Shown here: one piece after another, positions 1 to 64,000 of the stretch
Layout: every line of letters begins with the position of its first letter
Position numbering within the stretch: the stretch's first letter is position 1
From: Victivallales bacterium
GTDB lineage: Bacteria > Verrucomicrobiota > Lentisphaeria > Oligosphaerales > Oligosphaeraceae
Assembly: GCA_017535315.1 (NCBI GenBank)
Contig: JAFXUD010000047.1
Span: 1-64,000 of the forward strand
Reading direction: 5' to 3'
DNA length: 64,000 nucleotides
Program-made: the position numbers and the translations under genes
The notes under the pieces: generated by a model
Databases searched by the model: none
What the model saw: only the letters and a program-made list of their open reading frames with translations
Told to the model about the DNA's origin: nothing

Positions 1-33
1 AATTGCCAATTGCTAATTGCTAATTGCTAAATC
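1..33. repeat. AT-rich tandem repeat of AATTGCTA units
   Basis: An 8-bp unit (AATTGCTA, with a variant AATTGCCA) is repeated about four times. The stop codon and last two codons of the minus-strand MATE gene (Ser-Asn-stop) are read from this repeat. A related stretch lies at 8947-8983, where it ends a truncated ORF. It may extend beyond the left edge of the window. Confidence 0.6.
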
Positions 34-1420
34 CCTTCCAGGGCTGGTTGTCCTTCGGGAACGAGCGGTATATGAAAAAGAGGCAAGTCACGATGGAAAT
101 AATGATGAGCAACCAGGAAATCGGGAAAACCCATAGCAGCATCGGATAAGTGGGGTGCAACGGGAAGATGGAGAAGACCCAGATAATCCTGAAGACACAA
201 GCAAAGGAGAAGACGATGATGAAAGCGGTCATGGAGCGACCGATGCCCCTCATCGTACCCGTCATCACGTTTAAAACGCACCCGATGCCATATGTTGAGA
301 ACATGATATGCATCCGCACCAGCCCCCAGTCTATCACCTCGGGATTTCGTGTGAAGAAGGACAACAGCTCCTTGCCGAAAATCTGCGCAATGGTCCCCAG
401 CGTCATCACAGTGCCCACAGATATCATGCAGCAATAAAGCACGCTTCTCTTCAAGCGTGAATACTGCCGCCCCCCCAGGTTCTGCGCCGTAAAACTGATG
501 GCCGTCGATTGCACACCACCCGAGCAATATGATAAATAGTATTCGATGGAAAGCGCCGCCGTGTTCCCCGAAAGCGCCAACGCCCCGAAGGAGTTGATGG
601 ATGACTGGATGACAATGTTCGCAATGTTGAAACTGATGCCCTGCAAACCGATTGGCACCCCGATCCAAAGGATGCGCTTTAGAATCGCCCAGTCGAACTT
701 CAGTTTGCGGACATGCAACCCGCCGATTTCATGGGTACACTTCAGCGCCAACCAGACCAAGACGGCAGATATGGCATGAGAGATGATGGTCGCCAGTCCC
801 ACGCCATCCACATCCATATGGCAGCAAAGCACGAAAAACAGGTTCATCAGGACATTCACCACGCCCGCGATGGCTAGGAAGACCAGCGGGCGCATCGTGT
901 CCCCAGTCGCCCTCAGGATGGCGCTGCCATAGCCATAGACCATCTTAAAGGGCATCCCCGCAAAGCAGATTCGCATATACAGCACCGACTTCGGGATAAT
1001 CTCAACTGGGGTCTTCATCATCCGCAAAATAGGTGCGCAGATGAATATGCCAAGCAACCCGAAGATGGTTCCAGCCGCCAGTGAAAGTGCCATGGAGGTA
1101 TGGGTGGTGCGGCTCAGTTTCTCCATCTCCTTCGCGCCGAAATACTGCCCTGCCACGACGCTGGCCCCCGTCGAAAGCCCGATGCACAGGTTCAGCAACA
1201 GGTTGGTCAGCGAGGTCGTCGCGCCAACGGCGGCCAAATCACCCTCTGAGGCAAATCGCCCTAGAACAATCAAGTCGGCGGTATTGAAGGTCAACTGGAG
1301 ATAGAGCGAGCCAAGCAGGGGCAAGGTAAAAAGCACAATCTGTTTGAACAATGGCCCATGGCACATGTCCATTGTGTATTTTCGGCCTCCAACGGCGTGA
1401 TATTTATCAGTGATTCCCAC
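20..1420 (-). CDS. MATE family multidrug/cation antiporter
   Basis: An integral membrane transporter of the multidrug and toxic compound extrusion superfamily, expected to export drugs or metabolites in exchange for Na+ or H+ at the inner membrane. The 466-residue length is normal for the family. About twelve hydrophobic segments are visible, and the N-terminus has the family signature (KYTMDMCHGPL followed by FTLPLL and later DLIVLGRFA). The start used is a GTG directly after the stop of the upstream M29 peptidase gene; it keeps the KY-x-MDMC-x-GP segment common in relatives. An ATG 16 codons further in (1372) with GGAGG 13 nt before it is the alternative. It is the last gene of a minus-strand run. 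Its C-terminal codons lie in an AT-rich repeat, so the original C-terminus may have been altered. Substrate cannot be told from sequence. Confidence 0.93.
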   Translation of the reverse strand: MGITDKYHAVGGRKYTMDMCHGPLFKQIVLFTLPLLGSLYLQLTFNTADLIVLGRFASEGDLAAVGATTSLTNLLLNLCIGLSTGASVVAGQYFGAKEMEKLSRTTHTSMALSLAAGTIFGLLGIFICAPILRMMKTPVEIIPKSVLYMRICFAGMPFKMVYGYGSAILRATGDTMRPLVFLAIAGVVNVLMNLFFVLCCHMDVDGVGLATIISHAISAVLVWLALKCTHEIGGLHVRKLKFDWAILKRILWIGVPIGLQGISFNIANIVIQSSINSFGALALSGNTAALSIEYYLSYCSGGVQSTAISFTAQNLGGRQYSRLKRSVLYCCMISVGTVMTLGTIAQIFGKELLSFFTRNPEVIDWGLVRMHIMFSTYGIGCVLNVMTGTMRGIGRSMTAFIIVFSFACVFRIIWVFSIFPLHPTYPMLLWVFPISWLLIIISIVTCLFFIYRSFPKDNQPWKGFSN

Positions 1421-2647
1421 TTAGAAACACCATTCCCCTTTGCTGAAGACAGGGATTCTCCTGCCTTCCGCCGTCGTGCCCGTAATCTCCAAATCGGCGC
1501 ACCCGACCACGAAATCCTCGTGGATGGTGCTGTCATTGACGCCCAGCGCGTGCAGTTCGTCCAGCGTCATCTTGTCATATCCGACGATGGTGTCGTTGTA
1601 GCCCGCCCCCAACGCGAAATGGCATCCCGCGTTCTCATCGAAAATCGTGCTGTAGTAGAGCAGTCCGCTCTGGTTGATGGGGGAACTGAAAGGCACCAAA
1701 GCACACTCGCCGATGTAGGCGGCCCCCTCGTCTGTGGCAATCAGCAAATTCAAATCGCGTTGCCCCTTCTCCGCATGCCATTCCACGGCCTTTCCCTCGT
1801 GGAAGCGGATGGAAAACCCATCGATGAGCGCCCCCGTGTGCGTCAGCAGTGGACGCGTCGCCACCAGCAGACCTTCGGCAACGCCCTTCTTGGGCGTGAT
1901 GAAAAGCTCCTCGGACGGAAGATTCGCCTGGAAGGCGCGATTGCTCAAATCCCTGCTTTCGCCCCCCTCGAAGATGCTGTTCGGTATCAGCCCGATCGTA
2001 AAATCCGTGCCATTCGAGGCTTGATAGTGCAGTGATTGAAACTGATGACCGTTGAGGATACCCGCCCTGCGGTCAAAGTTCCCCTGGATGCGCTTCCAGT
2101 TCTCCACTGATTTTCCATCGACATAGCAGGCCGCCAGAATCGCACTCCACAACCGTTCGACAGCCTCGCTGTCGGAAACGCCAGGAAATACTTTGCGCGC
2201 CCAACCAATGCTAGGCACCGTGGCGATGCACCACTGGTGCTTGCCCTCCCGCCTGTCCCTAAAAGGCTTCGCAAACTTGCGTATGGCCCCTTCGGCACGC
2301 GCTATCTTCTCCGAATCCAGACCGTCGAAGATGTCGGGCGGAGTAGATTCAAGATACAGCGTCGCGGGAAGATTCTCAACCTGCCACTCCAGGCGCGGCG
2401 CCATCCATGGCTTCGGCTTGGAAAGAATCCCCTCCTCCACATAAGTATAATCCAGACGGCGGCACTGCGAATCCTCCCAACGGAGTATCACCTCTGACAC
2501 GCCATGTTCATAAAGCGACTTGACCACCATGCGGACAAAATCGGGCTGGTCCAGTTCCGCGTAAACCATCACCGCCTGCCCCTTGTCGGGATTCACACCC
2601 GCCTCGACAATTAGCCGCGCATAGTCTTGCAACAACGATATATCCAT
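1421..2647 (-). CDS. M29 family metallo-aminopeptidase
   Basis: A thermophilic-aminopeptidase-like (AmpS/PepS, peptidase family M29) cytosolic enzyme that removes N-terminal residues from peptides using a two-metal centre. Candidate metal ligands are visible in order: a Glu in the ESRDL-x-NRAFQANLPSEE region, Glu in IGECALVP, His in GCHFALGAGY, His in STIHEDFVVG and Asp in CADLEITG. Length (408 residues) matches the family. The ATG at 2647 is chosen because AGAGG lies about 10 nt upstream; the longer TTG start at 2665 would overlap the preceding gene. It begins 4 nt after the stop of the isochorismatase-like gene, so the two are probably co-transcribed and perhaps translationally coupled. Catalytic assignment is by family motif only. 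Confidence 0.9.
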   Translation of the reverse strand: MDISLLQDYARLIVEAGVNPDKGQAVMVYAELDQPDFVRMVVKSLYEHGVSEVILRWEDSQCRRLDYTYVEEGILSKPKPWMAPRLEWQVENLPATLYLESTPPDIFDGLDSEKIARAEGAIRKFAKPFRDRREGKHQWCIATVPSIGWARKVFPGVSDSEAVERLWSAILAACYVDGKSVENWKRIQGNFDRRAGILNGHQFQSLHYQASNGTDFTIGLIPNSIFEGGESRDLSNRAFQANLPSEELFITPKKGVAEGLLVATRPLLTHTGALIDGFSIRFHEGKAVEWHAEKGQRDLNLLIATDEGAAYIGECALVPFSSPINQSGLLYYSTIFDENAGCHFALGAGYNDTIVGYDKMTLDELHALGVNDSTIHEDFVVGCADLEITGTTAEGRRIPVFSKGEWCF

Positions 2648-2651
2648 TCTC

Positions 2652-3320
2652 TTATTTCCTCTCAATTTTCAGCACATCATCCACGTCAATCAGCTCCGCC
2701 GCCCACTGTGAAAGCACCATCGTCACCGCCTTGTGAAGCCCCTGGTCCTCCCAGGTCTCCTTGTGCTCGATGGCAGCTGCGGCGTCTGGCACAAAGAATA
2801 TGCGGAACCCCTCATGAACCATGCGGATGATTCCCAGCGGCCTCCCGATAACGCACATGTTGGTGTTGAAGCCGCAATAGACAAGATTCGCAATGCCCCT
2901 CGCCTTCAAATCCGCCGCAAACGCCTCTGGCTTATGCTCCTGATGGTAAAGAATCTCCAGCTTGCCCTGCGCTGCCAGTTCCTTCAGTTCAGGGAAGATG
3001 TCATAGCCGTAGCCATCCTTGTCCTTGGCGTTGGTCAGCACAATGGCGGGAAAGCCAAGTTCTGTCATCTTCTTTGCCAATGGCAGCAGCTTGCCGTAGA
3101 AGATGTTGCGGCTATTGGTGTTCAGCCGTTCATCTCCCACCTCGTTCCATGGGTCCATGATGATCAGCAGCGTCTTCGTCGTGTCAAACTGCCTGACTGG
3201 ATGATGGACCGCCTCCTCCACCTCGTAGAACCTGTTGCCATCCTTGATGTAGGGAAACAGATGGCGGTTCTCGTCCAGCTTGAAGTAGGTCCTGTGCAGG
3301 GTGGGAATATCGTAAATCAT
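2652..3320 (-). CDS. Isochorismatase-like cysteine hydrolase
   Basis: A member of the isochorismatase-like hydrolase superfamily (nicotinamidase and related amidohydrolases), which cleave C-N or ether bonds through a Cys nucleophile in an Asp-Lys-Cys triad. Visible are the Asp loop (LLIIMDPWNEVGD), a Lys in the central TNAKDKDG region and the nucleophile loop (GFNTNMCVIGRP). About 222 residues from the chosen ATG at 3320, which has GGAG 7 nt upstream. A longer form from a GTG at 3398 (GGAGG 6 nt upstream) would add a hydrophobic segment resembling a signal peptide, but that stretch is AT-rich and less coding-like than the rest. It lies between the GH95-like gene and the M29 peptidase, so a catabolic role is possible. 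The substrate is unknown. Confidence 0.82.
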   Translation of the reverse strand: MIYDIPTLHRTYFKLDENRHLFPYIKDGNRFYEVEEAVHHPVRQFDTTKTLLIIMDPWNEVGDERLNTNSRNIFYGKLLPLAKKMTELGFPAIVLTNAKDKDGYGYDIFPELKELAAQGKLEILYHQEHKPEAFAADLKARGIANLVYCGFNTNMCVIGRPLGIIRMVHEGFRIFFVPDAAAAIEHKETWEDQGLHKAVTMVLSQWAAELIDVDDVLKIERK

Positions 3321-3410
3321 GCCAAAACTCCAAGAGTGTATGAAGGACACAATTAAAAACACAGACGATAAGAGCGATGGTGTTTTGCTGTCAATCACGC
3401 TCAACCTCCT

Positions 3411-6014
3411 CTACCGTTCGCTGTAGCTTACGTCGTCGCCATAGCCAATCGGACAGTTCTTGCCATAGCTTCGCACGCCTGGCGTGTGCTCTGGAGCATC
3501 CACCGACGACGATTCAACACCCTTTCGACGCCATGCCAGTTTTTCTCCAGGCTTCAGTGAAACCGTCACTTGACCATCAACCAGAGGCTCTTCGCACGAT
3601 ACGCTGCTCTTGCGCCCTTCAACGTGGCGATAATGCGCCAGCGACTGCGGCAGATTCCCACCGAACAGGCGTACCTTGCCGCTCCAGGGTTCGTTGCCAC
3701 AGGTAATCTCCAGCCATTTGACGCCCTTTTTGTCCTTGGCTGCCGAGACGGTCAGTCCGCCTTCCGCCGCCAGGTTGTGGAAGGAAAGGTGGTCGCCGAA
3801 GCATTTCAACGGCACAGGGAAGATCTTGATTTCGTTCTTCTGGCTTTGCAACATGCACTCCATAACGGCATAGAGGTATGCGCCGCCCTGCTGCACCATG
3901 CTCATCGTCTTGTCCCGTCCATGACGGTTGGCGCTCTGTCCAAGCAGCGAATGCCCTTGCGTGCCCTGAACTTTGTACGCGTGACGCTTCTCCGCCAGTG
4001 TGTGAAGCACGCGCCCGCCAATGTAGGCAAACATCCCATTGGACTTCACAAAGTCAGATATTAGCAAATCCCGCAACAAGGTTTCTGCGTATTCCGCATC
4101 GCGCAACTTGATGGCGGAGGTCAGAAGCCAGCCCGCCGACAAATCGCACCCGACGCCTATCTTACCTGCCAGCCCCTTGCGCATCGTATGGTCCAAATGC
4201 TCGCGCACGGTCTTACGCGCAACCTTCGCCAGCGGCGAATCCGCATCCACCTCCTCGGCTGGTACCAGGCACGCCAGATAGCTTGGATGGCAGAGCATCG
4301 TGCGACCTTCCTCGCTCCCCGAAATGATGAACTCCCCATCCTTCTGCGGATACTCGGGGAAATGCGCCAATATCGCCTCCGCCTTCGCCGCCGTATCGCT
4401 CCATTGCCCAAGACGTTTGTTGAAATCGACGACAGCCACAAAAAGCTCCTTGAAGAGCGCCAGGTCGTTGCCTGTATCCCACGCGGGGAAAACGCCCTGC
4501 TCAGGCGCCCAGGAGGGACCTACTGTTATCGTCCCCTTTCCGTTGTCCTTGCAGTACAGGAAGTAGTACCGCGCACAGGATTCGAGGATGGGCAGTATCG
4601 TGTTGCGCAGGCGCTTCATGTCGGGCTCGTAGAGGGCCCACTTGATGTAGTTGTCCGCATAGAAGCCCGTCGAACAACGCATCATGCGGTAGAATCCGCG
4701 AGACATCTCCTCGCCCGTGGGGCCACACGCCTGCGGGAAACGTAGTTCGTCCACGCCAAACACCTTCTTCGTCTGACGGCGCAATGTGCCAAACCACGAT
4801 TCCAGCGTGGAGAAAAGACACTCGTGAAGTTCGGGGTGGTTCAGCGGGAAGAGTGGCCAACTCCACATGGAGTTGTTGATGTCACCATGGTAGTCGCCGC
4901 TCCAAGGAGCGGATGCATCCGCATTCCAAAGCCCGAAAAGCCCTGGCATCACCTTGCCGCGCGAGATTGCCGCCAACTGATAGACATTGTTGTACCAAAG
5001 TCCCTCCATTGCCGCGTTCTCCATCGTGATGCCACTTCGGTTCCAGAAGTTGCGCCACCAGGCGCGATTGCGCTTCTGGATGCTGGCAAAGCCCTCTGCC
5101 TTTGCGCCGCAAAGGCGTTTTTTCGCCACTTCCAGCAAGTCGCCTTTCGAGCCGTCTATATCGACAATCAGCGTGTGGTAGATGCAGTACTCAAAGCGCG
5201 TGCCAGTGTTCTTTTTGATGCCGTCTCCAGTCAGGCTGGACTTCAATGCCTCCAGTGGGTTGGACTGGTAGTTTTTGTCAATGTCGATGGCAACGCGCCC
5301 GTTCTCCAGCCCCTTCGCGACTTTGAAGGGACGCCCGTCGATGCAAACGGCGGCCAGTGCGCGCAGCTCCTCCTTGAAACCGAACTCGATGAAGAGGATG
5401 CCATCCTCGGTAGTGCCGCTGCGCAGAATCTCCGATTCGGGATCAGGCATGCGATAAAGCTCCAGACGCTGACGGTAGTTGAACTTGCAGAGTTCATGGA
5501 CGAATGAGTCCTCCACATGGATGGCGGTCACATCGGATTCAGGATCGATAAGAGCCGTCCACGTCTCCGCCTTCGAGGCAAGCTCATAGCTGCCGTGGAC
5601 CTCGCCTCGTGCGAGATCAAGAGACATGCGGCGGTCAAACAGGGTGTGCGTCTGGGTCAAAGCCACCCAGTTGTCCACCTCCAGTGAGAGGCGTCCACCT
5701 GGTTTGAAATTGGGGCGTTCCGTGTCGAAGAACTCCTTGTCTAGTTCCTTCCGCAGAGCCTCTGGCCCCTCCTTTTGCAGGATGGCAAGCACCTTGTCAA
5801 GAGGCAGCCTGTCAGGTCCAACAAGATGCCTTTTCCACAAGTCCAGCCGTGTGAAGGCATATTCAAAGGCGGTATCATCAGGCTCGTAAAACAGCCCGCC
5901 GAACTGCCCATTGCCTAGCGGCAGTCCATTCTGCCACACAGAAGGACTGTTCGCGAAGGACAGCGTGTGCATCGATGCACGCAAGACACCAGAAAAGCTC
6001 TTCGTTTTTTTCAT
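3411..6014 (-). CDS. GH95-like glycoside hydrolase
   Basis: A large (about 867 residues) glycosidase most like family GH95 (alpha-L-fucosidase / alpha-L-galactosidase), an (alpha/alpha)6-barrel inverting enzyme. Family-like signatures are an N-terminal beta-domain motif WQNGLPLGNGQFGG, a central GLFGLWNADASAPWSGDYHGDINNSMWSW block matching the GH95 'GLWN...W...N-x-N...MW' region that holds the catalytic Asn residues, and GPSWAPEQGVF resembling the 'PS-x-SPE' segment. No signal peptide is apparent, so it may act on imported oligosaccharides. The ATG at 6014 is preferred (AAGGTG 5 nt upstream) over an adjacent GTG. It follows the rRNA methyltransferase gene by about 24 nt and precedes the isochorismatase-like gene. 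The exact sugar specificity is inferred only. Confidence 0.8.
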   Translation of the reverse strand: MKKTKSFSGVLRASMHTLSFANSPSVWQNGLPLGNGQFGGLFYEPDDTAFEYAFTRLDLWKRHLVGPDRLPLDKVLAILQKEGPEALRKELDKEFFDTERPNFKPGGRLSLEVDNWVALTQTHTLFDRRMSLDLARGEVHGSYELASKAETWTALIDPESDVTAIHVEDSFVHELCKFNYRQRLELYRMPDPESEILRSGTTEDGILFIEFGFKEELRALAAVCIDGRPFKVAKGLENGRVAIDIDKNYQSNPLEALKSSLTGDGIKKNTGTRFEYCIYHTLIVDIDGSKGDLLEVAKKRLCGAKAEGFASIQKRNRAWWRNFWNRSGITMENAAMEGLWYNNVYQLAAISRGKVMPGLFGLWNADASAPWSGDYHGDINNSMWSWPLFPLNHPELHECLFSTLESWFGTLRRQTKKVFGVDELRFPQACGPTGEEMSRGFYRMMRCSTGFYADNYIKWALYEPDMKRLRNTILPILESCARYYFLYCKDNGKGTITVGPSWAPEQGVFPAWDTGNDLALFKELFVAVVDFNKRLGQWSDTAAKAEAILAHFPEYPQKDGEFIISGSEEGRTMLCHPSYLACLVPAEEVDADSPLAKVARKTVREHLDHTMRKGLAGKIGVGCDLSAGWLLTSAIKLRDAEYAETLLRDLLISDFVKSNGMFAYIGGRVLHTLAEKRHAYKVQGTQGHSLLGQSANRHGRDKTMSMVQQGGAYLYAVMECMLQSQKNEIKIFPVPLKCFGDHLSFHNLAAEGGLTVSAAKDKKGVKWLEITCGNEPWSGKVRLFGGNLPQSLAHYRHVEGRKSSVSCEEPLVDGQVTVSLKPGEKLAWRRKGVESSSVDAPEHTPGVRSYGKNCPIGYGDDVSYSER

Positions 6015-6038
6015 CACTTCACCTTATCCTGTAACTTC

Positions 6039-6758
6039 TTATTTCAAAACATACAGCGCAATTCCAGCGGCCACCGAGGCATTCAGTGAGTTGACGTGTC
6101 CGCACTGCGGAATGGCCGCCACGTAATTGGAGCAGTTCAGGATGAACTGGCTTACGCCAGAGTTCTCCCCGCCAGCCACGAGAAGCAGCTTCTCTGGCTT
6201 TGCGTCGCGTATCTTCTCCAGGGTTGTCTTGCCAGCACCGTCCAGAGAAACCACGGTATATCCTTCGTCCAAGGCGATTTTCACATATTGGTTTGGCGAA
6301 CAGTTGCAGGCGATGTTGAGGTGCTCGCATGCCCCCGCTGATGATTTGGCAACTGATGGTATCACCAACGGTGCGCCCCGTCGCGGCAGCAGGATGTTCT
6401 TCCAGCCGAATACCTCCGCACTGCGCATGATGGCTCCCACGTTATGCGGGTCTTCGATGGAATCCAGCAACAGAAGCCGTGATTGACCCAGCAGCTCCGC
6501 GAAAGGTGTATAAGGGAACGGCCCCGATTCAAGGACAGCCCCTTGGTGCTCGCGCGTGCCGCAAAGGTCGAAAAGCCTTCCCTTGTCCGTCCATTCAACC
6601 CGTATATTGCGGGCAGCCAGGACGGAAGCCAGCTTCTTCTGGCGCGGATTGGAGGTGCCCTCCTTGTTGAGCCAAACGCATTCTATCTTACGCCGCCCTG
6701 CACAGACCGCCTCGAAAACAGGGTTAATGCCATATATCCGTTCAGAACTCTCTTGCAT
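6039..6758 (-). CDS. rlmB: SpoU/TrmH-type RNA 2'-O-methyltransferase (RlmB-like)
   Basis: A SPOUT-superfamily methyltransferase, most like RlmB, which uses SAM to methylate the 2'-OH of G2251 in 23S rRNA. All three SpoU motifs are visible: DSIEDPHNVGAIMRSAEVFG (about residues 98-117, with the catalytic Asn and Arg), VAGGENSGVS and IPQCGHVNSLNASVAAGIALY. The trefoil-knot domain is preceded by an N-terminal substrate-binding domain starting YGINPVFEAV. The 239-residue length is normal. Motif 3 has IPQCG rather than the usual IPMxG. It sits between phoH and the GH95-like gene in a compact minus-strand run. Assignment to rlmB rather than another TrmH paralogue rests on the N-terminal domain. Confidence 0.9.
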   Translation of the reverse strand: MQESSERIYGINPVFEAVCAGRRKIECVWLNKEGTSNPRQKKLASVLAARNIRVEWTDKGRLFDLCGTREHQGAVLESGPFPYTPFAELLGQSRLLLLDSIEDPHNVGAIMRSAEVFGWKNILLPRRGAPLVIPSVAKSSAGACEHLNIACNCSPNQYVKIALDEGYTVVSLDGAGKTTLEKIRDAKPEKLLLVAGGENSGVSQFILNCSNYVAAIPQCGHVNSLNASVAAGIALYVLK

Positions 6759-6770
6759 AAAAAAACTCCT

Positions 6771-8075
6771 TTATAGCAGCAGTGCAGCCGTCTCGGCCAA
6801 CTGCGACCGTTCTCCTTTAACCATGGTCACATGCGCGGCCAGCGGGCTGTCCAGAAAACGGCTGACCAGCCGCGTCAGCCCGTTCGAGCGTGAATCAACG
6901 TATGGGTTGTCAATCTGCGCGGGATCACCCGTCAGCACCACCTTGCTGCCGTTGCCTATTCGGGTGATGGCGGTCTTTACCTCCAACGGAGTGAGGTTCT
7001 GCGCCTCGTCGATGATGACGAACTGGTTTGGGATGCTGCGCCCACGGATGTAGGTCAGCGGCTCCACGCTGATTTCAGGGCAGTTCATGATGTCGTTCGG
7101 CAGCGTCCGTGAGGGTGATTTCCTGTCAATGGAGCGTATCAACTCCAGCGCGTCATAAACAGGCTGCATCCAGGGGCGCATCTTGTCATTGATGTCCCCA
7201 GGCAAATACCCCAAATCGCGGCTAACGGGCATCGTCGGACGAAACACCAGCAGCTTCTCGTATCTCCGTTCCGAAAAAATCTGCTGCAAGGCCGCTGCAA
7301 TGGCCAGCAGCGTCTTGCCCGTGCCCGCACGTCCCGCCAAGGTCACCAGCGTGACAGATGGATCCAGCAGCGCGTCCAGCGCAAAGGTCTGCTCCAAATT
7401 CAGACTATGGACACCGCACGCGCGTTTTGCACAATCCAGCAATGGACGGAGCTCACCCGACTTAGCAAAGTACCTCGCACAGCAGCCATTCTTCACGTTG
7501 TCTGTCTCATGTGCAAAGACATACTCGTTGTCGTGGAAGGATTTGCGTTTCGGCATCACAGGACGGCCTTCCTTGAGCATGGCAAGAAGCTCTGTTGGCA
7601 TGACCATGCGCCGCCAGCCACGTACGACATCGGTGTCCAACGGGGTCTCTTGACCATAGTCAACCGCCTCCAGTCCCAACGCATCCGCCTTGACGCGCAG
7701 ATTCACGCTTTTTGTCACAATCATGGCTGGCTGCCCATTGTCCCGCATTTCGCGCGCCATTTCAAGGAGGGCCTGATTGGAGCGCCGTTCAGCAAAGCCC
7801 CCTGCCCCGACCTGCACCACACCGCCGTTCTCCAACTTCACGCCGTCGCGCAGGCTGCCTTGCCCGCGCAACTTGTCAAAGACGGCAGCGGCGTTGCGGG
7901 CGTTCCGCGAGGTCTCGTCAGTGCCGTGCTTAAAGCGGTCAAGGTCCTCGATGACCTCAAATGGGACGATGACCGTAGCATCGGGAAAGTGTTCCAGAGC
8001 CTGAGGATCGAACAGCAGGACATTGGTGTCCAGCAGATATATTTGTGCATTGGGGTGTTTGTTCTTTCTCTGCAT
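6771..8075 (-). CDS. PhoH-like ATPase with N-terminal PIN domain (PhoH2 type)
   Basis: A two-domain protein joining a PIN ribonuclease domain to a PhoH P-loop ATPase. PhoH2 proteins of this layout have been reported as sequence-specific RNA helicase/RNases. The PIN domain begins at about residue 12 with YLLDTNVLLFDP and has further acidic residues at FEVIEDLDRFK and around the ETSRNAR segment. The ATPase domain has Walker A LAGRAGTGKT (about 246-255) and Walker B FVIIDEAQNLTPLEVKTAITRIG (about 347-369), followed by VVLTGDPAQIDNPY. Length (434) fits PhoH2. It is followed 13 nt later by the RlmB-like gene, an association consistent with RNA metabolism. No partner antitoxin is visible. Confidence 0.93.
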   Translation of the reverse strand: MQRKNKHPNAQIYLLDTNVLLFDPQALEHFPDATVIVPFEVIEDLDRFKHGTDETSRNARNAAAVFDKLRGQGSLRDGVKLENGGVVQVGAGGFAERRSNQALLEMAREMRDNGQPAMIVTKSVNLRVKADALGLEAVDYGQETPLDTDVVRGWRRMVMPTELLAMLKEGRPVMPKRKSFHDNEYVFAHETDNVKNGCCARYFAKSGELRPLLDCAKRACGVHSLNLEQTFALDALLDPSVTLVTLAGRAGTGKTLLAIAAALQQIFSERRYEKLLVFRPTMPVSRDLGYLPGDINDKMRPWMQPVYDALELIRSIDRKSPSRTLPNDIMNCPEISVEPLTYIRGRSIPNQFVIIDEAQNLTPLEVKTAITRIGNGSKVVLTGDPAQIDNPYVDSRSNGLTRLVSRFLDSPLAAHVTMVKGERSQLAETAALLL

Positions 8076-8088
8076 GTTGGGTGTTGTT

Positions 8089-8946
8089 TTATAGATTCCG
8101 TGAAATAATCTGCAGGGAGTTCGGCTTCAGACCTCCCATATAGTTGCAAATCACAGGGCATTTGGCGCGAAACAGGTAGAATATGGGTCGGTCATAGCCG
8201 TCCAGGCTCTCCAGATTCCCCTGCCCTTTGGCAACCACCACGTCCGCCGCCCGCATGGCTTCCAAAAAGCCAGGGGCTGTTGTGGCCACGTTGACGCCCG
8301 CCGTGAAATCACCCGTGTCATAGACAGGGATGCCGTGGAAGCCAGATGCCTCCAATTCACGGCGCGTCACATCGTTCAGCACAGGGCCTCCGCGCACGCC
8401 TACGGCAATTCTGCCGCGATAGCGTTCCACCAGAAGCGCATCGAAAACGGCCTCGCCGCAGTTGTCCAAGACATAGAAGATGGAGTGTGCATTATCCAAA
8501 GAAAACCGAAGCTTTTCAATGGCTCCTGTATCCAATGGCAAATCAAAAACCTCCAGCATCAGTTTGCGCGCTGTCTCCAAGTTCAGGTCGTTGAAGACAC
8601 CATAGTCCAGAATATTGCCGCCGATGACAAACTTCACCATCGCGCTGAACCAATCTGGCTGCCGTGACAATTCATCCAATAGCGTTTCACGCAAGGCGCA
8701 AGCTAGAGCCGTGCTGTCGTCCTTCTCCTTGCGGTACATATCCAGTGTGCCGCAATGGTGGTAGAGCACCTGGGACATGACGCGAACGTAATCAGGCGGC
8801 GAATACGGCGCGGGCGTAACGGTGTAAAGCGCATCCACAAAATCATTGTAGATGTCCATATACCGCTTCGGCGACGTGGTGGCACGCTCCAGCAGGCTCT
8901 TCAGCTGGCGAAACGCGCAGGGTATGCAATCAGAACTTATTTTCAT
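8089..8946 (-). CDS. DUF89 / ARMT1-like damage-control phosphatase
   Basis: A metal-dependent phosphatase of the DUF89 family, whose members hydrolyse phosphate from damaged or side-product metabolites. Visible signatures are the N-terminal Cys pair (DCIPCAFRQ), the DNCGEAVFD metal-binding Asp-Asn segment (about residue 161) and KGQGNLESLDGY near the C-terminus. It corresponds to the CxxC-containing subfamily I of stand-alone prokaryotic DUF89 proteins. The 285-residue length is normal. The ATG has no Shine-Dalgarno sequence; instead an AT-rich repeat ends only a few bases upstream, so its original leader may have been replaced. It lies 13 nt upstream of phoH. The physiological substrate is unknown. 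Confidence 0.88.
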   Translation of the reverse strand: MKISSDCIPCAFRQLKSLLERATTSPKRYMDIYNDFVDALYTVTPAPYSPPDYVRVMSQVLYHHCGTLDMYRKEKDDSTALACALRETLLDELSRQPDWFSAMVKFVIGGNILDYGVFNDLNLETARKLMLEVFDLPLDTGAIEKLRFSLDNAHSIFYVLDNCGEAVFDALLVERYRGRIAVGVRGGPVLNDVTRRELEASGFHGIPVYDTGDFTAGVNVATTAPGFLEAMRAADVVVAKGQGNLESLDGYDRPIFYLFRAKCPVICNYMGGLKPNSLQIISRNL

Positions 8947-8983
8947 CTAGCAACTTACAATTAGTAATTAGCAATCAACAACT
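8947..8983. repeat. AT-rich repeat at the break of a truncated gene
   Basis: A stretch related to the AATTGCTA repeat at the window start. Read on the minus strand it gives ATTGCTAATTACTAATTG. It supplies the premature stop (IANY-stop) of the TIM-barrel fragment at 8961-9155 and ends just before the DUF89 start codon. Confidence 0.5.
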
Positions 8984-9155
8984 CATCCAGCCACTTCTTG
9001 ATTTGGACAATCTCACTCTCATCGTAGCGGAAATCCGTACACCACTGGTGATACCAATGCAAATGGGTGATTTCCGCCTCCGCAATCGCCTTCAAGATAG
9101 GCTGAGGACTGTCTGTCGAAGTATAATAATCCGTGTTAATCGCAATCTGCATCAT
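8961..9155 (-). pseudogene. Truncated sugar phosphate isomerase/epimerase-like (TIM-barrel) gene
   Basis: About 63-65 residues resembling the extreme N-terminus of xylose-isomerase-like TIM-barrel (AP endonuclease 2 superfamily) proteins: QIAINTDYYTS, then ILKAIAEAEITHLHWYHQW and a following helix EIVQIKKWLDEL. Full members are about 270-300 residues, so only the first beta-alpha units remain. The reading frame ends exactly where an AT-rich repeat begins. A ribosome binding site (GAGG 5-8 nt before the ATG cluster) is intact, so a short peptide could still be made. It lies between miaA and the DUF89 gene. It could be a deletion remnant; a functional micro-protein cannot be excluded. Confidence 0.55.
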
Positions 9156-9167
9156 CACCTCGGTTGT

Positions 9168-10124
9168 TTAACCGTCATAACGTATGTCGTTCAAGTGTAT
9201 TTTGGGATCTGGCAGCGGCTCTCCAGCCAGCCACCGTACAACCAATGCAGAAGCCTCCTCCAGATCTCCATCCCGTATCCAGTAGATGCGTCGTCCATCC
9301 CGTTCCAATTTGCGAAACCAACCATCCTGCCGCTTGCAAAACTGTCGGATGTGCGCCAGAAGCATATTACGCATCTGTGGAATAGTCAGCTCTCCTGTCA
9401 AGGCCTTTGCGGCAAAGCGATATTCCAGTCCCAACCAATCCATTCGTTCCCAGGACATCCCTTGGTCATGCAGACGTCGCACCTCCTCCAGCATCCCTTG
9501 CGCCAGACGTTCATCCAACCGCTTTTCAATGCGCGCATGAACGACTTTTCTGCTGAAAAAGGGAGCTATGACAAGGCTGTCGTCAATGAGAGGCACGGGT
9601 TTGACGGTCTCTCCAAAACGTGCTAGCTCAATGGAACGGATGACACGGCGCTTCTGCGTCATGTCCGTCCGCCTGAAAAGCGCAGACGAGGCCTCTTTCC
9701 GCAATATCTCTACAAGCACCTCCAACGATTGCTTCTCCAGCTCCGCGCGCAACTCTGCGTTGGGTGCACCGCCATCCTGGTCGTAGCCATCCAGCAACGC
9801 CTTCACATAAAGCACGGAACCGCCAGTAACAACAGGCAGCCTCCCGCGGGCGACAATATCTTGCAACGCTTTTCTAGCCACATCAAGATACCTGAACAGA
9901 TGGAACTCCTCATTCGGCTCCACAATGTCGATGAGATGATAAGGCACGGCATTTGCCCCGCTCCCGTATTCCTCAAGATCCTTGCCAGTCCCGATGTCCA
10001 GCCCACGATAAACCTGGCGCGAATCCGCGCTGACTATCTCGCCGTCAAAGCGACGGGATAACTCTACCGCAAGATGCGTCTTGCCGCTTGCCGTCGGCCC
10101 CGTGACTACCAGACTGCGTATCAC
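9168..10124 (-). CDS. miaA: tRNA dimethylallyltransferase
   Basis: MiaA transfers a dimethylallyl group from DMAPP to N6 of A37 in tRNAs reading UNN codons. The P-loop GPTASGKTHLA is at residues 9-19, followed by DSRQVYRGLDIGTGK (usually GTAK), HLIDIVEPNEEF, VTGGSVLYVKALLDG, and a QKRRVIRSIEL segment in the insertion domain. The C-terminus has GLEYRF and ICKRQ-like FCKRQDGWFR elements. Length 318 is normal. The start is GTG, whose GTGA overlaps the stop of the upstream cdaR-like gene; AGGAGG lies upstream inside that gene, indicating translational coupling. The GTGKDLEEYG loop deviates slightly from the usual GTAKP, a variation also seen in Bacteroidetes-type sequences as far as I recall. Confidence 0.95.
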   Translation of the reverse strand: MIRSLVVTGPTASGKTHLAVELSRRFDGEIVSADSRQVYRGLDIGTGKDLEEYGSGANAVPYHLIDIVEPNEEFHLFRYLDVARKALQDIVARGRLPVVTGGSVLYVKALLDGYDQDGGAPNAELRAELEKQSLEVLVEILRKEASSALFRRTDMTQKRRVIRSIELARFGETVKPVPLIDDSLVIAPFFSRKVVHARIEKRLDERLAQGMLEEVRRLHDQGMSWERMDWLGLEYRFAAKALTGELTIPQMRNMLLAHIRQFCKRQDGWFRKLERDGRRIYWIRDGDLEEASALVVRWLAGEPLPDPKIHLNDIRYDG

Positions 10125-11533
10125 GGTGCCTTTTCCTCCTCTTTGCCAGATGCGGCAGGATTCGAATCGGCGGGCTTCGCTTCTTGTGTCAAAGGCGCGA
10201 AAGGCCTTGCTACATTCTCCGCAGGTTTCGGCTCGGCTGGCTTCAGCTCGGCTGGCTTCGGCTCGGCTGGCTTCGGCTCGGCTGGCTTCGGCTCGGCTGG
10301 CTTCGGCTCGGCTGGCTTCGGCTCGGCTGGCTTCGGCTCGGCTGGCTTCGGCTCGGCTGGCTTCGGCTCGGCTGGCTTCGGCTCGGCTGACTTCTGCTCG
10401 GCTGGCTTCGGCTCGGCTGGCTTCGGCTCGGCTGGCTTCTGCTCGGCTGGCTTCGGCTCGGCTGACTTCGGCTCGGTAGGCCTCGACTTGGCGGTTTTCG
10501 CTGCATCCTCCGCTGTCTGAACGGAGGGAGCCTTATCCAATGGAATCTCCACTAAATTCAGCTCCACAAAAGAGGGTTCCACAGTCATCTCCATCCTGTC
10601 ACGATCTGGCACATTGGCCACACGCACTTGCGCCTGCCATATTCCTGGACCAGGAGCCTCATTCAGGTCAATATAGGCGATTGGAAGCATCACCTTGTGT
10701 TTTTCCCAGATTCTTTTCCGAGCCTTGACACTGACAGTCACAGTTGGCAGCTTCTGGTTTACGACCCTGTATATCTCTTTCTGGGGCTGCAAGAGGTTCA
10801 AAGGCTGCTCCTTGAACCTGCGCGTCTCTGGTACCTCCGAGTTGTTCAGACGTATGCGCACATTCACATACTTCACATTGTCCTTGAAGGTCACATGTGG
10901 CTGATCAGGAAGCACTAGAATCATCGGACGTTCTTCTATATTCTTGTCTAGTTCACTTAGATTCAAGGGGATGGTTTCGACACTTTGGATATTGCGCAAG
11001 GCATCCGACGGTCCCCGCAGGGTTATGTAGTCAAACTCCAATGTTTTCTGAACAAAATACCCCTCTTGCTTGAGAGCCCCTATTTCGGGGACTGTCACTG
11101 GCACTAGCTTGTCTATATAAACATCCAATGGAACGTTTTTTTCGGAAAAAACAACGCTCCCTCCCACTGGCTTCGGGAGGAACCAGCTCTTGTTCACCTT
11201 GTATCTGGCATTCTCCAGACTGTACATGAACTTACGGTTCGGAAGATTGATGTTCGGCAATGTCACAACTATTTCATAATAGGGAGCCATATTACGTAAT
11301 GTTCGAGTGGAATCCAGCTTGAAACTTGCCGTTATCCTCTTCTCCACATCGCCTATTAGACAGACCTTTCCAGGGTTCTCCTCGCGAAAGGTCACCTTCA
11401 CGTTCGTAACATCTTTACTGGCATTCACATTACCATAAATGAAAAATACTGAAAAGGCCGCCACAACCAACGAAAAGAGTTTGCGGAACCAGTCCGTCCA
11501 AAACGTCCTTTTGCGTTTGCCTTCACCACTCAT
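10121..11533 (-). CDS. cdaR: YbbR/CdaR-like protein with long EPKPA repeat tail
   Basis: A membrane-anchored, extracytoplasmic YbbR-domain protein; such proteins (CdaR) interact with and modulate the diadenylate cyclase CdaA. One N-terminal membrane segment (FRKLFSLVVAAFSVFFIYGNV, about 17-37) is followed by beta-rich YbbR-like repeats, for example ITLRGPSDALRNIQSVETIPLNLSELDKNIEE at about 168-200. From about residue 355 a low-complexity tail has about 17 copies of a five-residue EPKPA-like unit (EPKPA, EQKPA, EPKSA, ELKPA). The gene overlaps cdaA by 4 nt (ATGA-type) and miaA by 4 nt, so folP-cdaA-cdaR-miaA is a tightly coupled unit. The repeat tail could span the cell wall or vary in length by slippage. 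CdaR function is inferred from context. Confidence 0.85.
   Translation of the reverse strand: MSGEGKRKRTFWTDWFRKLFSLVVAAFSVFFIYGNVNASKDVTNVKVTFREENPGKVCLIGDVEKRITASFKLDSTRTLRNMAPYYEIVVTLPNINLPNRKFMYSLENARYKVNKSWFLPKPVGGSVVFSEKNVPLDVYIDKLVPVTVPEIGALKQEGYFVQKTLEFDYITLRGPSDALRNIQSVETIPLNLSELDKNIEERPMILVLPDQPHVTFKDNVKYVNVRIRLNNSEVPETRRFKEQPLNLLQPQKEIYRVVNQKLPTVTVSVKARKRIWEKHKVMLPIAYIDLNEAPGPGIWQAQVRVANVPDRDRMEMTVEPSFVELNLVEIPLDKAPSVQTAEDAAKTAKSRPTEPKSAEPKPAEQKPAEPKPAEPKPAEQKSAEPKPAEPKPAEPKPAEPKPAEPKPAEPKPAEPKPAEPKPAEPKPAELKPAEPKPAENVARPFAPLTQEAKPADSNPAASGKEEEKAP
10228..10480. repeat. 15-bp coding minisatellite in the cdaR-like gene
   Basis: About 17 head-to-tail copies of a 15-bp unit (plus strand GGCTTCGGCTCGGCT) encode the EPKPA repeat on the minus strand. 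Copies in the centre are identical at the DNA level; divergent units (Gln, Ser, Leu variants) lie towards the ends, as expected for recent expansion. Because the unit is a multiple of three, changes in copy number keep the frame. Confidence 0.95.
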
Positions 11534-12441
11534 CTCTTCACCTCCGCCTGCGTTCTGTCACCCTCTTTTTTGCGGACCAGCCTGAAGACGGCACGGATCT
11601 TCTGCCAAAAGAATCGTATGTCATTGAGCCAGAATGGGTTCTTTTGCACATCACTGCCCATGTAGGAACGGAGTAATGTCTGGAGTTCATCCTGAGTGGC
11701 TATCGTCGTCTGCTCGTTGTTCCTCAAAACTTCAATCCTCCCCGTCTCCTCCGAAACAACGACCACAACTGCATCCGTGCTTTCCGCCATGCCATACGCC
11801 GCCTGATGACGCATCCCGCACTCTTTCTGCACCTCGGCTCGCTCCGACAATGGAAACACACAAGAGGCCGCCGCCACCTGTCCTTTACGGATAATGACAC
11901 CTCCGTCGTGCAAAGGCGCCCCCTTGAAGAAGATACTCTCCAATAATGCATTTCCTGGCTCCAACGAAGCATGAATTATCTTCGCATTCTCCATAAAACG
12001 GTCCAGCGACATCTTCTGCTCGATGGCAATAAGCGCCCCCGTCTTTGAAAGAGACATCTTCACGACCTCTGCACTCAACGCGCTTATCGCCATGTCATCA
12101 TACCAACTAGCCTTCTTTCGAGGCACGAACTTGTCGGTAATCAGCTTAGAAAACATTCCAAGAAGCTTGCGTATTTCATTCCCCATGAGAATGACGATGA
12201 ATATCGGCAGATACTCAAAAAGCCGCTCCAGCAGAAATTGGAGGGCCTCCAGTTTGAATCCTTTGGCCAATGCATAAAGGCATGTCAGCAGCGTCAGCAT
12301 CACATACAGAATGGTGGGAACAACCGTCCCTTTTAGCAGACGCATCACCCAGTATAAAAGAGCAGCTAAAACCCCTATCTGGACAACCACCTTCAAGAGA
12401 AAAAGGAAAGTTAGCCAGGCTATGTTCCAATCCCAATGCAT
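11530..12441 (-). CDS. cdaA: CdaA-type diadenylate cyclase with variant active-site motifs
   Basis: A membrane-bound DisA_N-domain protein of the type that condenses two ATP into c-di-AMP. Three N-terminal membrane helices (about 6-30, 41-58, 77-95) are followed by the cyclase domain (about 110-245) with GALIAIEQ and the expected order of motifs. Two signature motifs are altered: the DGA motif reads DGG (Asp179-Gly-Gly181, in PLHDGGVII), and the RHR motif reads RHQ (Arg211-His-Gln213), also preceded by Met instead of the common Thr. The neighbourhood folP-cdaA-cdaR is the classical one. Length (303) is normal. Either the enzyme tolerates these changes or activity is weakened; I cannot decide. 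The C-terminal tail is basic and low-complexity. Confidence 0.9.
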   Translation of the reverse strand: MHWDWNIAWLTFLFLLKVVVQIGVLAALLYWVMRLLKGTVVPTILYVMLTLLTCLYALAKGFKLEALQFLLERLFEYLPIFIVILMGNEIRKLLGMFSKLITDKFVPRKKASWYDDMAISALSAEVVKMSLSKTGALIAIEQKMSLDRFMENAKIIHASLEPGNALLESIFFKGAPLHDGGVIIRKGQVAAASCVFPLSERAEVQKECGMRHQAAYGMAESTDAVVVVVSEETGRIEVLRNNEQTTIATQDELQTLLRSYMGSDVQKNPFWLNDIRFFWQKIRAVFRLVRKKEGDRTQAEVKR

Positions 12442-12445
12442 CTTT

Positions 12446-13282
12446 TCATCCTCTTAATCCAGATGCTGCAATCCGCAACGCCTTCGCCACTTTCACCGCA
12501 TCCACGGCCGATTTCACATCGTGAACTCGCAGAATATCTGCCCCTGTAAAAGCAGCTACTGCCACAGCTGCAACCGTCGCCGCGCCACGTTCCGAAACAA
12601 GACGCCCCGTGACGGCCCCAAGCACCGACTTTCGCGAGATTCCCAGCAGGACAGGGCGCCCGATGGCATGAAGCGCCTCATTGGCCACTGCCAACTCTAG
12701 ATTCTGTTCGACACTCTTGCCAAAACCAATGCCGACATCCACCGCAAAATAATCCTCGTCCATGCCCGTCTGGCGGCAGGCCCATTCCACGCGGCTTTTT
12801 AGATAGGCCACCACCTCGTCCGTACATGCCCCTTTGCTCGCCAGAGGTACGGAATGCATGAGGATACACCCTGCCCTGCTTTCTGCAAGCAACCTGCACA
12901 TCGCCTCGGGTTCGTGTTCAAAAGCAGTGACGTCGTTGATGATGTCCGCCCCTTCGGCCAGCGCCGCTTCTGCGACGCCCGCCTTCATGGTGTCGATGCT
13001 GATGGTGATTTCTGGCAGGGCCTGCCGTATGCCGCGCAAGGCGGGAAGCACCCTTGCTAGCTCTTCCTTGAGAGGGACGGGCGTATAGCCAGGACGCGTC
13101 GATTCGCCTCCAATGTCGATGATGGCGGCACCTGCTTCAACCATTGCAAGGGCCGTCTCCACAGGCGACGCAACATTGACTCCGCCGTCCGAAAAAGAAT
13201 CTGGCGTAACATTTAATATTCCCATCACGAGTGGACCATCGCTGAAATCCAACTCTTTGCCATGTGCTATCTTCAGTTTCAT
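12446..13282 (-). CDS. folP: Dihydropteroate synthase
   Basis: Catalyses condensation of 6-hydroxymethyl-dihydropterin pyrophosphate with p-aminobenzoate in folate synthesis; the sulfonamide target. Family motifs are complete: MGILNVTPDSFSDGG (about 20-34), IDIGGESTRPG (55-65), ISIDTMKA, ADIINDVTA, ILMHS, VDVGIGFGKS and LLGISRKSVLG, ending with LRVHDV. The 278-residue TIM barrel is the usual length. It heads the folP-cdaA-cdaR-miaA cluster, with only 4 nt before cdaA. AAGGCAAAG just before the ATG serves as ribosome binding site. The folP-cdaA linkage is known from other phyla, for example Bacteroidetes. Confidence 0.96.
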   Translation of the reverse strand: MKLKIAHGKELDFSDGPLVMGILNVTPDSFSDGGVNVASPVETALAMVEAGAAIIDIGGESTRPGYTPVPLKEELARVLPALRGIRQALPEITISIDTMKAGVAEAALAEGADIINDVTAFEHEPEAMCRLLAESRAGCILMHSVPLASKGACTDEVVAYLKSRVEWACRQTGMDEDYFAVDVGIGFGKSVEQNLELAVANEALHAIGRPVLLGISRKSVLGAVTGRLVSERGAATVAAVAVAAFTGADILRVHDVKSAVDAVKVAKALRIAASGLRG

Positions 13283-13402
13283 CTTTGCCTTTTTCTATGT
13301 CAGTAAGGTTACTATAACCATTTCCAGCCAATTTTCAAACAGCCTATGGAAACTGCACCCCCAGTATAACGCCTATTACATAACTGACGGCTTTTTTAGT
13401 TT

Positions 13403-13455
13403 AGAGGTGATTTCAAAAACTATCATCGAAATGCGCAAGTTTTGAGATTACCTCT
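13403..13455. repeat. 53-bp fold-back element with GAGGTNAT ends
   Basis: A short palindromic element: 16-bp ends AGAGGTGATTTCAAAA and its near-complement TTTTGAGATTACCTCT (14 of 16 match) flank about 21 nt containing CTATCATCGAAATGCGC. The left 34 bases match the right end (reverse complement) of the 113-bp element at 63860-63972. The radical SAM stop codon (TAA) lies inside its right terminus. It occupies part of the gap between folP and the radical SAM gene. Confidence 0.75.
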
Positions 13456-15274
13456 TTAACCATTTTTTCACAGGGATATCCAGTCCGATGCCCAGCATAA
13501 AATTATAAAGTGCCTTTTCCAATGCACGTCCAACGCGATTCCAGTCGGGAGCATTGGGTTCGGAATACGGGATTTCATTCAAGGCAAAACGGGGGCCATC
13601 AAGTTTTTCAGGAAGAAGCGTGATGCCAAACTGGGCTGGATTTCGCGCAATCGGGCTGTGTGCAGTCAAGGCAAAGCGATGCCAGAAGGCAGAATGAAGC
13701 AGTCCATCTGCGAAACAGTCGCGCACAAACTCCAGCGCCTCCAAAGCCTCCGCCTGCGTTTCCGTCGGAAAGGCATACATCAAGTAGGCGTGAACCAGAA
13801 TCCCCGCCTCCTGAAAAGCTTGGAAAGCCTTGCGTGCACTAGCCAGAGTAATGCCCTTGTTCATCAGTTTCAAAAGCCGATCATTGGCACACTCCAAGCC
13901 CCCTGTCACGGCAATGCACCCAGCATCCGCCATCAACTGCGCAAGCTCAATATCATACGAGGCATCAAAACGGATGTTTCCCCACCAGGCGACATGCAGC
14001 TTCCTATGGAGAAGCTCATTGCAGATGCCCCTGACCAGTGCTGGTGAAAGTGCCTCATCGACAAAGTGAAACCCCATTTTTCCCGTCCGCTCCATCATCT
14101 GCTGCATGGCATCCACGACATCGCTTGCACGCGCAGGCGCATAATGGCAGATGTAATCCAAATCCAGGTCGCAGAAGGCACAGCGGTGCCAATAGCAGCC
14201 ACTGGCAAGCTGTATCTTCATCCAGAACCCGTCAGACCAGATGCGATGCAGTTTGTTCGGCATCTCGATGACAGAGAAATATTGGGACAAATCAAGCCCT
14301 CTATAGTCGGGAACAAGTAAAGAGGCATCGCGAGAATAATCACTCTCTCCGCCTTGCAGCCCATCCTTTGTAAGCACACGCCACATCCCGCCTGGTCGCT
14401 TCTGGCAGGATGGTGACAAATGACCGCCAAGTATTTGCATCCAGGGGCTGAAGCCCTCGTCGTAGCAGATATAGTCAAAGTAGTCGAATATGCGCTTGTC
14501 TTCTATGTCCCGAAGCTCGGAATTGACATATCCCCCGCCCAGCACGGTCTTTGTCCCTGGTGAGAGTTCACGCACCTTTTGCGCGATCCTGAACGCGCCA
14601 AACAGGGTTCCAGGGAAGGGAACCGAGAAACCAATGTAGTCTGGCTTGTCCTCCTGAAGCATCTCCTCCGTCATAGTCTCCAGAATAGTGTCCGCAAAGG
14701 AATGCCGCTCAAGACGAGCCAGCAACGGGGTCATTGTCGGCAAGTTAAGAGCCAGAGCCTCCTCATATCTGGCAAGCCCAAAACCTGGGTCCAAGGAATT
14801 TGCCATGAAAGAGGTCAAGTCATCCAAGTAAAGGGAGGCCAGATAACGCGCCTTCTCCATGCAGCCCATCGTTCCAAACGCCTCCTCCAAGATTCCATTT
14901 TCGTTCCCATCCTCATCATAGAGGGACTGCGCAAAATAGGGGCCTTCAGGTAAAAATGTTCTTGCGGCGATACGCCATGCTAGCTCGTTTTTCCTGCCTT
15001 GAAGAAAAGCCAGGAGATCTGTTACAGTGGAAGCATATTCATCTGCGCTCTCTACAAAAAAAGCAAGCCGCTCGTCTTTTTTCGCCAGTTTCTTTGCCTT
15101 TGTGGCGGCGAGGCGGATGTTGTCAGGAGAGAGGAAACGGTGAACAAACTCGATGGAGAAATCGACCTGCTTCACCTCGAATCCCTGGCGCCGCAGAAAA
15201 CCCGCCAGGACAGGCACCGCGGGATAGGGGGAATTGTGTTGCAGCAGCGGTGGAATGACAAGAACTATCTTCAT
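13448..15274 (-). CDS. B12-binding domain radical SAM protein
   Basis: A 608-residue protein with an N-terminal cobalamin-binding-like Rossmann domain (IVLVIPPLLQHNSPYPAVPVLAGFLR) and a central radical SAM domain. The cluster motif is GCYWHRCAFC, a CX4CX2C spacing rather than the usual CX3CX2C; I recall the same GCYW form in some B12-radical SAM families. A downstream SAM-binding segment is suggested by GGLECANDRLLKLMNKG. The C-terminal region ends with NRVGRALEKALYNFMLG. It overlaps the DUF2304 gene by 4 nt upstream, placing it in an operon with a GT2 glycosyltransferase and DUF2304, which suggests modification of a lipid- or glycan-linked substrate. Such enzymes perform methylations or rearrangements; the substrate is unknown. 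The stop codon lies in a fold-back element. Confidence 0.88.
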   Translation of the reverse strand: MKIVLVIPPLLQHNSPYPAVPVLAGFLRRQGFEVKQVDFSIEFVHRFLSPDNIRLAATKAKKLAKKDERLAFFVESADEYASTVTDLLAFLQGRKNELAWRIAARTFLPEGPYFAQSLYDEDGNENGILEEAFGTMGCMEKARYLASLYLDDLTSFMANSLDPGFGLARYEEALALNLPTMTPLLARLERHSFADTILETMTEEMLQEDKPDYIGFSVPFPGTLFGAFRIAQKVRELSPGTKTVLGGGYVNSELRDIEDKRIFDYFDYICYDEGFSPWMQILGGHLSPSCQKRPGGMWRVLTKDGLQGGESDYSRDASLLVPDYRGLDLSQYFSVIEMPNKLHRIWSDGFWMKIQLASGCYWHRCAFCDLDLDYICHYAPARASDVVDAMQQMMERTGKMGFHFVDEALSPALVRGICNELLHRKLHVAWWGNIRFDASYDIELAQLMADAGCIAVTGGLECANDRLLKLMNKGITLASARKAFQAFQEAGILVHAYLMYAFPTETQAEALEALEFVRDCFADGLLHSAFWHRFALTAHSPIARNPAQFGITLLPEKLDGPRFALNEIPYSEPNAPDWNRVGRALEKALYNFMLGIGLDIPVKKWLKR

Positions 15275-15633
15275 TGTCCAGGCGCACTCCTTCCTGCAAT
15301 ACGCGCCTTGGTGTTGTCTATGGCATTCTGCAATGCAAGCTGCCGCAGAATAATGGTCTGCCTACGCTCAATCCGTCTCATTGCAGCGATGAAAAGCAGA
15401 ACAGTCATGTAAAAAAGCACGACTAGGAAATAAAGCACCAGGTCGGTCCCACGACCAACGCCCAGCACCCTGCCTATCTGGCTCGACAAATCGGGAAAGA
15501 CCACGAAAAGCGCCCCTGTAATAAACTGAACGATAAAAAACAACCGCCCAGCCAAGTGCCCCTTCATCACAAGAAGCACCATTAGGAAGGAGAATACCAG
15601 AAAAAAGAGGATGATAAGTTGTATTAACGACAT
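15271..15633 (-). CDS. DUF2304 membrane protein
   Basis: A 120-residue membrane protein with three predicted helices (about 5-25, 30-45, 65-85), a central GRGTDLVLYF motif typical of DUF2304 and a basic C-terminal helix (RRIERRQTIILRQ). DUF2304 proteins are commonly encoded beside GT2 polyprenyl-phosphate glycosyltransferases, as here (the GT2 gene ends 2 nt upstream), and are thought to assist or anchor them. Its end overlaps the radical SAM gene by 4 nt. Precise function unknown. Confidence 0.85.
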   Translation of the reverse strand: MSLIQLIILFFLVFSFLMVLLVMKGHLAGRLFFIVQFITGALFVVFPDLSSQIGRVLGVGRGTDLVLYFLVVLFYMTVLLFIAAMRRIERRQTIILRQLALQNAIDNTKARIAGRSAPGQ

Positions 15634-15635
15634 GG

Positions 15636-16319
15636 CTACAGTATCTTGTTCAAGATCAGGTCAATGAGAATATTAAACGAATTATACCATTTCTGTCCTT
15701 TTTGCCTGGAATAGCTGGTATAGCAAATAGTCGTCGGCACCTCGCGCCAAGAGAGTCCATGCGTTTTTATCTGCGAGAGAATCTCGGTCGCGTGCGCCAT
15801 GCGGTTTTCAGTCAAGTCAATGCATCCTAGGGCCCGTGGTCCAAGGGCGCGGAAACCATTATGCGCATCACTTAGCCATAGCCCCGTAAAGACAAAATTA
15901 ACCACTCTGGCACACCGCAGAAGCAGTCGCTTCATAAAGGGAACCTTCAACCAATCCTCCCTGCGCAGGAAACGCGATCCCAAGGCGATGTCGCAATCCT
16001 TTAATGCGCTAATCAGCGCTGGGATATCCGAAGGGGAATGCTGTCCGTCTGCATCAAAATGGATGACGGCTTCCGCCCCAAGCTTCTTCGCATATTCCAT
16101 GCCTGTCTGAAGGGCAGCCCCCTGCCCCAGGTTGATGCAGTGCCGCAAAAAGTGTATGGGAAGTTCTTTGAGCTGCTCCCAGGGAGCAACCGCAGAGCCG
16201 TCGTCAACCACAATGACCTGATAGTCCAAGTCAAGAAGCTCCTGGACATTCCTTTTCAGCACCTCTCCTTCGTTATAGCAGGGAATAACAATGAAAACAT
16301 TCGGGCTCATACATGGCAT
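15636..16319 (-). CDS. GT2 family glycosyltransferase (polyprenyl-phosphate type)
   Basis: A DPM1-like family 2 glycosyltransferase that transfers a sugar from a nucleotide donor, most likely to a polyprenyl phosphate at the membrane face. Seen are the nucleotide-binding N-terminus VFIVIPCYNEGEVL, VVDDGS, NLGQGAALQTGMEYA and the DXD-like FDADGQHSP, followed by GSRFL and ALGPRAL. The 227 residues lack C-terminal membrane helices; the adjacent DUF2304 protein may supply the membrane part. The start may be the second Met (16310). It begins close to the phosphoesterase stop. With the radical SAM gene it forms a plausible four-gene envelope-modification operon. Confidence 0.9.
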   Translation of the reverse strand: MPCMSPNVFIVIPCYNEGEVLKRNVQELLDLDYQVIVVDDGSAVAPWEQLKELPIHFLRHCINLGQGAALQTGMEYAKKLGAEAVIHFDADGQHSPSDIPALISALKDCDIALGSRFLRREDWLKVPFMKRLLLRCARVVNFVFTGLWLSDAHNGFRALGPRALGCIDLTENRMAHATEILSQIKTHGLSWREVPTTICYTSYSRQKGQKWYNSFNILIDLILNKIL

Positions 16320-16334
16320 CCATGCGTTGAAAAA

Positions 16335-17108
16335 TTACTGTCCGCTGTTCAGTCTTGATGCCAGCACGGGTGGCAGACCGTTGTCCAGGATGCGCCTTTG
16401 TGCAGCTGCAATATCATATTTCACACGCAGCATCGTCACATCATCCGTCTCATCGTTGTAAAGGATAGAACATGCCCGAGGATCTTCATCACGGGGCTGA
16501 CCGACGGCGCCCACGCCAATCATGGTACGCCCTTGTTTCGGGATACGTGTGTTGTAGAAGAACTCAACCTTGACCTTATGCCCAGGACGGTGCGTCGCAA
16601 TAAGCGGGATATGGCAGTGCCCATTGAAACACAGGCGTTGCTGCTGGAAAAGCAGATGCATCATGGCGGATTTGTTCCCTGTGACATATATCCAGGGTGG
16701 AAATGGCTGGCAGGAGGCATGGATGACCAGAAAGTTCTTCGTCTCCACATACATCGGCAACGCGGCAAGCCAATCGAATTGCTCGCGTGTCAGAACGGTC
16801 CGCGTCCAAGCAATCACCTTATTGGCCTCGGCACGCACATACTTGGGATTATACTGATTTGGGAACGCAACGTAGGAATCATGGTTTCCGCAGGCACATG
16901 GGATGTTTCGTTCACGCAGGGCATCAATGCACGCGCCAGGCGCACCGCCATAGCCGACCACATCGCCGCAGCAATAGACACGCTCCACAGAAAGCCTGTC
17001 GAAATAATCGAATGTGGCATTCAGTGCGTCTATATTGCCATGTATGTCGCCGATGACGCCAATCAACATAACTCCAACTCGCCTTTTCGAGGTAAAATCA
17101 TTTGCCAT
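16335..17108 (-). CDS. Metallophosphoesterase (YfcE/ApaH-like fold)
   Basis: A calcineurin-like phosphoesterase with the full two-metal motif set: GDIHGN (about 20-25), GDVVGYG, GNHD, a His in VIHASC and GHCHIP near residue 170. Closest in layout to small diadenosine-polyphosphatase or YfcE-type proteins; 257 residues. A shorter start at 17069 (MLIGVIGDIHGN) is possible, but AAGGAAA precedes the longer one. It is divergently oriented from nadD, sharing the 116-bp gap at 17109-17224, and is the first gene of the GT2/DUF2304/radical SAM run. Substrate unknown. Confidence 0.88.
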   Translation of the reverse strand: MANDFTSKRRVGVMLIGVIGDIHGNIDALNATFDYFDRLSVERVYCCGDVVGYGGAPGACIDALRERNIPCACGNHDSYVAFPNQYNPKYVRAEANKVIAWTRTVLTREQFDWLAALPMYVETKNFLVIHASCQPFPPWIYVTGNKSAMMHLLFQQQRLCFNGHCHIPLIATHRPGHKVKVEFFYNTRIPKQGRTMIGVGAVGQPRDEDPRACSILYNDETDDVTMLRVKYDIAAAQRRILDNGLPPVLASRLNSGQ

Positions 17109-17224
17109 TTTCCTTTTTAAAACTATATTATATCATGGATATTCGCAATGCGCAAACGCATATTCGCGTTTTCCAGCGATTCAACACGGTTTTTTAGTCA
17201 TTTTCAACGTTTCTCACCCTCACC

Positions 17225-19021
17225 ATGGATAACGAAGAGCATAATTCAACTGACGGTAAGCCATATAGCGACAAAAGGCGCAACTCCTATGGCAGGCCAG
17301 GCAAAGACGGCAACCAACCACCCCGCTTTGACCGTACAGATTCATCTAGGCGCTTCGGTCACGGCGAGGGAAAAGATAATTATAAACCACGCCGCCGAAA
17401 TGAAGGCTATTCCTCTGATGCCCACTACCGCCATCATGACGATAGCGACTCATCTGGAGAGTTCAAGCTACGAGGCTTTGACCGCTCAACTGAACGCAGG
17501 AGCTTCAGGCGCGATGACGGCAATGGCGATGACTTCAAGCCACGCCGTTTCGAACATTCCGCCGAACGCAGGAGCTTCAGGCGCGATGACGGCAAAAGCG
17601 ATGACTTCAAGCCACGCCGTTTCGAACATTCTGCCGAACGCAAGAGCTTCAGGCCGAATGACGGCAATGGCGATGATTTCAAGCCACGCCGTTTCGAGCG
17701 TTCCGCAGAACGCAGGAGCTTCAGGCGCGATGACGACAATGGCGATGACTTCAAGCCACGCCGTTTCGAGCGTTCCGCAGAACGCAGGAGCTTCAGGCGC
17801 GATGACGACAATGGCGATGACTTCAAGCCACGCCGTTTCGAACGTTCCGCCGAACGCAGGAGCTTCAGGCGCGATGACGGCAATGGCGATGACTTCAAGC
17901 CACGCCGTTTCGAACATTCCGCCGAACGCAGGAGCTTCAGGCGCGACGGCGATGGGTATAGCCGTCAGAACGACACTCGTTTTGGCGAACACAAACGCTT
18001 CGAAGGGAAAAAGGATTTCAGGCACGATTCGAAACCCAATTTTACCGATGAAGATCCTTCTTTGGAGCTGGAAAACGGGGAACAACGGTCCTCCTCATAT
18101 CCAGAGCTTCCCAGGCGTTCAGACCGAAGCGGTTATCGAAAACCACTTGATTCATGGAGAAAAGACTACCGTCCCAATGAAAGAAACAGCACATATGATA
18201 CCCCCCTACCCAAAGACAATGAGGCTATCAACGATGTCGCTGAATCCTTCTCATCGCAGACCGATGGCAAACTCATAGAGAAACCTATTGAGGAACGCCC
18301 TGCGCCAAAGCCCCTTCCATTGCCACAAAACAAGAAGATTGCCTTGTTTGGCGGCTCCTTCGACCCGATTCACAACGGCCATTTGATGATTGCGGAATAC
18401 ATTATCGAACGTGGTCTGGCAGATGAAATACTCTTCATCCCCTCCGCCATCCCACCCCACAAGGAAGGAATGACCGTCGCCACTCCAGAACAACGACTTG
18501 AAATGGTCCGTCTGGCACTGGCAGACAATGAGCATTTCAGCTACTCCGACATGGAATTGCTTAGAGAAGGCAAATCCTATTCCTTCGACACAGTCTCCAT
18601 GCTCCAGAAAATCTATCCAGACTGCCTGCTTTACTTCATCATTGGCATGGACAGCCTGAACCAGCTCCACACCTGGTACCGCGCCACAGAGCTAGTGCAG
18701 CGTGTGAACTTCATTGTTTATCCTCGTCCCGATGTCACCCCGCCTGCATACATCGACCTTTGCGCATCTTTTGGAAATCGCAATGCGCTGCGCCTCTTGC
18801 AGTCCGTTCTTCCCGAACATGAAAAGATTGTGACTAGGCAGCCATCGGAAGTCGCAGGAGAACCCGATACGCAGATTGTCAAGGAGTACAACCTGCCCAG
18901 CAGCAGTCTCTCTTCGACGGAGATTCGAAAGGCCATCAGTCAAGGGCTGGATGTCAAGGAATACCTCCCTGAACTAGTCCTGAATTACATCATCGAAAAC
19001 CATCTTTATCAACAAAACTAA
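17225..19021 (+). CDS. nadD: NadD nicotinate-mononucleotide adenylyltransferase with 368-residue repetitive N-terminal extension
   Basis: The C-terminal 230 residues are a complete NadD, which makes deamido-NAD from NaMN and ATP: KKIALFGGSFDPIHNGHLMIAE (about 369-390), IPPHKEG, DMELLREGKSYSFDT, FIIGMDSLNQLHTW and the C-terminal SSTEIRKAI. The preceding 368 residues are a low-complexity polyampholyte rich in Arg, Asp, Ser and Phe, with seven 24-residue repeats (core SFRRDDGNGDDFKPRRFE). The first ATG has no Shine-Dalgarno sequence, but the frame is open from 17225 into the enzyme and the repeats keep the frame. A separate internal start for NadD is possible but no good one is evident. It is followed by rsfS at the classic spacing. 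The extension looks intrinsically disordered; its function is unknown. Confidence 0.93.
   Translation: MDNEEHNSTDGKPYSDKRRNSYGRPGKDGNQPPRFDRTDSSRRFGHGEGKDNYKPRRRNEGYSSDAHYRHHDDSDSSGEFKLRGFDRSTERRSFRRDDGNGDDFKPRRFEHSAERRSFRRDDGKSDDFKPRRFEHSAERKSFRPNDGNGDDFKPRRFERSAERRSFRRDDDNGDDFKPRRFERSAERRSFRRDDDNGDDFKPRRFERSAERRSFRRDDGNGDDFKPRRFEHSAERRSFRRDGDGYSRQNDTRFGEHKRFEGKKDFRHDSKPNFTDEDPSLELENGEQRSSSYPELPRRSDRSGYRKPLDSWRKDYRPNERNSTYDTPLPKDNEAINDVAESFSSQTDGKLIEKPIEERPAPKPLPLPQNKKIALFGGSFDPIHNGHLMIAEYIIERGLADEILFIPSAIPPHKEGMTVATPEQRLEMVRLALADNEHFSYSDMELLREGKSYSFDTVSMLQKIYPDCLLYFIIGMDSLNQLHTWYRATELVQRVNFIVYPRPDVTPPAYIDLCASFGNRNALRLLQSVLPEHEKIVTRQPSEVAGEPDTQIVKEYNLPSSSLSSTEIRKAISQGLDVKEYLPELVLNYIIENHLYQQN
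17499..17957. repeat. 72-bp tandem coding repeat in nadD
   Basis: Units start at 17499, 17571, 17643, 17715, 17787, 17859 and (partial) 17931, a strict 72-bp period. Each encodes a 24-residue unit with core RRSFRRDDGNGDDFKPRRFE. Several copies are nearly identical at the DNA level, including synonymous sites, suggesting recent amplification or gene conversion. The period keeps long spurious frames open on both strands. Confidence 0.97.
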
Positions 19022-19059
19022 TTAAAGAGGTAATTTCTTAAAAGAAAGGAGAACATACA

Positions 19060-19824
19060 ATGGAAGGACAAAACGATATAGACAACGAAAACACCGCTAT
19101 CGTCGATGAAATCGCCCGTCGATGCGTAAGCATCTGCGAGGAAAAGAAAGCCTCCAATATCTTGCTTTTCGATGTCCGTGAGAACAGTATCCTTGCGGAC
19201 TACTTTCTGGTCTGCTGCGGAAACTCCATGGCGCATGTCCGTGCCCTATCCGAAAACCTCCGCAGAACCCTTATCAATGAAGGGTTCAAACCGAGGGGAC
19301 GCGAGGGAACCCCCGCTAGCCAGTGGATTGTCCTTGACTTCGGCATCATCCTCATCCATATCATGACCCCTGAAATGAGACGCCACTACTGCCTTGAAGA
19401 CCTGTGGGACAAAAGGCTTGTCGTCTATCAGGGAGGCGAGGAAATGCCAGCCACCTCTATCCCCGCCGATGATGACGAGGATTCCACTTATCAGGGACAA
19501 TGGGATGACGACTTCGACGAGGAGGACGAGGAGGATGAGGAGGATGAATGGGATGACGAGGATATTGATGACGAGGAGGACGAAGAGGATTGGGACGAAA
19601 ACGAGGAAGAAAACGAAGACGAGGAAGATGATTGGGACGACGAGGATGACGAGAACAATGACGACGAGGAGGACGATTGGGACGACGATTGGGACGAAGA
19701 CGATGATGATGAAGAAAATCCAAAGCCCAAAAAAGACGGCGGCATAACTCCGAAAGACATCTTCGGCGATGATGATGACGATGACAAGGACGACACCATC
19801 AAAATTCCAGTCAATAAAAAATGA
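19060..19824 (+). CDS. rsfS: Ribosomal silencing factor RsfS with long acidic tail
   Basis: Residues about 12-128 form a RsfS/Iojap domain, which binds ribosomal protein L14 (uL14) and blocks subunit joining under starvation: ASNILLFDVRENSILADYFLVCCGNS, HVRALSENL, then REGTPASQWIVLDFGIILIHIMTPEMRRHYCLEDLW. The C-terminal 115 residues are almost entirely Asp/Glu (with regularly placed Trp in DDW-type units), then a short Lys-rich end. Typical RsfS is about 110-130 residues. AAGGAG lies 8 nt before the ATG; the gene is 38 nt after nadD, the usual nadD-rsfS pair. The acidic tail may mimic nucleic acid or bind basic ribosomal proteins; this is inference. Confidence 0.94.
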   Translation: MEGQNDIDNENTAIVDEIARRCVSICEEKKASNILLFDVRENSILADYFLVCCGNSMAHVRALSENLRRTLINEGFKPRGREGTPASQWIVLDFGIILIHIMTPEMRRHYCLEDLWDKRLVVYQGGEEMPATSIPADDDEDSTYQGQWDDDFDEEDEEDEEDEWDDEDIDDEEDEEDWDENEEENEDEEDDWDDEDDENNDDEEDDWDDDWDEDDDDEENPKPKKDGGITPKDIFGDDDDDDKDDTIKIPVNKK

Positions 19825-20475
19825 ACGCTATGTCCCCCAAGGTTAGTTTGCTGAAGTCGCGAAGCGGCAACGCACGAAGTGCTCGACTATGCGTAACCAT
19901 TGGCAAGCACCCGTAAGGGCGCACAGCCTGCAGAAGTCATGTCCCACAAGATCCTGCGCCCGCAAGGGCGCAACAAAAAACATTGCAGTTAACTACCTTC
20001 TTGGGAAACAGAGCAAAAAAGAAGGGAATTATGTACTTTAGTTGCCGATTAGACTTCACCCACAAAGAAGAGCCGCGACAGCGGCGGTAAGAGCATAGCC
20101 GTGGGTGAAGCGAAGCCGCGACAGCGGCGGTAAGAGCATAGCCGTGGGTGAAGCGAAGCCGCGACAGCGGCGGTAAGAGCATAGCCGTGGGTGAAGCGAA
20201 GCCGCGTCAGCGGCGAAGCGAAACCCACGGTCAGATAACCACCCCGATCCCTGTGCGCCGTACCGCGTAGCGCAGCGAAGCGGCACGGCGCATCTTGACC
20301 ATCGACCAGTGAGGGATAATGACATCAGGAAACTCAAGCTTATAATTCCCAAAAGAAACTGTTTTTCTAGATTCATCTCTGCTATTTTCCCCATATTGAG
20401 TTGAAAACAACAGATTATATGTTATATTGATAGAGAAATAATAATTCACAATTGTTGTTCAATGGAGATAACACT
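19825..20475. repeat. Intergenic structured repeat region with 43-bp tandem array
   Basis: This 650-bp gap holds no credible gene. At 20071, 20114, 20157 and 20200 a 43-bp unit repeats (AGCCGCGACAGCGGCGGTAA, then GAGCATAGCCGTGGGTGAAGCG). Each has a hairpin GCCGC-GACA-GCGGC; the fourth copy has GTCA in the loop. CCGTGGGT in the units can pair with ACCCACGG at 20222-20229. A further hairpin, GCGCCGT...ACGGCGC, lies at about 20255-20291. The same family, with the same hairpin order, is arrayed at 40222-40699. Upstream, 19860-19975 has further inverted GC-rich words (CGAAGCGGCAACG, CCGTAAGGGCG, CGCAAGGGCG). The rpmA promoter presumably lies in the AT-rich part after 20330. Confidence 0.85.
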
Positions 20476-20739
20476 ATGGCACACAAGAAAGGTCAGTCAT
20501 CAAGTCGTAATGGTCGTGACAGCAATCCGAAATACCGTGGCGTAAAAGCCTACGGCGGCGAGTTTGTCACCGCTGGAAGTATCATCCTCCGCCAATGCGG
20601 CACCAAGTTCCATCCTGGCAAAAATGCTGGCATGGGACGTGATTTCACCATCTTCGCGCTGATTGACGGCATTGTTGAGTTCGTCAAGGAAAGCCGCAAG
20701 ATCAATATCCTGCCCACGGAAGAAAAAGCAGAAGCGTAA
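20476..20739 (+). CDS. rpmA: 50S ribosomal protein L27 (bL27)
   Basis: bL27 of the large ribosomal subunit, located near the peptidyl-transferase centre. The conserved start [23 protein letters not shown] and [29 protein letters not shown] are visible. The ATG at 20476 (GGAG 8 nt upstream) gives the canonical MAHKKG N-terminus of 87 residues; an upstream in-frame ATG at 20452 is not needed. The usual partner rplU is not upstream; a structured repeat array lies there instead, so rpmA appears monocistronic with its own terminator. Confidence 0.97.
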
Positions 20740-20774
20740 TCGCAAGCTTTTTACGTGACAAACGACGCATACAG

Positions 20775-20808
20775 AAAGGAAGCCCCATACGGCGGCTTCC
20801 TTTTTTAT
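20775..20808 (+). terminator. Rho-independent terminator of rpmA
   Basis: A 10-bp perfect stem AAAGGAAGCC / GGCTTCCTTT with a 9-nt loop runs into a T-rich tract. It lies 36 nt after the rpmA stop and before the nuclease gene. Confidence 0.92.
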
Positions 20809-20872
20809 TTCAAGAGGCTTGAAACAGAGCACAAGATAATATCCTACTGGCGATGACATCGGGAGAATAAAA

Positions 20873-21829
20873 ATGCCATCGAGGCGCAAACGACAAGGGA
20901 AACAGAAAAAAAGAAGCTTCCTGAAGAGATGGCTCTTTCTGCTTCTTTTTCTTGTCATTCTCCTTGCAGGCCTGTACTGGTATGTGCAACAACCACTCGC
21001 CAGTTGGAATGAGCTCAAACGCATCCTTCACGCCTATCTCTCCCATGGACGTGATATCAGCATTTCTGAAACAACTGGCGATATCTATCACCTTTATTAT
21101 GGAAGTGCTGTATCAAGCAGCTACACGCCCGATGATTCCTCTTCTGTTTTCGGAGGCATCCCCACAAGAACCAATGGCACCTCCCTCCAGCTCCTTGTCA
21201 ACACTGGCTACTGTGTGGGTTATGATGAATTGATGCGCCTCCCCGCATGGGCTGCATACAGGCTCTTTGATGTCCCCTCGCCTGTCCTCCCTGAACGTCC
21301 AACCGCCTTTCTCCCTGATTTACGTACTGCAAAACCTGTTCATTCGGAGGAATATACAGGAAGCGGATTTGACCGGGGACACCTGGCACCAAACTTCTCC
21401 ATCGCACGCTGCTATGGAGAGGAAGCACAGCATGACACATTCCTGCTTTCCAACGTCATCCCCCAACGACACACTCTGAATGCTGGTCCATGGAAGGCGT
21501 TGGAATTGAGGGAAGCCACCAATTACACAGGACGATTTGAAAAAATATGGGTTATGGCGGGGCCTGTTTTCGGTGACGAAATCCACTGCCTCCCATCAGG
21601 CATTCCCATTCCCGAACAGCTTTTCAAAATCATCGTGCAAATGCGAAACGGAAATATACGCATTCTTGCTTTCATGATGCCACAAGACTGCCCAGAAGAA
21701 AAGGATTTTCAAAAATACCTGTGCAGTGTAGATGAGATTGAAACGAAAACCAGTCTGGACTTCTTCCCTGAATTGACCTGGGAAGAACAGAATGCCCTCG
21801 AATCCAAACCCGCACCCTCCATTTGGTAA
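20873..21829 (+). CDS. Membrane-anchored DNA/RNA non-specific endonuclease (NUC1 family)
   Basis: A beta-beta-alpha-metal nuclease of the Serratia nuclease/EndoG type. The signature GFDRGHLAPN (catalytic His in DRGH, about residue 168) and SNVIPQRHTLNAGPWKALE, which supplies the metal-binding Asn, are intact. The N-terminus is very basic (RRKRQGKQKKR) and followed by one hydrophobic helix (about 18-36), so the catalytic domain should lie outside the cytoplasmic membrane. GGGAG 7 nt before the ATG. Its 3' end is close to the HD-domain gene. Likely roles are nucleic acid scavenging or degradation of external DNA; no immunity gene is recognisable next to it. Confidence 0.9.
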   Translation: MPSRRKRQGKQKKRSFLKRWLFLLLFLVILLAGLYWYVQQPLASWNELKRILHAYLSHGRDISISETTGDIYHLYYGSAVSSSYTPDDSSSVFGGIPTRTNGTSLQLLVNTGYCVGYDELMRLPAWAAYRLFDVPSPVLPERPTAFLPDLRTAKPVHSEEYTGSGFDRGHLAPNFSIARCYGEEAQHDTFLLSNVIPQRHTLNAGPWKALELREATNYTGRFEKIWVMAGPVFGDEIHCLPSGIPIPEQLFKIIVQMRNGNIRILAFMMPQDCPEEKDFQKYLCSVDEIETKTSLDFFPELTWEEQNALESKPAPSIW

Positions 21830-21848
21830 CCCTCCATTGATAACCGCT

Positions 21849-23081
21849 ATGAACAACTCCCTCAACAACGGACTTCTCAATCTGATTTATGACGCCGCCA
21901 GCATCAGACGCTGGAACGACCAAATCAATCCCATGGATTTTACGGAACTGGACAAGCAGGCGCATAAAATGATTATCGCTTACGTCTTGGCCAAATTCGA
22001 GGAGGAGATCGACCCGCGTAAAATCAATTGGACATTCCTCATCGAAGGCGGCATCTTCGAAATGCTTCACCGCATCCTGTTGACCGACATCAAGCCGCCA
22101 GTCTTCCACAAGATGATGGCCGAAAAAGGTCCTGAGCTGAATAAATGGGTTCTGGAAAGGCTTTACACTGAAACCTCCCTGGTAGCAGGAGGTTTTCTGG
22201 AGCGAATGACACGCCATTTCAACGACCCAGATTACGCCCGATTTGAAAAGCGCCTCCTCAAGGCAGCACATTTTCTGGCAACCCAATGGGAGTTCAACAT
22301 TCTCTACAAAATGTGCCCCTTCATCAATGGAATCGAGCAGATTCGACAGGAGATTGAGGACCAAATTGAAGACCACTACGACCTGCTCGGCGTGCAGAAA
22401 ATCTCCCTTAAGCGCAAGACGGCGGGCTTTGTCGATCTTTGCGGGCAACTCCGCTTCCAGAAACGCTGGTCACAGTCCCCTCGCATTCCCCCCACCTCCG
22501 TGCTAGGGCACATGCTGGTCGTCGCCATCCTCACCTACCTCTCCCTCAAACAGGCGGAAGTATCCGAAAGCCGCGTCATCTACGGCTTCCTAGGCGCGCT
22601 TTTCCATGATTTGCCCGAGGTGCTCACACGCGACATCACCTCTCCCATCAAGGCAGCCGTGTCGGGACTCGATGACATCATCAAGGAATATGAAAAGAAA
22701 CAGATGGAAGATAGGCTGTTACCCCTCCTCCCCAACGCCTGGCACGGGGATATCCAGTATTTCACGGAAAACGAGTTCGCCAACCGCGCCATTGTGAACG
22801 GAAAGCCCGTCACAGGCCTCTCCTTCAATGAGCTGACGCTCAAATATGACCGCATGGAATACAAGCCCGTTGACGGTGAAATCATCCGTTGCTGCGACCA
22901 CCTTGCGGCCTTCATCGAGGCAACTCTATCCATCCGCCACGGCATCCGATCCAAGTACCTCACAGAAGGCGTGGAAAGGCTGTTCAATATCTACAAGGCA
23001 AAGGCCCCCATCGCGGGAAAAGTCGATTTCGCGACTATTTTCAGGGAATTCCTCCCCGAAGAATACAAATATGTGATGTGA
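21849..23081 (+). CDS. HD-domain phosphohydrolase-like protein
   Basis: A 410-residue cytosolic protein with an HD metal-binding pattern in its second half: His in VLGHMLVVAILTYL, the HD pair in GALFHDLPEVLTRDI (about residue 256) and a later Asp in RCCDHLAAFIEA. The layout resembles YfbR-like or related HD hydrolases that act on nucleotides, but the long N-terminal half (ending with DHYDLLGVQ) is not one I recognise. The ATG at 21849 avoids overlapping the nuclease gene; an ATG at 21792 would overlap it by 38 bp and adds a Pro/Asn-rich leader. Neither has a strong ribosome binding site, suggesting coupling to the upstream gene. Confidence 0.8.
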   Translation: MNNSLNNGLLNLIYDAASIRRWNDQINPMDFTELDKQAHKMIIAYVLAKFEEEIDPRKINWTFLIEGGIFEMLHRILLTDIKPPVFHKMMAEKGPELNKWVLERLYTETSLVAGGFLERMTRHFNDPDYARFEKRLLKAAHFLATQWEFNILYKMCPFINGIEQIRQEIEDQIEDHYDLLGVQKISLKRKTAGFVDLCGQLRFQKRWSQSPRIPPTSVLGHMLVVAILTYLSLKQAEVSESRVIYGFLGALFHDLPEVLTRDITSPIKAAVSGLDDIIKEYEKKQMEDRLLPLLPNAWHGDIQYFTENEFANRAIVNGKPVTGLSFNELTLKYDRMEYKPVDGEIIRCCDHLAAFIEATLSIRHGIRSKYLTEGVERLFNIYKAKAPIAGKVDFATIFREFLPEEYKYVM

Positions 23082-23109
23082 CACTCCAACCAAACAAAGG
23101 AACAAAACA

Positions 23110-24399
23110 ATGTGCAAGTACGGCAAAGGCGACACCACCTGGTTCACGCACGACAGATTCGGAATGTTCATTCACTGGGGGCTCTACTCGATGCTCGCAC
23201 GTGGTGAATGGATCCGCCACCATGAGCAAATCTCCAACGAGGAGTACCAGAAGTACTTCGACCTCTTCAACCCCGACATGTTCAACCCGCGCGAATGGGC
23301 GAAAGCCGCGCGCGAAGCAGGCATGAAATACTTCGTCATTACTTCTAAACACCATGAGGGCTTCTGCCTATGGGACACCAAATACACCGACTACAAGGCC
23401 ACCAACACCCCTGCCAAGCGCGACCTGATCCGTGAGGTCGTCGATGCCTTCCGCGCTGAAGGTCTGCGCATCGGCTTCTACTACTCGCTGCTCGACTGGC
23501 ACCACCCCCAGTTCACCCTCGATCGCATTCACCCCATGCGTGACCGCACCACGCCCGAAGAATTCAACAAGGGACGCAGCATGAAACGCTATGCCAAGTA
23601 CATGCGCGACCAGGTCACGGAGCTCCTGACCAACTACGGCAAAATTGATATCATGTGGTTCGACTTCAGCTATCCTGGCCCCAACGGCAAGGGACGCGAC
23701 GACTGGGAATCCGAAAAGCTCGTCAAGCTCGTGCGCAAGCTACAGCCCGATATCATCATCGACAATCGTCTCGACCTGCCAGGCTCTGGCGACATCGTCA
23801 CCCCCGAACAATACACCCCCGACAAGGGGATGGTCGATGAAAACGGCAATCCCGTCGTCTGGGAAGGCTGCCAGACCTTCTCAGGCTCCTGGGGATACCA
23901 TCGCGATCAAACCAGTTGGAAGTCCCCCAAAATGTGCATCGAATTGTTGATTAATCACGTTTCGCGCGGCGGCAACCTGCTGATGAACGTCGGTCCCACC
24001 TCCCGCGGCTACCTAGACCAGAGGGCCATGGATCGCCTCCAGGCCTTCGCCAACTGGATGAAGTACAACTCCCGTTCTATCTACGGCTGCGGCCAGGCCC
24101 CCGCCGAATTCGTCGCACCTGCCGACTGCCGCTACACCTACAACCCCGAGACCAAGCGCCTCTACCTCCACTTCTTCACCTGGCCCTTCAAGCACGTCCA
24201 CCTAGCCGACATGGCCGACAAGGTCCAATACGCCCAGCTCCTCTGCGATGGCAGCGAAATCAAAATCAGGACACGTAGCAGCGCCATCCACACTGGCCTC
24301 AACAGCGTCTCCCCCGAAAACGCCCTGACCCTCGACCTCCCCATCCTCCTCCCGCAGTCCGCAGGCGAGGTCCCCGTCATCGAGCTCGTTCTCAAGTAA
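23110..24399 (+). CDS. GH29 alpha-L-fucosidase
   Basis: A retaining alpha-L-fucosidase-type enzyme of 429 residues. The N-terminus WFTHDRFGMFIHWGLYSML, then KYFVITSKHHEGFCLWDT, RIGFYYSLLDWHHPQF and the nucleophile segment IDIMWFDFSYPG (Asp185) follow the family order. GSWGYH and LLINHVSRGGNLLMNVGPTSRG are also typical. No signal peptide, so it acts in the cytoplasm on imported fucosylated oligosaccharides. AAGGAAC lies 6 nt before the ATG. The short C-terminal beta domain (about 340-429) is complete. A perfect hairpin follows at 24482. Specificity for a particular linkage is not deducible. Confidence 0.94.
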   Translation: MCKYGKGDTTWFTHDRFGMFIHWGLYSMLARGEWIRHHEQISNEEYQKYFDLFNPDMFNPREWAKAAREAGMKYFVITSKHHEGFCLWDTKYTDYKATNTPAKRDLIREVVDAFRAEGLRIGFYYSLLDWHHPQFTLDRIHPMRDRTTPEEFNKGRSMKRYAKYMRDQVTELLTNYGKIDIMWFDFSYPGPNGKGRDDWESEKLVKLVRKLQPDIIIDNRLDLPGSGDIVTPEQYTPDKGMVDENGNPVVWEGCQTFSGSWGYHRDQTSWKSPKMCIELLINHVSRGGNLLMNVGPTSRGYLDQRAMDRLQAFANWMKYNSRSIYGCGQAPAEFVAPADCRYTYNPETKRLYLHFFTWPFKHVHLADMADKVQYAQLLCDGSEIKIRTRSSAIHTGLNSVSPENALTLDLPILLPQSAGEVPVIELVLK

Positions 24400-24414
24400 C
24401 CCCACTCCAGGGGG

Positions 24415-24470
24415 CCAGCGTCTCACAGACAACGGACGCTGGACAACGGACGCTGGACAACCACGTCCCA
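24415..24470. repeat. 14-bp tandem repeat with hairpin potential
   Basis: ACAACGGACGCTGG occurs twice head to tail (24429-24456) with a third partial copy, and CCAGCGTC at about 24416 can pair with GACGCTGG in either copy. It lies between the GH29 stop and the terminator. Confidence 0.7.
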
Positions 24471-24481
24471 CGTCCAAAAGC

Positions 24482-24517
24482 AATAAGGCCGCCGTGAATT
24501 ATCACGGCGGCCTTATT
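24482..24517. terminator. Perfect 16-bp hairpin, probable bidirectional terminator
   Basis: AATAAGGCCGCCGTGA (24482-24497) pairs perfectly with TCACGGCGGCCTTATT (24502-24517) around an ATTA loop. It sits between the convergent GH29 and first pseudopilin genes; the stem ends give an A/T-rich flank on each strand. Confidence 0.85.
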
Positions 24518-24547
24518 GCATAATATTCTGCGGAGCGATGGTAACCA

Positions 24548-25231
24548 TTACGGATTGCTTCCCTTGTAGGCGGGATGCCAGAAAATGCTATCATTCTTCC
24601 AGGTTGGCACGCCTTCTCTTGACATCAAATCAACATGCCCATCGCCGTATCCAATCATAGCCCTGCCCCCATGACGCGCCTCCATCTCCGAACCATTGAC
24701 GGCATACGGACTAGAAGTTGCGGGGTCATTGTCCATCGTATAACTGTCGCCTTGGGTGGAATCGCATTCGCAGAAGAGGCAAAAAGAGCTTGGACGGACA
24801 AACTGGACGTTCGAATACCCCTTGTCTCCACCAAGATGGCGGATTTTGGCATTCATAGCATAATCCTGTTTCCCATAATAGTTGCCCGTCCATTGGAAGG
24901 TGGTCGAAGGGCAGTCGAAGGTCCGCAAATCCCCACCAGCGTGGTTGAAAATAGCGATATGCCAAAGCAGCGCTATATCATCGCCTGCCTTAACAGAACC
25001 ATTGGGACAGGTGTAGGCACCACTATAATAGATGTAGCAAATTAGCATGTTGTCATAATCATCTGAATACAGTTGCTGCCCAAGCAGAATCTGCTTCATA
25101 TTGGTCGTGCAGGAGATAGTGCGCGCCTTCTCGCGAGCCTTCGCCAACGCAGGCAGCAGCATCGCCGCCAGAATTGCGATGATGGCAATCACAACCAACA
25201 GCTCAATCAAGGTGAAACGTTTTTGCTTCAT
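24548..25231 (-). CDS. Pseudopilin-like protein, prepilin N-terminus with H-x9-DG C-terminus
   Basis: A type II secretion pseudopilin-like protein of the kind abundant in Lentisphaerae, Verrucomicrobia and Planctomycetes. Basic leader MKQKR, then [20 protein letters not shown], the prepilin peptidase and methylation site (cleavage before Phe) and the hydrophobic helix, followed by [11 protein letters not shown]. The C-terminal region has the H-x9-DG pattern ([17 protein letters not shown]). 227 residues. Last of four paralogues in a minus-strand array; its 5' leader (TGTTCTCCGTGTG) is nearly the same as that of the next copy. The body differs strongly, so each may carry a different exposed domain. 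Function unknown. Confidence 0.9.
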
Positions 25232-25279
25232 TAGGGTGTTCTCCGTGTGCTTGTTATCCCTTACTGGTTATCGATTAAC

Positions 25280-25981
25280 CTACTTTCCAGCGGCGTAGTA
25301 TGCCCAGAAGCGAGCTGCCACGGAGCCTTCGGCCTTGTTGGGGTCCTTATAGAACTCCAGCTTGTATGCCTGGGCATGGCCATCCAAATGGACTGCAACA
25401 GAACCACCGTTGTGATGGTCGGCCACATGACCGTAGTTCGTGGTTCCGCTCACAGGCCAGTAGGAGGATGTGTACAACTGGGGGCAATAAACATACCCCT
25501 TGTTGGCGGTTGCCATATTGCTGCAGGTCACGTAGAAAGTCTGAGACGGGGTCTTGTGTGCGTTCAGGGGAGCGCGCGGCAAACTGCCGCTTCGGTCTGT
25601 ACGGTAAGGCATGCCATATGAATCGCCGCCGTGGCAGATGCCATAGCCAACGTTCGTGTTGACATTTACGGTGGAGGGGCACTGGTAGGGCTTCGTGTCG
25701 TTAATATATGGATACATATACGAATACCACATTGTATTTTTGAAATAATTGACGCCAGTGGGGGCGTTCAGACCAGTGTATGAAGCGAAAATCAGGCTGT
25801 CTTGATTGTCGGACGTGTACATGTTCAATGCCAACCCCATCTGCTTCAGGTTGCTGGTGCAGGAAATCTGGCGTGCCTTCTCACGCGCCTTCGCCAATGC
25901 AGGCAGCAGCATCGCCGCCAGAATTGCAATGATGGCAATCACAACCAGCAGTTCAATCAAGGTAAAACGTTTTTGCTTCAT
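25280..25981 (-). CDS. Pseudopilin-like protein (paralogue 2)
   Basis: Same architecture as its neighbours: MKQKR leader, [20 protein letters not shown], then [27 protein letters not shown]. The C-terminus has [19 protein letters not shown] (H-x9-DG) and ends [18 protein letters not shown]. 233 residues. It is closest to the gene at 26038-26754; the two share nearly identical first 60 residues and last 100, indicating recent duplication, while a middle segment (about 60-85) differs. Conserved Cys residues may form disulfides outside the cell. Confidence 0.92.
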
Positions 25982-26037
25982 TATGATGTTCTCCGTGTGG
26001 TTGTTATCGTTTTTATCGCTTCTGGTTATCTCACAGC

Positions 26038-26754
26038 CTATTTCCCTGCGTCGTAGTATCCCCAGAAGCGTGCTGCGACGGAGCCTTCGGCCTTATTGGG
26101 ATCCTTGTAAAACTCCAGCTTATATGCTTGGGCATGACCGTCCAGATGGACTGCAACGGAACCTCCGTTGTGATGGTCGGCAACGTGGCCGAAGTTGGTG
26201 GCGGCTCCGTCCACTGGCCAGAAGGTAGTATTGACCTGCGGGCCGTAGGCGTATCTCTTGTTGGCAGCAGCTGTATTACTGCAGGTCACGTAGAAAGTCT
26301 GCGAAGGGGTCTTGTGCGCGTTCAGCGGTCCACGTGGCAGACTGCCGCTACGGTCCGTACGGTAGGGCATGCCGTACGAGTTGCCGCCATAACTGATACC
26401 ATAGCCAACGATCGTGTTGACATGCGAGGTGGAGGGACAGAGGAAAGGCTTTACGTCCCCCACGTAAGGATACATGTAGGAGTGCCAATAGAGGTTGTTG
26501 AAGTTTGTGACACCTGTGGGTATGTTGATTGCTGTTGTGTCGCTGTTACGGTATTCGGCGAAAATCAGACAGTCACCGTTGTCGGACGTGTACATGTTCA
26601 ATGCCAGGCCCATCTGCTTCAGGTTGCTGGTGCAGGAAATCTGGCGCGCCTTTTCACGCGCCTTCGCCAAAGCAGGCAGCAGCATCGCCGCCAGAATTGC
26701 GATGATGGCAATGACCACCAGCAACTCAATCAAGGTAAAACGCTTTTGCTTCAT
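26038..26754 (-). CDS. Pseudopilin-like protein (paralogue 3)
   Basis: 238 residues from the ATG at 26754, which aligns with the [12 protein letters not shown] start of its paralogues; a longer frame start at 26799 would add a basic leader that its sisters lack. GGAAA about 10 nt upstream. The N-terminal prepilin helix and the C-terminal H-x9-DG element ([14 protein letters not shown]) are intact. The [22 protein letters not shown] segment parallels paralogue 2. Tandem duplication with paralogue 2 is evident from the shared ends [21 protein letters not shown]. Confidence 0.92.
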
Positions 26755-26784
26755 GGTGTTTTTTCCTTTATTGCGTTTTTTCAA

Positions 26785-26807
26785 GGAGGTAATTTTCAAA
26801 ACCAGCG
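26785..26807. repeat. Single terminus of the GAGGTNAT repeat family
   Basis: GAGGTAATTTTCAAAACC followed by AGCGC matches the left end of the fold-back element at 63860 (GAGGTCATTCAAAACTAGCGC). It lies directly 3' of the stop codon of paralogue 4, like the other members, but no partner arm is visible. Confidence 0.45.
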
Positions 26808-26808
26808 C

Positions 26809-27516
26809 TTATTTGTCTGGGTGCATGTAAGAATCAGATTCTGGCACGTCGGGGTTGAAAGGGAAGCCCGCGACTGGATTGGAAGGAACGGGTAGAACGT
26901 AGCTCTCTACATGGCCATCAAGATGAAGGACGTTGCATCTGGCTGCATGTCTCGCGCTGGGATACCCATATCCCGTGTTTGTATGGCTTCTCGAATAGTG
27001 GGTGCGATAATGTTGATAGTCGGTGACGCTTCCGTCATTGATTTTTGCTGCACCAGGAGTCGTATCCACAAGGATAATTTTCTTGCTGTGGGATTGCATG
27101 GAGGAGAGTTTCCTGCTGACACTTCTCTGGCAGATGGCCTCGTTGATGCCGTAGCAACGGACGCTCCAATTCTCATGTGGAGCGGCAGCAGGGCATCGTA
27201 GCATCTCGGTGCCGATGTATGTGCCTGTGTAGTTCTTGGCGTTGCTGGAACCGTATAGCACGCCCATCATGGTCTCGCTCCAGTAGGGCTTGACATTGGG
27301 CGTATTCAATGTGGTGCATGGAGGCAGAAAGTCCTCATAATCCTGGCAATAGATGTTCAGCGCTATTCCCAGTTGCTTCATATTGTTGATGCATGATATG
27401 GCGCGAGCCTTCCCGCGGGCTTTCGCGAGCGCAGGCAGCAGCATCGCCGCCAAAATCGCGATAATGGCGATAACCACCAGTAGCTCAATCAAGGTAAATT
27501 CATTTCTTCGTTTCAT
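26809..27516 (-). CDS. Pseudopilin-like protein (paralogue 4, first of the array)
   Basis: 235 residues from the ATG at 27516 ([13 protein letters not shown]). The prepilin helix, [23 protein letters not shown] and a C-terminal H-x9-DG pattern ([18 protein letters not shown]) are present. More diverged from the other three and with a different leader and 5' region. The longer ORF start at 27546 is not needed. It is the promoter-proximal gene of the array; the AT-rich gap upstream separates it from the divergent DegT genes. Confidence 0.92.
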
Positions 27517-27833
27517 TGTTCTTTTCTCGCCTTGCCAATATTTCACTATAGACCATGTTGTATGTTTTGTCCTAATTATACTATGACTATTTCATTATTC
27601 AATGCCTTTTGCGCTTTTTTCTTGTTATTACATCATTATATGCGATTATATGCGCCGTTAAAGTCCTTTGAGTCGTTTAGGTTCTTTGGGACATTTTCAA
27701 ACTTTTTAGGGAATAGAGCAAAAAAACTTAAAACTGACAAGCAAAAGCAGATTCGCACTATATATTACTATGGGAGTGTTTTTGCTCCTGACTTTTTTGT
27801 GATTTCCGCATCCATTATAGGAGTGACTTAATC
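27517..27833. other. AT-rich divergent intergenic region
   Basis: A 317-bp gap between the minus-strand pseudopilin array and the plus-strand aminotransferase operon, clearly more AT-rich than the surrounding genes. It must hold both promoters. Several TATAAT-like words are present, but no single -35/-10 pair stands out. No gene, RNA or strong hairpin seen. Confidence 0.6.
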
Positions 27834-29033
27834 ATGATGACAAGAAAGGAAATAGACGCCGCCCTGAAGAAGCGCCCATCCAAACGCTGGAGCGGTGAGC
27901 CTGGTTTGGGAAGCGTTTACGGAGAAGAGGAGATTCAGGCTGCGCTGGATGCAGTCAAGGATTCCATGAACTATGAAAAGGGATTCGGCTTCACCAGCCA
28001 GCCCATCGTCGATTTCGAAAACGCCTTCGCAAACTACGTCGGCACCAAGCACGCCATCGCCGTGAACTCCTGCGGGCCAGGCATCGACATCGTCATGCGC
28101 TTCCTGAAGCTGGAGCCTGGCGACGAGGTCATCGTCCCGCCTTGCAACTTCATCGCCGCTCCAATCTCCGTCTATGGCAATGGAGGGCAGGTTGTCTGGG
28201 GCGACGTCATCAAGGAGACGCTGGAGCTCGACCCTGCCGACGTGGAGCGCAAAATCACCCCACGCACACGTGCCATCTTCCCCGTCCACATGAACGGTCT
28301 TTCCGCCCCTGTCAATGAGCTGCTGGCTGTCGCCGCACGCCATCCCGAATGCCGTTGCGGTGCACCCGTGGTCATCTGTGATGCCGCACGCGCCTGCGGT
28401 GGCGGCTATGACGGCGGCAAAATCGGCAAGGCAGGCCTCGCCACCATCTTCTCCCTCCACACGATGAAGAACATCACCACTCTTGGTGAGGGCGGCATGA
28501 TCACCACGGACAGCGATGAACTGGCCACCTATGCACGCGCCGTCCGCATGTACGGGGGCGGCGTCGAGGCGTGGGGAACATCCAACGTGATGACCAAGGT
28601 GCAGGCAGCCGTCGGCATCGTCCAGCTCGCCAAGCTGGATGGCTTCATCGCGGACCGTAGGCGCCTCGCCAAGCAGCGCGACGAGCTCCTTTCAGGCATC
28701 CCAGAAATCAGGACGCCTGTCGAACCAGCCGATTGCGTCCACAGCTACTACCTCTATACCTGCCAGGTGATTGACGAATGGGCAGGCGAAAAACGCGAAA
28801 AGCTCATCGAAATGCTCGACACGGAATACGGCTTCCGCTGTGGCAGGGCAAACCCGCCCGTCTATTGGGGGCGTAAGCAACTTGCCGACTGCACCGACTG
28901 CACCAAGACACCCATCTCCGACCTGCTTGGCAACACCATCTTCTGCCCGCCCATCCACCCCGCCATGCCAGAGGACGACAACCGCTACATCTGCGCCGCA
29001 ATCGCCGACGCCGTCGAGAAACTTCGCGACTGA
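27834..29033 (+). CDS. DegT/DnrJ/EryC1/StrS-type PLP aminotransferase (copy 1)
   Basis: A fold-type I PLP enzyme of the sugar/AHBA aminotransferase family, using glutamate or a similar donor. NSCGPGIDIVMRFLKLEPGDEVIVPP forms the phosphate-binding start; the Asp of VICDAARACGG stacks on PLP; Lys212 in LHTMKNITTLGEGGMITT is the Schiff-base lysine; RMYGGG follows. 399 residues. AGGAG about 10 nt before ATGATG. A paralogue with the same layout follows after 20 nt. Two different members side by side, followed by DUF1015 and a LysA-like decarboxylase, suggest a small-molecule pathway rather than surface-sugar synthesis; no sugar dehydratase is near. Confidence 0.9.
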   Translation: MMTRKEIDAALKKRPSKRWSGEPGLGSVYGEEEIQAALDAVKDSMNYEKGFGFTSQPIVDFENAFANYVGTKHAIAVNSCGPGIDIVMRFLKLEPGDEVIVPPCNFIAAPISVYGNGGQVVWGDVIKETLELDPADVERKITPRTRAIFPVHMNGLSAPVNELLAVAARHPECRCGAPVVICDAARACGGGYDGGKIGKAGLATIFSLHTMKNITTLGEGGMITTDSDELATYARAVRMYGGGVEAWGTSNVMTKVQAAVGIVQLAKLDGFIADRRRLAKQRDELLSGIPEIRTPVEPADCVHSYYLYTCQVIDEWAGEKREKLIEMLDTEYGFRCGRANPPVYWGRKQLADCTDCTKTPISDLLGNTIFCPPIHPAMPEDDNRYICAAIADAVEKLRD

Positions 29034-29053
29034 ATCTAAAGGAGATTTGAAAT

Positions 29054-30244
29054 ATGATGACACAACAAGAAATAGATGCCGCCCTGACTAAGAAGCCCGC
29101 GATTGCGTGGCCATCCGAGCCCCGCCTGGGAAGCATTTACGGTCAGGAGGAGCTGGATGCCGTCGAGAAGTCCATGCGCGATTCGATGGATGTGGTCAAG
29201 GGCTTCGGTTTCTCCGCACCACCCATCCCAGATTTCGAAGCAGCCTTCGCCAAATACACGGGCACTAAGTTCGCCACCGCCGTGAACTCCTGCGGACCAG
29301 GCATCGACATCGTCATGCGCTATCTGAAGCTCCAGCCAGGTGACGAGGTCATCGTCCCCTCCATCAACTATTCAGCCGCGCCACTGGCGGTCCTCGGGGC
29401 AGGCGGCACGGTCATCTGGGGCGAAAGCGATCCTGACACCTTCATGCTCGACCCCAAGGACGTGGAACGTAAAATCACTCCGCGCACGCGTGCCATCTTC
29501 CCCGTCCACATCCACGGCTGTTCTGCGCCGATGGACGAGTACATCGAGATTGCCAATCGCCATCCGCACCCTGTCTATGGTCCGCCCAAGGTCATCGGTG
29601 ACGCGGCCCGAGCCTGCGGCGGCGACTACAATGGCACGAAAATCGGCAAACGCAGCTGGGCGACCATCTATTCCTTCCACACGCAGAAAAACATGACGAC
29701 CCTCGGCGAGGGCGGCATGATTGTCACCGACGATGAGGATCTCAACACCTACGCCCACTCCGTCCGCATGTACGGCGGAGGCGTGAACGCCTGGGGCACC
29801 TCCAATGTCATGACGAAGGTGCAGGCCGCCGTAGGCCTCGTCCAGCTCGCCAAGTTGGACAGCTTCATTGCGGGACGCCGCCGCGTTGCCTACGCCCGCA
29901 ACAAGATGCTGGAAGGCGTGGAGGGCATCACCCTGCCCTACAACCCGCCCAACGCGGAATCCAGCTTCTACATGTACCCCATCAAACTCAAGCCCGAATG
30001 GGCAGGACCAAAGCGTGACTACATCATCACCACCTTGAAGGAGAAATACAACGTCGGCGCTGTTGTCGCCAACAATCCCAGCTATATGGGACGCAAAATC
30101 CTCGCCGACCACTTCGGCAAAACCACCCCGCTCTCCGAGCGGCTCGCCTCACAGTTGCTCTGCCTCAGCATCCACCCCGCCATGAGCGACTCCGACAACG
30201 CTTACATCACCGCCGCCTTCCTCTCCTGCCTCCATGAGCTATAG
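29054..30244 (+). CDS. DegT/DnrJ/EryC1/StrS-type PLP aminotransferase (copy 2)
   Basis: 396 residues, collinear with copy 1 and similar over the full length (shared WPSEP/WSGEP-LGS-YG start, NSCGPGIDIVMRYLKLQPGDEVIVP, GEGGMIVTDD, RMYGGGVNAWGTSNVMTKVQAAVGLVQLAKLD). The Schiff-base Lys is also at 212 (FHTQKNMTTLGEGG). AAGGAG 9 nt before the ATG. The start is ATGATGACA, as in copy 1, consistent with tandem duplication. Divergence in the C-terminal third suggests different substrates or a heteromeric enzyme. Confidence 0.9.
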   Translation: MMTQQEIDAALTKKPAIAWPSEPRLGSIYGQEELDAVEKSMRDSMDVVKGFGFSAPPIPDFEAAFAKYTGTKFATAVNSCGPGIDIVMRYLKLQPGDEVIVPSINYSAAPLAVLGAGGTVIWGESDPDTFMLDPKDVERKITPRTRAIFPVHIHGCSAPMDEYIEIANRHPHPVYGPPKVIGDAARACGGDYNGTKIGKRSWATIYSFHTQKNMTTLGEGGMIVTDDEDLNTYAHSVRMYGGGVNAWGTSNVMTKVQAAVGLVQLAKLDSFIAGRRRVAYARNKMLEGVEGITLPYNPPNAESSFYMYPIKLKPEWAGPKRDYIITTLKEKYNVGAVVANNPSYMGRKILADHFGKTTPLSERLASQLLCLSIHPAMSDSDNAYITAAFLSCLHEL

Positions 30245-30250
30245 TCCCCC

Positions 30251-30266
30251 ACTGGCTAAAGCCAGT
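30251..30266. other. Short intra-operon hairpin
   Basis: ACTGGC-TAAA-GCCAGT, followed by further GC-rich self-complementary sequence up to about 30335 (including CCGCTTCAGCGCGG), fills the gap before the DUF1015 gene. No T tract, so not a standard terminator. Confidence 0.5.
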
Positions 30267-30353
30267 AGCACAGAACAGGCGCGCCGCGCTAGCGAAGCTC
30301 CTGACCTGTGCGCCCCGCTTCAGCGCGGCGATAAAGAAAAAAGAGAACCAACC

Positions 30354-31553
30354 ATGTCCACAGTACTTCCCTTCCAGGCAATTATGCCCTCCCGTGCGGA
30401 CGCGCCCAGCGTGGCCACGCTCCCCTACGATGTCATGAACCGTGACGAGGCCGCCAAGATGGCCGCAGGCAAACCATTAAGCTTCCTGCACGTCACCCGT
30501 TCCGAGATAGACCTTCCCGCCGACACCAATCCATACTCTCCCGAGGTCTATGAGAAGGCCGCCCAGAACTGGAACGCTCTCAAGAAGGCTCGCCTCGCGA
30601 AGGACGCCGTTCCCGCTTTCTACATCTACTCGCTCGTGATGAATGGACGCCGCCAGACGGGTATCGTCGCCACCCCCACTGTAAAGGACTACGACACGGG
30701 TGTAATCCTCAAGCACGAAAACACGCGCAAGGAGAAGGAGGATGACCGCACTCGCCACATCTCCACCCTGCGTGCCCAGACGGGTCCCGTCTTCCTTACC
30801 TACAAGGATTCCCCCGCCATCGACGCCATCGTCATGAAGAACATGGCCACCACCCCGCTCTTCGACTTCACCGCTGAAGACGGCATCCAGCATACAGGCT
30901 GGCGCATTGAGGACGAAGACACCAATGCCCTGAAGGAAGCCTTCGCGCAAATCCCAAACCTCTACATCGCGGATGGTCACCACCGCGCTGCCAGCGCCAG
31001 CCGTGCAAACGCCACCCTCAAAGATGGCGAATCTGACCGTTTCATGGCAGTGATTTTCCCCGCCAGCCAGCTTAAGATCCTCCCCTACAACAGGGTTGTC
31101 TTCGACTTGAACGGCATGGACGAAGCGCAGTTCCTCGCCGCTGTCCGCAGCCGCATGACCGTGGAACCAGTAACCTCCGCAGAGCCTAATGGCATTGGCG
31201 ATGTCCGCATGTACCTTGCGGGCAAATGGTGGAAGCTCACCCTGCCCGAACTCGCCTCTGCCAGTGCCATTGACGCACTGGATGTCAGCCGCCTCCAGAA
31301 CACCATCCTGGCTCCCCTGCTGGCAATCGAGGACCCGCGCACCAGCAAACGCATCGACTTCGTTGGCGGAATTCGCGGAACGGGCGAACTTGAGAAACGC
31401 GTGAACTCTGGCGAGGCGAAAGTCGCCTTCTCCATGTTCGCAACCACCCTCGACCAGCTCATGGCCATCGCCGACGCGGGCGGTATCATGCCACCAAAAT
31501 CGACCTGGTTCGAGCCCAAGCTCCGCGACGGCCTCTTCGTCCATGAAATCTAG
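30354..31553 (+). CDS. DUF1015 family protein
   Basis: About 399 residues from the ATG at 30354, giving the family N-terminus (VLPFQAIMPSRADAPSVATLPYDVMNRDEA). Other family marks are FLHVTRSEIDLP, the ENTRKEKEDDR segment, and the characteristic ADGHHRAASASRAN. It ends PPKSTWFEPKLRDGLFVHEI as full members do. The upstream ORF extension to 30234 reads through a hairpin-rich spacer and is rejected. DUF1015 proteins are often found near serine or amino acid biosynthesis genes, and a serine-kinase-like role has been suggested for some; I treat function as unproven. Here it links two aminotransferases and a LysA-like decarboxylase. Confidence 0.88.
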   Translation: MSTVLPFQAIMPSRADAPSVATLPYDVMNRDEAAKMAAGKPLSFLHVTRSEIDLPADTNPYSPEVYEKAAQNWNALKKARLAKDAVPAFYIYSLVMNGRRQTGIVATPTVKDYDTGVILKHENTRKEKEDDRTRHISTLRAQTGPVFLTYKDSPAIDAIVMKNMATTPLFDFTAEDGIQHTGWRIEDEDTNALKEAFAQIPNLYIADGHHRAASASRANATLKDGESDRFMAVIFPASQLKILPYNRVVFDLNGMDEAQFLAAVRSRMTVEPVTSAEPNGIGDVRMYLAGKWWKLTLPELASASAIDALDVSRLQNTILAPLLAIEDPRTSKRIDFVGGIRGTGELEKRVNSGEAKVAFSMFATTLDQLMAIADAGGIMPPKSTWFEPKLRDGLFVHEI

Positions 31554-31564
31554 TCTGTGCTGTG

Positions 31565-31584
31565 CCCGACGCTTTAGCGTCGGG
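31565..31584. other. Intra-operon hairpin before the LysA-like gene
   Basis: Perfect CCCGACGC-TTTA-GCGTCGGG in the 66-bp gap after DUF1015. No T tract follows, so it more likely affects RNA stability or processing than termination. Confidence 0.6.
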
Positions 31585-31619
31585 TTATAATACCACCACC
31601 CTCCAACACCACAAAGCAA

Positions 31620-32888
31620 ATGGACATTCGCAACGGACAAATCTATCTTGAAGACGTGCCAGTGACCCTACTGGCGCAAACCTACGGCACCCCCACCTAC
31701 GTCTATGAGGAAAACCGCATCCGCGCCAACTTCAGGCGCGCCCTTTCCGCATTCAAGAAATACTACCCGAACTTCCGCTTCTTCTACGCCATCAAGGCCA
31801 ACAATAACCTAGCTGTCGCCAATATCCTCCGTCAGGAAGGCGCAGGTATCGACGCGGCCAGCGTCAACGAAATTCTGCTGGCACAAAAACTCGGTCTCGG
31901 CGGTGACGATGTCATGTTCAGCGGAAACTTTCTCTCCGACGAGGACATCCGCCAGGGCCTCGAAAGCGGCGTCATCTTCAATCTCGACGACATCTCGCTG
32001 CTGCCGCGCGTCCTGAAGTATGGCAAGCCAGAGCGCATCTCCTTCCGCGTCAACCCTGGCTATGGCAAGAGCGACGTCGGTGACTTCGTGACCAACGCGG
32101 GTCCCGACGCCAAGTTCGGTGTCCACCCCGAGCAGGTAATGAATGCCTACAGAATGGCGAGGGACGCAGGCATCAAGCGCTTCGGTGCGCACATGATGCC
32201 TGGTTCCTGCATACGTGACCCTGAATACTTCAAATTCATCACGGAAATCCTGATGGACCTCATCGGCAGAGCTGCCGCCGAACTCGGCATTAGCTTTGAC
32301 TTCATCGACCTCGGCGGTGGTCTCGGCATCCCGTATCGCCATGGCGACAGTTACCTCGACATCGACAAGGCGGCCTCGCTCGTCGCCGAAGTCTTCACCA
32401 AGAAAATTGCTGAATACAAGATGACACCTCCGCGCCTGATGATGGAGCCAGCCCGCTACTTTGTCGGCGACGCAGGCTATATCCTCGGCACCGTCCACGC
32501 CATCAAAGACAGTTACAGGCGGATCATCGGAACCGATGTCAGCATGAACACGCTGGCTCGCCCCGCCATGTACGGTGCCTACCACCACATCTACGTCAAC
32601 GGACGCGAAGACGAACCACGCCGCACCGTCGGCCTCTGCGGACAGGTCTGTGAAAACACCGACTTCTGGGTGCGCGAGCGCGAACTGCCCCAGGGCATCG
32701 ACCTCGGCGACATCATCGTCGTGGAGAACGCTGGTGCGTATGGCTATGCCATGAGCTACCAGTACAATGGCCGCCTCCGTCCAGCCGAAGTTCTCGTCAA
32801 CGGCAACCAGCACTGGCTCATCCGCCAGCGCGAAAACATCGAGGACCTCGTCCGCAACGTCACCGTCCCCGCTCACCTGCAGAAATAA
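31620..32888 (+). CDS. lysA: Fold-type III PLP decarboxylase (diaminopimelate decarboxylase-like)
   Basis: A 422-residue member of the DAP/ornithine decarboxylase family. The TIM-barrel Lys59 lies in FFYAIKANNN; the Gly-rich loop is DFIDLGGGLGIPY; the C-terminal beta domain has MEPARYFVGDAG, then CGQVCENTDFW (the Cys-Glu of the active site supplied across the dimer) and NAGAYGYAMSYQYNGRLRPAEVLV. Canonical DAP decarboxylases have EPGR and CESGD; here EPAR and CENTD are found, and HMMPGSC replaces HIGSQ. It may therefore be a true LysA variant or act on another D-amino-acid centre. Last gene of the DegT-DegT-DUF1015 set. No ribosome binding site is obvious. Confidence 0.82.
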   Translation: MDIRNGQIYLEDVPVTLLAQTYGTPTYVYEENRIRANFRRALSAFKKYYPNFRFFYAIKANNNLAVANILRQEGAGIDAASVNEILLAQKLGLGGDDVMFSGNFLSDEDIRQGLESGVIFNLDDISLLPRVLKYGKPERISFRVNPGYGKSDVGDFVTNAGPDAKFGVHPEQVMNAYRMARDAGIKRFGAHMMPGSCIRDPEYFKFITEILMDLIGRAAAELGISFDFIDLGGGLGIPYRHGDSYLDIDKAASLVAEVFTKKIAEYKMTPPRLMMEPARYFVGDAGYILGTVHAIKDSYRRIIGTDVSMNTLARPAMYGAYHHIYVNGREDEPRRTVGLCGQVCENTDFWVRERELPQGIDLGDIIVVENAGAYGYAMSYQYNGRLRPAEVLVNGNQHWLIRQRENIEDLVRNVTVPAHLQK

Positions 32889-32898
32889 AGCAGGATGT

Positions 32899-32922
32899 GG
32901 CAAGGCCGTCCCCGACCTTGCC
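32899..32922. other. Hairpin downstream of the LysA-like gene
   Basis: GGCAAGG and CCTTGCC flank a 10-nt loop, 11 nt after the stop codon. The following bases are only mildly T-rich; a weak terminator is possible. Confidence 0.45.
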
Positions 32923-32949
32923 TACAAATCAAATTGGGTATAAGTGCAT

Positions 32950-32988
32950 ATCATATCCCCTGTTCAATATCTGCCCAGGGGATATGAT
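32950..32988. promoter_or_regulatory. 13-bp perfect dyad upstream of the HPr-like protein gene
   Basis: ATCATATCCCCTG (32950-32962) and CAGGGGATATGAT (32976-32988) are perfect inverted repeats separated by 13 nt. The AT-rich setting and position about 95 nt before the next gene make an operator or a leader hairpin more likely than a terminator, as no T tract follows. Confidence 0.5.
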
Positions 32989-33081
32989 GGGAGAAAAGAT
33001 CGTGTTTTTGAGGAAGAGCGCGAAAATCTCTCACATGGATTCGCCGCCCTGCGGTGAAAAAGGAGGAAGAAAACAACACAG

Positions 33082-34704
33082 ATGCAAACGCAACCAGACA
33101 GTACCGTAACCCCAAACGACTTTGTGGCGGACAAGCTGCACGACTTGTTGGACTACGCCCATTTTGTCTGGGAGAGCCCTGCTGACAAATTCAAACTCAC
33201 ACGCCCGAAGCTGAACTATATCAAGGCTCAGTCCGAGGCCGCTGAGGAGATTTTGGATGCCATGGGGGCACGGACAAACGCAGAGTGGTTCCCGACGCGT
33301 GAATGCGTCGCCCTCCTCAAGAATTTCAGTACATCCACCTACGAGCTTTTGCACATAAACGTCTCCGCACCCTACTATTCCCTGGGCGACAAACTGGAGC
33401 AGTTCAAGCAGGACACGGAGGAGCAAATCCACTTCATGACGGAGGTCATCCGCCTCTCCCTCATCAACCTCTACGAGAACACCTCCCGCCTTGGCATCAC
33501 CATCGACCAGACCAGCGTCAACTACGTCTTCAAGGAGATTCTGGTCGTCCCCAAGCTGAAACGCAACATGCCCTCCACCGAGCCTGGAAGCGTCAAGCAC
33601 CGTATTGATGCCATGGCCATCAACGTCCTCAACTCCACCGAGGACATGAAAAACTTCAAGAAACTCTTTCAATCTTCCGTCTCCGATTGGGACAAGCTGG
33701 ATTTCGACTTCTTGAGCGAAACCAAAATCCGCAGCCTGGAGGTCAACATGCACACCCTCCAGTCCATGTACGACACCTACATCTCCGACAGTGAAACAGA
33801 GGACACAGACGATGACCTCCGCAAAGTGCGTGGACGCATCTCCGTCATCCTTCACCTTCTTCGCATTGCCTCTATCTACATCCATTTCTACGAGAGGCAC
33901 ATACATGGCAACCCCATGGCGGTATTCGCGGACAAGGAGGGGAAACGCGATTGTGCGCGCCCCGTCGCGTGTGTCAACAAAGAGGCCTTCTACACGGCCA
34001 TCCTCAAGTATCTGGCCTACTACATCGAGACCTTCCAGAACGAGGGTCGCAAGCTCTGCTCCCTGCTTCTCCAACGTTACTGCGTCACCAAAACCGCCGA
34101 GGCACAAGTGCCGCCCTACATCGGCTTCCATGTCCGCCCTTCGGCGTTGATCGCAGCCATTGTGAAGCATTACGGATGCAATGTCCACATGCGCCTCTGG
34201 GACACGGAGTACGATGCAGGAAACGCCCTCAACATTATGATGTCCAACAACTTCCTGGACCAGAAGAAGCGCGCTTTCCTGGTTTCGGAGATGGGCAAGG
34301 TCGATCTCTCTGACCTTGAGCTCCAACTAAGCGAGGGATTCATTGACAAACTCAACGCGGGGAAACAGGCCATCCTCAAACTGGCCTCGGCTGGATTGAT
34401 TCGCATCTACAAACTGCCATTGGAGATTGAAAAGGGTAAGTTCCACCCGAGCCAAGAGGCATCCTTTGCCGATTATGTCTTCCAATTGGTCGTCTATCTG
34501 ATGAACTACGAACGCCAGGTTGGCATCCTTTACCCCGCAAACGTCCAATTCACTGGTCCAGAACAGGCCGTTGATGACCTGCTGGCACTCGCGAATGCAA
34601 ACTACTGCGAAAGCGAAACAGGCGAAGACCTCCCCCTCCCCAAACAACTTGAATATCTCAGCTTCAAGCGCAATACCCTGACACGGAAAAAAGAGCAGGA
34701 ATGA
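33082..34704 (+). CDS. Large protein with an embedded HPr-like domain
   Basis: 540 residues, no membrane segment or signal peptide. I do not recognise the protein as a whole. Residues about 346-395 (PYIGFHVRPSALIAAIVKHYG, then NALNIMMSNNF) resemble the HPr phosphocarrier signature GLHARPA...KS-x-M-x-LMSL: His350, Arg352 and Pro353 match the phosphorylation-site H-x-R-P. The flanking regions are long, helical and charged (for example a DSETEDTDDDLRK acidic stretch at about 235). The last residues overlap rdgB (ATGATGA). AGGAGGAAG lies 14 nt upstream of the start. If the His is phosphorylated, the protein could be a PTS-type regulator; no EI, EII or HPr kinase gene is in the window. Confidence 0.75.
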   Translation: MQTQPDSTVTPNDFVADKLHDLLDYAHFVWESPADKFKLTRPKLNYIKAQSEAAEEILDAMGARTNAEWFPTRECVALLKNFSTSTYELLHINVSAPYYSLGDKLEQFKQDTEEQIHFMTEVIRLSLINLYENTSRLGITIDQTSVNYVFKEILVVPKLKRNMPSTEPGSVKHRIDAMAINVLNSTEDMKNFKKLFQSSVSDWDKLDFDFLSETKIRSLEVNMHTLQSMYDTYISDSETEDTDDDLRKVRGRISVILHLLRIASIYIHFYERHIHGNPMAVFADKEGKRDCARPVACVNKEAFYTAILKYLAYYIETFQNEGRKLCSLLLQRYCVTKTAEAQVPPYIGFHVRPSALIAAIVKHYGCNVHMRLWDTEYDAGNALNIMMSNNFLDQKKRAFLVSEMGKVDLSDLELQLSEGFIDKLNAGKQAILKLASAGLIRIYKLPLEIEKGKFHPSQEASFADYVFQLVVYLMNYERQVGILYPANVQFTGPEQAVDDLLALANANYCESETGEDLPLPKQLEYLSFKRNTLTRKKEQE

Positions 34705-35288
34705 TGAAAAAGCAACTGGTCATAGCAACTGGCAATAAGCACAAGGTACTGGAAATGAGGGAGATTCTTGCGCCACTTGGCTATGACGTGATAAGTGCTG
34801 CCGAGTGTGGCGGCATGCCCGATGTGGAAGAGGATGCTGGCACTTTCCAGGGAAACGCCTGCAAAAAGGCGCTTGAGACCGCCAAGGCACTGGGACGCAC
34901 GGTCCTGGCAGATGATTCAGGGCTGGAGGTGTTTGCCCTCGGCGGCGAGCCAGGCGTCTATTCCGCACGCTATGCTGGCGAGGGCGGCAATGATGGACGC
35001 AACCTGGCAAAGCTGCTTGGCAAGATGCAGGGTGTCACGGACCGTTCAGCGCGCTTTGTCTGCGTCATCGCCGTCGCAACTCCCGAAGGGCTCGTAGGCT
35101 GCGCCGAAGGCGAGGTGCGCGGCACCATCGCATTTGCCGCTGTAGGCGACGGCGGCTTCGGCTACGACCCAGGCTTCATCCCAGATGGCTACGACAAGAC
35201 ATTCGGGCAATTGCCGCCAGAGGTGAAGAACAGCCTCTCGCACCGAGCCAATGCCCTGAAAAACGCCATCAAAAAAGGTCTTTTGTAA
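34701..35288 (+). CDS. rdgB: XTP/dITP pyrophosphatase (RdgB/HAM1)
   Basis: A house-cleaning nucleotide pyrophosphatase that hydrolyses dITP, XTP and ITP to monophosphates. Signatures: VIATGNKHKVLEM (about 6-18), TFQGNACKKA, VLADDSGLEV with GGEPGVYSARYAG, and FGYDPGFIPDGYDKTFGQL followed by SHRANAL. 195 residues, normal. The ATG overlaps the stop of the HPr-like gene (ATGATGA gives starts at 34701 or 34704), so translation is coupled. Confidence 0.97.
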   Translation: MMKKQLVIATGNKHKVLEMREILAPLGYDVISAAECGGMPDVEEDAGTFQGNACKKALETAKALGRTVLADDSGLEVFALGGEPGVYSARYAGEGGNDGRNLAKLLGKMQGVTDRSARFVCVIAVATPEGLVGCAEGEVRGTIAFAAVGDGGFGYDPGFIPDGYDKTFGQLPPEVKNSLSHRANALKNAIKKGLL

Positions 35289-35359
35289 ATGCTCTTTTTT
35301 TGTAGAGATTCGCTTGCAAAACGATGCGTTTTTTCAACACCATACCTAGGACTGTTACG

Positions 35360-37312
35360 ATGAAGAACCACGCAAAAAATTTCACGCTTGAATGGAAGCT
35401 CATGCTCGGCGACATGCATAGCGAGCTCGTACCGCTGGAGCCGTCCGAAATGGATAATTACCGCGTCGAGGGCGATGAGACCCACCAGGTCGAAATCTGG
35501 AACGGCCACCCGTTTTACGGCAAGGATTTCGAGGTTCGCGCCGAGTGGACGAAAAACTCCAACGGTCTTTATTCAGGGCGTTTCTCCTTCTGCAATTACG
35601 CAGGCAACCTCTTCGTCGAGGAGGTGCATTTTCCAGTGCTCAACGCGCCGCATCTGGCGGGACAGCATCTTGCCCTCGGCAGCCACGGTCTCGGCAAGGA
35701 TTTTGAAATTCCCTCTGGCAAGCCTGCCGCCCATACGGTTCTACTGGATCGGCATCAGCTGCTGTCGATGCAGTTCGGGGCGCTGACCTCGCCAGAGTGT
35801 TCGTTTTATATGGACCACCGCGACGCCGAACATGCAATCAAATACATGAACGTGGTTCTGGACGATGACCGCGTCAAGTGGTCAGGGATTTACCTCTTCG
35901 GCAACCGCGAAGCACCCTCAGCAGATTTCTCACTGCCATACGAATGCACCGTGGGGGCATATAACGGCGGTTGGTACGATGCCTGCCGTTTCTACCGCGA
36001 GTGGGCAATGGCACAACCATGGGTTCAGTCATTAAAAGCCAGAAAAAACCCGCTCCGCCATATCTGCATGTGGGTATGGAACCGTGGACGTGTCGAAGAG
36101 GCGATTCCGCCAGTGCTGAAACTGCAGAAGGATCTGGGGGATATCCCCATCGCGCTCGACTGGTATTGGTGGCACCACAACCCATACGACACCGAAGTCC
36201 CCGAATTGTGGCCGCCGCGCGAGGGAGTGGAAAAATTCCGCGCAACCATCGCCGACCTCAATAAGCGGGGTTTTTTCACGCAAGTCTATACCGCTTCGGC
36301 AGGGTGGGATATGGATTATCCTGGGTGGAAGCCTGAGTACGAGCGCGAACTGGTGCTCAACCGCGATGGGAACCTCCGTGCCCGCGTGGTCAATGTCTAT
36401 ATGGGACATCGGGTCGGACGCGTCTGCGGCGAGGCGGAGGTGTTCCACGACAAGATGTCCGAACTGACCCGGCACATCCACGAAAGCGGCCTGGGGAGCA
36501 TCTATCTGGATGTGCTCGGCAACGGCACCGAGTGCCCTTGCTACAACCCAGCGCACCGTCATAGCTGGGGTGGCGGTACCTATCAGGTCGAGGGCTATCG
36601 TCGGCTGCTCAAGCGTCTGCGCGCCGAAAACCCTGGCTTCCCGATGACCACCGAAAGCTGCAATGAGGCATATATGGATCTCGTCGAAGGCGGAATTGTC
36701 TGCAACACCTCCAACGAGCGGATGGGGAAGCCGAACCAATATACCATTCCGCTCTTTACGGCAGTCTATCATGGGTTGGTCGCGCTTTACGGAAATTACA
36801 GCATGCCCGACGGCATTCCGTCGTGGGACGAACTGTGGCCGCAGTACCCCAAGTGGAAGAAGGAGGAAAAGTGGCACAAGCTCTACCCAGACCAGGCATA
36901 CATCGAGATGGCTCGTCCAGTAATCTGGGGCGTACAACCGATGGTCTGCGATCTACGCGACCGCATCATCCACGACCCTGAGTTTGCCGATATCTATCGT
37001 TTCGTGTTGGCGACGGCAGTCTTCTACCACGATAATCTGGCTTTCCTCTTCGACGGCGAGATGTTGTCGCCAGAAGGCTTCGGCTGCGGAGTAAAGCGGG
37101 TCGAGTTCATGCAGCGGCGCATCTACACGACACCAGACAAATTCAAGATACTCCGCGCCGACCATCCTGCAATCCTCCACAGCGTCTGGCAGTCCCCAGA
37201 CGGCGAAAAGGCGTTGTTGATGGCGAACTACACGGCAAGCAAACAGACGTGGGAGTATCGAGGACGCTCGGGTGTCCTCCCGCCGCACTCCTACCTCAAA
37301 GTCACACTGTAA
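35360..37312 (+). CDS. DUF6259-like glycosidase-type protein
   Basis: 650 residues from the ATG at 35360 (AGGA about 8 nt upstream). The N-terminal beta-sandwich (about 1-210) is followed by a TIM-barrel region with HICMWVWNRGRVEEAIPPVLKLQKDLGDIPIALDWYWWHHNPYDT, then GSIYLDVLGNGTECPCYNPAHRHSWGGGTYQVEGYRRLLKRLR and TTESCNEAY. This matches the GH-like DUF6259 proteins of gut polysaccharide degraders; Asp in IYLDVLG and Glu in TTESCNE are candidate catalytic residues by position in a TIM barrel, not by proof. No signal peptide. It begins 71 nt after rdgB and precedes the DUF4838 gene by 29 nt. Confidence 0.75.
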   Translation: MKNHAKNFTLEWKLMLGDMHSELVPLEPSEMDNYRVEGDETHQVEIWNGHPFYGKDFEVRAEWTKNSNGLYSGRFSFCNYAGNLFVEEVHFPVLNAPHLAGQHLALGSHGLGKDFEIPSGKPAAHTVLLDRHQLLSMQFGALTSPECSFYMDHRDAEHAIKYMNVVLDDDRVKWSGIYLFGNREAPSADFSLPYECTVGAYNGGWYDACRFYREWAMAQPWVQSLKARKNPLRHICMWVWNRGRVEEAIPPVLKLQKDLGDIPIALDWYWWHHNPYDTEVPELWPPREGVEKFRATIADLNKRGFFTQVYTASAGWDMDYPGWKPEYERELVLNRDGNLRARVVNVYMGHRVGRVCGEAEVFHDKMSELTRHIHESGLGSIYLDVLGNGTECPCYNPAHRHSWGGGTYQVEGYRRLLKRLRAENPGFPMTTESCNEAYMDLVEGGIVCNTSNERMGKPNQYTIPLFTAVYHGLVALYGNYSMPDGIPSWDELWPQYPKWKKEEKWHKLYPDQAYIEMARPVIWGVQPMVCDLRDRIIHDPEFADIYRFVLATAVFYHDNLAFLFDGEMLSPEGFGCGVKRVEFMQRRIYTTPDKFKILRADHPAILHSVWQSPDGEKALLMANYTASKQTWEYRGRSGVLPPHSYLKVTL

Positions 37313-37341
37313 TTTCCCCCAAAATACCCCAAGGAGTCACC

Positions 37342-40215
37342 ATGCTGAAGCGTACACTGCTGCTTTTCCTATTGCCCTTGCTTTCATTCTGTCAATTGAC
37401 GCTGGTTGAAAACGGGATGCCCAAAAGCGAGATTGTTATCGGTGAGCATCCCACGCGCTCCGCGCAATTCGCGGCTTTTGAGTTGCAGTATGGCATTAAA
37501 CTTATTACGGGAGCAGAAACTCCCATCGTCGCAAAGCCACAAAAAACAGATGCCGTGCATATTATGGTAGGTCTTCCCGCCGATGGCGAGACCTTCAAGC
37601 ACGAGGAGTATAGCATCCGATTCAAAGGGAACACCATCCATCTGGCAGGCAATGACAATCCCGACTATGAAAAAGTCGATTACGCTAAGATCAACACCTT
37701 CCCGCCCTTGCAATACTGCTACCGTTCCACCTGCTTCGCCGTCTATGACTTCCTCGAAAAAGCCTGCGGCATGAGATTCTATTCGTATGGCGACGTCGGC
37801 ACCGTATTTACTCCACGCAACACCTTGACTGTCAATTCATTTGAAAGCCGCCGCGAACCCGAGATGAAGGCATTTCGCGTCCCCTACTTCGAGGGTCCCA
37901 AAGACCATATTCCCGCACGTGACCTGCTCCTGCTCCGTCACAGATGGCGTGAAAACACCGTCTATGGCTATGTCAACCACAACATCTACTCCATATACTA
38001 CAGATATTGGGGCAAGGCCAAATCCAAGGAGCTTGCCGATGTCTTCATCGAGCACCGCCCCGAATACTTCGCAAAACGCGAGGAGGGGCGTCGCTCCTCC
38101 CATATCGCCAGCAGCCAGTATGGAGGCGAATACGTGCCCTCACAGCTCTGCTATGCCGCTGAAGGCCCCATCGAATACTTTGCCGACGAGGCAAACAAGG
38201 TCTATCATGGCGAAAACGTGCCTGGCGCACGCTTCGGCAACATAAAGAAGCTCCCTGACACCCCCTTCTTCTATCCCATCCAGCCTGACGACGACATGGC
38301 AGTCTGCCAATGCCCCAAATGCACTGAAATGATGGAGAAGGACCGCATCTCCTACCATTTCAACTGGGTGAACAAGCTTGCAGCAAAGGCGCATGAACTG
38401 AATCCCGACATCAACATCGCCACCCTCTCCTACGGCGTTGCGCGCCGCCGTCCTGAAAACATCGAACTCTACCCGAATCTCTCCATCCAGCTCTGCATGT
38501 CCCTCCAGCTCTGGTTCCACCCTCTCATCTACAAACGCCAGCACGACACCTACAAGGACTGGGTGACCCACGAGGGCAAAAAGCGGATGCTCACCTGCTG
38601 GCTCTATCTCCTCTGCCCTTCCGCAGACTTCATCAGAATGTCAGGCAAGCCTGGCTACTTCCCAGTTCTCTATCCAAAGAACACTGGGAAAATCATCACC
38701 GAATACCTCGACGACGGCCTGCAGGGTCTCTTTGCCGAAATCTTCACCAAGCAGCATGAGTTGGAATCCTACATCATGAGCCGCCTCATCTACGACCGTT
38801 CCGTCGGCTACGAGGAGCTGCTTGACGAGTACTACAAACTCTACTACGGAAACGCAGGCAAGGCGATGAAGCAGGTTATGGAGACTATCGAAGAGATTTC
38901 CACCAACCCGAAGAACTATCCCGAATCCTTCCTGACAAAGGACAACGTGAACGGCTCCTACATGGGCGGCATGTATAATGAGATGATCATCTGGCATGTC
39001 GGCACCCCAGAGCGCATCGCCGCCATCGACAAGCTCGTCGCCCAGGCGCAGTCCGACGCCAAGACGCCAGTCGAGAAGGAGCGTGTCAAGCGCTTCGTAT
39101 CCAATATCTGGGGACAGGTCAAGCCAGGACGCGCCGCCTTCGAACGCCATCAGGAACTCCGCTCCTTCAAAATTCCCAGCATCGACTTTGTCGCTCCTGC
39201 TGCAGAATACAACGGCAACCTTGACAAGGCCGATTTCAGGTACGCCCTTACGTTCAACGACTGGAAATCCGCCTATGGCGATGCGGTGACCGCCCCAGCT
39301 ACCCTGAAACTCTTCGCCGATTCCACCCATCTCTATGTCGATTACGCAGAAAAGGGTTCCGAACCCTACGCCAAACGCGAGCAGGATTTCTGGCGCAATG
39401 GCCTCGAGATCTTCCTTGGGCTCGACAAGAGCCTGAACTTCAAGCAGATTTTCACAACTGTCAACGGCTACAGCGAGTTCTACGACCATGCCATCATCGA
39501 AGGTGTCGCGCACTTCGACAAGCAGAAAGTCGATATCAAGACGAAAAACGAGCTGACAGAAGAAAGCTGGCATTTGCAACTGGCCATTCCGCTTTCCGTG
39601 CTTGGCAAGCAGTTGCAGGCACAGAAGTCCTTCTGCGCCAATTTCATCCGCACGAAACTGTTTACCCCCGCAAGCCAGAACAACTCGTTCTACTTCAGCC
39701 TCATCTTCACCGCAAGCCATCAGGCTGGCATCGACCGTATGGGCGATTTCTTCCTCCCTGATCAAGTTCCACAAAACAGGCAAATTCTGGACACAACCTA
39801 TTTCACGTCAAAGACTAATGAACTGCCGACTGGATGGGTTTACAACCCACGCTACAAACTCACTTCTGCTATAAAGGACGGCCACTTCATCATCACGGGG
39901 AAAGACAAGGTCGGCTACATCAACGTCAAGGACTACACCCCCATCCGACCTGGCGATACCGTTGAATTCCAGTTCACGGCAGCTGGCAAAAACGCAACCT
40001 GCGCCATCTTCCTCTCCAATGGTCCTGGACGCCATTTCGTGGGCACGCGCGAACAACGCTTTAACCTAACCGAAACGCCCTCCCCCCACGCGGTCACCAT
40101 CAAAGTTCCCGAAACTGGCATCAACAAATGGCAACCTACACATGTGCGCATCGGCTTCCGCGTCAATGGCGATGGTTTCCTGGATGTTTCAACCCTCAAG
40201 GTCAATGTGAAGTAG
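37342..40215 (+). CDS. Secreted DUF4838 protein with C-terminal carbohydrate-binding-like domain
   Basis: 957 residues with a signal peptide (MLKRTLLLFLLPLLSFC). The start at 37342 is fixed by AAGGAG 5 nt upstream. An N-terminal alpha-glucuronidase-N-like domain (about 20-145, YRSTCFAVYDFLEKACGMRFYSYGD) precedes the DUF4838 domain with its Cys motif MAVCQCPKCTEMMEKD (about 315) and DINIATLSYG. A CBM9-like beta-sandwich occurs at about 625-800 (FADSTHLYVDYAEKG, FWRNGLEIFLG), and a further beta domain ends the protein. These proteins are common in Lentisphaerae and Bacteroidetes glycan loci; the enzymatic activity is unknown. A structured repeat array follows immediately. Confidence 0.85.
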   Translation: MLKRTLLLFLLPLLSFCQLTLVENGMPKSEIVIGEHPTRSAQFAAFELQYGIKLITGAETPIVAKPQKTDAVHIMVGLPADGETFKHEEYSIRFKGNTIHLAGNDNPDYEKVDYAKINTFPPLQYCYRSTCFAVYDFLEKACGMRFYSYGDVGTVFTPRNTLTVNSFESRREPEMKAFRVPYFEGPKDHIPARDLLLLRHRWRENTVYGYVNHNIYSIYYRYWGKAKSKELADVFIEHRPEYFAKREEGRRSSHIASSQYGGEYVPSQLCYAAEGPIEYFADEANKVYHGENVPGARFGNIKKLPDTPFFYPIQPDDDMAVCQCPKCTEMMEKDRISYHFNWVNKLAAKAHELNPDINIATLSYGVARRRPENIELYPNLSIQLCMSLQLWFHPLIYKRQHDTYKDWVTHEGKKRMLTCWLYLLCPSADFIRMSGKPGYFPVLYPKNTGKIITEYLDDGLQGLFAEIFTKQHELESYIMSRLIYDRSVGYEELLDEYYKLYYGNAGKAMKQVMETIEEISTNPKNYPESFLTKDNVNGSYMGGMYNEMIIWHVGTPERIAAIDKLVAQAQSDAKTPVEKERVKRFVSNIWGQVKPGRAAFERHQELRSFKIPSIDFVAPAAEYNGNLDKADFRYALTFNDWKSAYGDAVTAPATLKLFADSTHLYVDYAEKGSEPYAKREQDFWRNGLEIFLGLDKSLNFKQIFTTVNGYSEFYDHAIIEGVAHFDKQKVDIKTKNELTEESWHLQLAIPLSVLGKQLQAQKSFCANFIRTKLFTPASQNNSFYFSLIFTASHQAGIDRMGDFFLPDQVPQNRQILDTTYFTSKTNELPTGWVYNPRYKLTSAIKDGHFIITGKDKVGYINVKDYTPIRPGDTVEFQFTAAGKNATCAIFLSNGPGRHFVGTREQRFNLTETPSPHAVTIKVPETGINKWQPTHVRIGFRVNGDGFLDVSTLKVNVK

Positions 40216-40221
40216 AAAGCT

Positions 40222-40699
40222 TACCCGCGTTAGCGGCGACAAGAACATAGCCGTGGGTGGAGCGAAGCCGCAAGGCGCAAAAAGAGCCGCGTCAGCGGCG
40301 ACAAGAACATAGCCGTGGGTGAAGCGAAGCCGCGTAAGCGGCGAGCGCAACCCACGGACACATCAGGCCCCTGTTCCTTTGCGCCGTGCCACGTAGCGAA
40401 GCGGAGCGGCACGGCGCAGAAAGAGCCGCGTTAGCGGCGACAAGAACATAGCCGTGGGTGGAGCGAAGCCGCGTAAGCGGCGAGCGCAACCCACGGACAC
40501 ATCAGGCCCCAGTTCCTTGGCGCCGTGCCACGTAGCGAAGCGGAGCGGCACGGCGCAGAAAGAGCCGCGTTAGCGGCGACAAGAACATAGCCGTGGGTGG
40601 AGCGAAGCCGCGTAAGCGGCGAGCGCAACCCACGGACACATGAGGCCCCTGTTCCTTTGCGCCGTGCCACGTAGCGAAGCGGAGCGGCACGGCGCAGAA
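40222..40699. repeat. 139-bp structured repeat array
   Basis: Three units with a 139-bp period (starting 40284, 40423, 40562) and a leading partial unit at 40222. Each unit holds: hairpin 1 GCCGC-GTTA-GCGGC (or GTCA); hairpin 2, CCGTGGGT pairing with ACCCACGG around an inner GCCGC-GTAA-GCGGC; hairpin 3, GCGCCGTGCC pairing with GGCACGGCGC. Copies are almost identical. The same elements in the same order are at 20071-20295. The array fills most of the gap between DUF4838 and ceramidase-like genes; the AT-rich 40700-40780 stretch likely carries the next promoter. Confidence 0.93.
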
Positions 40700-40780
40700 A
40701 ATAGTCAATACGCCCTCAGCTGAATAGTTAGTAGCTAAAAAGGTTATCAACACCTTAAAATAACATAGGATTAACTCATC

Positions 40781-42067
40781 ATGAAAATCTCTTTTGGAAA
40801 GACAGTCATCTCCCCTGAAATCGGAACAAAGGTCGCTGGTTACGGCACCGAAGACTACTCGGTCGCAAAGCTGGACGACCTCTATGTAACCGCCCTCGCC
40901 ATGGACGACGGCAGCAAGAAGTGTGTCATCCTCGGCTTTGACCTGCTGGGCATCGACGAAGCCTACATCAAAAAAATCCGCCAGGCATGCGCAGCCGAAT
41001 TCGGCGGCGAGGAAGCACAGGTCATCCTCAGTTGCACCCACACGCACAGCGGTCCAAATGTCCGTACCCTTGGACGCTGCCCCTCCATCTTCGAGAAGGA
41101 TTTTGCAGATGCCCTCGTCCTGAAGGTGGCTGCCCTTGTCAAGTCCATCCTTGCACACGAATGGATTGAGACCGACGTCTATTTCTACTCGCTGCACTGC
41201 GACGCCAACGTCAACCGCCGCTACGTCTCCAGCAACAACAAATGCTCCTTCATTCCCCACCGCCGCGACATGGAGCGCATCGCCGACGGCTTCGCCGACA
41301 AGGAAGTCGGCGTGCTTGCCTTCCGCAAAAAGAACGGCGAGATTGCCTACATCATCGGCAACTACGCGGCCCATCCGCTTGCCAGCCACTGCCCAGGCAT
41401 CGGCGGTCACCGCATCTCCGCCGACTACCCTGGGGCTTTCCGTAAATATATTGAGGAAGAGACGGGCGCGGGCTGCATGTTCCTCTCGGGTGCCGCTGGC
41501 GACATGGTGCCAAAGGGCCATGAGACGGGACGCGCCGCCAGCGAGGCCGTCGGTGTCAAGCTGGCGCAGGCCGCCATCAACGGCGTCATTACCGCCACAC
41601 GCGACAAGGCAAGCTATATGCTGACAACCGAAACACTGCAGTGCGGCTTCACCTACACCACGGCCAAAATGCGCGAGTTCCGCAAAAAGCTGCTGCCACC
41701 CTTCTACAAGGGCAAAGAGGAGCTGACCTACGAGATCCAGTGCCTCTCCATCGGCGATGTCTGCCTCGTCGGCGTGCCAGGCGAAATGGTTGCCGAACTG
41801 GGGCAAGAAATCAAGTGGCACTCCCCCTTCCGCAAGACCTTCATCCTCTACTGCTCGACCGCCTATATGGACTACCTCTGCCATGGAAACGCCCTGGTTG
41901 CAGGTGGCTATGAAGGCCGCGAGCAATACACGGACAGCCACACAGGGCTGAAGCTCGTCAACGCCGCCGTCGAAGGCACCTACCAGCTCTACGAACGCAC
42001 CTTCCCCAATCCCGATGAATGGCCTGAAAACAACGAGCCATCCCTCGTTGCCCTCAAGAACTGCTGA
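40781..42067 (+). CDS. Neutral/alkaline ceramidase-like hydrolase
   Basis: 428 residues, without a signal peptide. The N-terminus (GKTVISPEIGTKVAGYG) and ILSCTHTHSGPN (about 85-95) match the zinc-binding region of neutral/alkaline non-lysosomal ceramidases; NYAAHPLASHC supplies a second His, and FLSGAAGDMVPKGHE a further conserved segment. The usual ceramidase length is over 600, so this is a short, ceramidase-like clade often found near glycan genes, with unknown amide substrate. A 73-codon ORF follows 2 nt later. The leader has AGGA about 10 nt before the ATG. Confidence 0.82.
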   Translation: MKISFGKTVISPEIGTKVAGYGTEDYSVAKLDDLYVTALAMDDGSKKCVILGFDLLGIDEAYIKKIRQACAAEFGGEEAQVILSCTHTHSGPNVRTLGRCPSIFEKDFADALVLKVAALVKSILAHEWIETDVYFYSLHCDANVNRRYVSSNNKCSFIPHRRDMERIADGFADKEVGVLAFRKKNGEIAYIIGNYAAHPLASHCPGIGGHRISADYPGAFRKYIEEETGAGCMFLSGAAGDMVPKGHETGRAASEAVGVKLAQAAINGVITATRDKASYMLTTETLQCGFTYTTAKMREFRKKLLPPFYKGKEELTYEIQCLSIGDVCLVGVPGEMVAELGQEIKWHSPFRKTFILYCSTAYMDYLCHGNALVAGGYEGREQYTDSHTGLKLVNAAVEGTYQLYERTFPNPDEWPENNEPSLVALKNC

Positions 42068-42069
42068 AT

Positions 42070-42291
42070 ATGAAACTCCAACTGAACGAAAGCAACACCT
42101 ACGAGTTGTTGGACGAGTTCAACGACGTCCACAAGTCCCTGCTCGCACAGGACAACGGCGAGATGGCCAAAGCCTACAACCACGTCATCCCCGCCCACTG
42201 CATAGAGGCAGACTACGACTGCCTCCTCTTCGTCGGCCTCCCCAACCGCCCTTCTGAAGTCACCGTCCGCGTCCAAGCCGCTGATTTCTAG
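42070..42291 (+). CDS. Small unknown protein coupled to the ceramidase-like gene
   Basis: A 73-residue ORF (MKLQLNESNTYELLDEFNDVHKSLL...) beginning 2 nt after the ceramidase-like stop, with normal codon use (C/G-ending third positions), so it is probably real. One Cys pair (AHCIEADYDCLLF) is separated by 7 residues. No motif recognised. No own ribosome binding site; translation likely reinitiates after the upstream stop. Could also be the C-terminal remnant of an older gene. Confidence 0.5.
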   Translation: MKLQLNESNTYELLDEFNDVHKSLLAQDNGEMAKAYNHVIPAHCIEADYDCLLFVGLPNRPSEVTVRVQAADF

Positions 42292-42319
42292 GGTGTACGC
42301 TAATATTCCTAACTAAAAA

Positions 42320-42409
42320 GGGACAGGAGGGACGGGAGAGACGGGAGGGACAGCGAAATAGCATCGTACTTCGTTATGTCGCTCCCGTCCCTCCAGTCGC
42401 TCCCGTCCC
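42320..42409. repeat. Long imperfect GGGACGGGAG hairpin
   Basis: A purine-rich arm with GGGACGGGAGA-like words (42320-42355) faces a pyrimidine-rich arm TCGCTCCCGTCCC / TCGCTCCCGTCCC (42379-42409). The arms pair imperfectly around a 22-nt loop. Each arm is itself a short direct repeat. Confidence 0.65.
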
Positions 42410-42454
42410 ATTAGGCGTTAATTCAGAAATAAAAAAGCCGAGTACCTTTTCTGT

Positions 42455-42474
42455 GCGCAGTGCATTCACTGCGC
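42455..42474. other. Short hairpin before the GH16 gene
   Basis: Perfect GCGCAGTG-CATT-CACTGCGC, 19 nt upstream of the GH16 start codon; may influence translation or RNA stability. Confidence 0.55.
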
Positions 42475-42492
42475 CCCCCATTAAGGTCCACC

Positions 42493-45400
42493 ATGAGAAA
42501 CCTTCCCCTCTTCCTTCTATTCCTTTCCCTTTCAGTTTTCAGTGCGGAGTTCGCCGTCAACGGCAACTTCGAGGAACTCGGCTCTAATGGCCTGCCTGTC
42601 AACTGGATGAAAAACAGTTGGAGCGGCTATAAGCCCGAATGCACCCTGGAGGTTGTCAATGGTGGTGGCCTCAAGGGTAACTCCCTACGCATGACGAACA
42701 TCCAGGCGAAGCGCGGTGCCGCGTTCAACACCACCTTCTATCCAGGCATCTGCGGCGACAGCGTGCGCCTCTCATTCCGTGCACGTGGCAAAGGCACCAC
42801 TAAGGTGCACCTTTACTTCAAGACCAAAACAGGCGAGTGGAACTTCAAATCCACGCAGGAAGTTCCCTTCACCACTCATGAGGAATGGAACCACTTCGCC
42901 ATAACCTTGGCCGTTCTCAATGGCAAGGCAGGTGAAACGGGCTCCTTTGACATCGGCTTCGAGACGGAGATGGGCGGCGAACTGGAAATCTCCGACCTGA
43001 CGGCTGACCTCGTCCCTGGCGAATACCGCGGCAGTGAGCCCTTCCCGCAGAACTGGACGCTTTTCGGTCCCGTTGATAAGGATTTCGTGCCCAGCCAGAC
43101 CGAACTGAACATGCTCCCTACCACGCTGGCAGGCAATGCGGGCAGGAAGTTCAAAACCGTCTCCAACACGCTGGATTTCGCAAAGCTCTTTGGTAGCGGC
43201 GAAAAGAAATGCGGCTGGGCGTTTGCCGAACTTGAATCGCAAATTGACTGCGACTACACCATCGGCGCAGCCGCTGACTGGTGGATGGCCTATTATGTCA
43301 ATGGCGAGTGCGTCATCAATACAATGGAGCGCGGAAACGTCGAGTTCCCGTATGACATCTCCAACCACGTCAAGACCGTACGCCTGAAGAAAGGGATGAA
43401 CATCCTGGCGGTGAAGGTGCTCACGGGCAAGAACAGCTCCATCCTTATGACAGGCGGCCCCCTGGAACTCGCCAACCGCGTCACTCGCATCAAGCGTTCA
43501 AAGGTCGAGTGGATTGAAGACTTCGACGGCAAGACGGTCTCCTGCACAGGCAATCCCGAGCTCATCAAGGCCTATCCCACATCAGGTCTGCTCACGCTGA
43601 CAGGCCAGGGCGTTTTCACAACCAATGGCACCCTTGCCATCAGCCAGCCAGAAGGAGCCTTCCGCAACCCCGAGGTTGCCTCCTTTTTCCGCGCCGTCGG
43701 CTGCCGCATCCAAAACTTCGGGCAGTCCCCTGAAAAGTACAGCGACTGCCAGTTGGAGTTTGTGCTGAACGGAAATGCAGTCTTCCTCAAGATGGTCGTC
43801 ACTTGCCATACGAAAAACAACGAGCTGGATGTGCAGGTCATTGAAGGCGACAAGACGCTGGATACGCAGAAGTTCCCCAAGACCTCCCTGCCCGCCGATT
43901 TTCTCCTCGCCGCCAGCCCCAACGGCCTCTATGCCGTCAATGTCACCAGCATCTCCGATGGCAGTATCTTGGAGTTTTCTGGCGATTCTGCCGTCGCCAA
44001 AGCCAACTCCGAACTGACACCTGGGCTGCTTTTCAAATCCAATGGTGCACCCTCAGAGCTCGTCATCGACAACTACCTCGTCTGCCAAGCCGTTGAAAAA
44101 GGAACCGCCAGCCAGGTGCCCTATATCGTTACGCCCGAAGCAGAGTTCGACCCCGTCAAGGCGGGCTGGAAGCTGGTCTTCAACGACGAGTTCAACGGCG
44201 ACAAGCTGGATGAAACCGTCTGGCAGCATGGCTGGTCCAGCGACCCGAAGCGCGTGAGTGTCCACGATGGCGTGCTAGAAATCGCATGCGATTGGACTGA
44301 GGACCACTCCAAGCTGACCACAGGCTCGGTCTCAACCTACCAGTTCTTCCAGTTCGGCTACTTTGAAGCAAACTGTACTTTCAGTTGCCAGCCTGGCTGG
44401 TGGGCTGCCTTCTGGCTCTACGGCTACACCAACGCCAATCCCTTCTATGACGGCTTTGAAATCGACATCTTCGAGGACTATTTCCTCTCCTCCCTGCACG
44501 AGGGAGAGCCGCCCCGCAACGTCCTCGACCACAACCTCCACGTCTATTGCGGTGAAACTCTCAAGAGCTGGAACTACAACTCCCCCAAGGGAAACTACCT
44601 GGACGGCTTCCACAAAATCGCCTGCAAATGGACTCCGTTCGAAATCTCCTACTACCTGGACGGCAAGCTGATACGCAGCACTGCCAACCACAGCTCGTAT
44701 GATTCAGTCACCTTTGACGCCTTCAACCACGCCCTCGGCATCACTCCACTCCACCCCATCCTCAGCGGTCAGCCCAAGAAATCCGCTGGAGATCCGAAGC
44801 GCGGCAAATTCCCAGAGAGCTTCCTGACGGATTACGTCCGCATCTACGCCTTCCCGCAGGACAAAATCCCCTCCGTCACCTGGACGAAGAAGCCCGCAAC
44901 CTCCATCGCCAAATACGGCGACAAGCTTGCCTTCTCCGCAGAAGCCAAGCCATCTCCGAAGACAAATGCCCCGATAAAAGCCGCCTATCTCTTTGACGGC
45001 GGCTACCTTATCGACTACAAGACGCAGCCCCCGTATGACTTCCAGGTCATCCTCACCAACGAGTTCTACGAGGCCACCGACTATTGCCGCCCAGGCCGCC
45101 AGAACATCATCCCCAAGTTTATGGACAACTTCCACTGCTACAGCATCTTCGTGCAGGATGCGGAGGGCAATGTCGCCTTCACGGAACCCTACATGCTGGC
45201 ACATATCACCGCCAGGGACGCCAATCCAGGCACCCCCTACCAGGGCAAGCCCCAGGTCATCCCTGGACGCATCGCCCTCGTGAACTTCAACGAAGGCGGC
45301 CAGGGTGTCGGCTACATGGACACCACCTCTGGCAACACCTTCGCAGGCAGAAAGAACCTTATCGACAGGCGTAACTGCGACGTTGATATCAGTGGCGACG

Positions 45401-45699
45401 ACATCGGCTTCACCGTTGCTGGCGAATGGCTGAACTACACCGTCGATATCCAGGAGGCTGGTACCTACACCGCCACCCTCCACTATGGCAACCCCTACAA
45501 GCACCCCCGCAGCATCCGCCTCTTCCTGGATGACAAGGAGGAAATCGCCAACTTCACCATCGTGGATGAAGGTGCCAAGAACCATGCCATCAACAAAACC
45601 GCTACCGCCACCGTGAAACTTCCCGCTGGCAGGCACGTCATCAAGCTCCTCTTCCTCAGCATGCCCAACGTCAACTTCATTGACTTCACCAAACAGTAA
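42493..45699 (+). CDS. Secreted GH16 family endo-glycanase with CBM4/9-like and CBM6 domains
   Basis: 1068 residues with a signal peptide (MRNLPLFLLFLSLSVFSA); AAGG lies 6 nt before the ATG. An N-terminal CBM4/9-like domain (about 20-175) and a sugar-binding-like middle region (180-540, including a PA14-like FGPVDKDFVPS segment) precede the GH16 catalytic domain (about 555-790) with WKLVFNDEFNGDKLD and the catalytic EIDIFE (Glu656, Asp658, Glu661). After an Ig-like segment there is a C-terminal CBM6-type domain (about 930-1068; GEWLNYTVDIQEAGTYTATLHYG). GH16 covers beta-glucanases, agarases, porphyranases and carrageenases; the substrate is not decided here. Fits extracellular attack on an algal, plant or host glycan, with cytosolic GH29 and GH95 downstream. 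Confidence 0.92.
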   Translation: MRNLPLFLLFLSLSVFSAEFAVNGNFEELGSNGLPVNWMKNSWSGYKPECTLEVVNGGGLKGNSLRMTNIQAKRGAAFNTTFYPGICGDSVRLSFRARGKGTTKVHLYFKTKTGEWNFKSTQEVPFTTHEEWNHFAITLAVLNGKAGETGSFDIGFETEMGGELEISDLTADLVPGEYRGSEPFPQNWTLFGPVDKDFVPSQTELNMLPTTLAGNAGRKFKTVSNTLDFAKLFGSGEKKCGWAFAELESQIDCDYTIGAAADWWMAYYVNGECVINTMERGNVEFPYDISNHVKTVRLKKGMNILAVKVLTGKNSSILMTGGPLELANRVTRIKRSKVEWIEDFDGKTVSCTGNPELIKAYPTSGLLTLTGQGVFTTNGTLAISQPEGAFRNPEVASFFRAVGCRIQNFGQSPEKYSDCQLEFVLNGNAVFLKMVVTCHTKNNELDVQVIEGDKTLDTQKFPKTSLPADFLLAASPNGLYAVNVTSISDGSILEFSGDSAVAKANSELTPGLLFKSNGAPSELVIDNYLVCQAVEKGTASQVPYIVTPEAEFDPVKAGWKLVFNDEFNGDKLDETVWQHGWSSDPKRVSVHDGVLEIACDWTEDHSKLTTGSVSTYQFFQFGYFEANCTFSCQPGWWAAFWLYGYTNANPFYDGFEIDIFEDYFLSSLHEGEPPRNVLDHNLHVYCGETLKSWNYNSPKGNYLDGFHKIACKWTPFEISYYLDGKLIRSTANHSSYDSVTFDAFNHALGITPLHPILSGQPKKSAGDPKRGKFPESFLTDYVRIYAFPQDKIPSVTWTKKPATSIAKYGDKLAFSAEAKPSPKTNAPIKAAYLFDGGYLIDYKTQPPYDFQVILTNEFYEATDYCRPGRQNIIPKFMDNFHCYSIFVQDAEGNVAFTEPYMLAHITARDANPGTPYQGKPQVIPGRIALVNFNEGGQGVGYMDTTSGNTFAGRKNLIDRRNCDVDISGDDIGFTVAGEWLNYTVDIQEAGTYTATLHYGNPYKHPRSIRLFLDDKEEIANFTIVDEGAKNHAINKTATATVKLPAGRHVIKLLFLSMPNVNFIDFTKQ

Positions 45700-45734
45700 C
45701 CCACCTGTTCAGTGCACCGCGCGCACGCACGGTG

Positions 45735-45897
45735 GGGGGCGCGGGGGGCAACAGCCCCCGTCCTTTGGCTTGCGCAAAGCGGCGTAGCCACTGGCTTTCC
45801 TGCCGCTGAAGCGGCGGGCACACGACAGCCAGGGGGCGCGGGGGGCACAGCCCCCCGTCCTTTGGCTTGCGCAAAGCGGCGTAGCCACTAGCTTTCC
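45735..45897. repeat. 97-bp spaced duplicate of a G-rich hairpin unit
   Basis: A unit of about 66 bp (GGGGGCGCGGGGGGCACAGC then CCCCCGTCCTTTGGCTTGCG, CAAAGCGGCGTAGCCACT) starts at 45735 and again at 45832. Hairpins GGGGGG-CACA-GCCCCCC and GCTTTGC-like TTGCGCAA are inside; GCCGCT-GA-AGCGGC lies between copies. The surrounding 45700-45977 gap contains no gene. Confidence 0.8.
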
Positions 45898-45977
45898 CAC
45901 TGCTCGCGGCGGACACAGGACAGGCCTTTCCATCGCTTTTTTCTCTTCCATTGCTTATATCCCATCAATCACCACTT

Positions 45978-46679
45978 ATGAAACCCACCATCGGCCTTAC
46001 AACCACTTACAAGCAGCAGGAAATCGGCATCGGCCCCAACTACCTCCAGGCCATCTACCGTGCTGGCGGCCTGCCGCTTCTGCTACCACCAACCGACCAT
46101 TCTGAAATCCCCGCTATGCTAAGCCGCTGCAATGCCCTGATTTTCATCGGTGGCCCTGACATCGATGCCAGTCGCTATGGCATGGAGAACCACCCCAAGA
46201 TGAACCTGCTTGACCCTACGCACGAAGAGTTCCTCCTGCAGCTGGCAGATGCTGCCATCAACCACACACGCCTTCCCCTGCTCGGCATCTGCCTCGGCTG
46301 CCAGGTTTTGAATGTCGCCTGCGGCGGCACTCTCTACCGCGACCTGCCAAGCGAACACCCAAGCGACATCGTCCACAGCGGAGAAACCGACTACCCCGAC
46401 AAGCGCGTTCGCCATCCCGTCACCTTCACTCCCGACAGCCCGCTGCAACAGATATTTGGAAGCAAGACAATAACAGCCAACTCCTCGCACCACCAGTCAG
46501 TCAAGCAAGTCGGCGACGGACTGAAAGTCATCGCGCACGCCCCCGACGGCGTGGTCGAGGCCATCTGCTCCACCGACTCCTCCCGCTTCTTCTACGGCCT
46601 CCAATGGCACCCAGAGGGGATGCTCGACGAGCCACCCCATCTCAATATCTTCAAGGCACTTATAAACGCAACTAAATAA
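45978..46679 (+). CDS. Class I glutamine amidotransferase-like hydrolase (peptidase C26, PuuD-type)
   Basis: 233 residues from the ATG at 45978; a TTG at 45951 could extend it by nine. Catalytic triad of the C26 family: nucleophile Cys in GICLGCQVLNVACGGTLYRDL, His and Glu in FYGLQWHPEG. NSSHHQSV is also typical. PuuD hydrolyses gamma-glutamyl-GABA; other members act on different gamma-glutamyl amides. No putrescine pathway is nearby, so the substrate may differ. Preceded by a G-rich repeat and without a clear ribosome binding site. Confidence 0.88.
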   Translation: MKPTIGLTTTYKQQEIGIGPNYLQAIYRAGGLPLLLPPTDHSEIPAMLSRCNALIFIGGPDIDASRYGMENHPKMNLLDPTHEEFLLQLADAAINHTRLPLLGICLGCQVLNVACGGTLYRDLPSEHPSDIVHSGETDYPDKRVRHPVTFTPDSPLQQIFGSKTITANSSHHQSVKQVGDGLKVIAHAPDGVVEAICSTDSSRFFYGLQWHPEGMLDEPPHLNIFKALINATK

Positions 46680-46681
46680 TT

Positions 46682-46702
46682 ACGACGACGAGACGTCGTC
46701 GT
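46682..46702. other. Perfect short hairpin between C26 and phosphoesterase genes
   Basis: ACGACGACG-AGA-CGTCGTCGT occupies half of the 40-bp gap. No T tract. Confidence 0.55.
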
Positions 46703-46719
46703 TACATCCTTGCAACAAA

Positions 46720-47676
46720 ATGAACAACTTCATCGACCGCATATTTGACGAATCCACGGAGAGGCGCCACACACGCTTCTGGCTTTTCTCTGACCTCCAG
46801 CAGCGCAATCCCGTCTTGGCGGAAAAGTACTTCACCATCGCCATGGAGGATTTCAAGTCCATCGGCACCGACATCACGGGCATCTGCTACCTTGGCGATG
46901 CCTCCGAAGGGACCGACCTCAAGCTCTTGGACACGATGATTTCCATGCAGCTCAAAAAGCTTGACGAGCTTGGCGCACCCATCTACTATGTCGTTGGCAA
47001 CCATGAACTTGAATACTACCGCCACTGTCTGAAGACCAAAGAAGCAAAGCCCATCGTCCCCTTCTTTGACGCCGTTCATGACCGTCCCAACTGGCACCTA
47101 GTGCAAAGCCAGGAGGATTTCTGGTTCGCGGAGGAGATGCCCGAGTTCACGATGCTCTTCTTCTCCGACCACGCTTCCAAAGAGGGGCTCTGGTTCGGCT
47201 TCCACGAAAACATGCCTGACCCGCCAGAGCACTATCCCTACCCGAAGGAAGCGTGGCTGGCCGTGCGCGACAAGTTTGCTGGCACCAAACCCGTCTTCAC
47301 CTTCGCGCACTGTGGCTTTCCTGGAGCCAACCGCCCTGCCGCCCTGCTCGCGCAGATGCTCCCCCTGCCCGACAACTTCCGCGCACACTTCTACGGACAC
47401 GCCCACATCGGCGATGAAGTCTGGGCTGGCTGCAACCTCTATCGCCAAATTGCCTGCGTGGAAAACCAGCCCATCCTCCAATTCGACGTAGCCTCTCTCG
47501 ATCACCTGCGCGGCTCGACGGTCCGCAGTGCCTTCTTCGACTACTATGGCGACGGCGAATACGGAGTCTTCTTCCGCGACCACGTCAACGCCCGCTGGGA
47601 GCACTTCTTCATCTCTGCACACGATGCCAAATCTGCTGGACTCCCCGAAAAGACCTTCCTCGGCTATCCCGCATAA
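46720..47676 (+). CDS. Metallophosphoesterase family protein
   Basis: 318 residues with calcineurin-like metal motifs: Asp in LFSDLQQRN, GDASEG, GNHELEY, FAHCGF and FYGHAHIG. The order fits, though the first motif is D-L-Q rather than D-x-H, so the metal site is altered. Cytosolic. It is the last gene before the AT-rich promoter region at 47.7 kb. Substrate unknown; possibly a sugar phosphate or nucleotide. Confidence 0.8.
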   Translation: MNNFIDRIFDESTERRHTRFWLFSDLQQRNPVLAEKYFTIAMEDFKSIGTDITGICYLGDASEGTDLKLLDTMISMQLKKLDELGAPIYYVVGNHELEYYRHCLKTKEAKPIVPFFDAVHDRPNWHLVQSQEDFWFAEEMPEFTMLFFSDHASKEGLWFGFHENMPDPPEHYPYPKEAWLAVRDKFAGTKPVFTFAHCGFPGANRPAALLAQMLPLPDNFRAHFYGHAHIGDEVWAGCNLYRQIACVENQPILQFDVASLDHLRGSTVRSAFFDYYGDGEYGVFFRDHVNARWEHFFISAHDAKSAGLPEKTFLGYPA

Positions 47677-47720
47677 TTATATTAATCCAAACAACTCCCG
47701 TCGACCTGTCCTTTGACAAG

Positions 47721-47772
47721 ATTTGCATTACACTGCAAATTATCTTGTGATTATTTGCAGTGTAATGCAAAT
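47721..47772. promoter_or_regulatory. Perfect 20-bp inverted repeat operator candidate
   Basis: Two 20-bp arms (47721-47740 and 47753-47772) are exact reverse complements, 12 nt apart. Each arm is itself nearly palindromic (ATTTGCA-N6-TGCAAAT), so the site is four half-sites of ATTTGCA. The right arm covers a -35-like hexamer. Likely a repressor/activator binding site controlling the ATPase-DUF4838 chain. Confidence 0.8.
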
Positions 47773-47782
47773 ATGCTATATT
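47754..47782 (+). promoter_or_regulatory. Sigma70-like promoter overlapped by the inverted repeat
   Basis: TTTGCA (47754-47759) and TATATT (47777-47782) with a 17-nt spacer; -35 matches 4 of 6 and -10 5 of 6 consensus bases. It lies about 60 nt upstream of the ATPase start; an AGAGGAACCTCT palindrome follows at 47802. Confidence 0.55.
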
Positions 47783-47840
47783 ATTGCTGGCAGATTATAA
47801 AGAGGAACCTCTTAAGACCAGAAAAAGAGGAGCGTAGATA

Positions 47841-49121
47841 ATGGATTATCTTCGAATAGTTGCAGACCAGAAGGAGGATTTGGCGCAAATACCTTTGGAC
47901 GATTATTGCTTACGGAGGAAAGTCTCTGAAATCGAGATGGACAGTCCGCTTGCGCAAGTCGTCATAGGGATGAGACGTTCTGGAAAAACAACAATGTGTT
48001 TGCAGGCGTTGCATATTGCGCAAAAGGCATTTGCATATCTCAATTTTGACGACGAGGCTCTTGTCACGGCAAGTGTTGAGGATTTGAATTATCTATTGGA
48101 GGCAATGCATATAGTCTATGGAGATTTTACCCATATTTTTCTAGACGAAATACAGAACATCGAAGGATGGGAACTATTTGTAAATCGCCTGTTGCGGAAG
48201 GGGCTTCATGTCGTTTTAACGGGGTCAAACTCAAATACTCTTTCACGGGAACTTGGAAGCCATTTGACGGGGCGCTATAAGGAAATCGAGCTGCTACCGT
48301 TTTCCTTTGCCGAGTTCCTTGCGTTCAAACATATTACGCCTGATACAACAAGCACCAGGGGGCGGGCCGAGTTGCAGAAAGCCTATCATTATTATGCGGC
48401 GAAAGGTGGTATCCCAGAGGCTTTGATGATGGCCGATAGCCGAAATTACATCAAAACCCTTTACAATGCCATTCTTTTCAAGGACGTGACAAAACGCTAT
48501 AATGTCCGTTATCCCAAGGTGCTGTCAATGCTCTCCTCTTCGCTGATGCAGAATTTCTGCCGCGAGGTAAGTTGCCTCGGGCTGGCAAAGGAGCTGTCCG
48601 TAAAGAGCGTTCATACCATCCAGAACTATGTGGACTATTTGGAGAAGGCTTATCTGATAAAACAGCTTCCGAGGTTCTCCTTCAAGCCTTCAAAGAAGCA
48701 ACAGAACAACAAGGCATACGCGATTGATTTAGGAATGGTGTCATCTTTCTCTGGAATAGAGGATTCGGAGACAAACTGGGGCTGGCGTATGGAAAATCTG
48801 GTATTCCTGAAGCTATATTCGGAACGCGAGGATGGAAACTATGAGCTTTTCTATTGGAATAATGGAGTCGAGGTCGATTTCGTGATCGTGCAAGAGAATA
48901 GAGCCAGAAACCTCATACAGGTATGCTATTCATTGGATAAAAAAGAGACTCGTGAAAGGGAGTGCACGTCGCTAATCGCGGCCGCCCGAAAACTCCATTG
49001 CACGGACTTGTCCATTGTCAACATGAATCTGCGCGCTGATTGGGAAGAAGATGGATTGCATATCAAGGTCATTCCTGTCATTGATTTCCTGCTAATTGGC
49101 TCATCAGGAGATAAAATATGA
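47841..49121 (+). CDS. AAA_14/DUF4143 ATPase (copy 1)
   Basis: 426 residues. N-terminal AAA_14 ATPase domain with Walker A GMRRSGKTT (about 43-51) and Walker B THIFLDEIQNIEGW (about 96-109), sensor-like VVLTGSNS; then an AAA_14-specific DNA-binding-like middle, and a C-terminal DUF4143 domain (NWGWRMENLVFLKLYSEREDG, then YYWNN-like FYWNNGVEVDFVI) related to endonuclease folds. GAGGAG 8 nt before the ATG. Preceded by the 20-bp inverted repeat and 4-nt overlapped (ATGA) with the DUF4838 gene. These ATPases are very common, of uncertain role, and unlikely partners for glycan genes, so the coupling is noteworthy. Confidence 0.93.
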   Translation: MDYLRIVADQKEDLAQIPLDDYCLRRKVSEIEMDSPLAQVVIGMRRSGKTTMCLQALHIAQKAFAYLNFDDEALVTASVEDLNYLLEAMHIVYGDFTHIFLDEIQNIEGWELFVNRLLRKGLHVVLTGSNSNTLSRELGSHLTGRYKEIELLPFSFAEFLAFKHITPDTTSTRGRAELQKAYHYYAAKGGIPEALMMADSRNYIKTLYNAILFKDVTKRYNVRYPKVLSMLSSSLMQNFCREVSCLGLAKELSVKSVHTIQNYVDYLEKAYLIKQLPRFSFKPSKKQQNNKAYAIDLGMVSSFSGIEDSETNWGWRMENLVFLKLYSEREDGNYELFYWNNGVEVDFVIVQENRARNLIQVCYSLDKKETRERECTSLIAAARKLHCTDLSIVNMNLRADWEEDGLHIKVIPVIDFLLIGSSGDKI

Positions 49122-51544
49122 CTCATCGAAAAATCTTTCTCTGTGCCGTAGCATTCCTGCTGCCCCTTGCCGTTTTTGCCGCATCGGATTTTCCGCTTTT
49201 CCTGGACGGGAAACCAGCGGCGGCATTGGTCATGCCTGAAACTGCAGGGGAAACTTTTCAAAAAGCGGTCAGTTTTTTCAACGACGAACTGTCACGCTGC
49301 ACGGGGGCAAAACTGCCGCAGTTTTCCGAATCTGTCGAAAACCTCGGACGCATCACCTTCAAACTGCATGACCGTCCGCAGACGGAAATCGACGCTTTTT
49401 CCATCACCTTTCCAGATCAGAACACCTTGCAGATTGAAGGAACTGAGCTATCAGTTCGCTGGGCATTCAATCACATCCTGGAAAAACATGCCGATATCCG
49501 TTGGTTTTTCCCTCCGATAAAAGAGTGGTATGGGCCAGAAATCAATCATTATCCGCCTAAAAAAGAGATATCCGTTCCGCGCCAATCCTTTTCGGACAGT
49601 CCTGCAGTCAATTTGTACCGTTGCGCATCCTGGAGCAACAGTATTGCAGAGAACTGGAACCGTAATATGCTTATGCATGGAGTACACATGATGAGTTTGG
49701 ACGTGTTTCCCGTTTGGAAATACGCTCCGATGCAGAGCTGGCCGAAAGAGATTCTGCCAGTTTTGAACGGCAAGAAATATCTGCCTCCAAAACCAGCAAA
49801 ACTGCCGCTGCCGAAAAATCCGTATTTGGCGAAGCGCACTTATGACTCGCATTTTCAATATTGCTGGAGCAATCCTGCGTCGGTGCGCATCGCAGTGGAG
49901 AATATTCTGGAAATCCTGAAAAACGACCCGAGTAAAAGATTAATCAACATGGATGTTAATGACAACGGTGGATTCTGTCAATGCGAAACCTGCCTGAAGC
50001 TGGTCGGCGACAAACGCAATTCCATCGGGAGACTGGATTATTCGGAAGTTTACTGGAAATGGGTGAACGAGGTCGCAACGGAGGTTTCCAAACAGTATCC
50101 GAATATTATTTTCAGAGGAATTGCCTATACCGAGGTCCTGAATCCACCCTCCTTCCGTCTGCACAAGAATGTCCTGCCAGTCATCTGCATGGAACTGGTT
50201 GTCATGACGGATCCAAAGGTGGGCCCACTCAAACAGAAAATGCTGGATGAATGGACGCAGAAAGCCGCCATGCTGGGATTATATGACTATGCTTACAGCG
50301 AGAGATTCTTTCTTCTGCCACGGGTTTATTTCAGACAACACGCCCGCCTGCTGAAGAATCTGATCAAAAACCACAATCTCCGTTATGCCTATTTTGAAAG
50401 CGATGGACGTACCGCTTCCTGCGGCCCCCAGCAGCAATTGCTTTACCGTCTGACCTGGAATCCAGATTTGGACGTCGATGAGTTTCTGAAACAGTATTAC
50501 GCTGACTGCGTGGGGGAAAAAGCCGCGCCGTATTTGAATGAATATTACTCTTTCTGGGAAAACTACTGGACAGGCGAGGAGATTAGAAAGACCCAATGGT
50601 ACGGCAGTGTGAGTTCCGCCTATATGCATCTGGGGGAACGCAGCACGCATACTTACGCCTTGAAAAAAGACGATTTGAAATATGTCCGCAGTCTAATCGA
50701 AAAGGTGGTTAAACTGGCGGAGATTCAGGACCAGAAGCTCCGCGCCGAAGCTATTCTGCGAACTTATGAATACTATGAACTGGCGGCAAAAGCGGCTTTC
50801 GCGGAAATCATTCCGCCAGACGGCAAGCTCCGCAATGCGGAACAAGCGGCGGAGCTGCTCAGAGCGGTTCCAGAAGCGATCAGGGCATTGGAACAATACC
50901 AGAATCATCCCATGTGCGATTTTGCCTCGGATAAAGGCAAAAACCTGGCTGCGTCCTGTTACGGTTCAGTCGGGAAAGTTTACGACTTCATCAAAGCTCC
51001 CATTGTCATTGCCGAACTGAGGAAGCTGGCGGAACGGAAGGATTTGCCGCTGAACCTGCTGGGACAGCTCAAGATCATGCTGGGCGCAAAGCCGCGCAAC
51101 CTGATTGCTAACGGCGACCTGGAAGAAGCCGAGTTGCCGATGGTTCCGCTTTGGAGCGATACTCTCCCAGGTGAACGGGATGCAACGCACGCTTCCAACG
51201 GAAAATATGCCTACAAAATGCACAACGGCGCCTTCCTAGTCCATCCCAAAATCGAACCAGGAAAGACCTACATGTTCCTGTGTGACGTTTATCTTCAAAA
51301 TCCCGAAGTGGAAGGGAAAGTCAACTTCAAGCTGGGGCCGTCAAAAGGGCTCACTCCGCGTAGTTGGATTAATAAACTTGATCAAATACCGACCGCAGGG
51401 ACTTGGAACACTTACAGTGAAACCGTCACGGGACATCCAAACGGGGATTCGGTTCAAATACAAATCTGGCTCCGTAATTTTGACAGGAACAACCCTGTCT
51501 GGATCGACAATTTACGACTTTACTGTCTGGAGGACATGAAATGA
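49118..51544 (+). CDS. Secreted DUF4838 protein (copy 2)
   Basis: 808 residues with a signal peptide (IFLCAVAFLLPLAVFA). AGGAG 7 nt before the ATG within the ATPase gene. The N-terminal domain (about 25-150) is followed by DUF4838 with its Cys motif GGFCQCETCLKLVGDKR (about 285-300) and SEVYWKWVNEVATEVSKQYPN. A C-terminal beta-sandwich (about 650-808; LIANGDLEEAELP, then VWIDNLRLYCLED) looks like a CBM4/9-type carbohydrate-binding domain. Clearly related to the 37342 gene but diverged. Translationally linked to both neighbours. Codon use is slightly more AT-rich than in the 37-47 kb genes. Confidence 0.87.
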   Translation: MTHRKIFLCAVAFLLPLAVFAASDFPLFLDGKPAAALVMPETAGETFQKAVSFFNDELSRCTGAKLPQFSESVENLGRITFKLHDRPQTEIDAFSITFPDQNTLQIEGTELSVRWAFNHILEKHADIRWFFPPIKEWYGPEINHYPPKKEISVPRQSFSDSPAVNLYRCASWSNSIAENWNRNMLMHGVHMMSLDVFPVWKYAPMQSWPKEILPVLNGKKYLPPKPAKLPLPKNPYLAKRTYDSHFQYCWSNPASVRIAVENILEILKNDPSKRLINMDVNDNGGFCQCETCLKLVGDKRNSIGRLDYSEVYWKWVNEVATEVSKQYPNIIFRGIAYTEVLNPPSFRLHKNVLPVICMELVVMTDPKVGPLKQKMLDEWTQKAAMLGLYDYAYSERFFLLPRVYFRQHARLLKNLIKNHNLRYAYFESDGRTASCGPQQQLLYRLTWNPDLDVDEFLKQYYADCVGEKAAPYLNEYYSFWENYWTGEEIRKTQWYGSVSSAYMHLGERSTHTYALKKDDLKYVRSLIEKVVKLAEIQDQKLRAEAILRTYEYYELAAKAAFAEIIPPDGKLRNAEQAAELLRAVPEAIRALEQYQNHPMCDFASDKGKNLAASCYGSVGKVYDFIKAPIVIAELRKLAERKDLPLNLLGQLKIMLGAKPRNLIANGDLEEAELPMVPLWSDTLPGERDATHASNGKYAYKMHNGAFLVHPKIEPGKTYMFLCDVYLQNPEVEGKVNFKLGPSKGLTPRSWINKLDQIPTAGTWNTYSETVTGHPNGDSVQIQIWLRNFDRNNPVWIDNLRLYCLEDMK

Positions 51545-52548
51545 CCATGCCTATATTTGACATAAATCCCATACTGGCACAAATTAGAGCGAGGCTGGAT
51601 AAGCATCGGCTGGACACAGGAAAATACTCTCGCTGGATTTGGCAGGACAAAGGTGGAAGACGCAAGCTCGGCATCAATGAGTATGGCTGCGCTGACGCCG
51701 CCAACATCCTTTACACCCTAAACTGTTTTCCGCAGGAAGAGGAAACGCGACGCGCTTTCGTTCAGACACTGCAGTCGTTCCAAAATCCGCAGACGGGAAT
51801 GTTCCATGAGCCTACACATATCAAGATGCATTCCACTGCGCATTGCACAGCTGCTCTGGAGCTGTTTGACGCACGTCCTCTTTACAAGTTCTCGGAGCTT
51901 GAAAAGTACATGACGCCAGAAGGCATCCGCGCCTACCTCGAAGGCCTTGCATGGGGTGGGGAGACCGCGCCATTCGGTCATGAGGGCGCAGGAATCTATC
52001 CGCCTCTTGTCATCACGCGCGCCGTCGGGCAGGAGTGGCTTGATGCATATTTTGGCTGGCTGGACGAGAACTGCGATACAGCCAGCGGACTGTGGCGGAA
52101 GAATTTCATTAATCCCGCGCTTCCGATGTGGCTGCGCATGGGTGCGGGCTTCCATTTCCTATTCAATTATGCGGATGCAAAGCGTCAATTCCCTTATCCA
52201 GAGGCATTGATAGACACGTGCCTGGACATTTACGACAGAGCACTCTTGCCACCTAATTTCGGAGAGTGTTGCCATTTCATCGAGATGGACTGGGTGTATT
52301 GCCTGAACCGCGCTTCACGACAGACACCGCACAGATTTTATGACATTCGCACCGCACTTTACAACTTTGCAGAGAAATACATCGCCTATCTTGAGAGTGT
52401 TGACTGGGAGCGAGACGAGAGCGCAAACGACCTTCACCTTCTTTTCGGTGCACTCTGCTGCATCGCAGAACTACAGCTTGCCTTGCCAGGCACAATACAA
52501 TCCACAGTTCCGCTACGTCTCGTACTTGACAGGCGGCCATTCATATAA
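51541..52548 (+). CDS. Unknown protein, possible alpha/alpha-toroid
   Basis: 335 residues, no signal peptide. GGAGG lies 7 nt before the ATG, and ATGA overlaps the DUF4838 stop. The composition (many Trp, Tyr, His and aromatic-rich helices such as GMFHEPTHIKMHSTAHCTAALELFD, GGETAPFGHEGAGIYPP, SGLWRK) resembles alpha/alpha-toroid enzymes of the terpene-cyclase/glycosidase type, but I cannot assign a family. Context suggests a role linked to the DUF4838 protein, for example in the cytosol on a product. Confidence 0.65.
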   Translation: MTMPIFDINPILAQIRARLDKHRLDTGKYSRWIWQDKGGRRKLGINEYGCADAANILYTLNCFPQEEETRRAFVQTLQSFQNPQTGMFHEPTHIKMHSTAHCTAALELFDARPLYKFSELEKYMTPEGIRAYLEGLAWGGETAPFGHEGAGIYPPLVITRAVGQEWLDAYFGWLDENCDTASGLWRKNFINPALPMWLRMGAGFHFLFNYADAKRQFPYPEALIDTCLDIYDRALLPPNFGECCHFIEMDWVYCLNRASRQTPHRFYDIRTALYNFAEKYIAYLESVDWERDESANDLHLLFGALCCIAELQLALPGTIQSTVPLRLVLDRRPFI

Positions 52549-52572
52549 TTACCATTAAAAGGAGCTGAAATC

Positions 52573-55374
52573 ATGAGCCTTAAGCCATTTTGGATAACGC
52601 TGTTGGCCAGCATACTTGCATACGCAGGAGCCAATCTGGTCCCGAATCCCTCCTTCCAGCAAGACGCCAAAGGCGACATTGTTGATTGGGTAAACACAAA
52701 AGATCTTAAGCAGCACCTTTCCGTGAAGGACGGGGCCCTCCACATCGTGCTTCCCGCCTTCAAGCAATTCAAGTTCGACTCCAAAATAATCGAACTTAAC
52801 CAGACAGAGCCTGTCCCCCTGCGCTATTCCCTTCACTTCAAAGGCGAGACGTTCCCATACGACTGGCACCACGGACTGCTTCTGGACAAGCTGGAGTACA
52901 TGGACGGCACGACAGAGGGGTGGGGAAAGTCCCATTTCATCTTCCGCAGCCGTTCGCGCACTTGGTCGGAGGAAACCTTCACCCTGATACCCCCGAAGCC
53001 CATCAAGTCCTTCCGCGTCTCCTTCCTTTTCACCAGCGCACAGCCAGCCGACTTCTGGATAAAAGAGCTCTCCATCACAGAGATGCCTGACGCCTTCAAT
53101 ACGCCCGACTGGGAGGAGAATTTCGGTCCGCATCCCACCAACCTTGTCCCCAACCCAGGTTTTGAGACCGTCAAAAACGGCGATGTGAAGAACTGGGTGA
53201 AGTTCACCGAGCTGCATCCGCTCAACGCAGGCCTCAAGAACAATGTGGACATGACCTTGGACAAGACCACTCCCCGTAGCGGCAACTACTCGCTCAAGCT
53301 CTCCAACTCTAAGGACAGCCTTGGCGGGGCGGGCAGCACCATCCTCTCCGTCATCGACCCCACGCGTGAATACACCTTCTCCGCATACGTCAAGGCCGAA
53401 AACGCCACAGGAAACACCTACATAGAGGTGCTCTTCTACAGCCAATGGGCCCCCATGGGCATCGGTAGCAACGCAGGCGACTTCATCAACAGAGTTCCCA
53501 GCAGAATTGACCTAGTAGGTGCATACCAGTCGCCCATGACAAGCGGCACCCATGAATGGAAGCAGCTTTCCGTCACCATGCAGCCGCCTCCTAGCGCCAC
53601 CCACGTCTGCTTCAAACTGCACACCAACGACAACACGGGCAGCGTCTGGTTTGACGACCTGATGTTCGACGGCTTCGGCAACGCTGCTATCGAACCGATT
53701 ATCAGCCAGCTCGGCTACCAGCGCAAAGGCGTGAAAAAGGCATTTGTTCGCAGCACGCTTCCCGACAAGCAAGGACGGTTCATCCTGCTCAACGAGAAAG
53801 GGAAGAAATGCGCTTCAGGCAAACTCAACTATAGAGGACTGGACGAGTGGGGACACCAGGAGTTCGAGGCGGATTTCTCAAGCATCTCGCAGTGCGGTAT
53901 CTACCAGCTCGTTTTCAACATCGGCGAGAAAGAGTGCAAAACCCGCGAGTTCCAAATACGCGAAGACCTCTATACAGACCTTCTGGAGAAGAGCCGCAGC
54001 TTCATGTACCACAGCCGCTGTGGCTTTGACATCCCTGGCTTCCACCCCGCCTGCCATCTGGACGATGGGCAGCTCCGCTCCAAGCCAAACCTTCTTGCGG
54101 GCGGAAAGATAATCGGCCATCACGACTCCTCTGGCGGATGGCATGATGCTGGCGACTTTGACAAATTCCCCTGCGCGGCAGCGCCAGTCATCACCTATCT
54201 GGCGCGCGCAGGCGCCTATCTCTCATCAGAGGCTTTGCTGGACGAGGCGAAATGGGGGGCAGACTGGCTGTGCAAGCTGGCCACTCCAACAGGAATGTAC
54301 TATAAAATCGAACGTTTGTCCCCAAACGGCAGCATTGTCATCGACCTCTGCCGCCCTGAATCCGAAACAGACAACATCCCTGGAAATGAAGACGACCGCG
54401 TCGTTACGGGGCCAGGCCACGACATCATCTGCTCATGGGCGATTCTGGAATACGCCCTCACGGAGAAAAGCCCAGAACGCCAAAAACAGTACATGGACGT
54501 CGCCATGATGCTTTACAATGACTTCATCACGTGCCAGCCAAAGATGGAAACCGCAAAGAGACACCAGTACTTTGCCGCCATACTTGCCCTTGACAATTTC
54601 GCCATGTTCAGACTGACCAAACAACAGGAGTATTTCGACAAGGGAGTGGCGTTCTTCACCCAGATGCTCGACATCGTCGAGCCGCGCCTGAATGAAAAAC
54701 GCTTCAAGGAGTGGAAGGAAGAACATGTGTTTCCGCTTGGCTGGGCCATCGCTTCGCTTGAGTTCACAATGCAGTATCCAGACGCGCCCATCAGCGAAAG
54801 ATGCAGACAAATGGTCAAAAAGCTTCTGGATGAATACGTTCTTCCTGCCCAAATCAGCTATTCGTACGGCAACATCGACTTCCGAAAATGGTTGTTGCCT
54901 GGCGGACATGGACATGCCAGCATCACCCAGCTTGCTAACGCCTCGCTTATGGCGCGGGCAGCTGTCGTTTTCAAGAACAGAGCCTATCTTGACCAGGCAG
55001 AACTCTCCTTCATGTACACAACGGGCCTGAATCCAATGGGGGCCTCCCTGGTGGCTGGCTGCGGCTACAAGACGGTCGCCACCTGGATTGCCCTGGAACC
55101 CGTCCCTGGCTGCAACAACGGCACTGTCCTGACTGGCGGCGTGCAGAAAGGCGTCCGACGAGCCTCTGGTCGCAAAAACATCCCGCCTTCCTATCTCGCC
55201 AATGAGCACAGCGACTATTGCACCGACAATCCGCCCAATTTCCCCTGCATGGTGCTGGCCGGCTCGAAGCCATTGGGCCCGACCTTCTGCGTCCAAGAAT
55301 CCTGGGAAGCCATCAATGGTGTTCAAATCCATGCGATTGAAGCCATTCTGGAGGCCGCAAAACGCCTATACTGA
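52573..55374 (+). CDS. Secreted GH9 family glycoside hydrolase with CBM4/9 modules
   Basis: 933 residues; signal peptide MSLKPFWITLLASILAYAGA. AAGGAG 8 nt upstream. Two CBM4/9-like domains (about 20-175 and 195-370; both start NLVPNP-F), then a CelD-type Ig-like domain (about 375-460) and a GH9 (alpha/alpha)6 catalytic domain with SGGWHDAGDFDKF (catalytic Asp525/Asp528), TGLNPMGASLVAGCGYK and NEHSDYC near the end. The general acid is probably Glu909 or Glu912 in CVQESWEAINGVQ, not the usual NE-x-x-IN. GH9 enzymes are mainly inverting beta-glucanases; exo-glucosaminidases also occur. Confidence 0.9.
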   Translation: MSLKPFWITLLASILAYAGANLVPNPSFQQDAKGDIVDWVNTKDLKQHLSVKDGALHIVLPAFKQFKFDSKIIELNQTEPVPLRYSLHFKGETFPYDWHHGLLLDKLEYMDGTTEGWGKSHFIFRSRSRTWSEETFTLIPPKPIKSFRVSFLFTSAQPADFWIKELSITEMPDAFNTPDWEENFGPHPTNLVPNPGFETVKNGDVKNWVKFTELHPLNAGLKNNVDMTLDKTTPRSGNYSLKLSNSKDSLGGAGSTILSVIDPTREYTFSAYVKAENATGNTYIEVLFYSQWAPMGIGSNAGDFINRVPSRIDLVGAYQSPMTSGTHEWKQLSVTMQPPPSATHVCFKLHTNDNTGSVWFDDLMFDGFGNAAIEPIISQLGYQRKGVKKAFVRSTLPDKQGRFILLNEKGKKCASGKLNYRGLDEWGHQEFEADFSSISQCGIYQLVFNIGEKECKTREFQIREDLYTDLLEKSRSFMYHSRCGFDIPGFHPACHLDDGQLRSKPNLLAGGKIIGHHDSSGGWHDAGDFDKFPCAAAPVITYLARAGAYLSSEALLDEAKWGADWLCKLATPTGMYYKIERLSPNGSIVIDLCRPESETDNIPGNEDDRVVTGPGHDIICSWAILEYALTEKSPERQKQYMDVAMMLYNDFITCQPKMETAKRHQYFAAILALDNFAMFRLTKQQEYFDKGVAFFTQMLDIVEPRLNEKRFKEWKEEHVFPLGWAIASLEFTMQYPDAPISERCRQMVKKLLDEYVLPAQISYSYGNIDFRKWLLPGGHGHASITQLANASLMARAAVVFKNRAYLDQAELSFMYTTGLNPMGASLVAGCGYKTVATWIALEPVPGCNNGTVLTGGVQKGVRRASGRKNIPPSYLANEHSDYCTDNPPNFPCMVLAGSKPLGPTFCVQESWEAINGVQIHAIEAILEAAKRLY

Positions 55375-55567
55375 CAAATTCAGTGTTCCTGCCCCACAGG
55401 CTCTGTCGGTGCCTCACAGCTTTTATATCAATCAAGGAGGCATTACCACACCAGAAAACACCGTTCCCATTTCTTATCCCGAATTGTTGGCATTTTCAAC
55501 AAACCGTATTATATTTAGCAAGTGAAAATGCTAAAAAAACTATAAAAAAACAACTGGAATTGTTAAA

Positions 55568-56791
55568 ATGGCCAATAATTTGCTAACTGAAGATGTTGAA
55601 GAACTGTTTGAGACCTCCAATCGTCAGATAAGGGACGAGACAATTGATTTTCATCGATACCTTATGACGGAAATAGACTGGCGTGATCGTCTGATTTGCA
55701 TCAAAGGACCACGCGGGACAGGGAAGACAACACTTCTTCGCCAAAGGCTCAAGGAGCAGTTTGGCGTGGATTCGCCCTATGCTGTGTATGCAAGCCTCGA
55801 CGATTTATGGTTTGCCAGGCATGACCTAAAGGAATTGATAAACTACCTATATGAGCATGGCTTCAGCCATGTCTTCCTTGATGAGGTCCATCATCTTGGC
55901 AAGGAATGGTCTCAAATTCTGAAAAACATCACTGACCAATACCGTAAACTGAACATAGTCTATAGCGGTTCCTCTCTTCTGCAATTGGAAAAGGCCCATG
56001 GTGACCTTTCCCGTCGTCAGGCCACCTATATGCTTTCAGGGATGAGTTTTCGAGAATATCTTGAACTGGAGGGAGTTTTGAAATACAGAGTGCTGGAATT
56101 GGAGGAGATTCTGGCTGACCATCTTAAAATTGCCACAGAAATTGACAAGGTTTTGAAGGTACTGCCACATTTTGAAGTGTATCTCCGCAAGGGGTATTAC
56201 CCGTTCTATAGAGAGAGTTATGGGAAGTTCCGCGATAGGCTTCTGGAGACAGTCAACAAGGTGCTTGAAGGCGACTATCCGGCCATTTACGATGTTTCCC
56301 AGGACACCATCCGAAAAACACGCAAAATGCTGATGGTTCTTGCAGAAAATTGCCCACAGACGCCTAATATGAGCAGACTTTACGCAGAACTTGACACAAG
56401 CCGCGAGCCAGGGCTGAAAATGCTTAAGGCCCTTCAGCGTGCAGGACTGCTGTCGCTGATGGATTCCCAGGGGCTTAAGCTCGATAATCTGTCAAAGCCA
56501 GAGAAAATCTATGTAAACAACCCCACGCTGATGCACGCCCTTGTTCCGCGTGTGGATGCAGGTGTGGAACGTGAAACCTTCTTCTTCAACCAAGTCGGGC
56601 AGAAACACGCCATTGCCTACACGGGCATTGGTGACTTTGTCGTTGATCGCAAATGGACATTCGAGGTCGGCGGAAAAGGAAAGGGTTTCACGCAAATAGC
56701 TGGTGTCCCCAATAGTTATGTTGTCAATGCAGACACATCAATTGGGCATGGAAACAAAATCCCCCTCTGGCTCTTCGGTTTCTTGTACTGA
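55568..56791 (+). CDS. AAA_14/DUF4143 ATPase (copy 2)
   Basis: 407 residues with Walker A IKGPRGTGKTTLL (about 45-57), Walker B HVFLDEVHHLGKEW (about 99-112), VYSGSSLLQLEKA and a C-terminal DUF4143-like region (PTLMHALVPRVDAGVERETFFFNQVG, GDFVVDRKWTFEVGGKGK). Not closely similar to copy 1 but the same superfamily. It stands in an AT-rich stretch between GH9 and gyrB and shows lower GC than flanking genes, consistent with a separate origin. A T-rich region after it may end transcription. Confidence 0.9.
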   Translation: MANNLLTEDVEELFETSNRQIRDETIDFHRYLMTEIDWRDRLICIKGPRGTGKTTLLRQRLKEQFGVDSPYAVYASLDDLWFARHDLKELINYLYEHGFSHVFLDEVHHLGKEWSQILKNITDQYRKLNIVYSGSSLLQLEKAHGDLSRRQATYMLSGMSFREYLELEGVLKYRVLELEEILADHLKIATEIDKVLKVLPHFEVYLRKGYYPFYRESYGKFRDRLLETVNKVLEGDYPAIYDVSQDTIRKTRKMLMVLAENCPQTPNMSRLYAELDTSREPGLKMLKALQRAGLLSLMDSQGLKLDNLSKPEKIYVNNPTLMHALVPRVDAGVERETFFFNQVGQKHAIAYTGIGDFVVDRKWTFEVGGKGKGFTQIAGVPNSYVVNADTSIGHGNKIPLWLFGFLY

Positions 56792-56866
56792 CCACTTCTT
56801 TTTTCGTCACATCATTCCCACATCGTTTTCCCATTACTTTTTGCGCTTTTTTTTGCCCCTATTGAC

Positions 56867-56894
56867 TTGACATACGCGCGTGTGCGTGTACATT
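56867..56894 (+). promoter_or_regulatory. Probable gyrB promoter
   Basis: TTGACA (56867-56872) with TACATT (56889-56894) at 16-nt spacing, in a very AT-rich stretch; a TATAAT at 56897 would need an unusual 24-nt spacing. GC-repeats CGCGCGTGTGCGTG fill the spacer. ACACG-AAAAA-CGTGT at 56913-56927 follows. Confidence 0.45.
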
Positions 56895-56955
56895 AATATA
56901 ATATATGTTCGTACACGAAAAACGTGTGTTTTCACCATCAAGAAAGGGGAATGAC

Positions 56956-59769
56956 ATGTCCGAGGAAACTGAAGACAAAGTGCCAGAGACTGGCGAGATG
57001 ACAAACAATGCGCCTGTGACTGGCGAGACGCAAGCAGAGGCCACGGCGGCACCTGCTGAAGCCACGCCAGAGGCCCAGGGGGGCAACACCATCAACGTCC
57101 TGGAGGGACTGGAACCCGTCAGGCTGCGCCCAGGCATGTACATCGGCGACGTCAACTTCAACGGCCTGCACCAGCTGGTCTATGAAGTGGTTGACAACTC
57201 CATAGACGAGGCTCTGGCGGGCTATTGCAAGCACATCCAGGTCACCATCGGGCTGGACAATTCCATCACCGTGGAGGACGACGGGCGAGGCATCCCCGTC
57301 AGCATGCACACCACAAAGCACAAGCCCCAGTGCGAAATCGCGCTGACGATGCTCCATGCAGGCGGCAAGTTCAACAACAGCGTCTATAAGTTCTCAGGCG
57401 GTTTGCACGGTGTCGGTGTCTCCTGCGTGAACGCCCTCTCCGTCTGGCTGGTGCTGACCATCGTGCGAGACGGCCACAAGTACAGGATGCGCTTCTCCCG
57501 CGGCAAGACCACGGAGCAATTGCAGGACCTCGGCGAGTGCCAGGGCAACGGCACCACCGTCCAGTTCCTCCCAGACCCCGATATCTTCGAGGTGCTCACC
57601 TACAGCTACGACACGCTGGCGCGCCGCCTGCGCGAGCTGGCCTATCTGAACGCGGGCGTCCGCATCACCCTGACGGACGTGCGCGGCGAGCCACGCAGCG
57701 AGCAGTTCTTCTTCGAGGGCGGCGTTCCCGAGTTCGTTACCTACCTGAACAAGGACAAGCTGGAAATCTCGGGAGAAAACGGCAAGAAGCTGCCGCCGCC
57801 CCCGCCCGTCATCTCCTTTGGCGGACGCACTTCCAACTTCCGCTCCGACGGCACAGGCGACTTCTTCTATGATGTTGCCTTCCAGTACAACTACTCCTAC
57901 AACGAGCTCATCTACTCCTTCGTCAACGGCATCAACACGAAGGATGGCGGCACGCACCTGTCGGGCTTCATCACGGCTTTGACCATGGCTATCAACAACT
58001 ACTCAAAGAAAATTGAGGAGGAAGAGGCCATGAAGAAGGGCGGCAAGGCAGCCGTGGCCGCCAAGCAGGCGAAGGAAAAGAAGGCAGCGGAAAAGGATGG
58101 CAAGGCTGCCGAGAAGGAGGCCATCACGAGCGAAGACGTCCGCAAGGGGCTCTCCGCCGTGGTCTCCGTCAAGGTCGAGAACCCGCTGTTCGAAAGCCAG
58201 ACCAAGACCCGCCTCAACAACCCAGAAATCAACGGGTTGATGCGTTCGGCGACCACCAACAACATCAAGGCGTACTTCGAGGAGCATCCCGCCGAGGCGC
58301 GCTGGATCATCGACCATGTCAGCCGCGCCGCCGCCGCGCGCCGCGCCGCCAGCGAGGCCATCTCCCGCACGATGAACTCCTCGGAGGACAACATCGCGCA
58401 CTTGCTCGGCAAGCTATCCGACTGCTCCTGCAAGGACCCGTCCCAGTGCGAGCTCTACATCGTCGAAGGTGATTCCGCAGGCGGCTCCGCCAAGAGCGGA
58501 CGCGAAAGCGCCTACCAGGCCATCCTGCCCATCCGAGGCAAGCTCATCAACGCAGAAAAGGCCGCCACTGAAAAGCTCCTGCGCAACGAGGAAATCCGCA
58601 CCCTCTGCACCGCCATCGGCGCAGGACAGCACTTCGGAGGAGACGACGAATCCCACGTGGACCTCTCCAAGGCACGCTACCACCGCGTCGTCATCATGAC
58701 CGATGCTGATGTTGACGGCTCCCACATCCGCACCCTCGTCCTCACCTTCTTCTTCCGCCACATGCGCCCATTGGTGGAGGCTGGCTACATCTACGTCGCC
58801 AGACCCCCGCTCTTCAAGGTCACCAAGGGCAAGCACGAGGAATATGTCGAGACAGAAGACGACATGAGCAGCAAGCTCACCAACTTCGGCATGCAGAACC
58901 TGCAAATACGTCTGCCAGGCGCGGAGGCCTTCCCGCCCGAGCAGATATCCTCCCTCATCCAGACCGTCCGCGACTGCCTGCGCCTCTGCGACACCAACCT
59001 GCCGCGCTACGGCATCCATGCAGCTGACTTTCTAGAGCTGCGCAAGAGCCATGGTACCTTCCCGACCTACATGGTGGAAATCCGTGACAAAGGCGTCCTG
59101 ACCACCTCCTACGCATGGAGCAGCCAGGAGGCCGAGCAGATGCTCGCCGAGGCCAACGCCAAGCGTGCGGCACGCCTTCAGGCCGAAGCCGCCGAAAAGG
59201 CCGCAGAAAAAGCCGAGAACGATGAAGAAGAGCCCCAAGAGGAGCAGACGGAAGCACCTGCCGTTGAAGAACCCGTTGCCGAAGTGCAGTATGACGAGGA
59301 CGGCAATGCTATCGTTGCCGCCGCCGCACCGACCACCCGCACGGCGGACGACAACCGTTCCATCTACCTTCCCGAAGCCGTGGCGCTCGAATCCTACGCC
59401 AACCAGCTCGCCGAAAAAGGCCTCTTCATCGCGAACCTCTACGACAACGAAGCTCCCATCATCGAACTGGTCGATGACAAGGGCCAAGGAGTTACGGCTG
59501 TCAACTCGCTCTCCGCGCTCTGCGACGCCATCACCGCGCGCGGGCGCAAGGGCCTGACCATCCAGCGCTACAAGGGACTTGGTGAAATGAGTCCCGACGA
59601 GCTCTGGGAGACCACCATGGATCCCGAACGCCGCTCCATGATTCGAGTCACCGTCGAGGATGCCGCAAAAGCCGATGAGACATTCAGCATGCTCATGGGC
59701 GACGACGTTGGACGACGACGCAACTTCATCGAGGAAAACGCCGACCGCGTCCTCAACCCCGACATCTGA
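56956..59769 (+). CDS. gyrB: DNA gyrase subunit B with low-complexity insertions
   Basis: The ATPase subunit of type II topoisomerase that supplies energy for negative supercoiling. GHKL ATP-binding motifs VVDNSIDEALAGY, DDGRGIPVSMH and GGLHGVGVSCVNALS, and the TOPRIM signature VEGDSAGGSAKSGRE with DADVDGSHIRTL, are all intact; it ends with RYKGLGEMSPDELWETTMDP. From the ATG at 56956 (AGGGG upstream) it has 938 codons, against about 640-800 usually. Extra length is an acidic/Ala leader (3-40), a Lys/Ala-rich insertion at about 354-394 and a Glu/Ala/Pro-rich insertion at about 725-800. gyrA follows 22 nt later. Confidence 0.97.
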   Translation: MSEETEDKVPETGEMTNNAPVTGETQAEATAAPAEATPEAQGGNTINVLEGLEPVRLRPGMYIGDVNFNGLHQLVYEVVDNSIDEALAGYCKHIQVTIGLDNSITVEDDGRGIPVSMHTTKHKPQCEIALTMLHAGGKFNNSVYKFSGGLHGVGVSCVNALSVWLVLTIVRDGHKYRMRFSRGKTTEQLQDLGECQGNGTTVQFLPDPDIFEVLTYSYDTLARRLRELAYLNAGVRITLTDVRGEPRSEQFFFEGGVPEFVTYLNKDKLEISGENGKKLPPPPPVISFGGRTSNFRSDGTGDFFYDVAFQYNYSYNELIYSFVNGINTKDGGTHLSGFITALTMAINNYSKKIEEEEAMKKGGKAAVAAKQAKEKKAAEKDGKAAEKEAITSEDVRKGLSAVVSVKVENPLFESQTKTRLNNPEINGLMRSATTNNIKAYFEEHPAEARWIIDHVSRAAAARRAASEAISRTMNSSEDNIAHLLGKLSDCSCKDPSQCELYIVEGDSAGGSAKSGRESAYQAILPIRGKLINAEKAATEKLLRNEEIRTLCTAIGAGQHFGGDDESHVDLSKARYHRVVIMTDADVDGSHIRTLVLTFFFRHMRPLVEAGYIYVARPPLFKVTKGKHEEYVETEDDMSSKLTNFGMQNLQIRLPGAEAFPPEQISSLIQTVRDCLRLCDTNLPRYGIHAADFLELRKSHGTFPTYMVEIRDKGVLTTSYAWSSQEAEQMLAEANAKRAARLQAEAAEKAAEKAENDEEEPQEEQTEAPAVEEPVAEVQYDEDGNAIVAAAAPTTRTADDNRSIYLPEAVALESYANQLAEKGLFIANLYDNEAPIIELVDDKGQGVTAVNSLSALCDAITARGRKGLTIQRYKGLGEMSPDELWETTMDPERRSMIRVTVEDAAKADETFSMLMGDDVGRRRNFIEENADRVLNPDI

Positions 59770-59791
59770 GACATAGAGGAGGTAACTAAAT

Positions 59792-62656
59792 ATGGCTGAC
59801 AACAAATCCAAGAAAGCAACGATTCCGCTTGAGCAGTGGGCTGCCTTCAAACGCCACGACCTCCCGACCGAGGTCAACGACCTGATGCGGAATGCATACC
59901 TCCAATACTCCGTCTCCGCCAACATCGGACGTGCCATCCCAGACGTGCGCGACGGCCTCAAGCCAGGCGCGCGACGCATCCTCTACGCAATGCTTCGCGG
60001 TGGCTTCCTCTCCTCTGGCGGCCTGAACAAGTGCGCCAAGGTGGTCGGTCTCGTCATTGGTAACTACCATCCCCACGGCGATTCCGCCGTCTATGAGACG
60101 ATGGTGCGCCTGGCGCAGCCCTTCTCCATGCGTGTTCCGCTCATCCATGGACACGGCAACTTCGGTTCCATGGACGGCGACCCCGCAGCGGCCTACCGCT
60201 ATACGGAATGCAAGATGGAAAGAGCGGCTGAAGCCCTCCTTGCCGATTTGGACAAGGAGACCATCGACATGCGCGAAACATTTGACGGCAAGGAGATGGA
60301 GCCCATCGTGCTGCCCGCCGCCTTCCCGAACCTGCTTGTCAACGGCTCGCAGGGCATCGGCGTCGGCATGGCCACTAATGTGCCACCGCACAACCTCGGC
60401 GAGGCCATCGACGCAGCCGTCGCCATCATCGACAACCCCGACATCACCATTGACGAGCTGATGCAGATCATCCCAGGCCCCGACTACCCAACGGGCGGCA
60501 TCATCCACGGCGTGGCGGGCATCCGCAAGCTCTACACAACGGGTCAGGGAGCCATCGCCATTCGAGGAAAGGTCGAGGTCGAGACTGACAAAAACGGCAG
60601 GGACAGCCTCGTCATCACGGAAATCCCCTACAACATCAACAAAGCGGAAATGGTGGCTCGCATTGGCGAGCTGGTCCGTGCCAACGTCATCCACGGCATC
60701 TCCGACATCAACGACTACTCCAGCTCACGTGTCGGTGTGCGCATCGTCATCAACCTGCGCGCCGACGCCACGGCCAACGTCGTAATGAACGAGCTCTTTA
60801 AGCTAAGCCCGCTCCAAACAAACGACCCAGGCCAGCTGCTGGTCGTTGACCACAACCGCCCGCGCACCATGACGCTCCGCCAGATCCTCGACGCCTACAT
60901 CGACCACCGCGAAAACGTCATCACACGCCGCACACAATTCCTGCTTAAAAAGGCAGAAGAGCGTGCGCATATCGTGGAAGGCTTGATGATTGCGCAGGCC
61001 AACATCGACGAGGTCATCCGCATCATCCGCAATGCAGCCGACCGCAACGAAGCCTTCGCTGGCTTGATTTCTCGCTTCAATCTGGATGAAATCCAGGCAA
61101 ACGCCATCCTCGACATGCGCCTTGCATCGTTGACGCATCTCGCCGTCGATGAACTCCAGAAGGAATTGGACGAGCTCAATGCGAAAATCGCCGCTTTCAA
61201 GGAAATCCTCTCCTGCCGCGACAACGTCATGCAGGTCGTCCGCAAGGAGCTGCTGGAGACCAAGGAGAAGTTCAACACCCCGCGCCGCACGCGCATCGAG
61301 GCGGCGGACGGCGAGCTGAACCTGGACGGACTCACCAAGCGCGAAATCTACGTCATCACCCTCACGCGCGGCGGCTACATCAAGCGCTGCAGCGCAGATG
61401 AATATTCCACGCAGAACCGCGGCGGCTCTGGCGTCAAGGGTTTCACAGCCCGCAAGAGCGATGACACCATCCACAAGATTCTCACGACGCGCAGCCACAA
61501 CTCCCTGCTCTTCTTCACGAACTACGGGCGTGTCTATAAGCTGGCACGCGCCTACGAACTGCCAGAAGGCGGTCGTAGCGATGCAGGGCGTTTCATCGCC
61601 AACGTTCTCCAGCTCTACGAAGACCCCGAGCATCCAGAAAACCACGAGGAGATTCGCGCCATCATTTCGTATGATGAAAAGACCATCGACATGGAGAACA
61701 ACTTTGTGGTGATGGTCACCAAGAACGGCCTTATCAAGCGCTGCCGTCTCTCCCTCTTCAAGTTCCTGCGCAAGGGTGGCAAGCGCGCTCTCGCCTTCCG
61801 CGAGGACGACGACCTCATCGATGCGGAACTCACGGACGGCACGAAGGACCTGCTCATCTCCTCGAAGGCGGGTCGTGCCGTGCGCTTCAATGAATCCCAG
61901 GTGCGTCCCATGGGCAACATGGCGGCGGGCGTCCGCGCCATCAAGCTGCAAGCTGAATCCGACGGCACGCCAGGCATGGTCGTCTCCATGGCCGTGGTTG
62001 ACCCGAATGACGAACTGCTCGTCATCACCGAAAACGCCAATGGCAAGCGCACACCCATCGGCGCTGGCCGTTCCGATGATGCACCTGCCGCACCGCAGGA
62101 TGGAGCCGAAGGCACCGATGCAGATACAGACAACGCTCCTGACTCAGGAGAAGAAGCTGCCGAAAACGCCGAATCGGCTGAGAGCGAGGAGCGTTCCGCG
62201 TTCCGCTACCGCCTGACCAACCGTGGCGCAAGAGGCTGCATCAGCGTGAGGCTACGCCCTGGCGACCATGTGGTTGCCGCCATCCAGATACCGCCAAACT
62301 GCAAGCAGGACCTCCTGCTGCTGACCGTGCAGGGGCAGGCCGTCCGCACGCCAATCGAGCAGATACGCCTCTGTGGGCGCGCCTCCTACGGTGTCCGCGT
62401 CATGCGCTTCGTCAAGGAGAATGACCGCATCGCCAACGTCTCTGTCGTCGATGAGCTTTCCGAAGCCGACGCCGCCGCCAACGACGCCAAGGACGAACGC
62501 GAAAAACGTAGCCTGGAAGAGGCTGCTGCTTTCGCCGAAAACCAGGCCGTCCAAGATGTCGAAACCGATGCAACGGCGGAAACCGCACCCGAGGCAGCCA
62601 CAGATGCAACGGCGGAAAACACCCCCGAGGCAGCACCCGAAGCCCCGCAAAACTGA
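59792..62656 (+). CDS. gyrA: DNA gyrase subunit A with acidic/Ala-rich insertion and tail
   Basis: The DNA-cleaving subunit. NLRMR-like start then [29 protein letters not shown], the quinolone-resistance region [21 protein letters not shown] (Ser retained at the E. coli 83 position; Glu at the 87 position), and YRYTECKM with the catalytic Tyr. The C-terminal beta-pinwheel contains a GyrA-box-like TQNRGGSG. 954 residues (usual 800-880): insertion at about 761-803 rich in Asp/Glu/Ala interrupts the pinwheel, and a 60-residue Ala/Glu/Thr-rich tail ends the protein. GGAGG 10 nt before ATG; coupled with gyrB. Confidence 0.97.
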
Positions 62657-62669
62657 CGTTCCTTGATAC

Positions 62670-62690
62670 TGCGCGGCTCACAGCCGCGCA
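62670..62690. other. Perfect hairpin after gyrA
   Basis: TGCGCGGCT-CAC-AGCCGCGCA, 14 nt after the gyrA stop. No T tract, so more likely a processing or stabilising element than a terminator. Same GCT/AGC-closing style as the 30-kb, 31-kb and 40-kb hairpins. Confidence 0.55.
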
Positions 62691-62713
62691 GGTGTACCGC
62701 ATTGAGGTGCCTT

Positions 62714-63706
62714 ATGGAAACTCATTCACAGCATCTTGCAGCAGTAGAAGAAGCCAGGAAACAGATTGAGACTGGACTGATTCAAGGATGCGTATTTACG
62801 GAAAACCGAAGCAGGGCAATCACGGCTTTGGGCAAACAACGCATTCATCCCACAGTTAAAATGATGACCGCTGACTCCAGGTTTGATATGGCATCAGTGG
62901 GCAAAGTTTTTACTGCGGGTTGCTGTGCATTGCTGATTGCGCAGGGCAAATTGAATCCTGATCTGCCGTTTGTACGCTATCTGCCTGAATATTGGGATCA
63001 TGACAGCGATATCACTGTTCGCGACCTTGCCATGCATGCAAGCGGGTTTGACAACAGAAAACCCTATGACTCTGCTGATATGGAGGTGTTCAATCGCGAA
63101 TTGTTCAACAAACATCCCGTCCGCCCACGTCTTCAGGCCTTTGAATATTCCTGCTACAACTTCATTCTGCTCGGCAAAATCGCCGAAAAGATAAGCGGCA
63201 TGGATTTGGAGACGCTGGCAAGAAAGTTCATTTGGGAACCGCTGGGAATGAGAAGAACCCAGTGGAATGCCCCAGGATTCGGTCCAGACGAAGTCGAACA
63301 CTGGTTTCCCAATCGACCAGCTGGAGAACATAATGATTCCGTCTGTTTCAATTGCGGTTTCCCGATTGGCAACGGCAGTTGTTTTTCCACAGTCATGGAT
63401 ATGCTAGTTTTCCTAGAGGATATCCTTGAACGCAAGCATTTTCCAAAGGTTTACTATGACCTGATACTGACCTGCGGATTTGAAAAAGACGGTAACAGGC
63501 GGTCATTTGGCTGGGACATGAGAGCCAGCAACCGCCCTCGAAATCTTTCTGAAAAAACCATTTATCATACGGGCTTCACGGGACAGACCATTTGCGTGGA
63601 TCCCGAATATGATTTTGCTGCGGTAGTCTTGACGTCGAGAACTGGAGCACATGACGAGGCAATCCAGGGACGGGCACGGATTATTGAAAAACTAGTACTT
63701 AATTGA
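62714..63706 (+). CDS. Class C beta-lactamase-fold serine hydrolase
   Basis: 331 residues from the ATG at 62714 (GAGG upstream). A cytosolic-looking member of the beta-lactamase-related serine hydrolases (esterases, peptidases). The SxxK motif is SVGK (Ser61, Lys64). The second motif, usually YSN, reads YSC (Tyr145-Ser-Cys147), and the third HTG is in IYHTGFTGQ. No signal peptide was seen. The final codons (Leu-Val-Leu-Asn-stop) are read from the outer arm of the adjacent fold-back element. Substrate unknown; peptidoglycan or ester hydrolysis are possible. Confidence 0.85.
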   Translation: METHSQHLAAVEEARKQIETGLIQGCVFTENRSRAITALGKQRIHPTVKMMTADSRFDMASVGKVFTAGCCALLIAQGKLNPDLPFVRYLPEYWDHDSDITVRDLAMHASGFDNRKPYDSADMEVFNRELFNKHPVRPRLQAFEYSCYNFILLGKIAEKISGMDLETLARKFIWEPLGMRRTQWNAPGFGPDEVEHWFPNRPAGEHNDSVCFNCGFPIGNGSCFSTVMDMLVFLEDILERKHFPKVYYDLILTCGFEKDGNRRSFGWDMRASNRPRNLSEKTIYHTGFTGQTICVDPEYDFAAVVLTSRTGAHDEAIQGRARIIEKLVLN

Positions 63707-63855
63707 TTTAATTCGGATATACATTGCATTGGAGCTTTGGAGATGATTTTTTGCGAGTGGCGACGCGCATACGCTCGTATGTAAGAAGCCGTTCACGAAG
63801 AATCAGCCCAAAAGAACAGTGCAGATGTATTCGAATTAAATCAATTAAGTACTAG
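63692..63855. mobile_element. 164-bp fold-back element A
   Basis: Its ends are a perfect 24-bp inverted repeat (63692-63715 and 63832-63855; starts CTAGTACTTAATTG). The inner arms remain imperfectly complementary (ATACATTGCA, CTTTGGAGATGATT versus their partners), so nearly the whole length can fold on itself. No ORF. It supplies the stop codon of the serine hydrolase gene, as an inserted MITE-like element or a palindromic unit would. Confidence 0.75.
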
Positions 63856-63859
63856 CTGG

Positions 63860-63972
63860 AGAGGTCATTCAAAACTAGCGCGAAATGCGCTAGGAGATGG
63901 GCGCAGTGGCTAAGGCAACGCCAATGTACACATGTCAACGCGTATTTCAATGATAGTTTTGAAATGACCTCT
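63860..63972. mobile_element. 113-bp fold-back element B (GAGGTCATT ends)
   Basis: Ends AGAGGTCATT and AATGACCTCT, with arms CAAAACTAGCGCGAAATGCGC and the partner of CAAAACTATCATTGAAATACGC; the centre (GGCTAAGG / CCAATG) is also partly complementary. The right end matches the 53-bp element at 13403-13455. It lies 4 nt after element A. After it, 63973-64000 ends with AAGGAG, probably the ribosome binding site of a gene beyond the window. Confidence 0.75.
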
Positions 63973-64000
63973 GAAGATAACAGCATTTCCACCAAGGAGC

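Follow-up and report, generated by a model that had tools for sequence, protein, structure and literature searches.

What does a long, repetitive extension do in front of the NAD-synthesis enzyme NadD, and does it belong with the acidic tail of the RsfS encoded next to it? The window analysed here is a 64,000-nucleotide stretch of a Victivallales contig, in which nadD (17225-19021, + strand) is an open reading frame of 598 aa. Its catalytic core (residues 368-598; 18326-19021, +) is conventional: residues ~368-597 match TIGR00482 and NF000840, both above their cut-offs (164.9 bits against 112.45 for TIGR00482), AlphaFold pLDDT is mostly 72-97, and the nucleotide-binding motif GG[ST]FDPxHxGH is intact as GGSFDPIHNGH from residue 376, at columns that are invariant in the alignment of relatives. 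An insert of ~23 aa (IVTRQPSEVAGEPDTQIVKEYN) within the core is missing from most relatives. Canonical bacterial NadD, as represented by TIGR00482, has the same core but starts at the motif, whereas 367 residues precede it here.

The extension (residues 1-367; 17225-18325, +) is built around seven units of 72 bp, or 24 aa, at 17477-17980 (+), with the consensus F(E/D)(R/H)SAERRSFRRDDGNGDDFKPRR (Tandem Repeats Finder score 796, 6.3 copies, 94% matches). Units start at residues 85, 109, 133, 157, 181, 205, and 229, the seventh being degenerate beyond ~15 residues, and together they form a block at residues 85-252 whose 168 aa include 44 R, 29 D, and 20 F, with a net charge of +10 and a charged fraction of 0.56. 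Arginine accounts for 26% of the block (44/168) and for 18% of the whole extension, which carries +9 or +10 over 367-370 aa. The extension is predicted to be intrinsically disordered, being positive in the charge-hydropathy test and having a pLDDT mostly below 50 over residues 1-350. Upstream, a consensus search gives a single promoter-like site on the + strand ahead of the long start, a sigma-70-like match (TTGCCA / TATATT or TATTAT; 17102-17131) ~95 nt before 17225; a metallophosphoesterase gene diverges from nadD on the - strand, starting at 17108.

The adjoining rsfS (19060-19824, +; 254 aa) encodes a folded domain (residues 1-126; 19060-19437, +) with pLDDT above 90 over most of its length, of which residues ~19-116 match PF02410 and TIGR00090 (99.8 bits for the latter, against a cut-off of 56.9). 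The remainder, residues 127-254 plus the stop codon (19438-19824, +), is a tail of ~126 residues with 75 D/E and a net charge of -67, likewise predicted to be disordered (pLDDT about 47-61). Near its end lies a short motif, GGITPKDIFGDDD (19738-19776, +), modeled by AlphaFold as a one-turn helix and with a counterpart, GGYTLKDLFGNDD, in a species of the same genus (G002), the common form being GGxTxKDxFGxDD. No relatives of RsfS were found in viral contigs. A preliminary description of this locus had reported seven 24-aa Arg/Asp/Phe repeats ahead of a motif at residue 376, a mostly acidic C-terminus on RsfS, and disorder in both; the repeats and the acidic C-terminus are borne out, and the disorder agrees with the AlphaFold and charge-hydropathy predictions. 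Its remark that the repeats are near neutral, making simple opposite-charge binding not obvious, also stands, the repeats being only slightly positive.

Both segments are extreme for their genome. A sample of 1.69 Mb (34%) with 1,350 ORFs has no Arg-containing mixed-charge segment denser than the NadD block, and no 60-residue window more acidic than the RsfS tail; if positions were random the two would adjoin with a chance of about 0.0015, a post hoc figure. The sample contains no other comparable R/D/F array, ruling out, within that 34%, a genome-wide fashion for them. Other strongly acidic tails occur on a zinc-ribbon-like protein (L215) and one further protein (L234), and the Rho of this genome (L227:7896-9998, +) has a probably disordered N-terminal stretch rich in R/Q/N/Y. 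The window holds further arrays of other kinds. A 15-bp unit (TTCGGCTCGGCTGGC) repeated 16.7 times at 10227-10476 gives RAEAS repeats in frame upstream of miaA (- strand), but no in-frame ATG, GTG, or TTG precedes them (the first is a GTG at 10124), so they are probably untranslated with MiaA. Arrays at 20071-20215 and 40225-40700, one of them between rsfS and rpmA, have in common a unit around AACATAGCCGTGGGTGAAGCGA, whose core occurs seven times in the window against none expected.

We surveyed 29 genomes of the Oligosphaeraceae-type family (Lentisphaeria). NadD extensions of 99-625 aa are present in G000, G003, G011 (117 aa), G012, G024 (615 aa), G026 (625 aa), and G027 (256 aa). The other genomes with a complete N-terminus have about 8-46 aa; G004 is counted with these, since an upstream ATG would give it 117 aa yet its sister G014 has 46, and G020 is undecidable from its sequence. 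In the sister species of the window genome (G001), a homologous extension lies at the same site beside the same divergent phosphoesterase; its ORF starts with MDN (conserved ATGGATAAC) and has the FKPRRF repeat core in common, and the contig ends inside the array. The NadD of G002 has only 24 N-terminal residues and no long extension. Units differ between genera (GDRPFRRRDD in G003, GDRPYRPYKRFNRDENGGEG in G024 and G026, REPRRFHRDEDDYRGREEG in G012, GEWSDRPPRRRE in G027), and the make-up of the extensions is alike, with 15-28% R, 16-35% D+E, and 7-11% aromatic residues; those of G003, G024, and G026 are slightly net negative. As far as sequence can tell, at least five genera of the family contain a NadD with a long extension, the units differing and the R/D/E/F/Y make-up being common to them. 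Parsimony on the NadD+RsfS family tree gives five changes of extension state, which we read as repeated gain or expansion of the extension on NadD within this one Lentisphaeria family.

No further extensions of this kind were seen among the matches listed for the class and phylum samples. Eight long NadD frames from elsewhere in the phylum were read and rejected as disordered extensions, six being GC-rich shadow frames and two TilS-like::NadD fusions. Single ORFs from a different family of the phylum (L306:1060-2754, -, and L307:1079-2737, -; G287 and G327) combine NadD with a TilS-like PP-loop ATPase domain (PF01171). Searching the relatives with the G003 and G026 units returned NadD again and one flavoprotein only. 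An HI0933-like flavoprotein of G012 (L057:14-1858, -) carries a C-terminal GDRPFRKD tandem array resembling those of NadD, indicating that the property is not specific to NadD. Two NadD cores have internal insertions of their own: in G002 (L054:884-1780, +) a charged stretch of about 60-70 aa follows the first helix, and G003 (L037) has an acidic/proline-rich one.

The distribution is associated with habitat, which we took from record titles, with digester and landfill labels coming partly from isolate names. Six of the seven named ruminant-gut genomes have the long extension (G002 is the exception), as do none of the 12 named genomes from digesters, sludge, landfill-type samples, or horse faeces (ruminant gut versus others, Fisher p = 2.6e-4, a value that ignores phylogeny and covers about four lineages). 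The extension is found mainly in ruminant-gut species, an association that rests on few lineages.

Selection could be measured between G024 and G026, which are separate species in a genus other than that of the window. Their NadD extension gives a dN/dS of 0.163 over 574 aligned codons at a dS of ~0.9, with 0.239 in its less repetitive half, compared with 0.09 in the catalytic core; these values show purifying selection on the extension as read in the frame of NadD. The unit-to-unit differences of the window array discriminate poorly between frames, and their variation alone does not show selection among the units.

The explanation that we consider best, with a probability of roughly 0.45, is that the NadD extension is a translated, disordered, Arg-enriched mixed-charge repeat domain, gained or expanded several times, which clusters or localizes NadD through multivalent contacts with itself or with RNA. 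These contacts are the part that we infer. Arg and Phe (or Tyr) stickers, together with alternating charge, would make weak multivalent contacts with the extension itself, RNA, or other polyanions; NadD could then be clustered, localized, or kept in store within nucleoprotein condensates, perhaps on growth arrest, and the fused catalytic core would meanwhile go on making deamido-NAD. Unit sequence would drift and copies would expand by slippage, both being tolerated, we propose, because composition and not exact sequence carries the function. Because the extension is near neutral, and slightly negative in G003, G024, and G026, RNA binding is not assured; its absence from G002 and the digester relatives indicates that NadD can function without it.

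The main rival supposes that a solubility tail grew almost neutrally, a reading that we regard as unlikely but well worth weighing. Here, a 72-bp unit keeps the frame, slippage lengthens the array, and selection does no more than purge stop codons and residues that are sticky or hydrophobic, leaving a solubility or spacer tail at most. Units that are near-identical within the window array and different between genera fit such a history, as do N-terminal lengths from about 8 to 625 aa in one family and a same-genus species without the extension. It accounts less well for the purifying selection that G024 and G026 show across about 574 codons, the less repetitive half included, for an R/D/E/aromatic make-up reached repeatedly on the same gene when the array is the sole one of its kind in 1,350 ORFs of its own genome, and for the habitat association. 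Purifying selection and repeated gain argue against pure neutrality, though not against a modest spacer role.

The preliminary description had suggested that the NadD extension and the RsfS tail co-occur and share a role, which would mean that they bind each other, or a common RNA or ribosome partner, and so tether NAD synthesis to ribosome silencing. The adjacency of the two genes speaks for this idea, as does the fact that the genome sample reaches its highest density of R-containing mixed charge in one and its highest acidity in the other, but co-occurrence proves inconsistent: G002 has an acidic RsfS tail of 112 residues without the NadD extension, and G027 and G011 have the extension with RsfS tails of 5-7 residues that lack any acidic residue. 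Genus g4 has a mildly acidic RsfS end and its nadD on another contig. A phylogenetic pair test is uninformative, the RsfS tail being usually the same within pairs and significance out of reach, and the near neutrality of the NadD repeats also weighs against binding. A related family of the same class (f14) provides a physical link of another sort. In seven of its genomes NadD and RsfS form one ORF with no stop between them; Pfam domains confirm three of these fusions (L046:2493-3746, L047:3265-4392, and L048:3000-4043, all +; G051, G056, and G059), and the other four (G195, G191, G177, and G168) are read from the open frame. In most other members of that family nadD and rsfS are neighbours, often sharing a frame interrupted by one stop. 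The fusions join the two neighbours, yet both the repeat extension and the acidic tail are absent from them. The shared role of the two tails therefore finds no support, whereas a link between the enzyme and the ribosome factor gains some indirectly; tethering through the tails is weakened, possible but not favoured, and we consider it doubtful. The RsfS tail would better be described as a separate, genus-specific elaboration that could enter the same assembly as the NadD extension. A wider scenario, in which NadD of ruminant-gut Lentisphaeria was repeatedly recruited to RNA-containing condensates by convergent R-rich mixed-charge repeats, and in the genus of the window RsfS joins them through its acidic tail and so links the supply of NAD to translational dormancy, is more speculative still.

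Least probable, and hardly credible to us, is that the long frame is unused and NadD begins at an internal TTG near residue 366, the upstream repeats being untranslated or read in another frame: NadD elsewhere begins at the nucleotide-binding motif, no Shine-Dalgarno sequence is visible before the ATG at 17225, and the repeat region is open in further frames too, but that ATG is the only one in frame before the core, the in-frame TTGs at 18062 and 18320 also lack a visible Shine-Dalgarno sequence, a promoter-like site lies upstream of 17225, the long-start sequence ATGGATAAC is conserved in G001, and the extension is under in-frame purifying selection in G024 and G026. The extension is, on this sequence evidence, very probably translated. 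Absence from close relatives had been named beforehand as a sign of an assembly artefact; although G002, of the same genus, does lack the extension, the G001 homologue at the same position rules an artefact out. The idea that the array came from a phage or a mobile element was also discarded, with no match in phage or plasmid records, PDB chains, or Pfam.

If the preferred reading of a condensate-forming or localizing domain is correct, its repeated appearance on one metabolic enzyme, chiefly among gut lineages, would offer a natural experiment on the evolution of such regions, and would also bear on whether uncultured gut bacteria organize their metabolic enzymes in space. Why nadD and rsfS are neighbours, an old question, becomes directly testable with the NadD::RsfS fusions. 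We found no report in the open-access literature of a NadD with a disordered condensate-forming region; Rho and other bacterial RNA-handling proteins are already known to have such regions. In composition, the closest likeness is to the R-MCDs of eukaryotes, defined by at least 20% Arg, a net positive charge, and more than 40% charged residues, which promote localization to nuclear speckles (PMC12629991). With 26% R, a net charge of +10, and 56% charged residues, the NadD repeat block falls within this definition, and it resembles R-MCDs in low complexity and predicted disorder as well (PMC12629991). R-MCDs belong to eukaryotic nuclear proteins, whereas NadD is a bacterial metabolic enzyme with R/D/F repeats. 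Rho offers a bacterial comparison. In Bacteroides thetaiotaomicron, it condenses with RNA through its disordered region under starvation, aiding gut fitness (PMC13269538), and the corresponding regions in other gut bacteria contain independently arisen YQSRGD or RNYQD tandem repeats (PMC10284900). Rho is an RNA helicase with an internal insertion, in contrast to an NAD-synthesis enzyme with an N-terminal extension, and RNA- and ppGpp-dependent condensation has been demonstrated for Rho only (PMC13269538). Common to gut-bacterial Rho and NadD is a conserved essential protein bearing a lineage-specific disordered region of variable length and make-up, sometimes with short tandem repeats of independent origin (PMC10284900).
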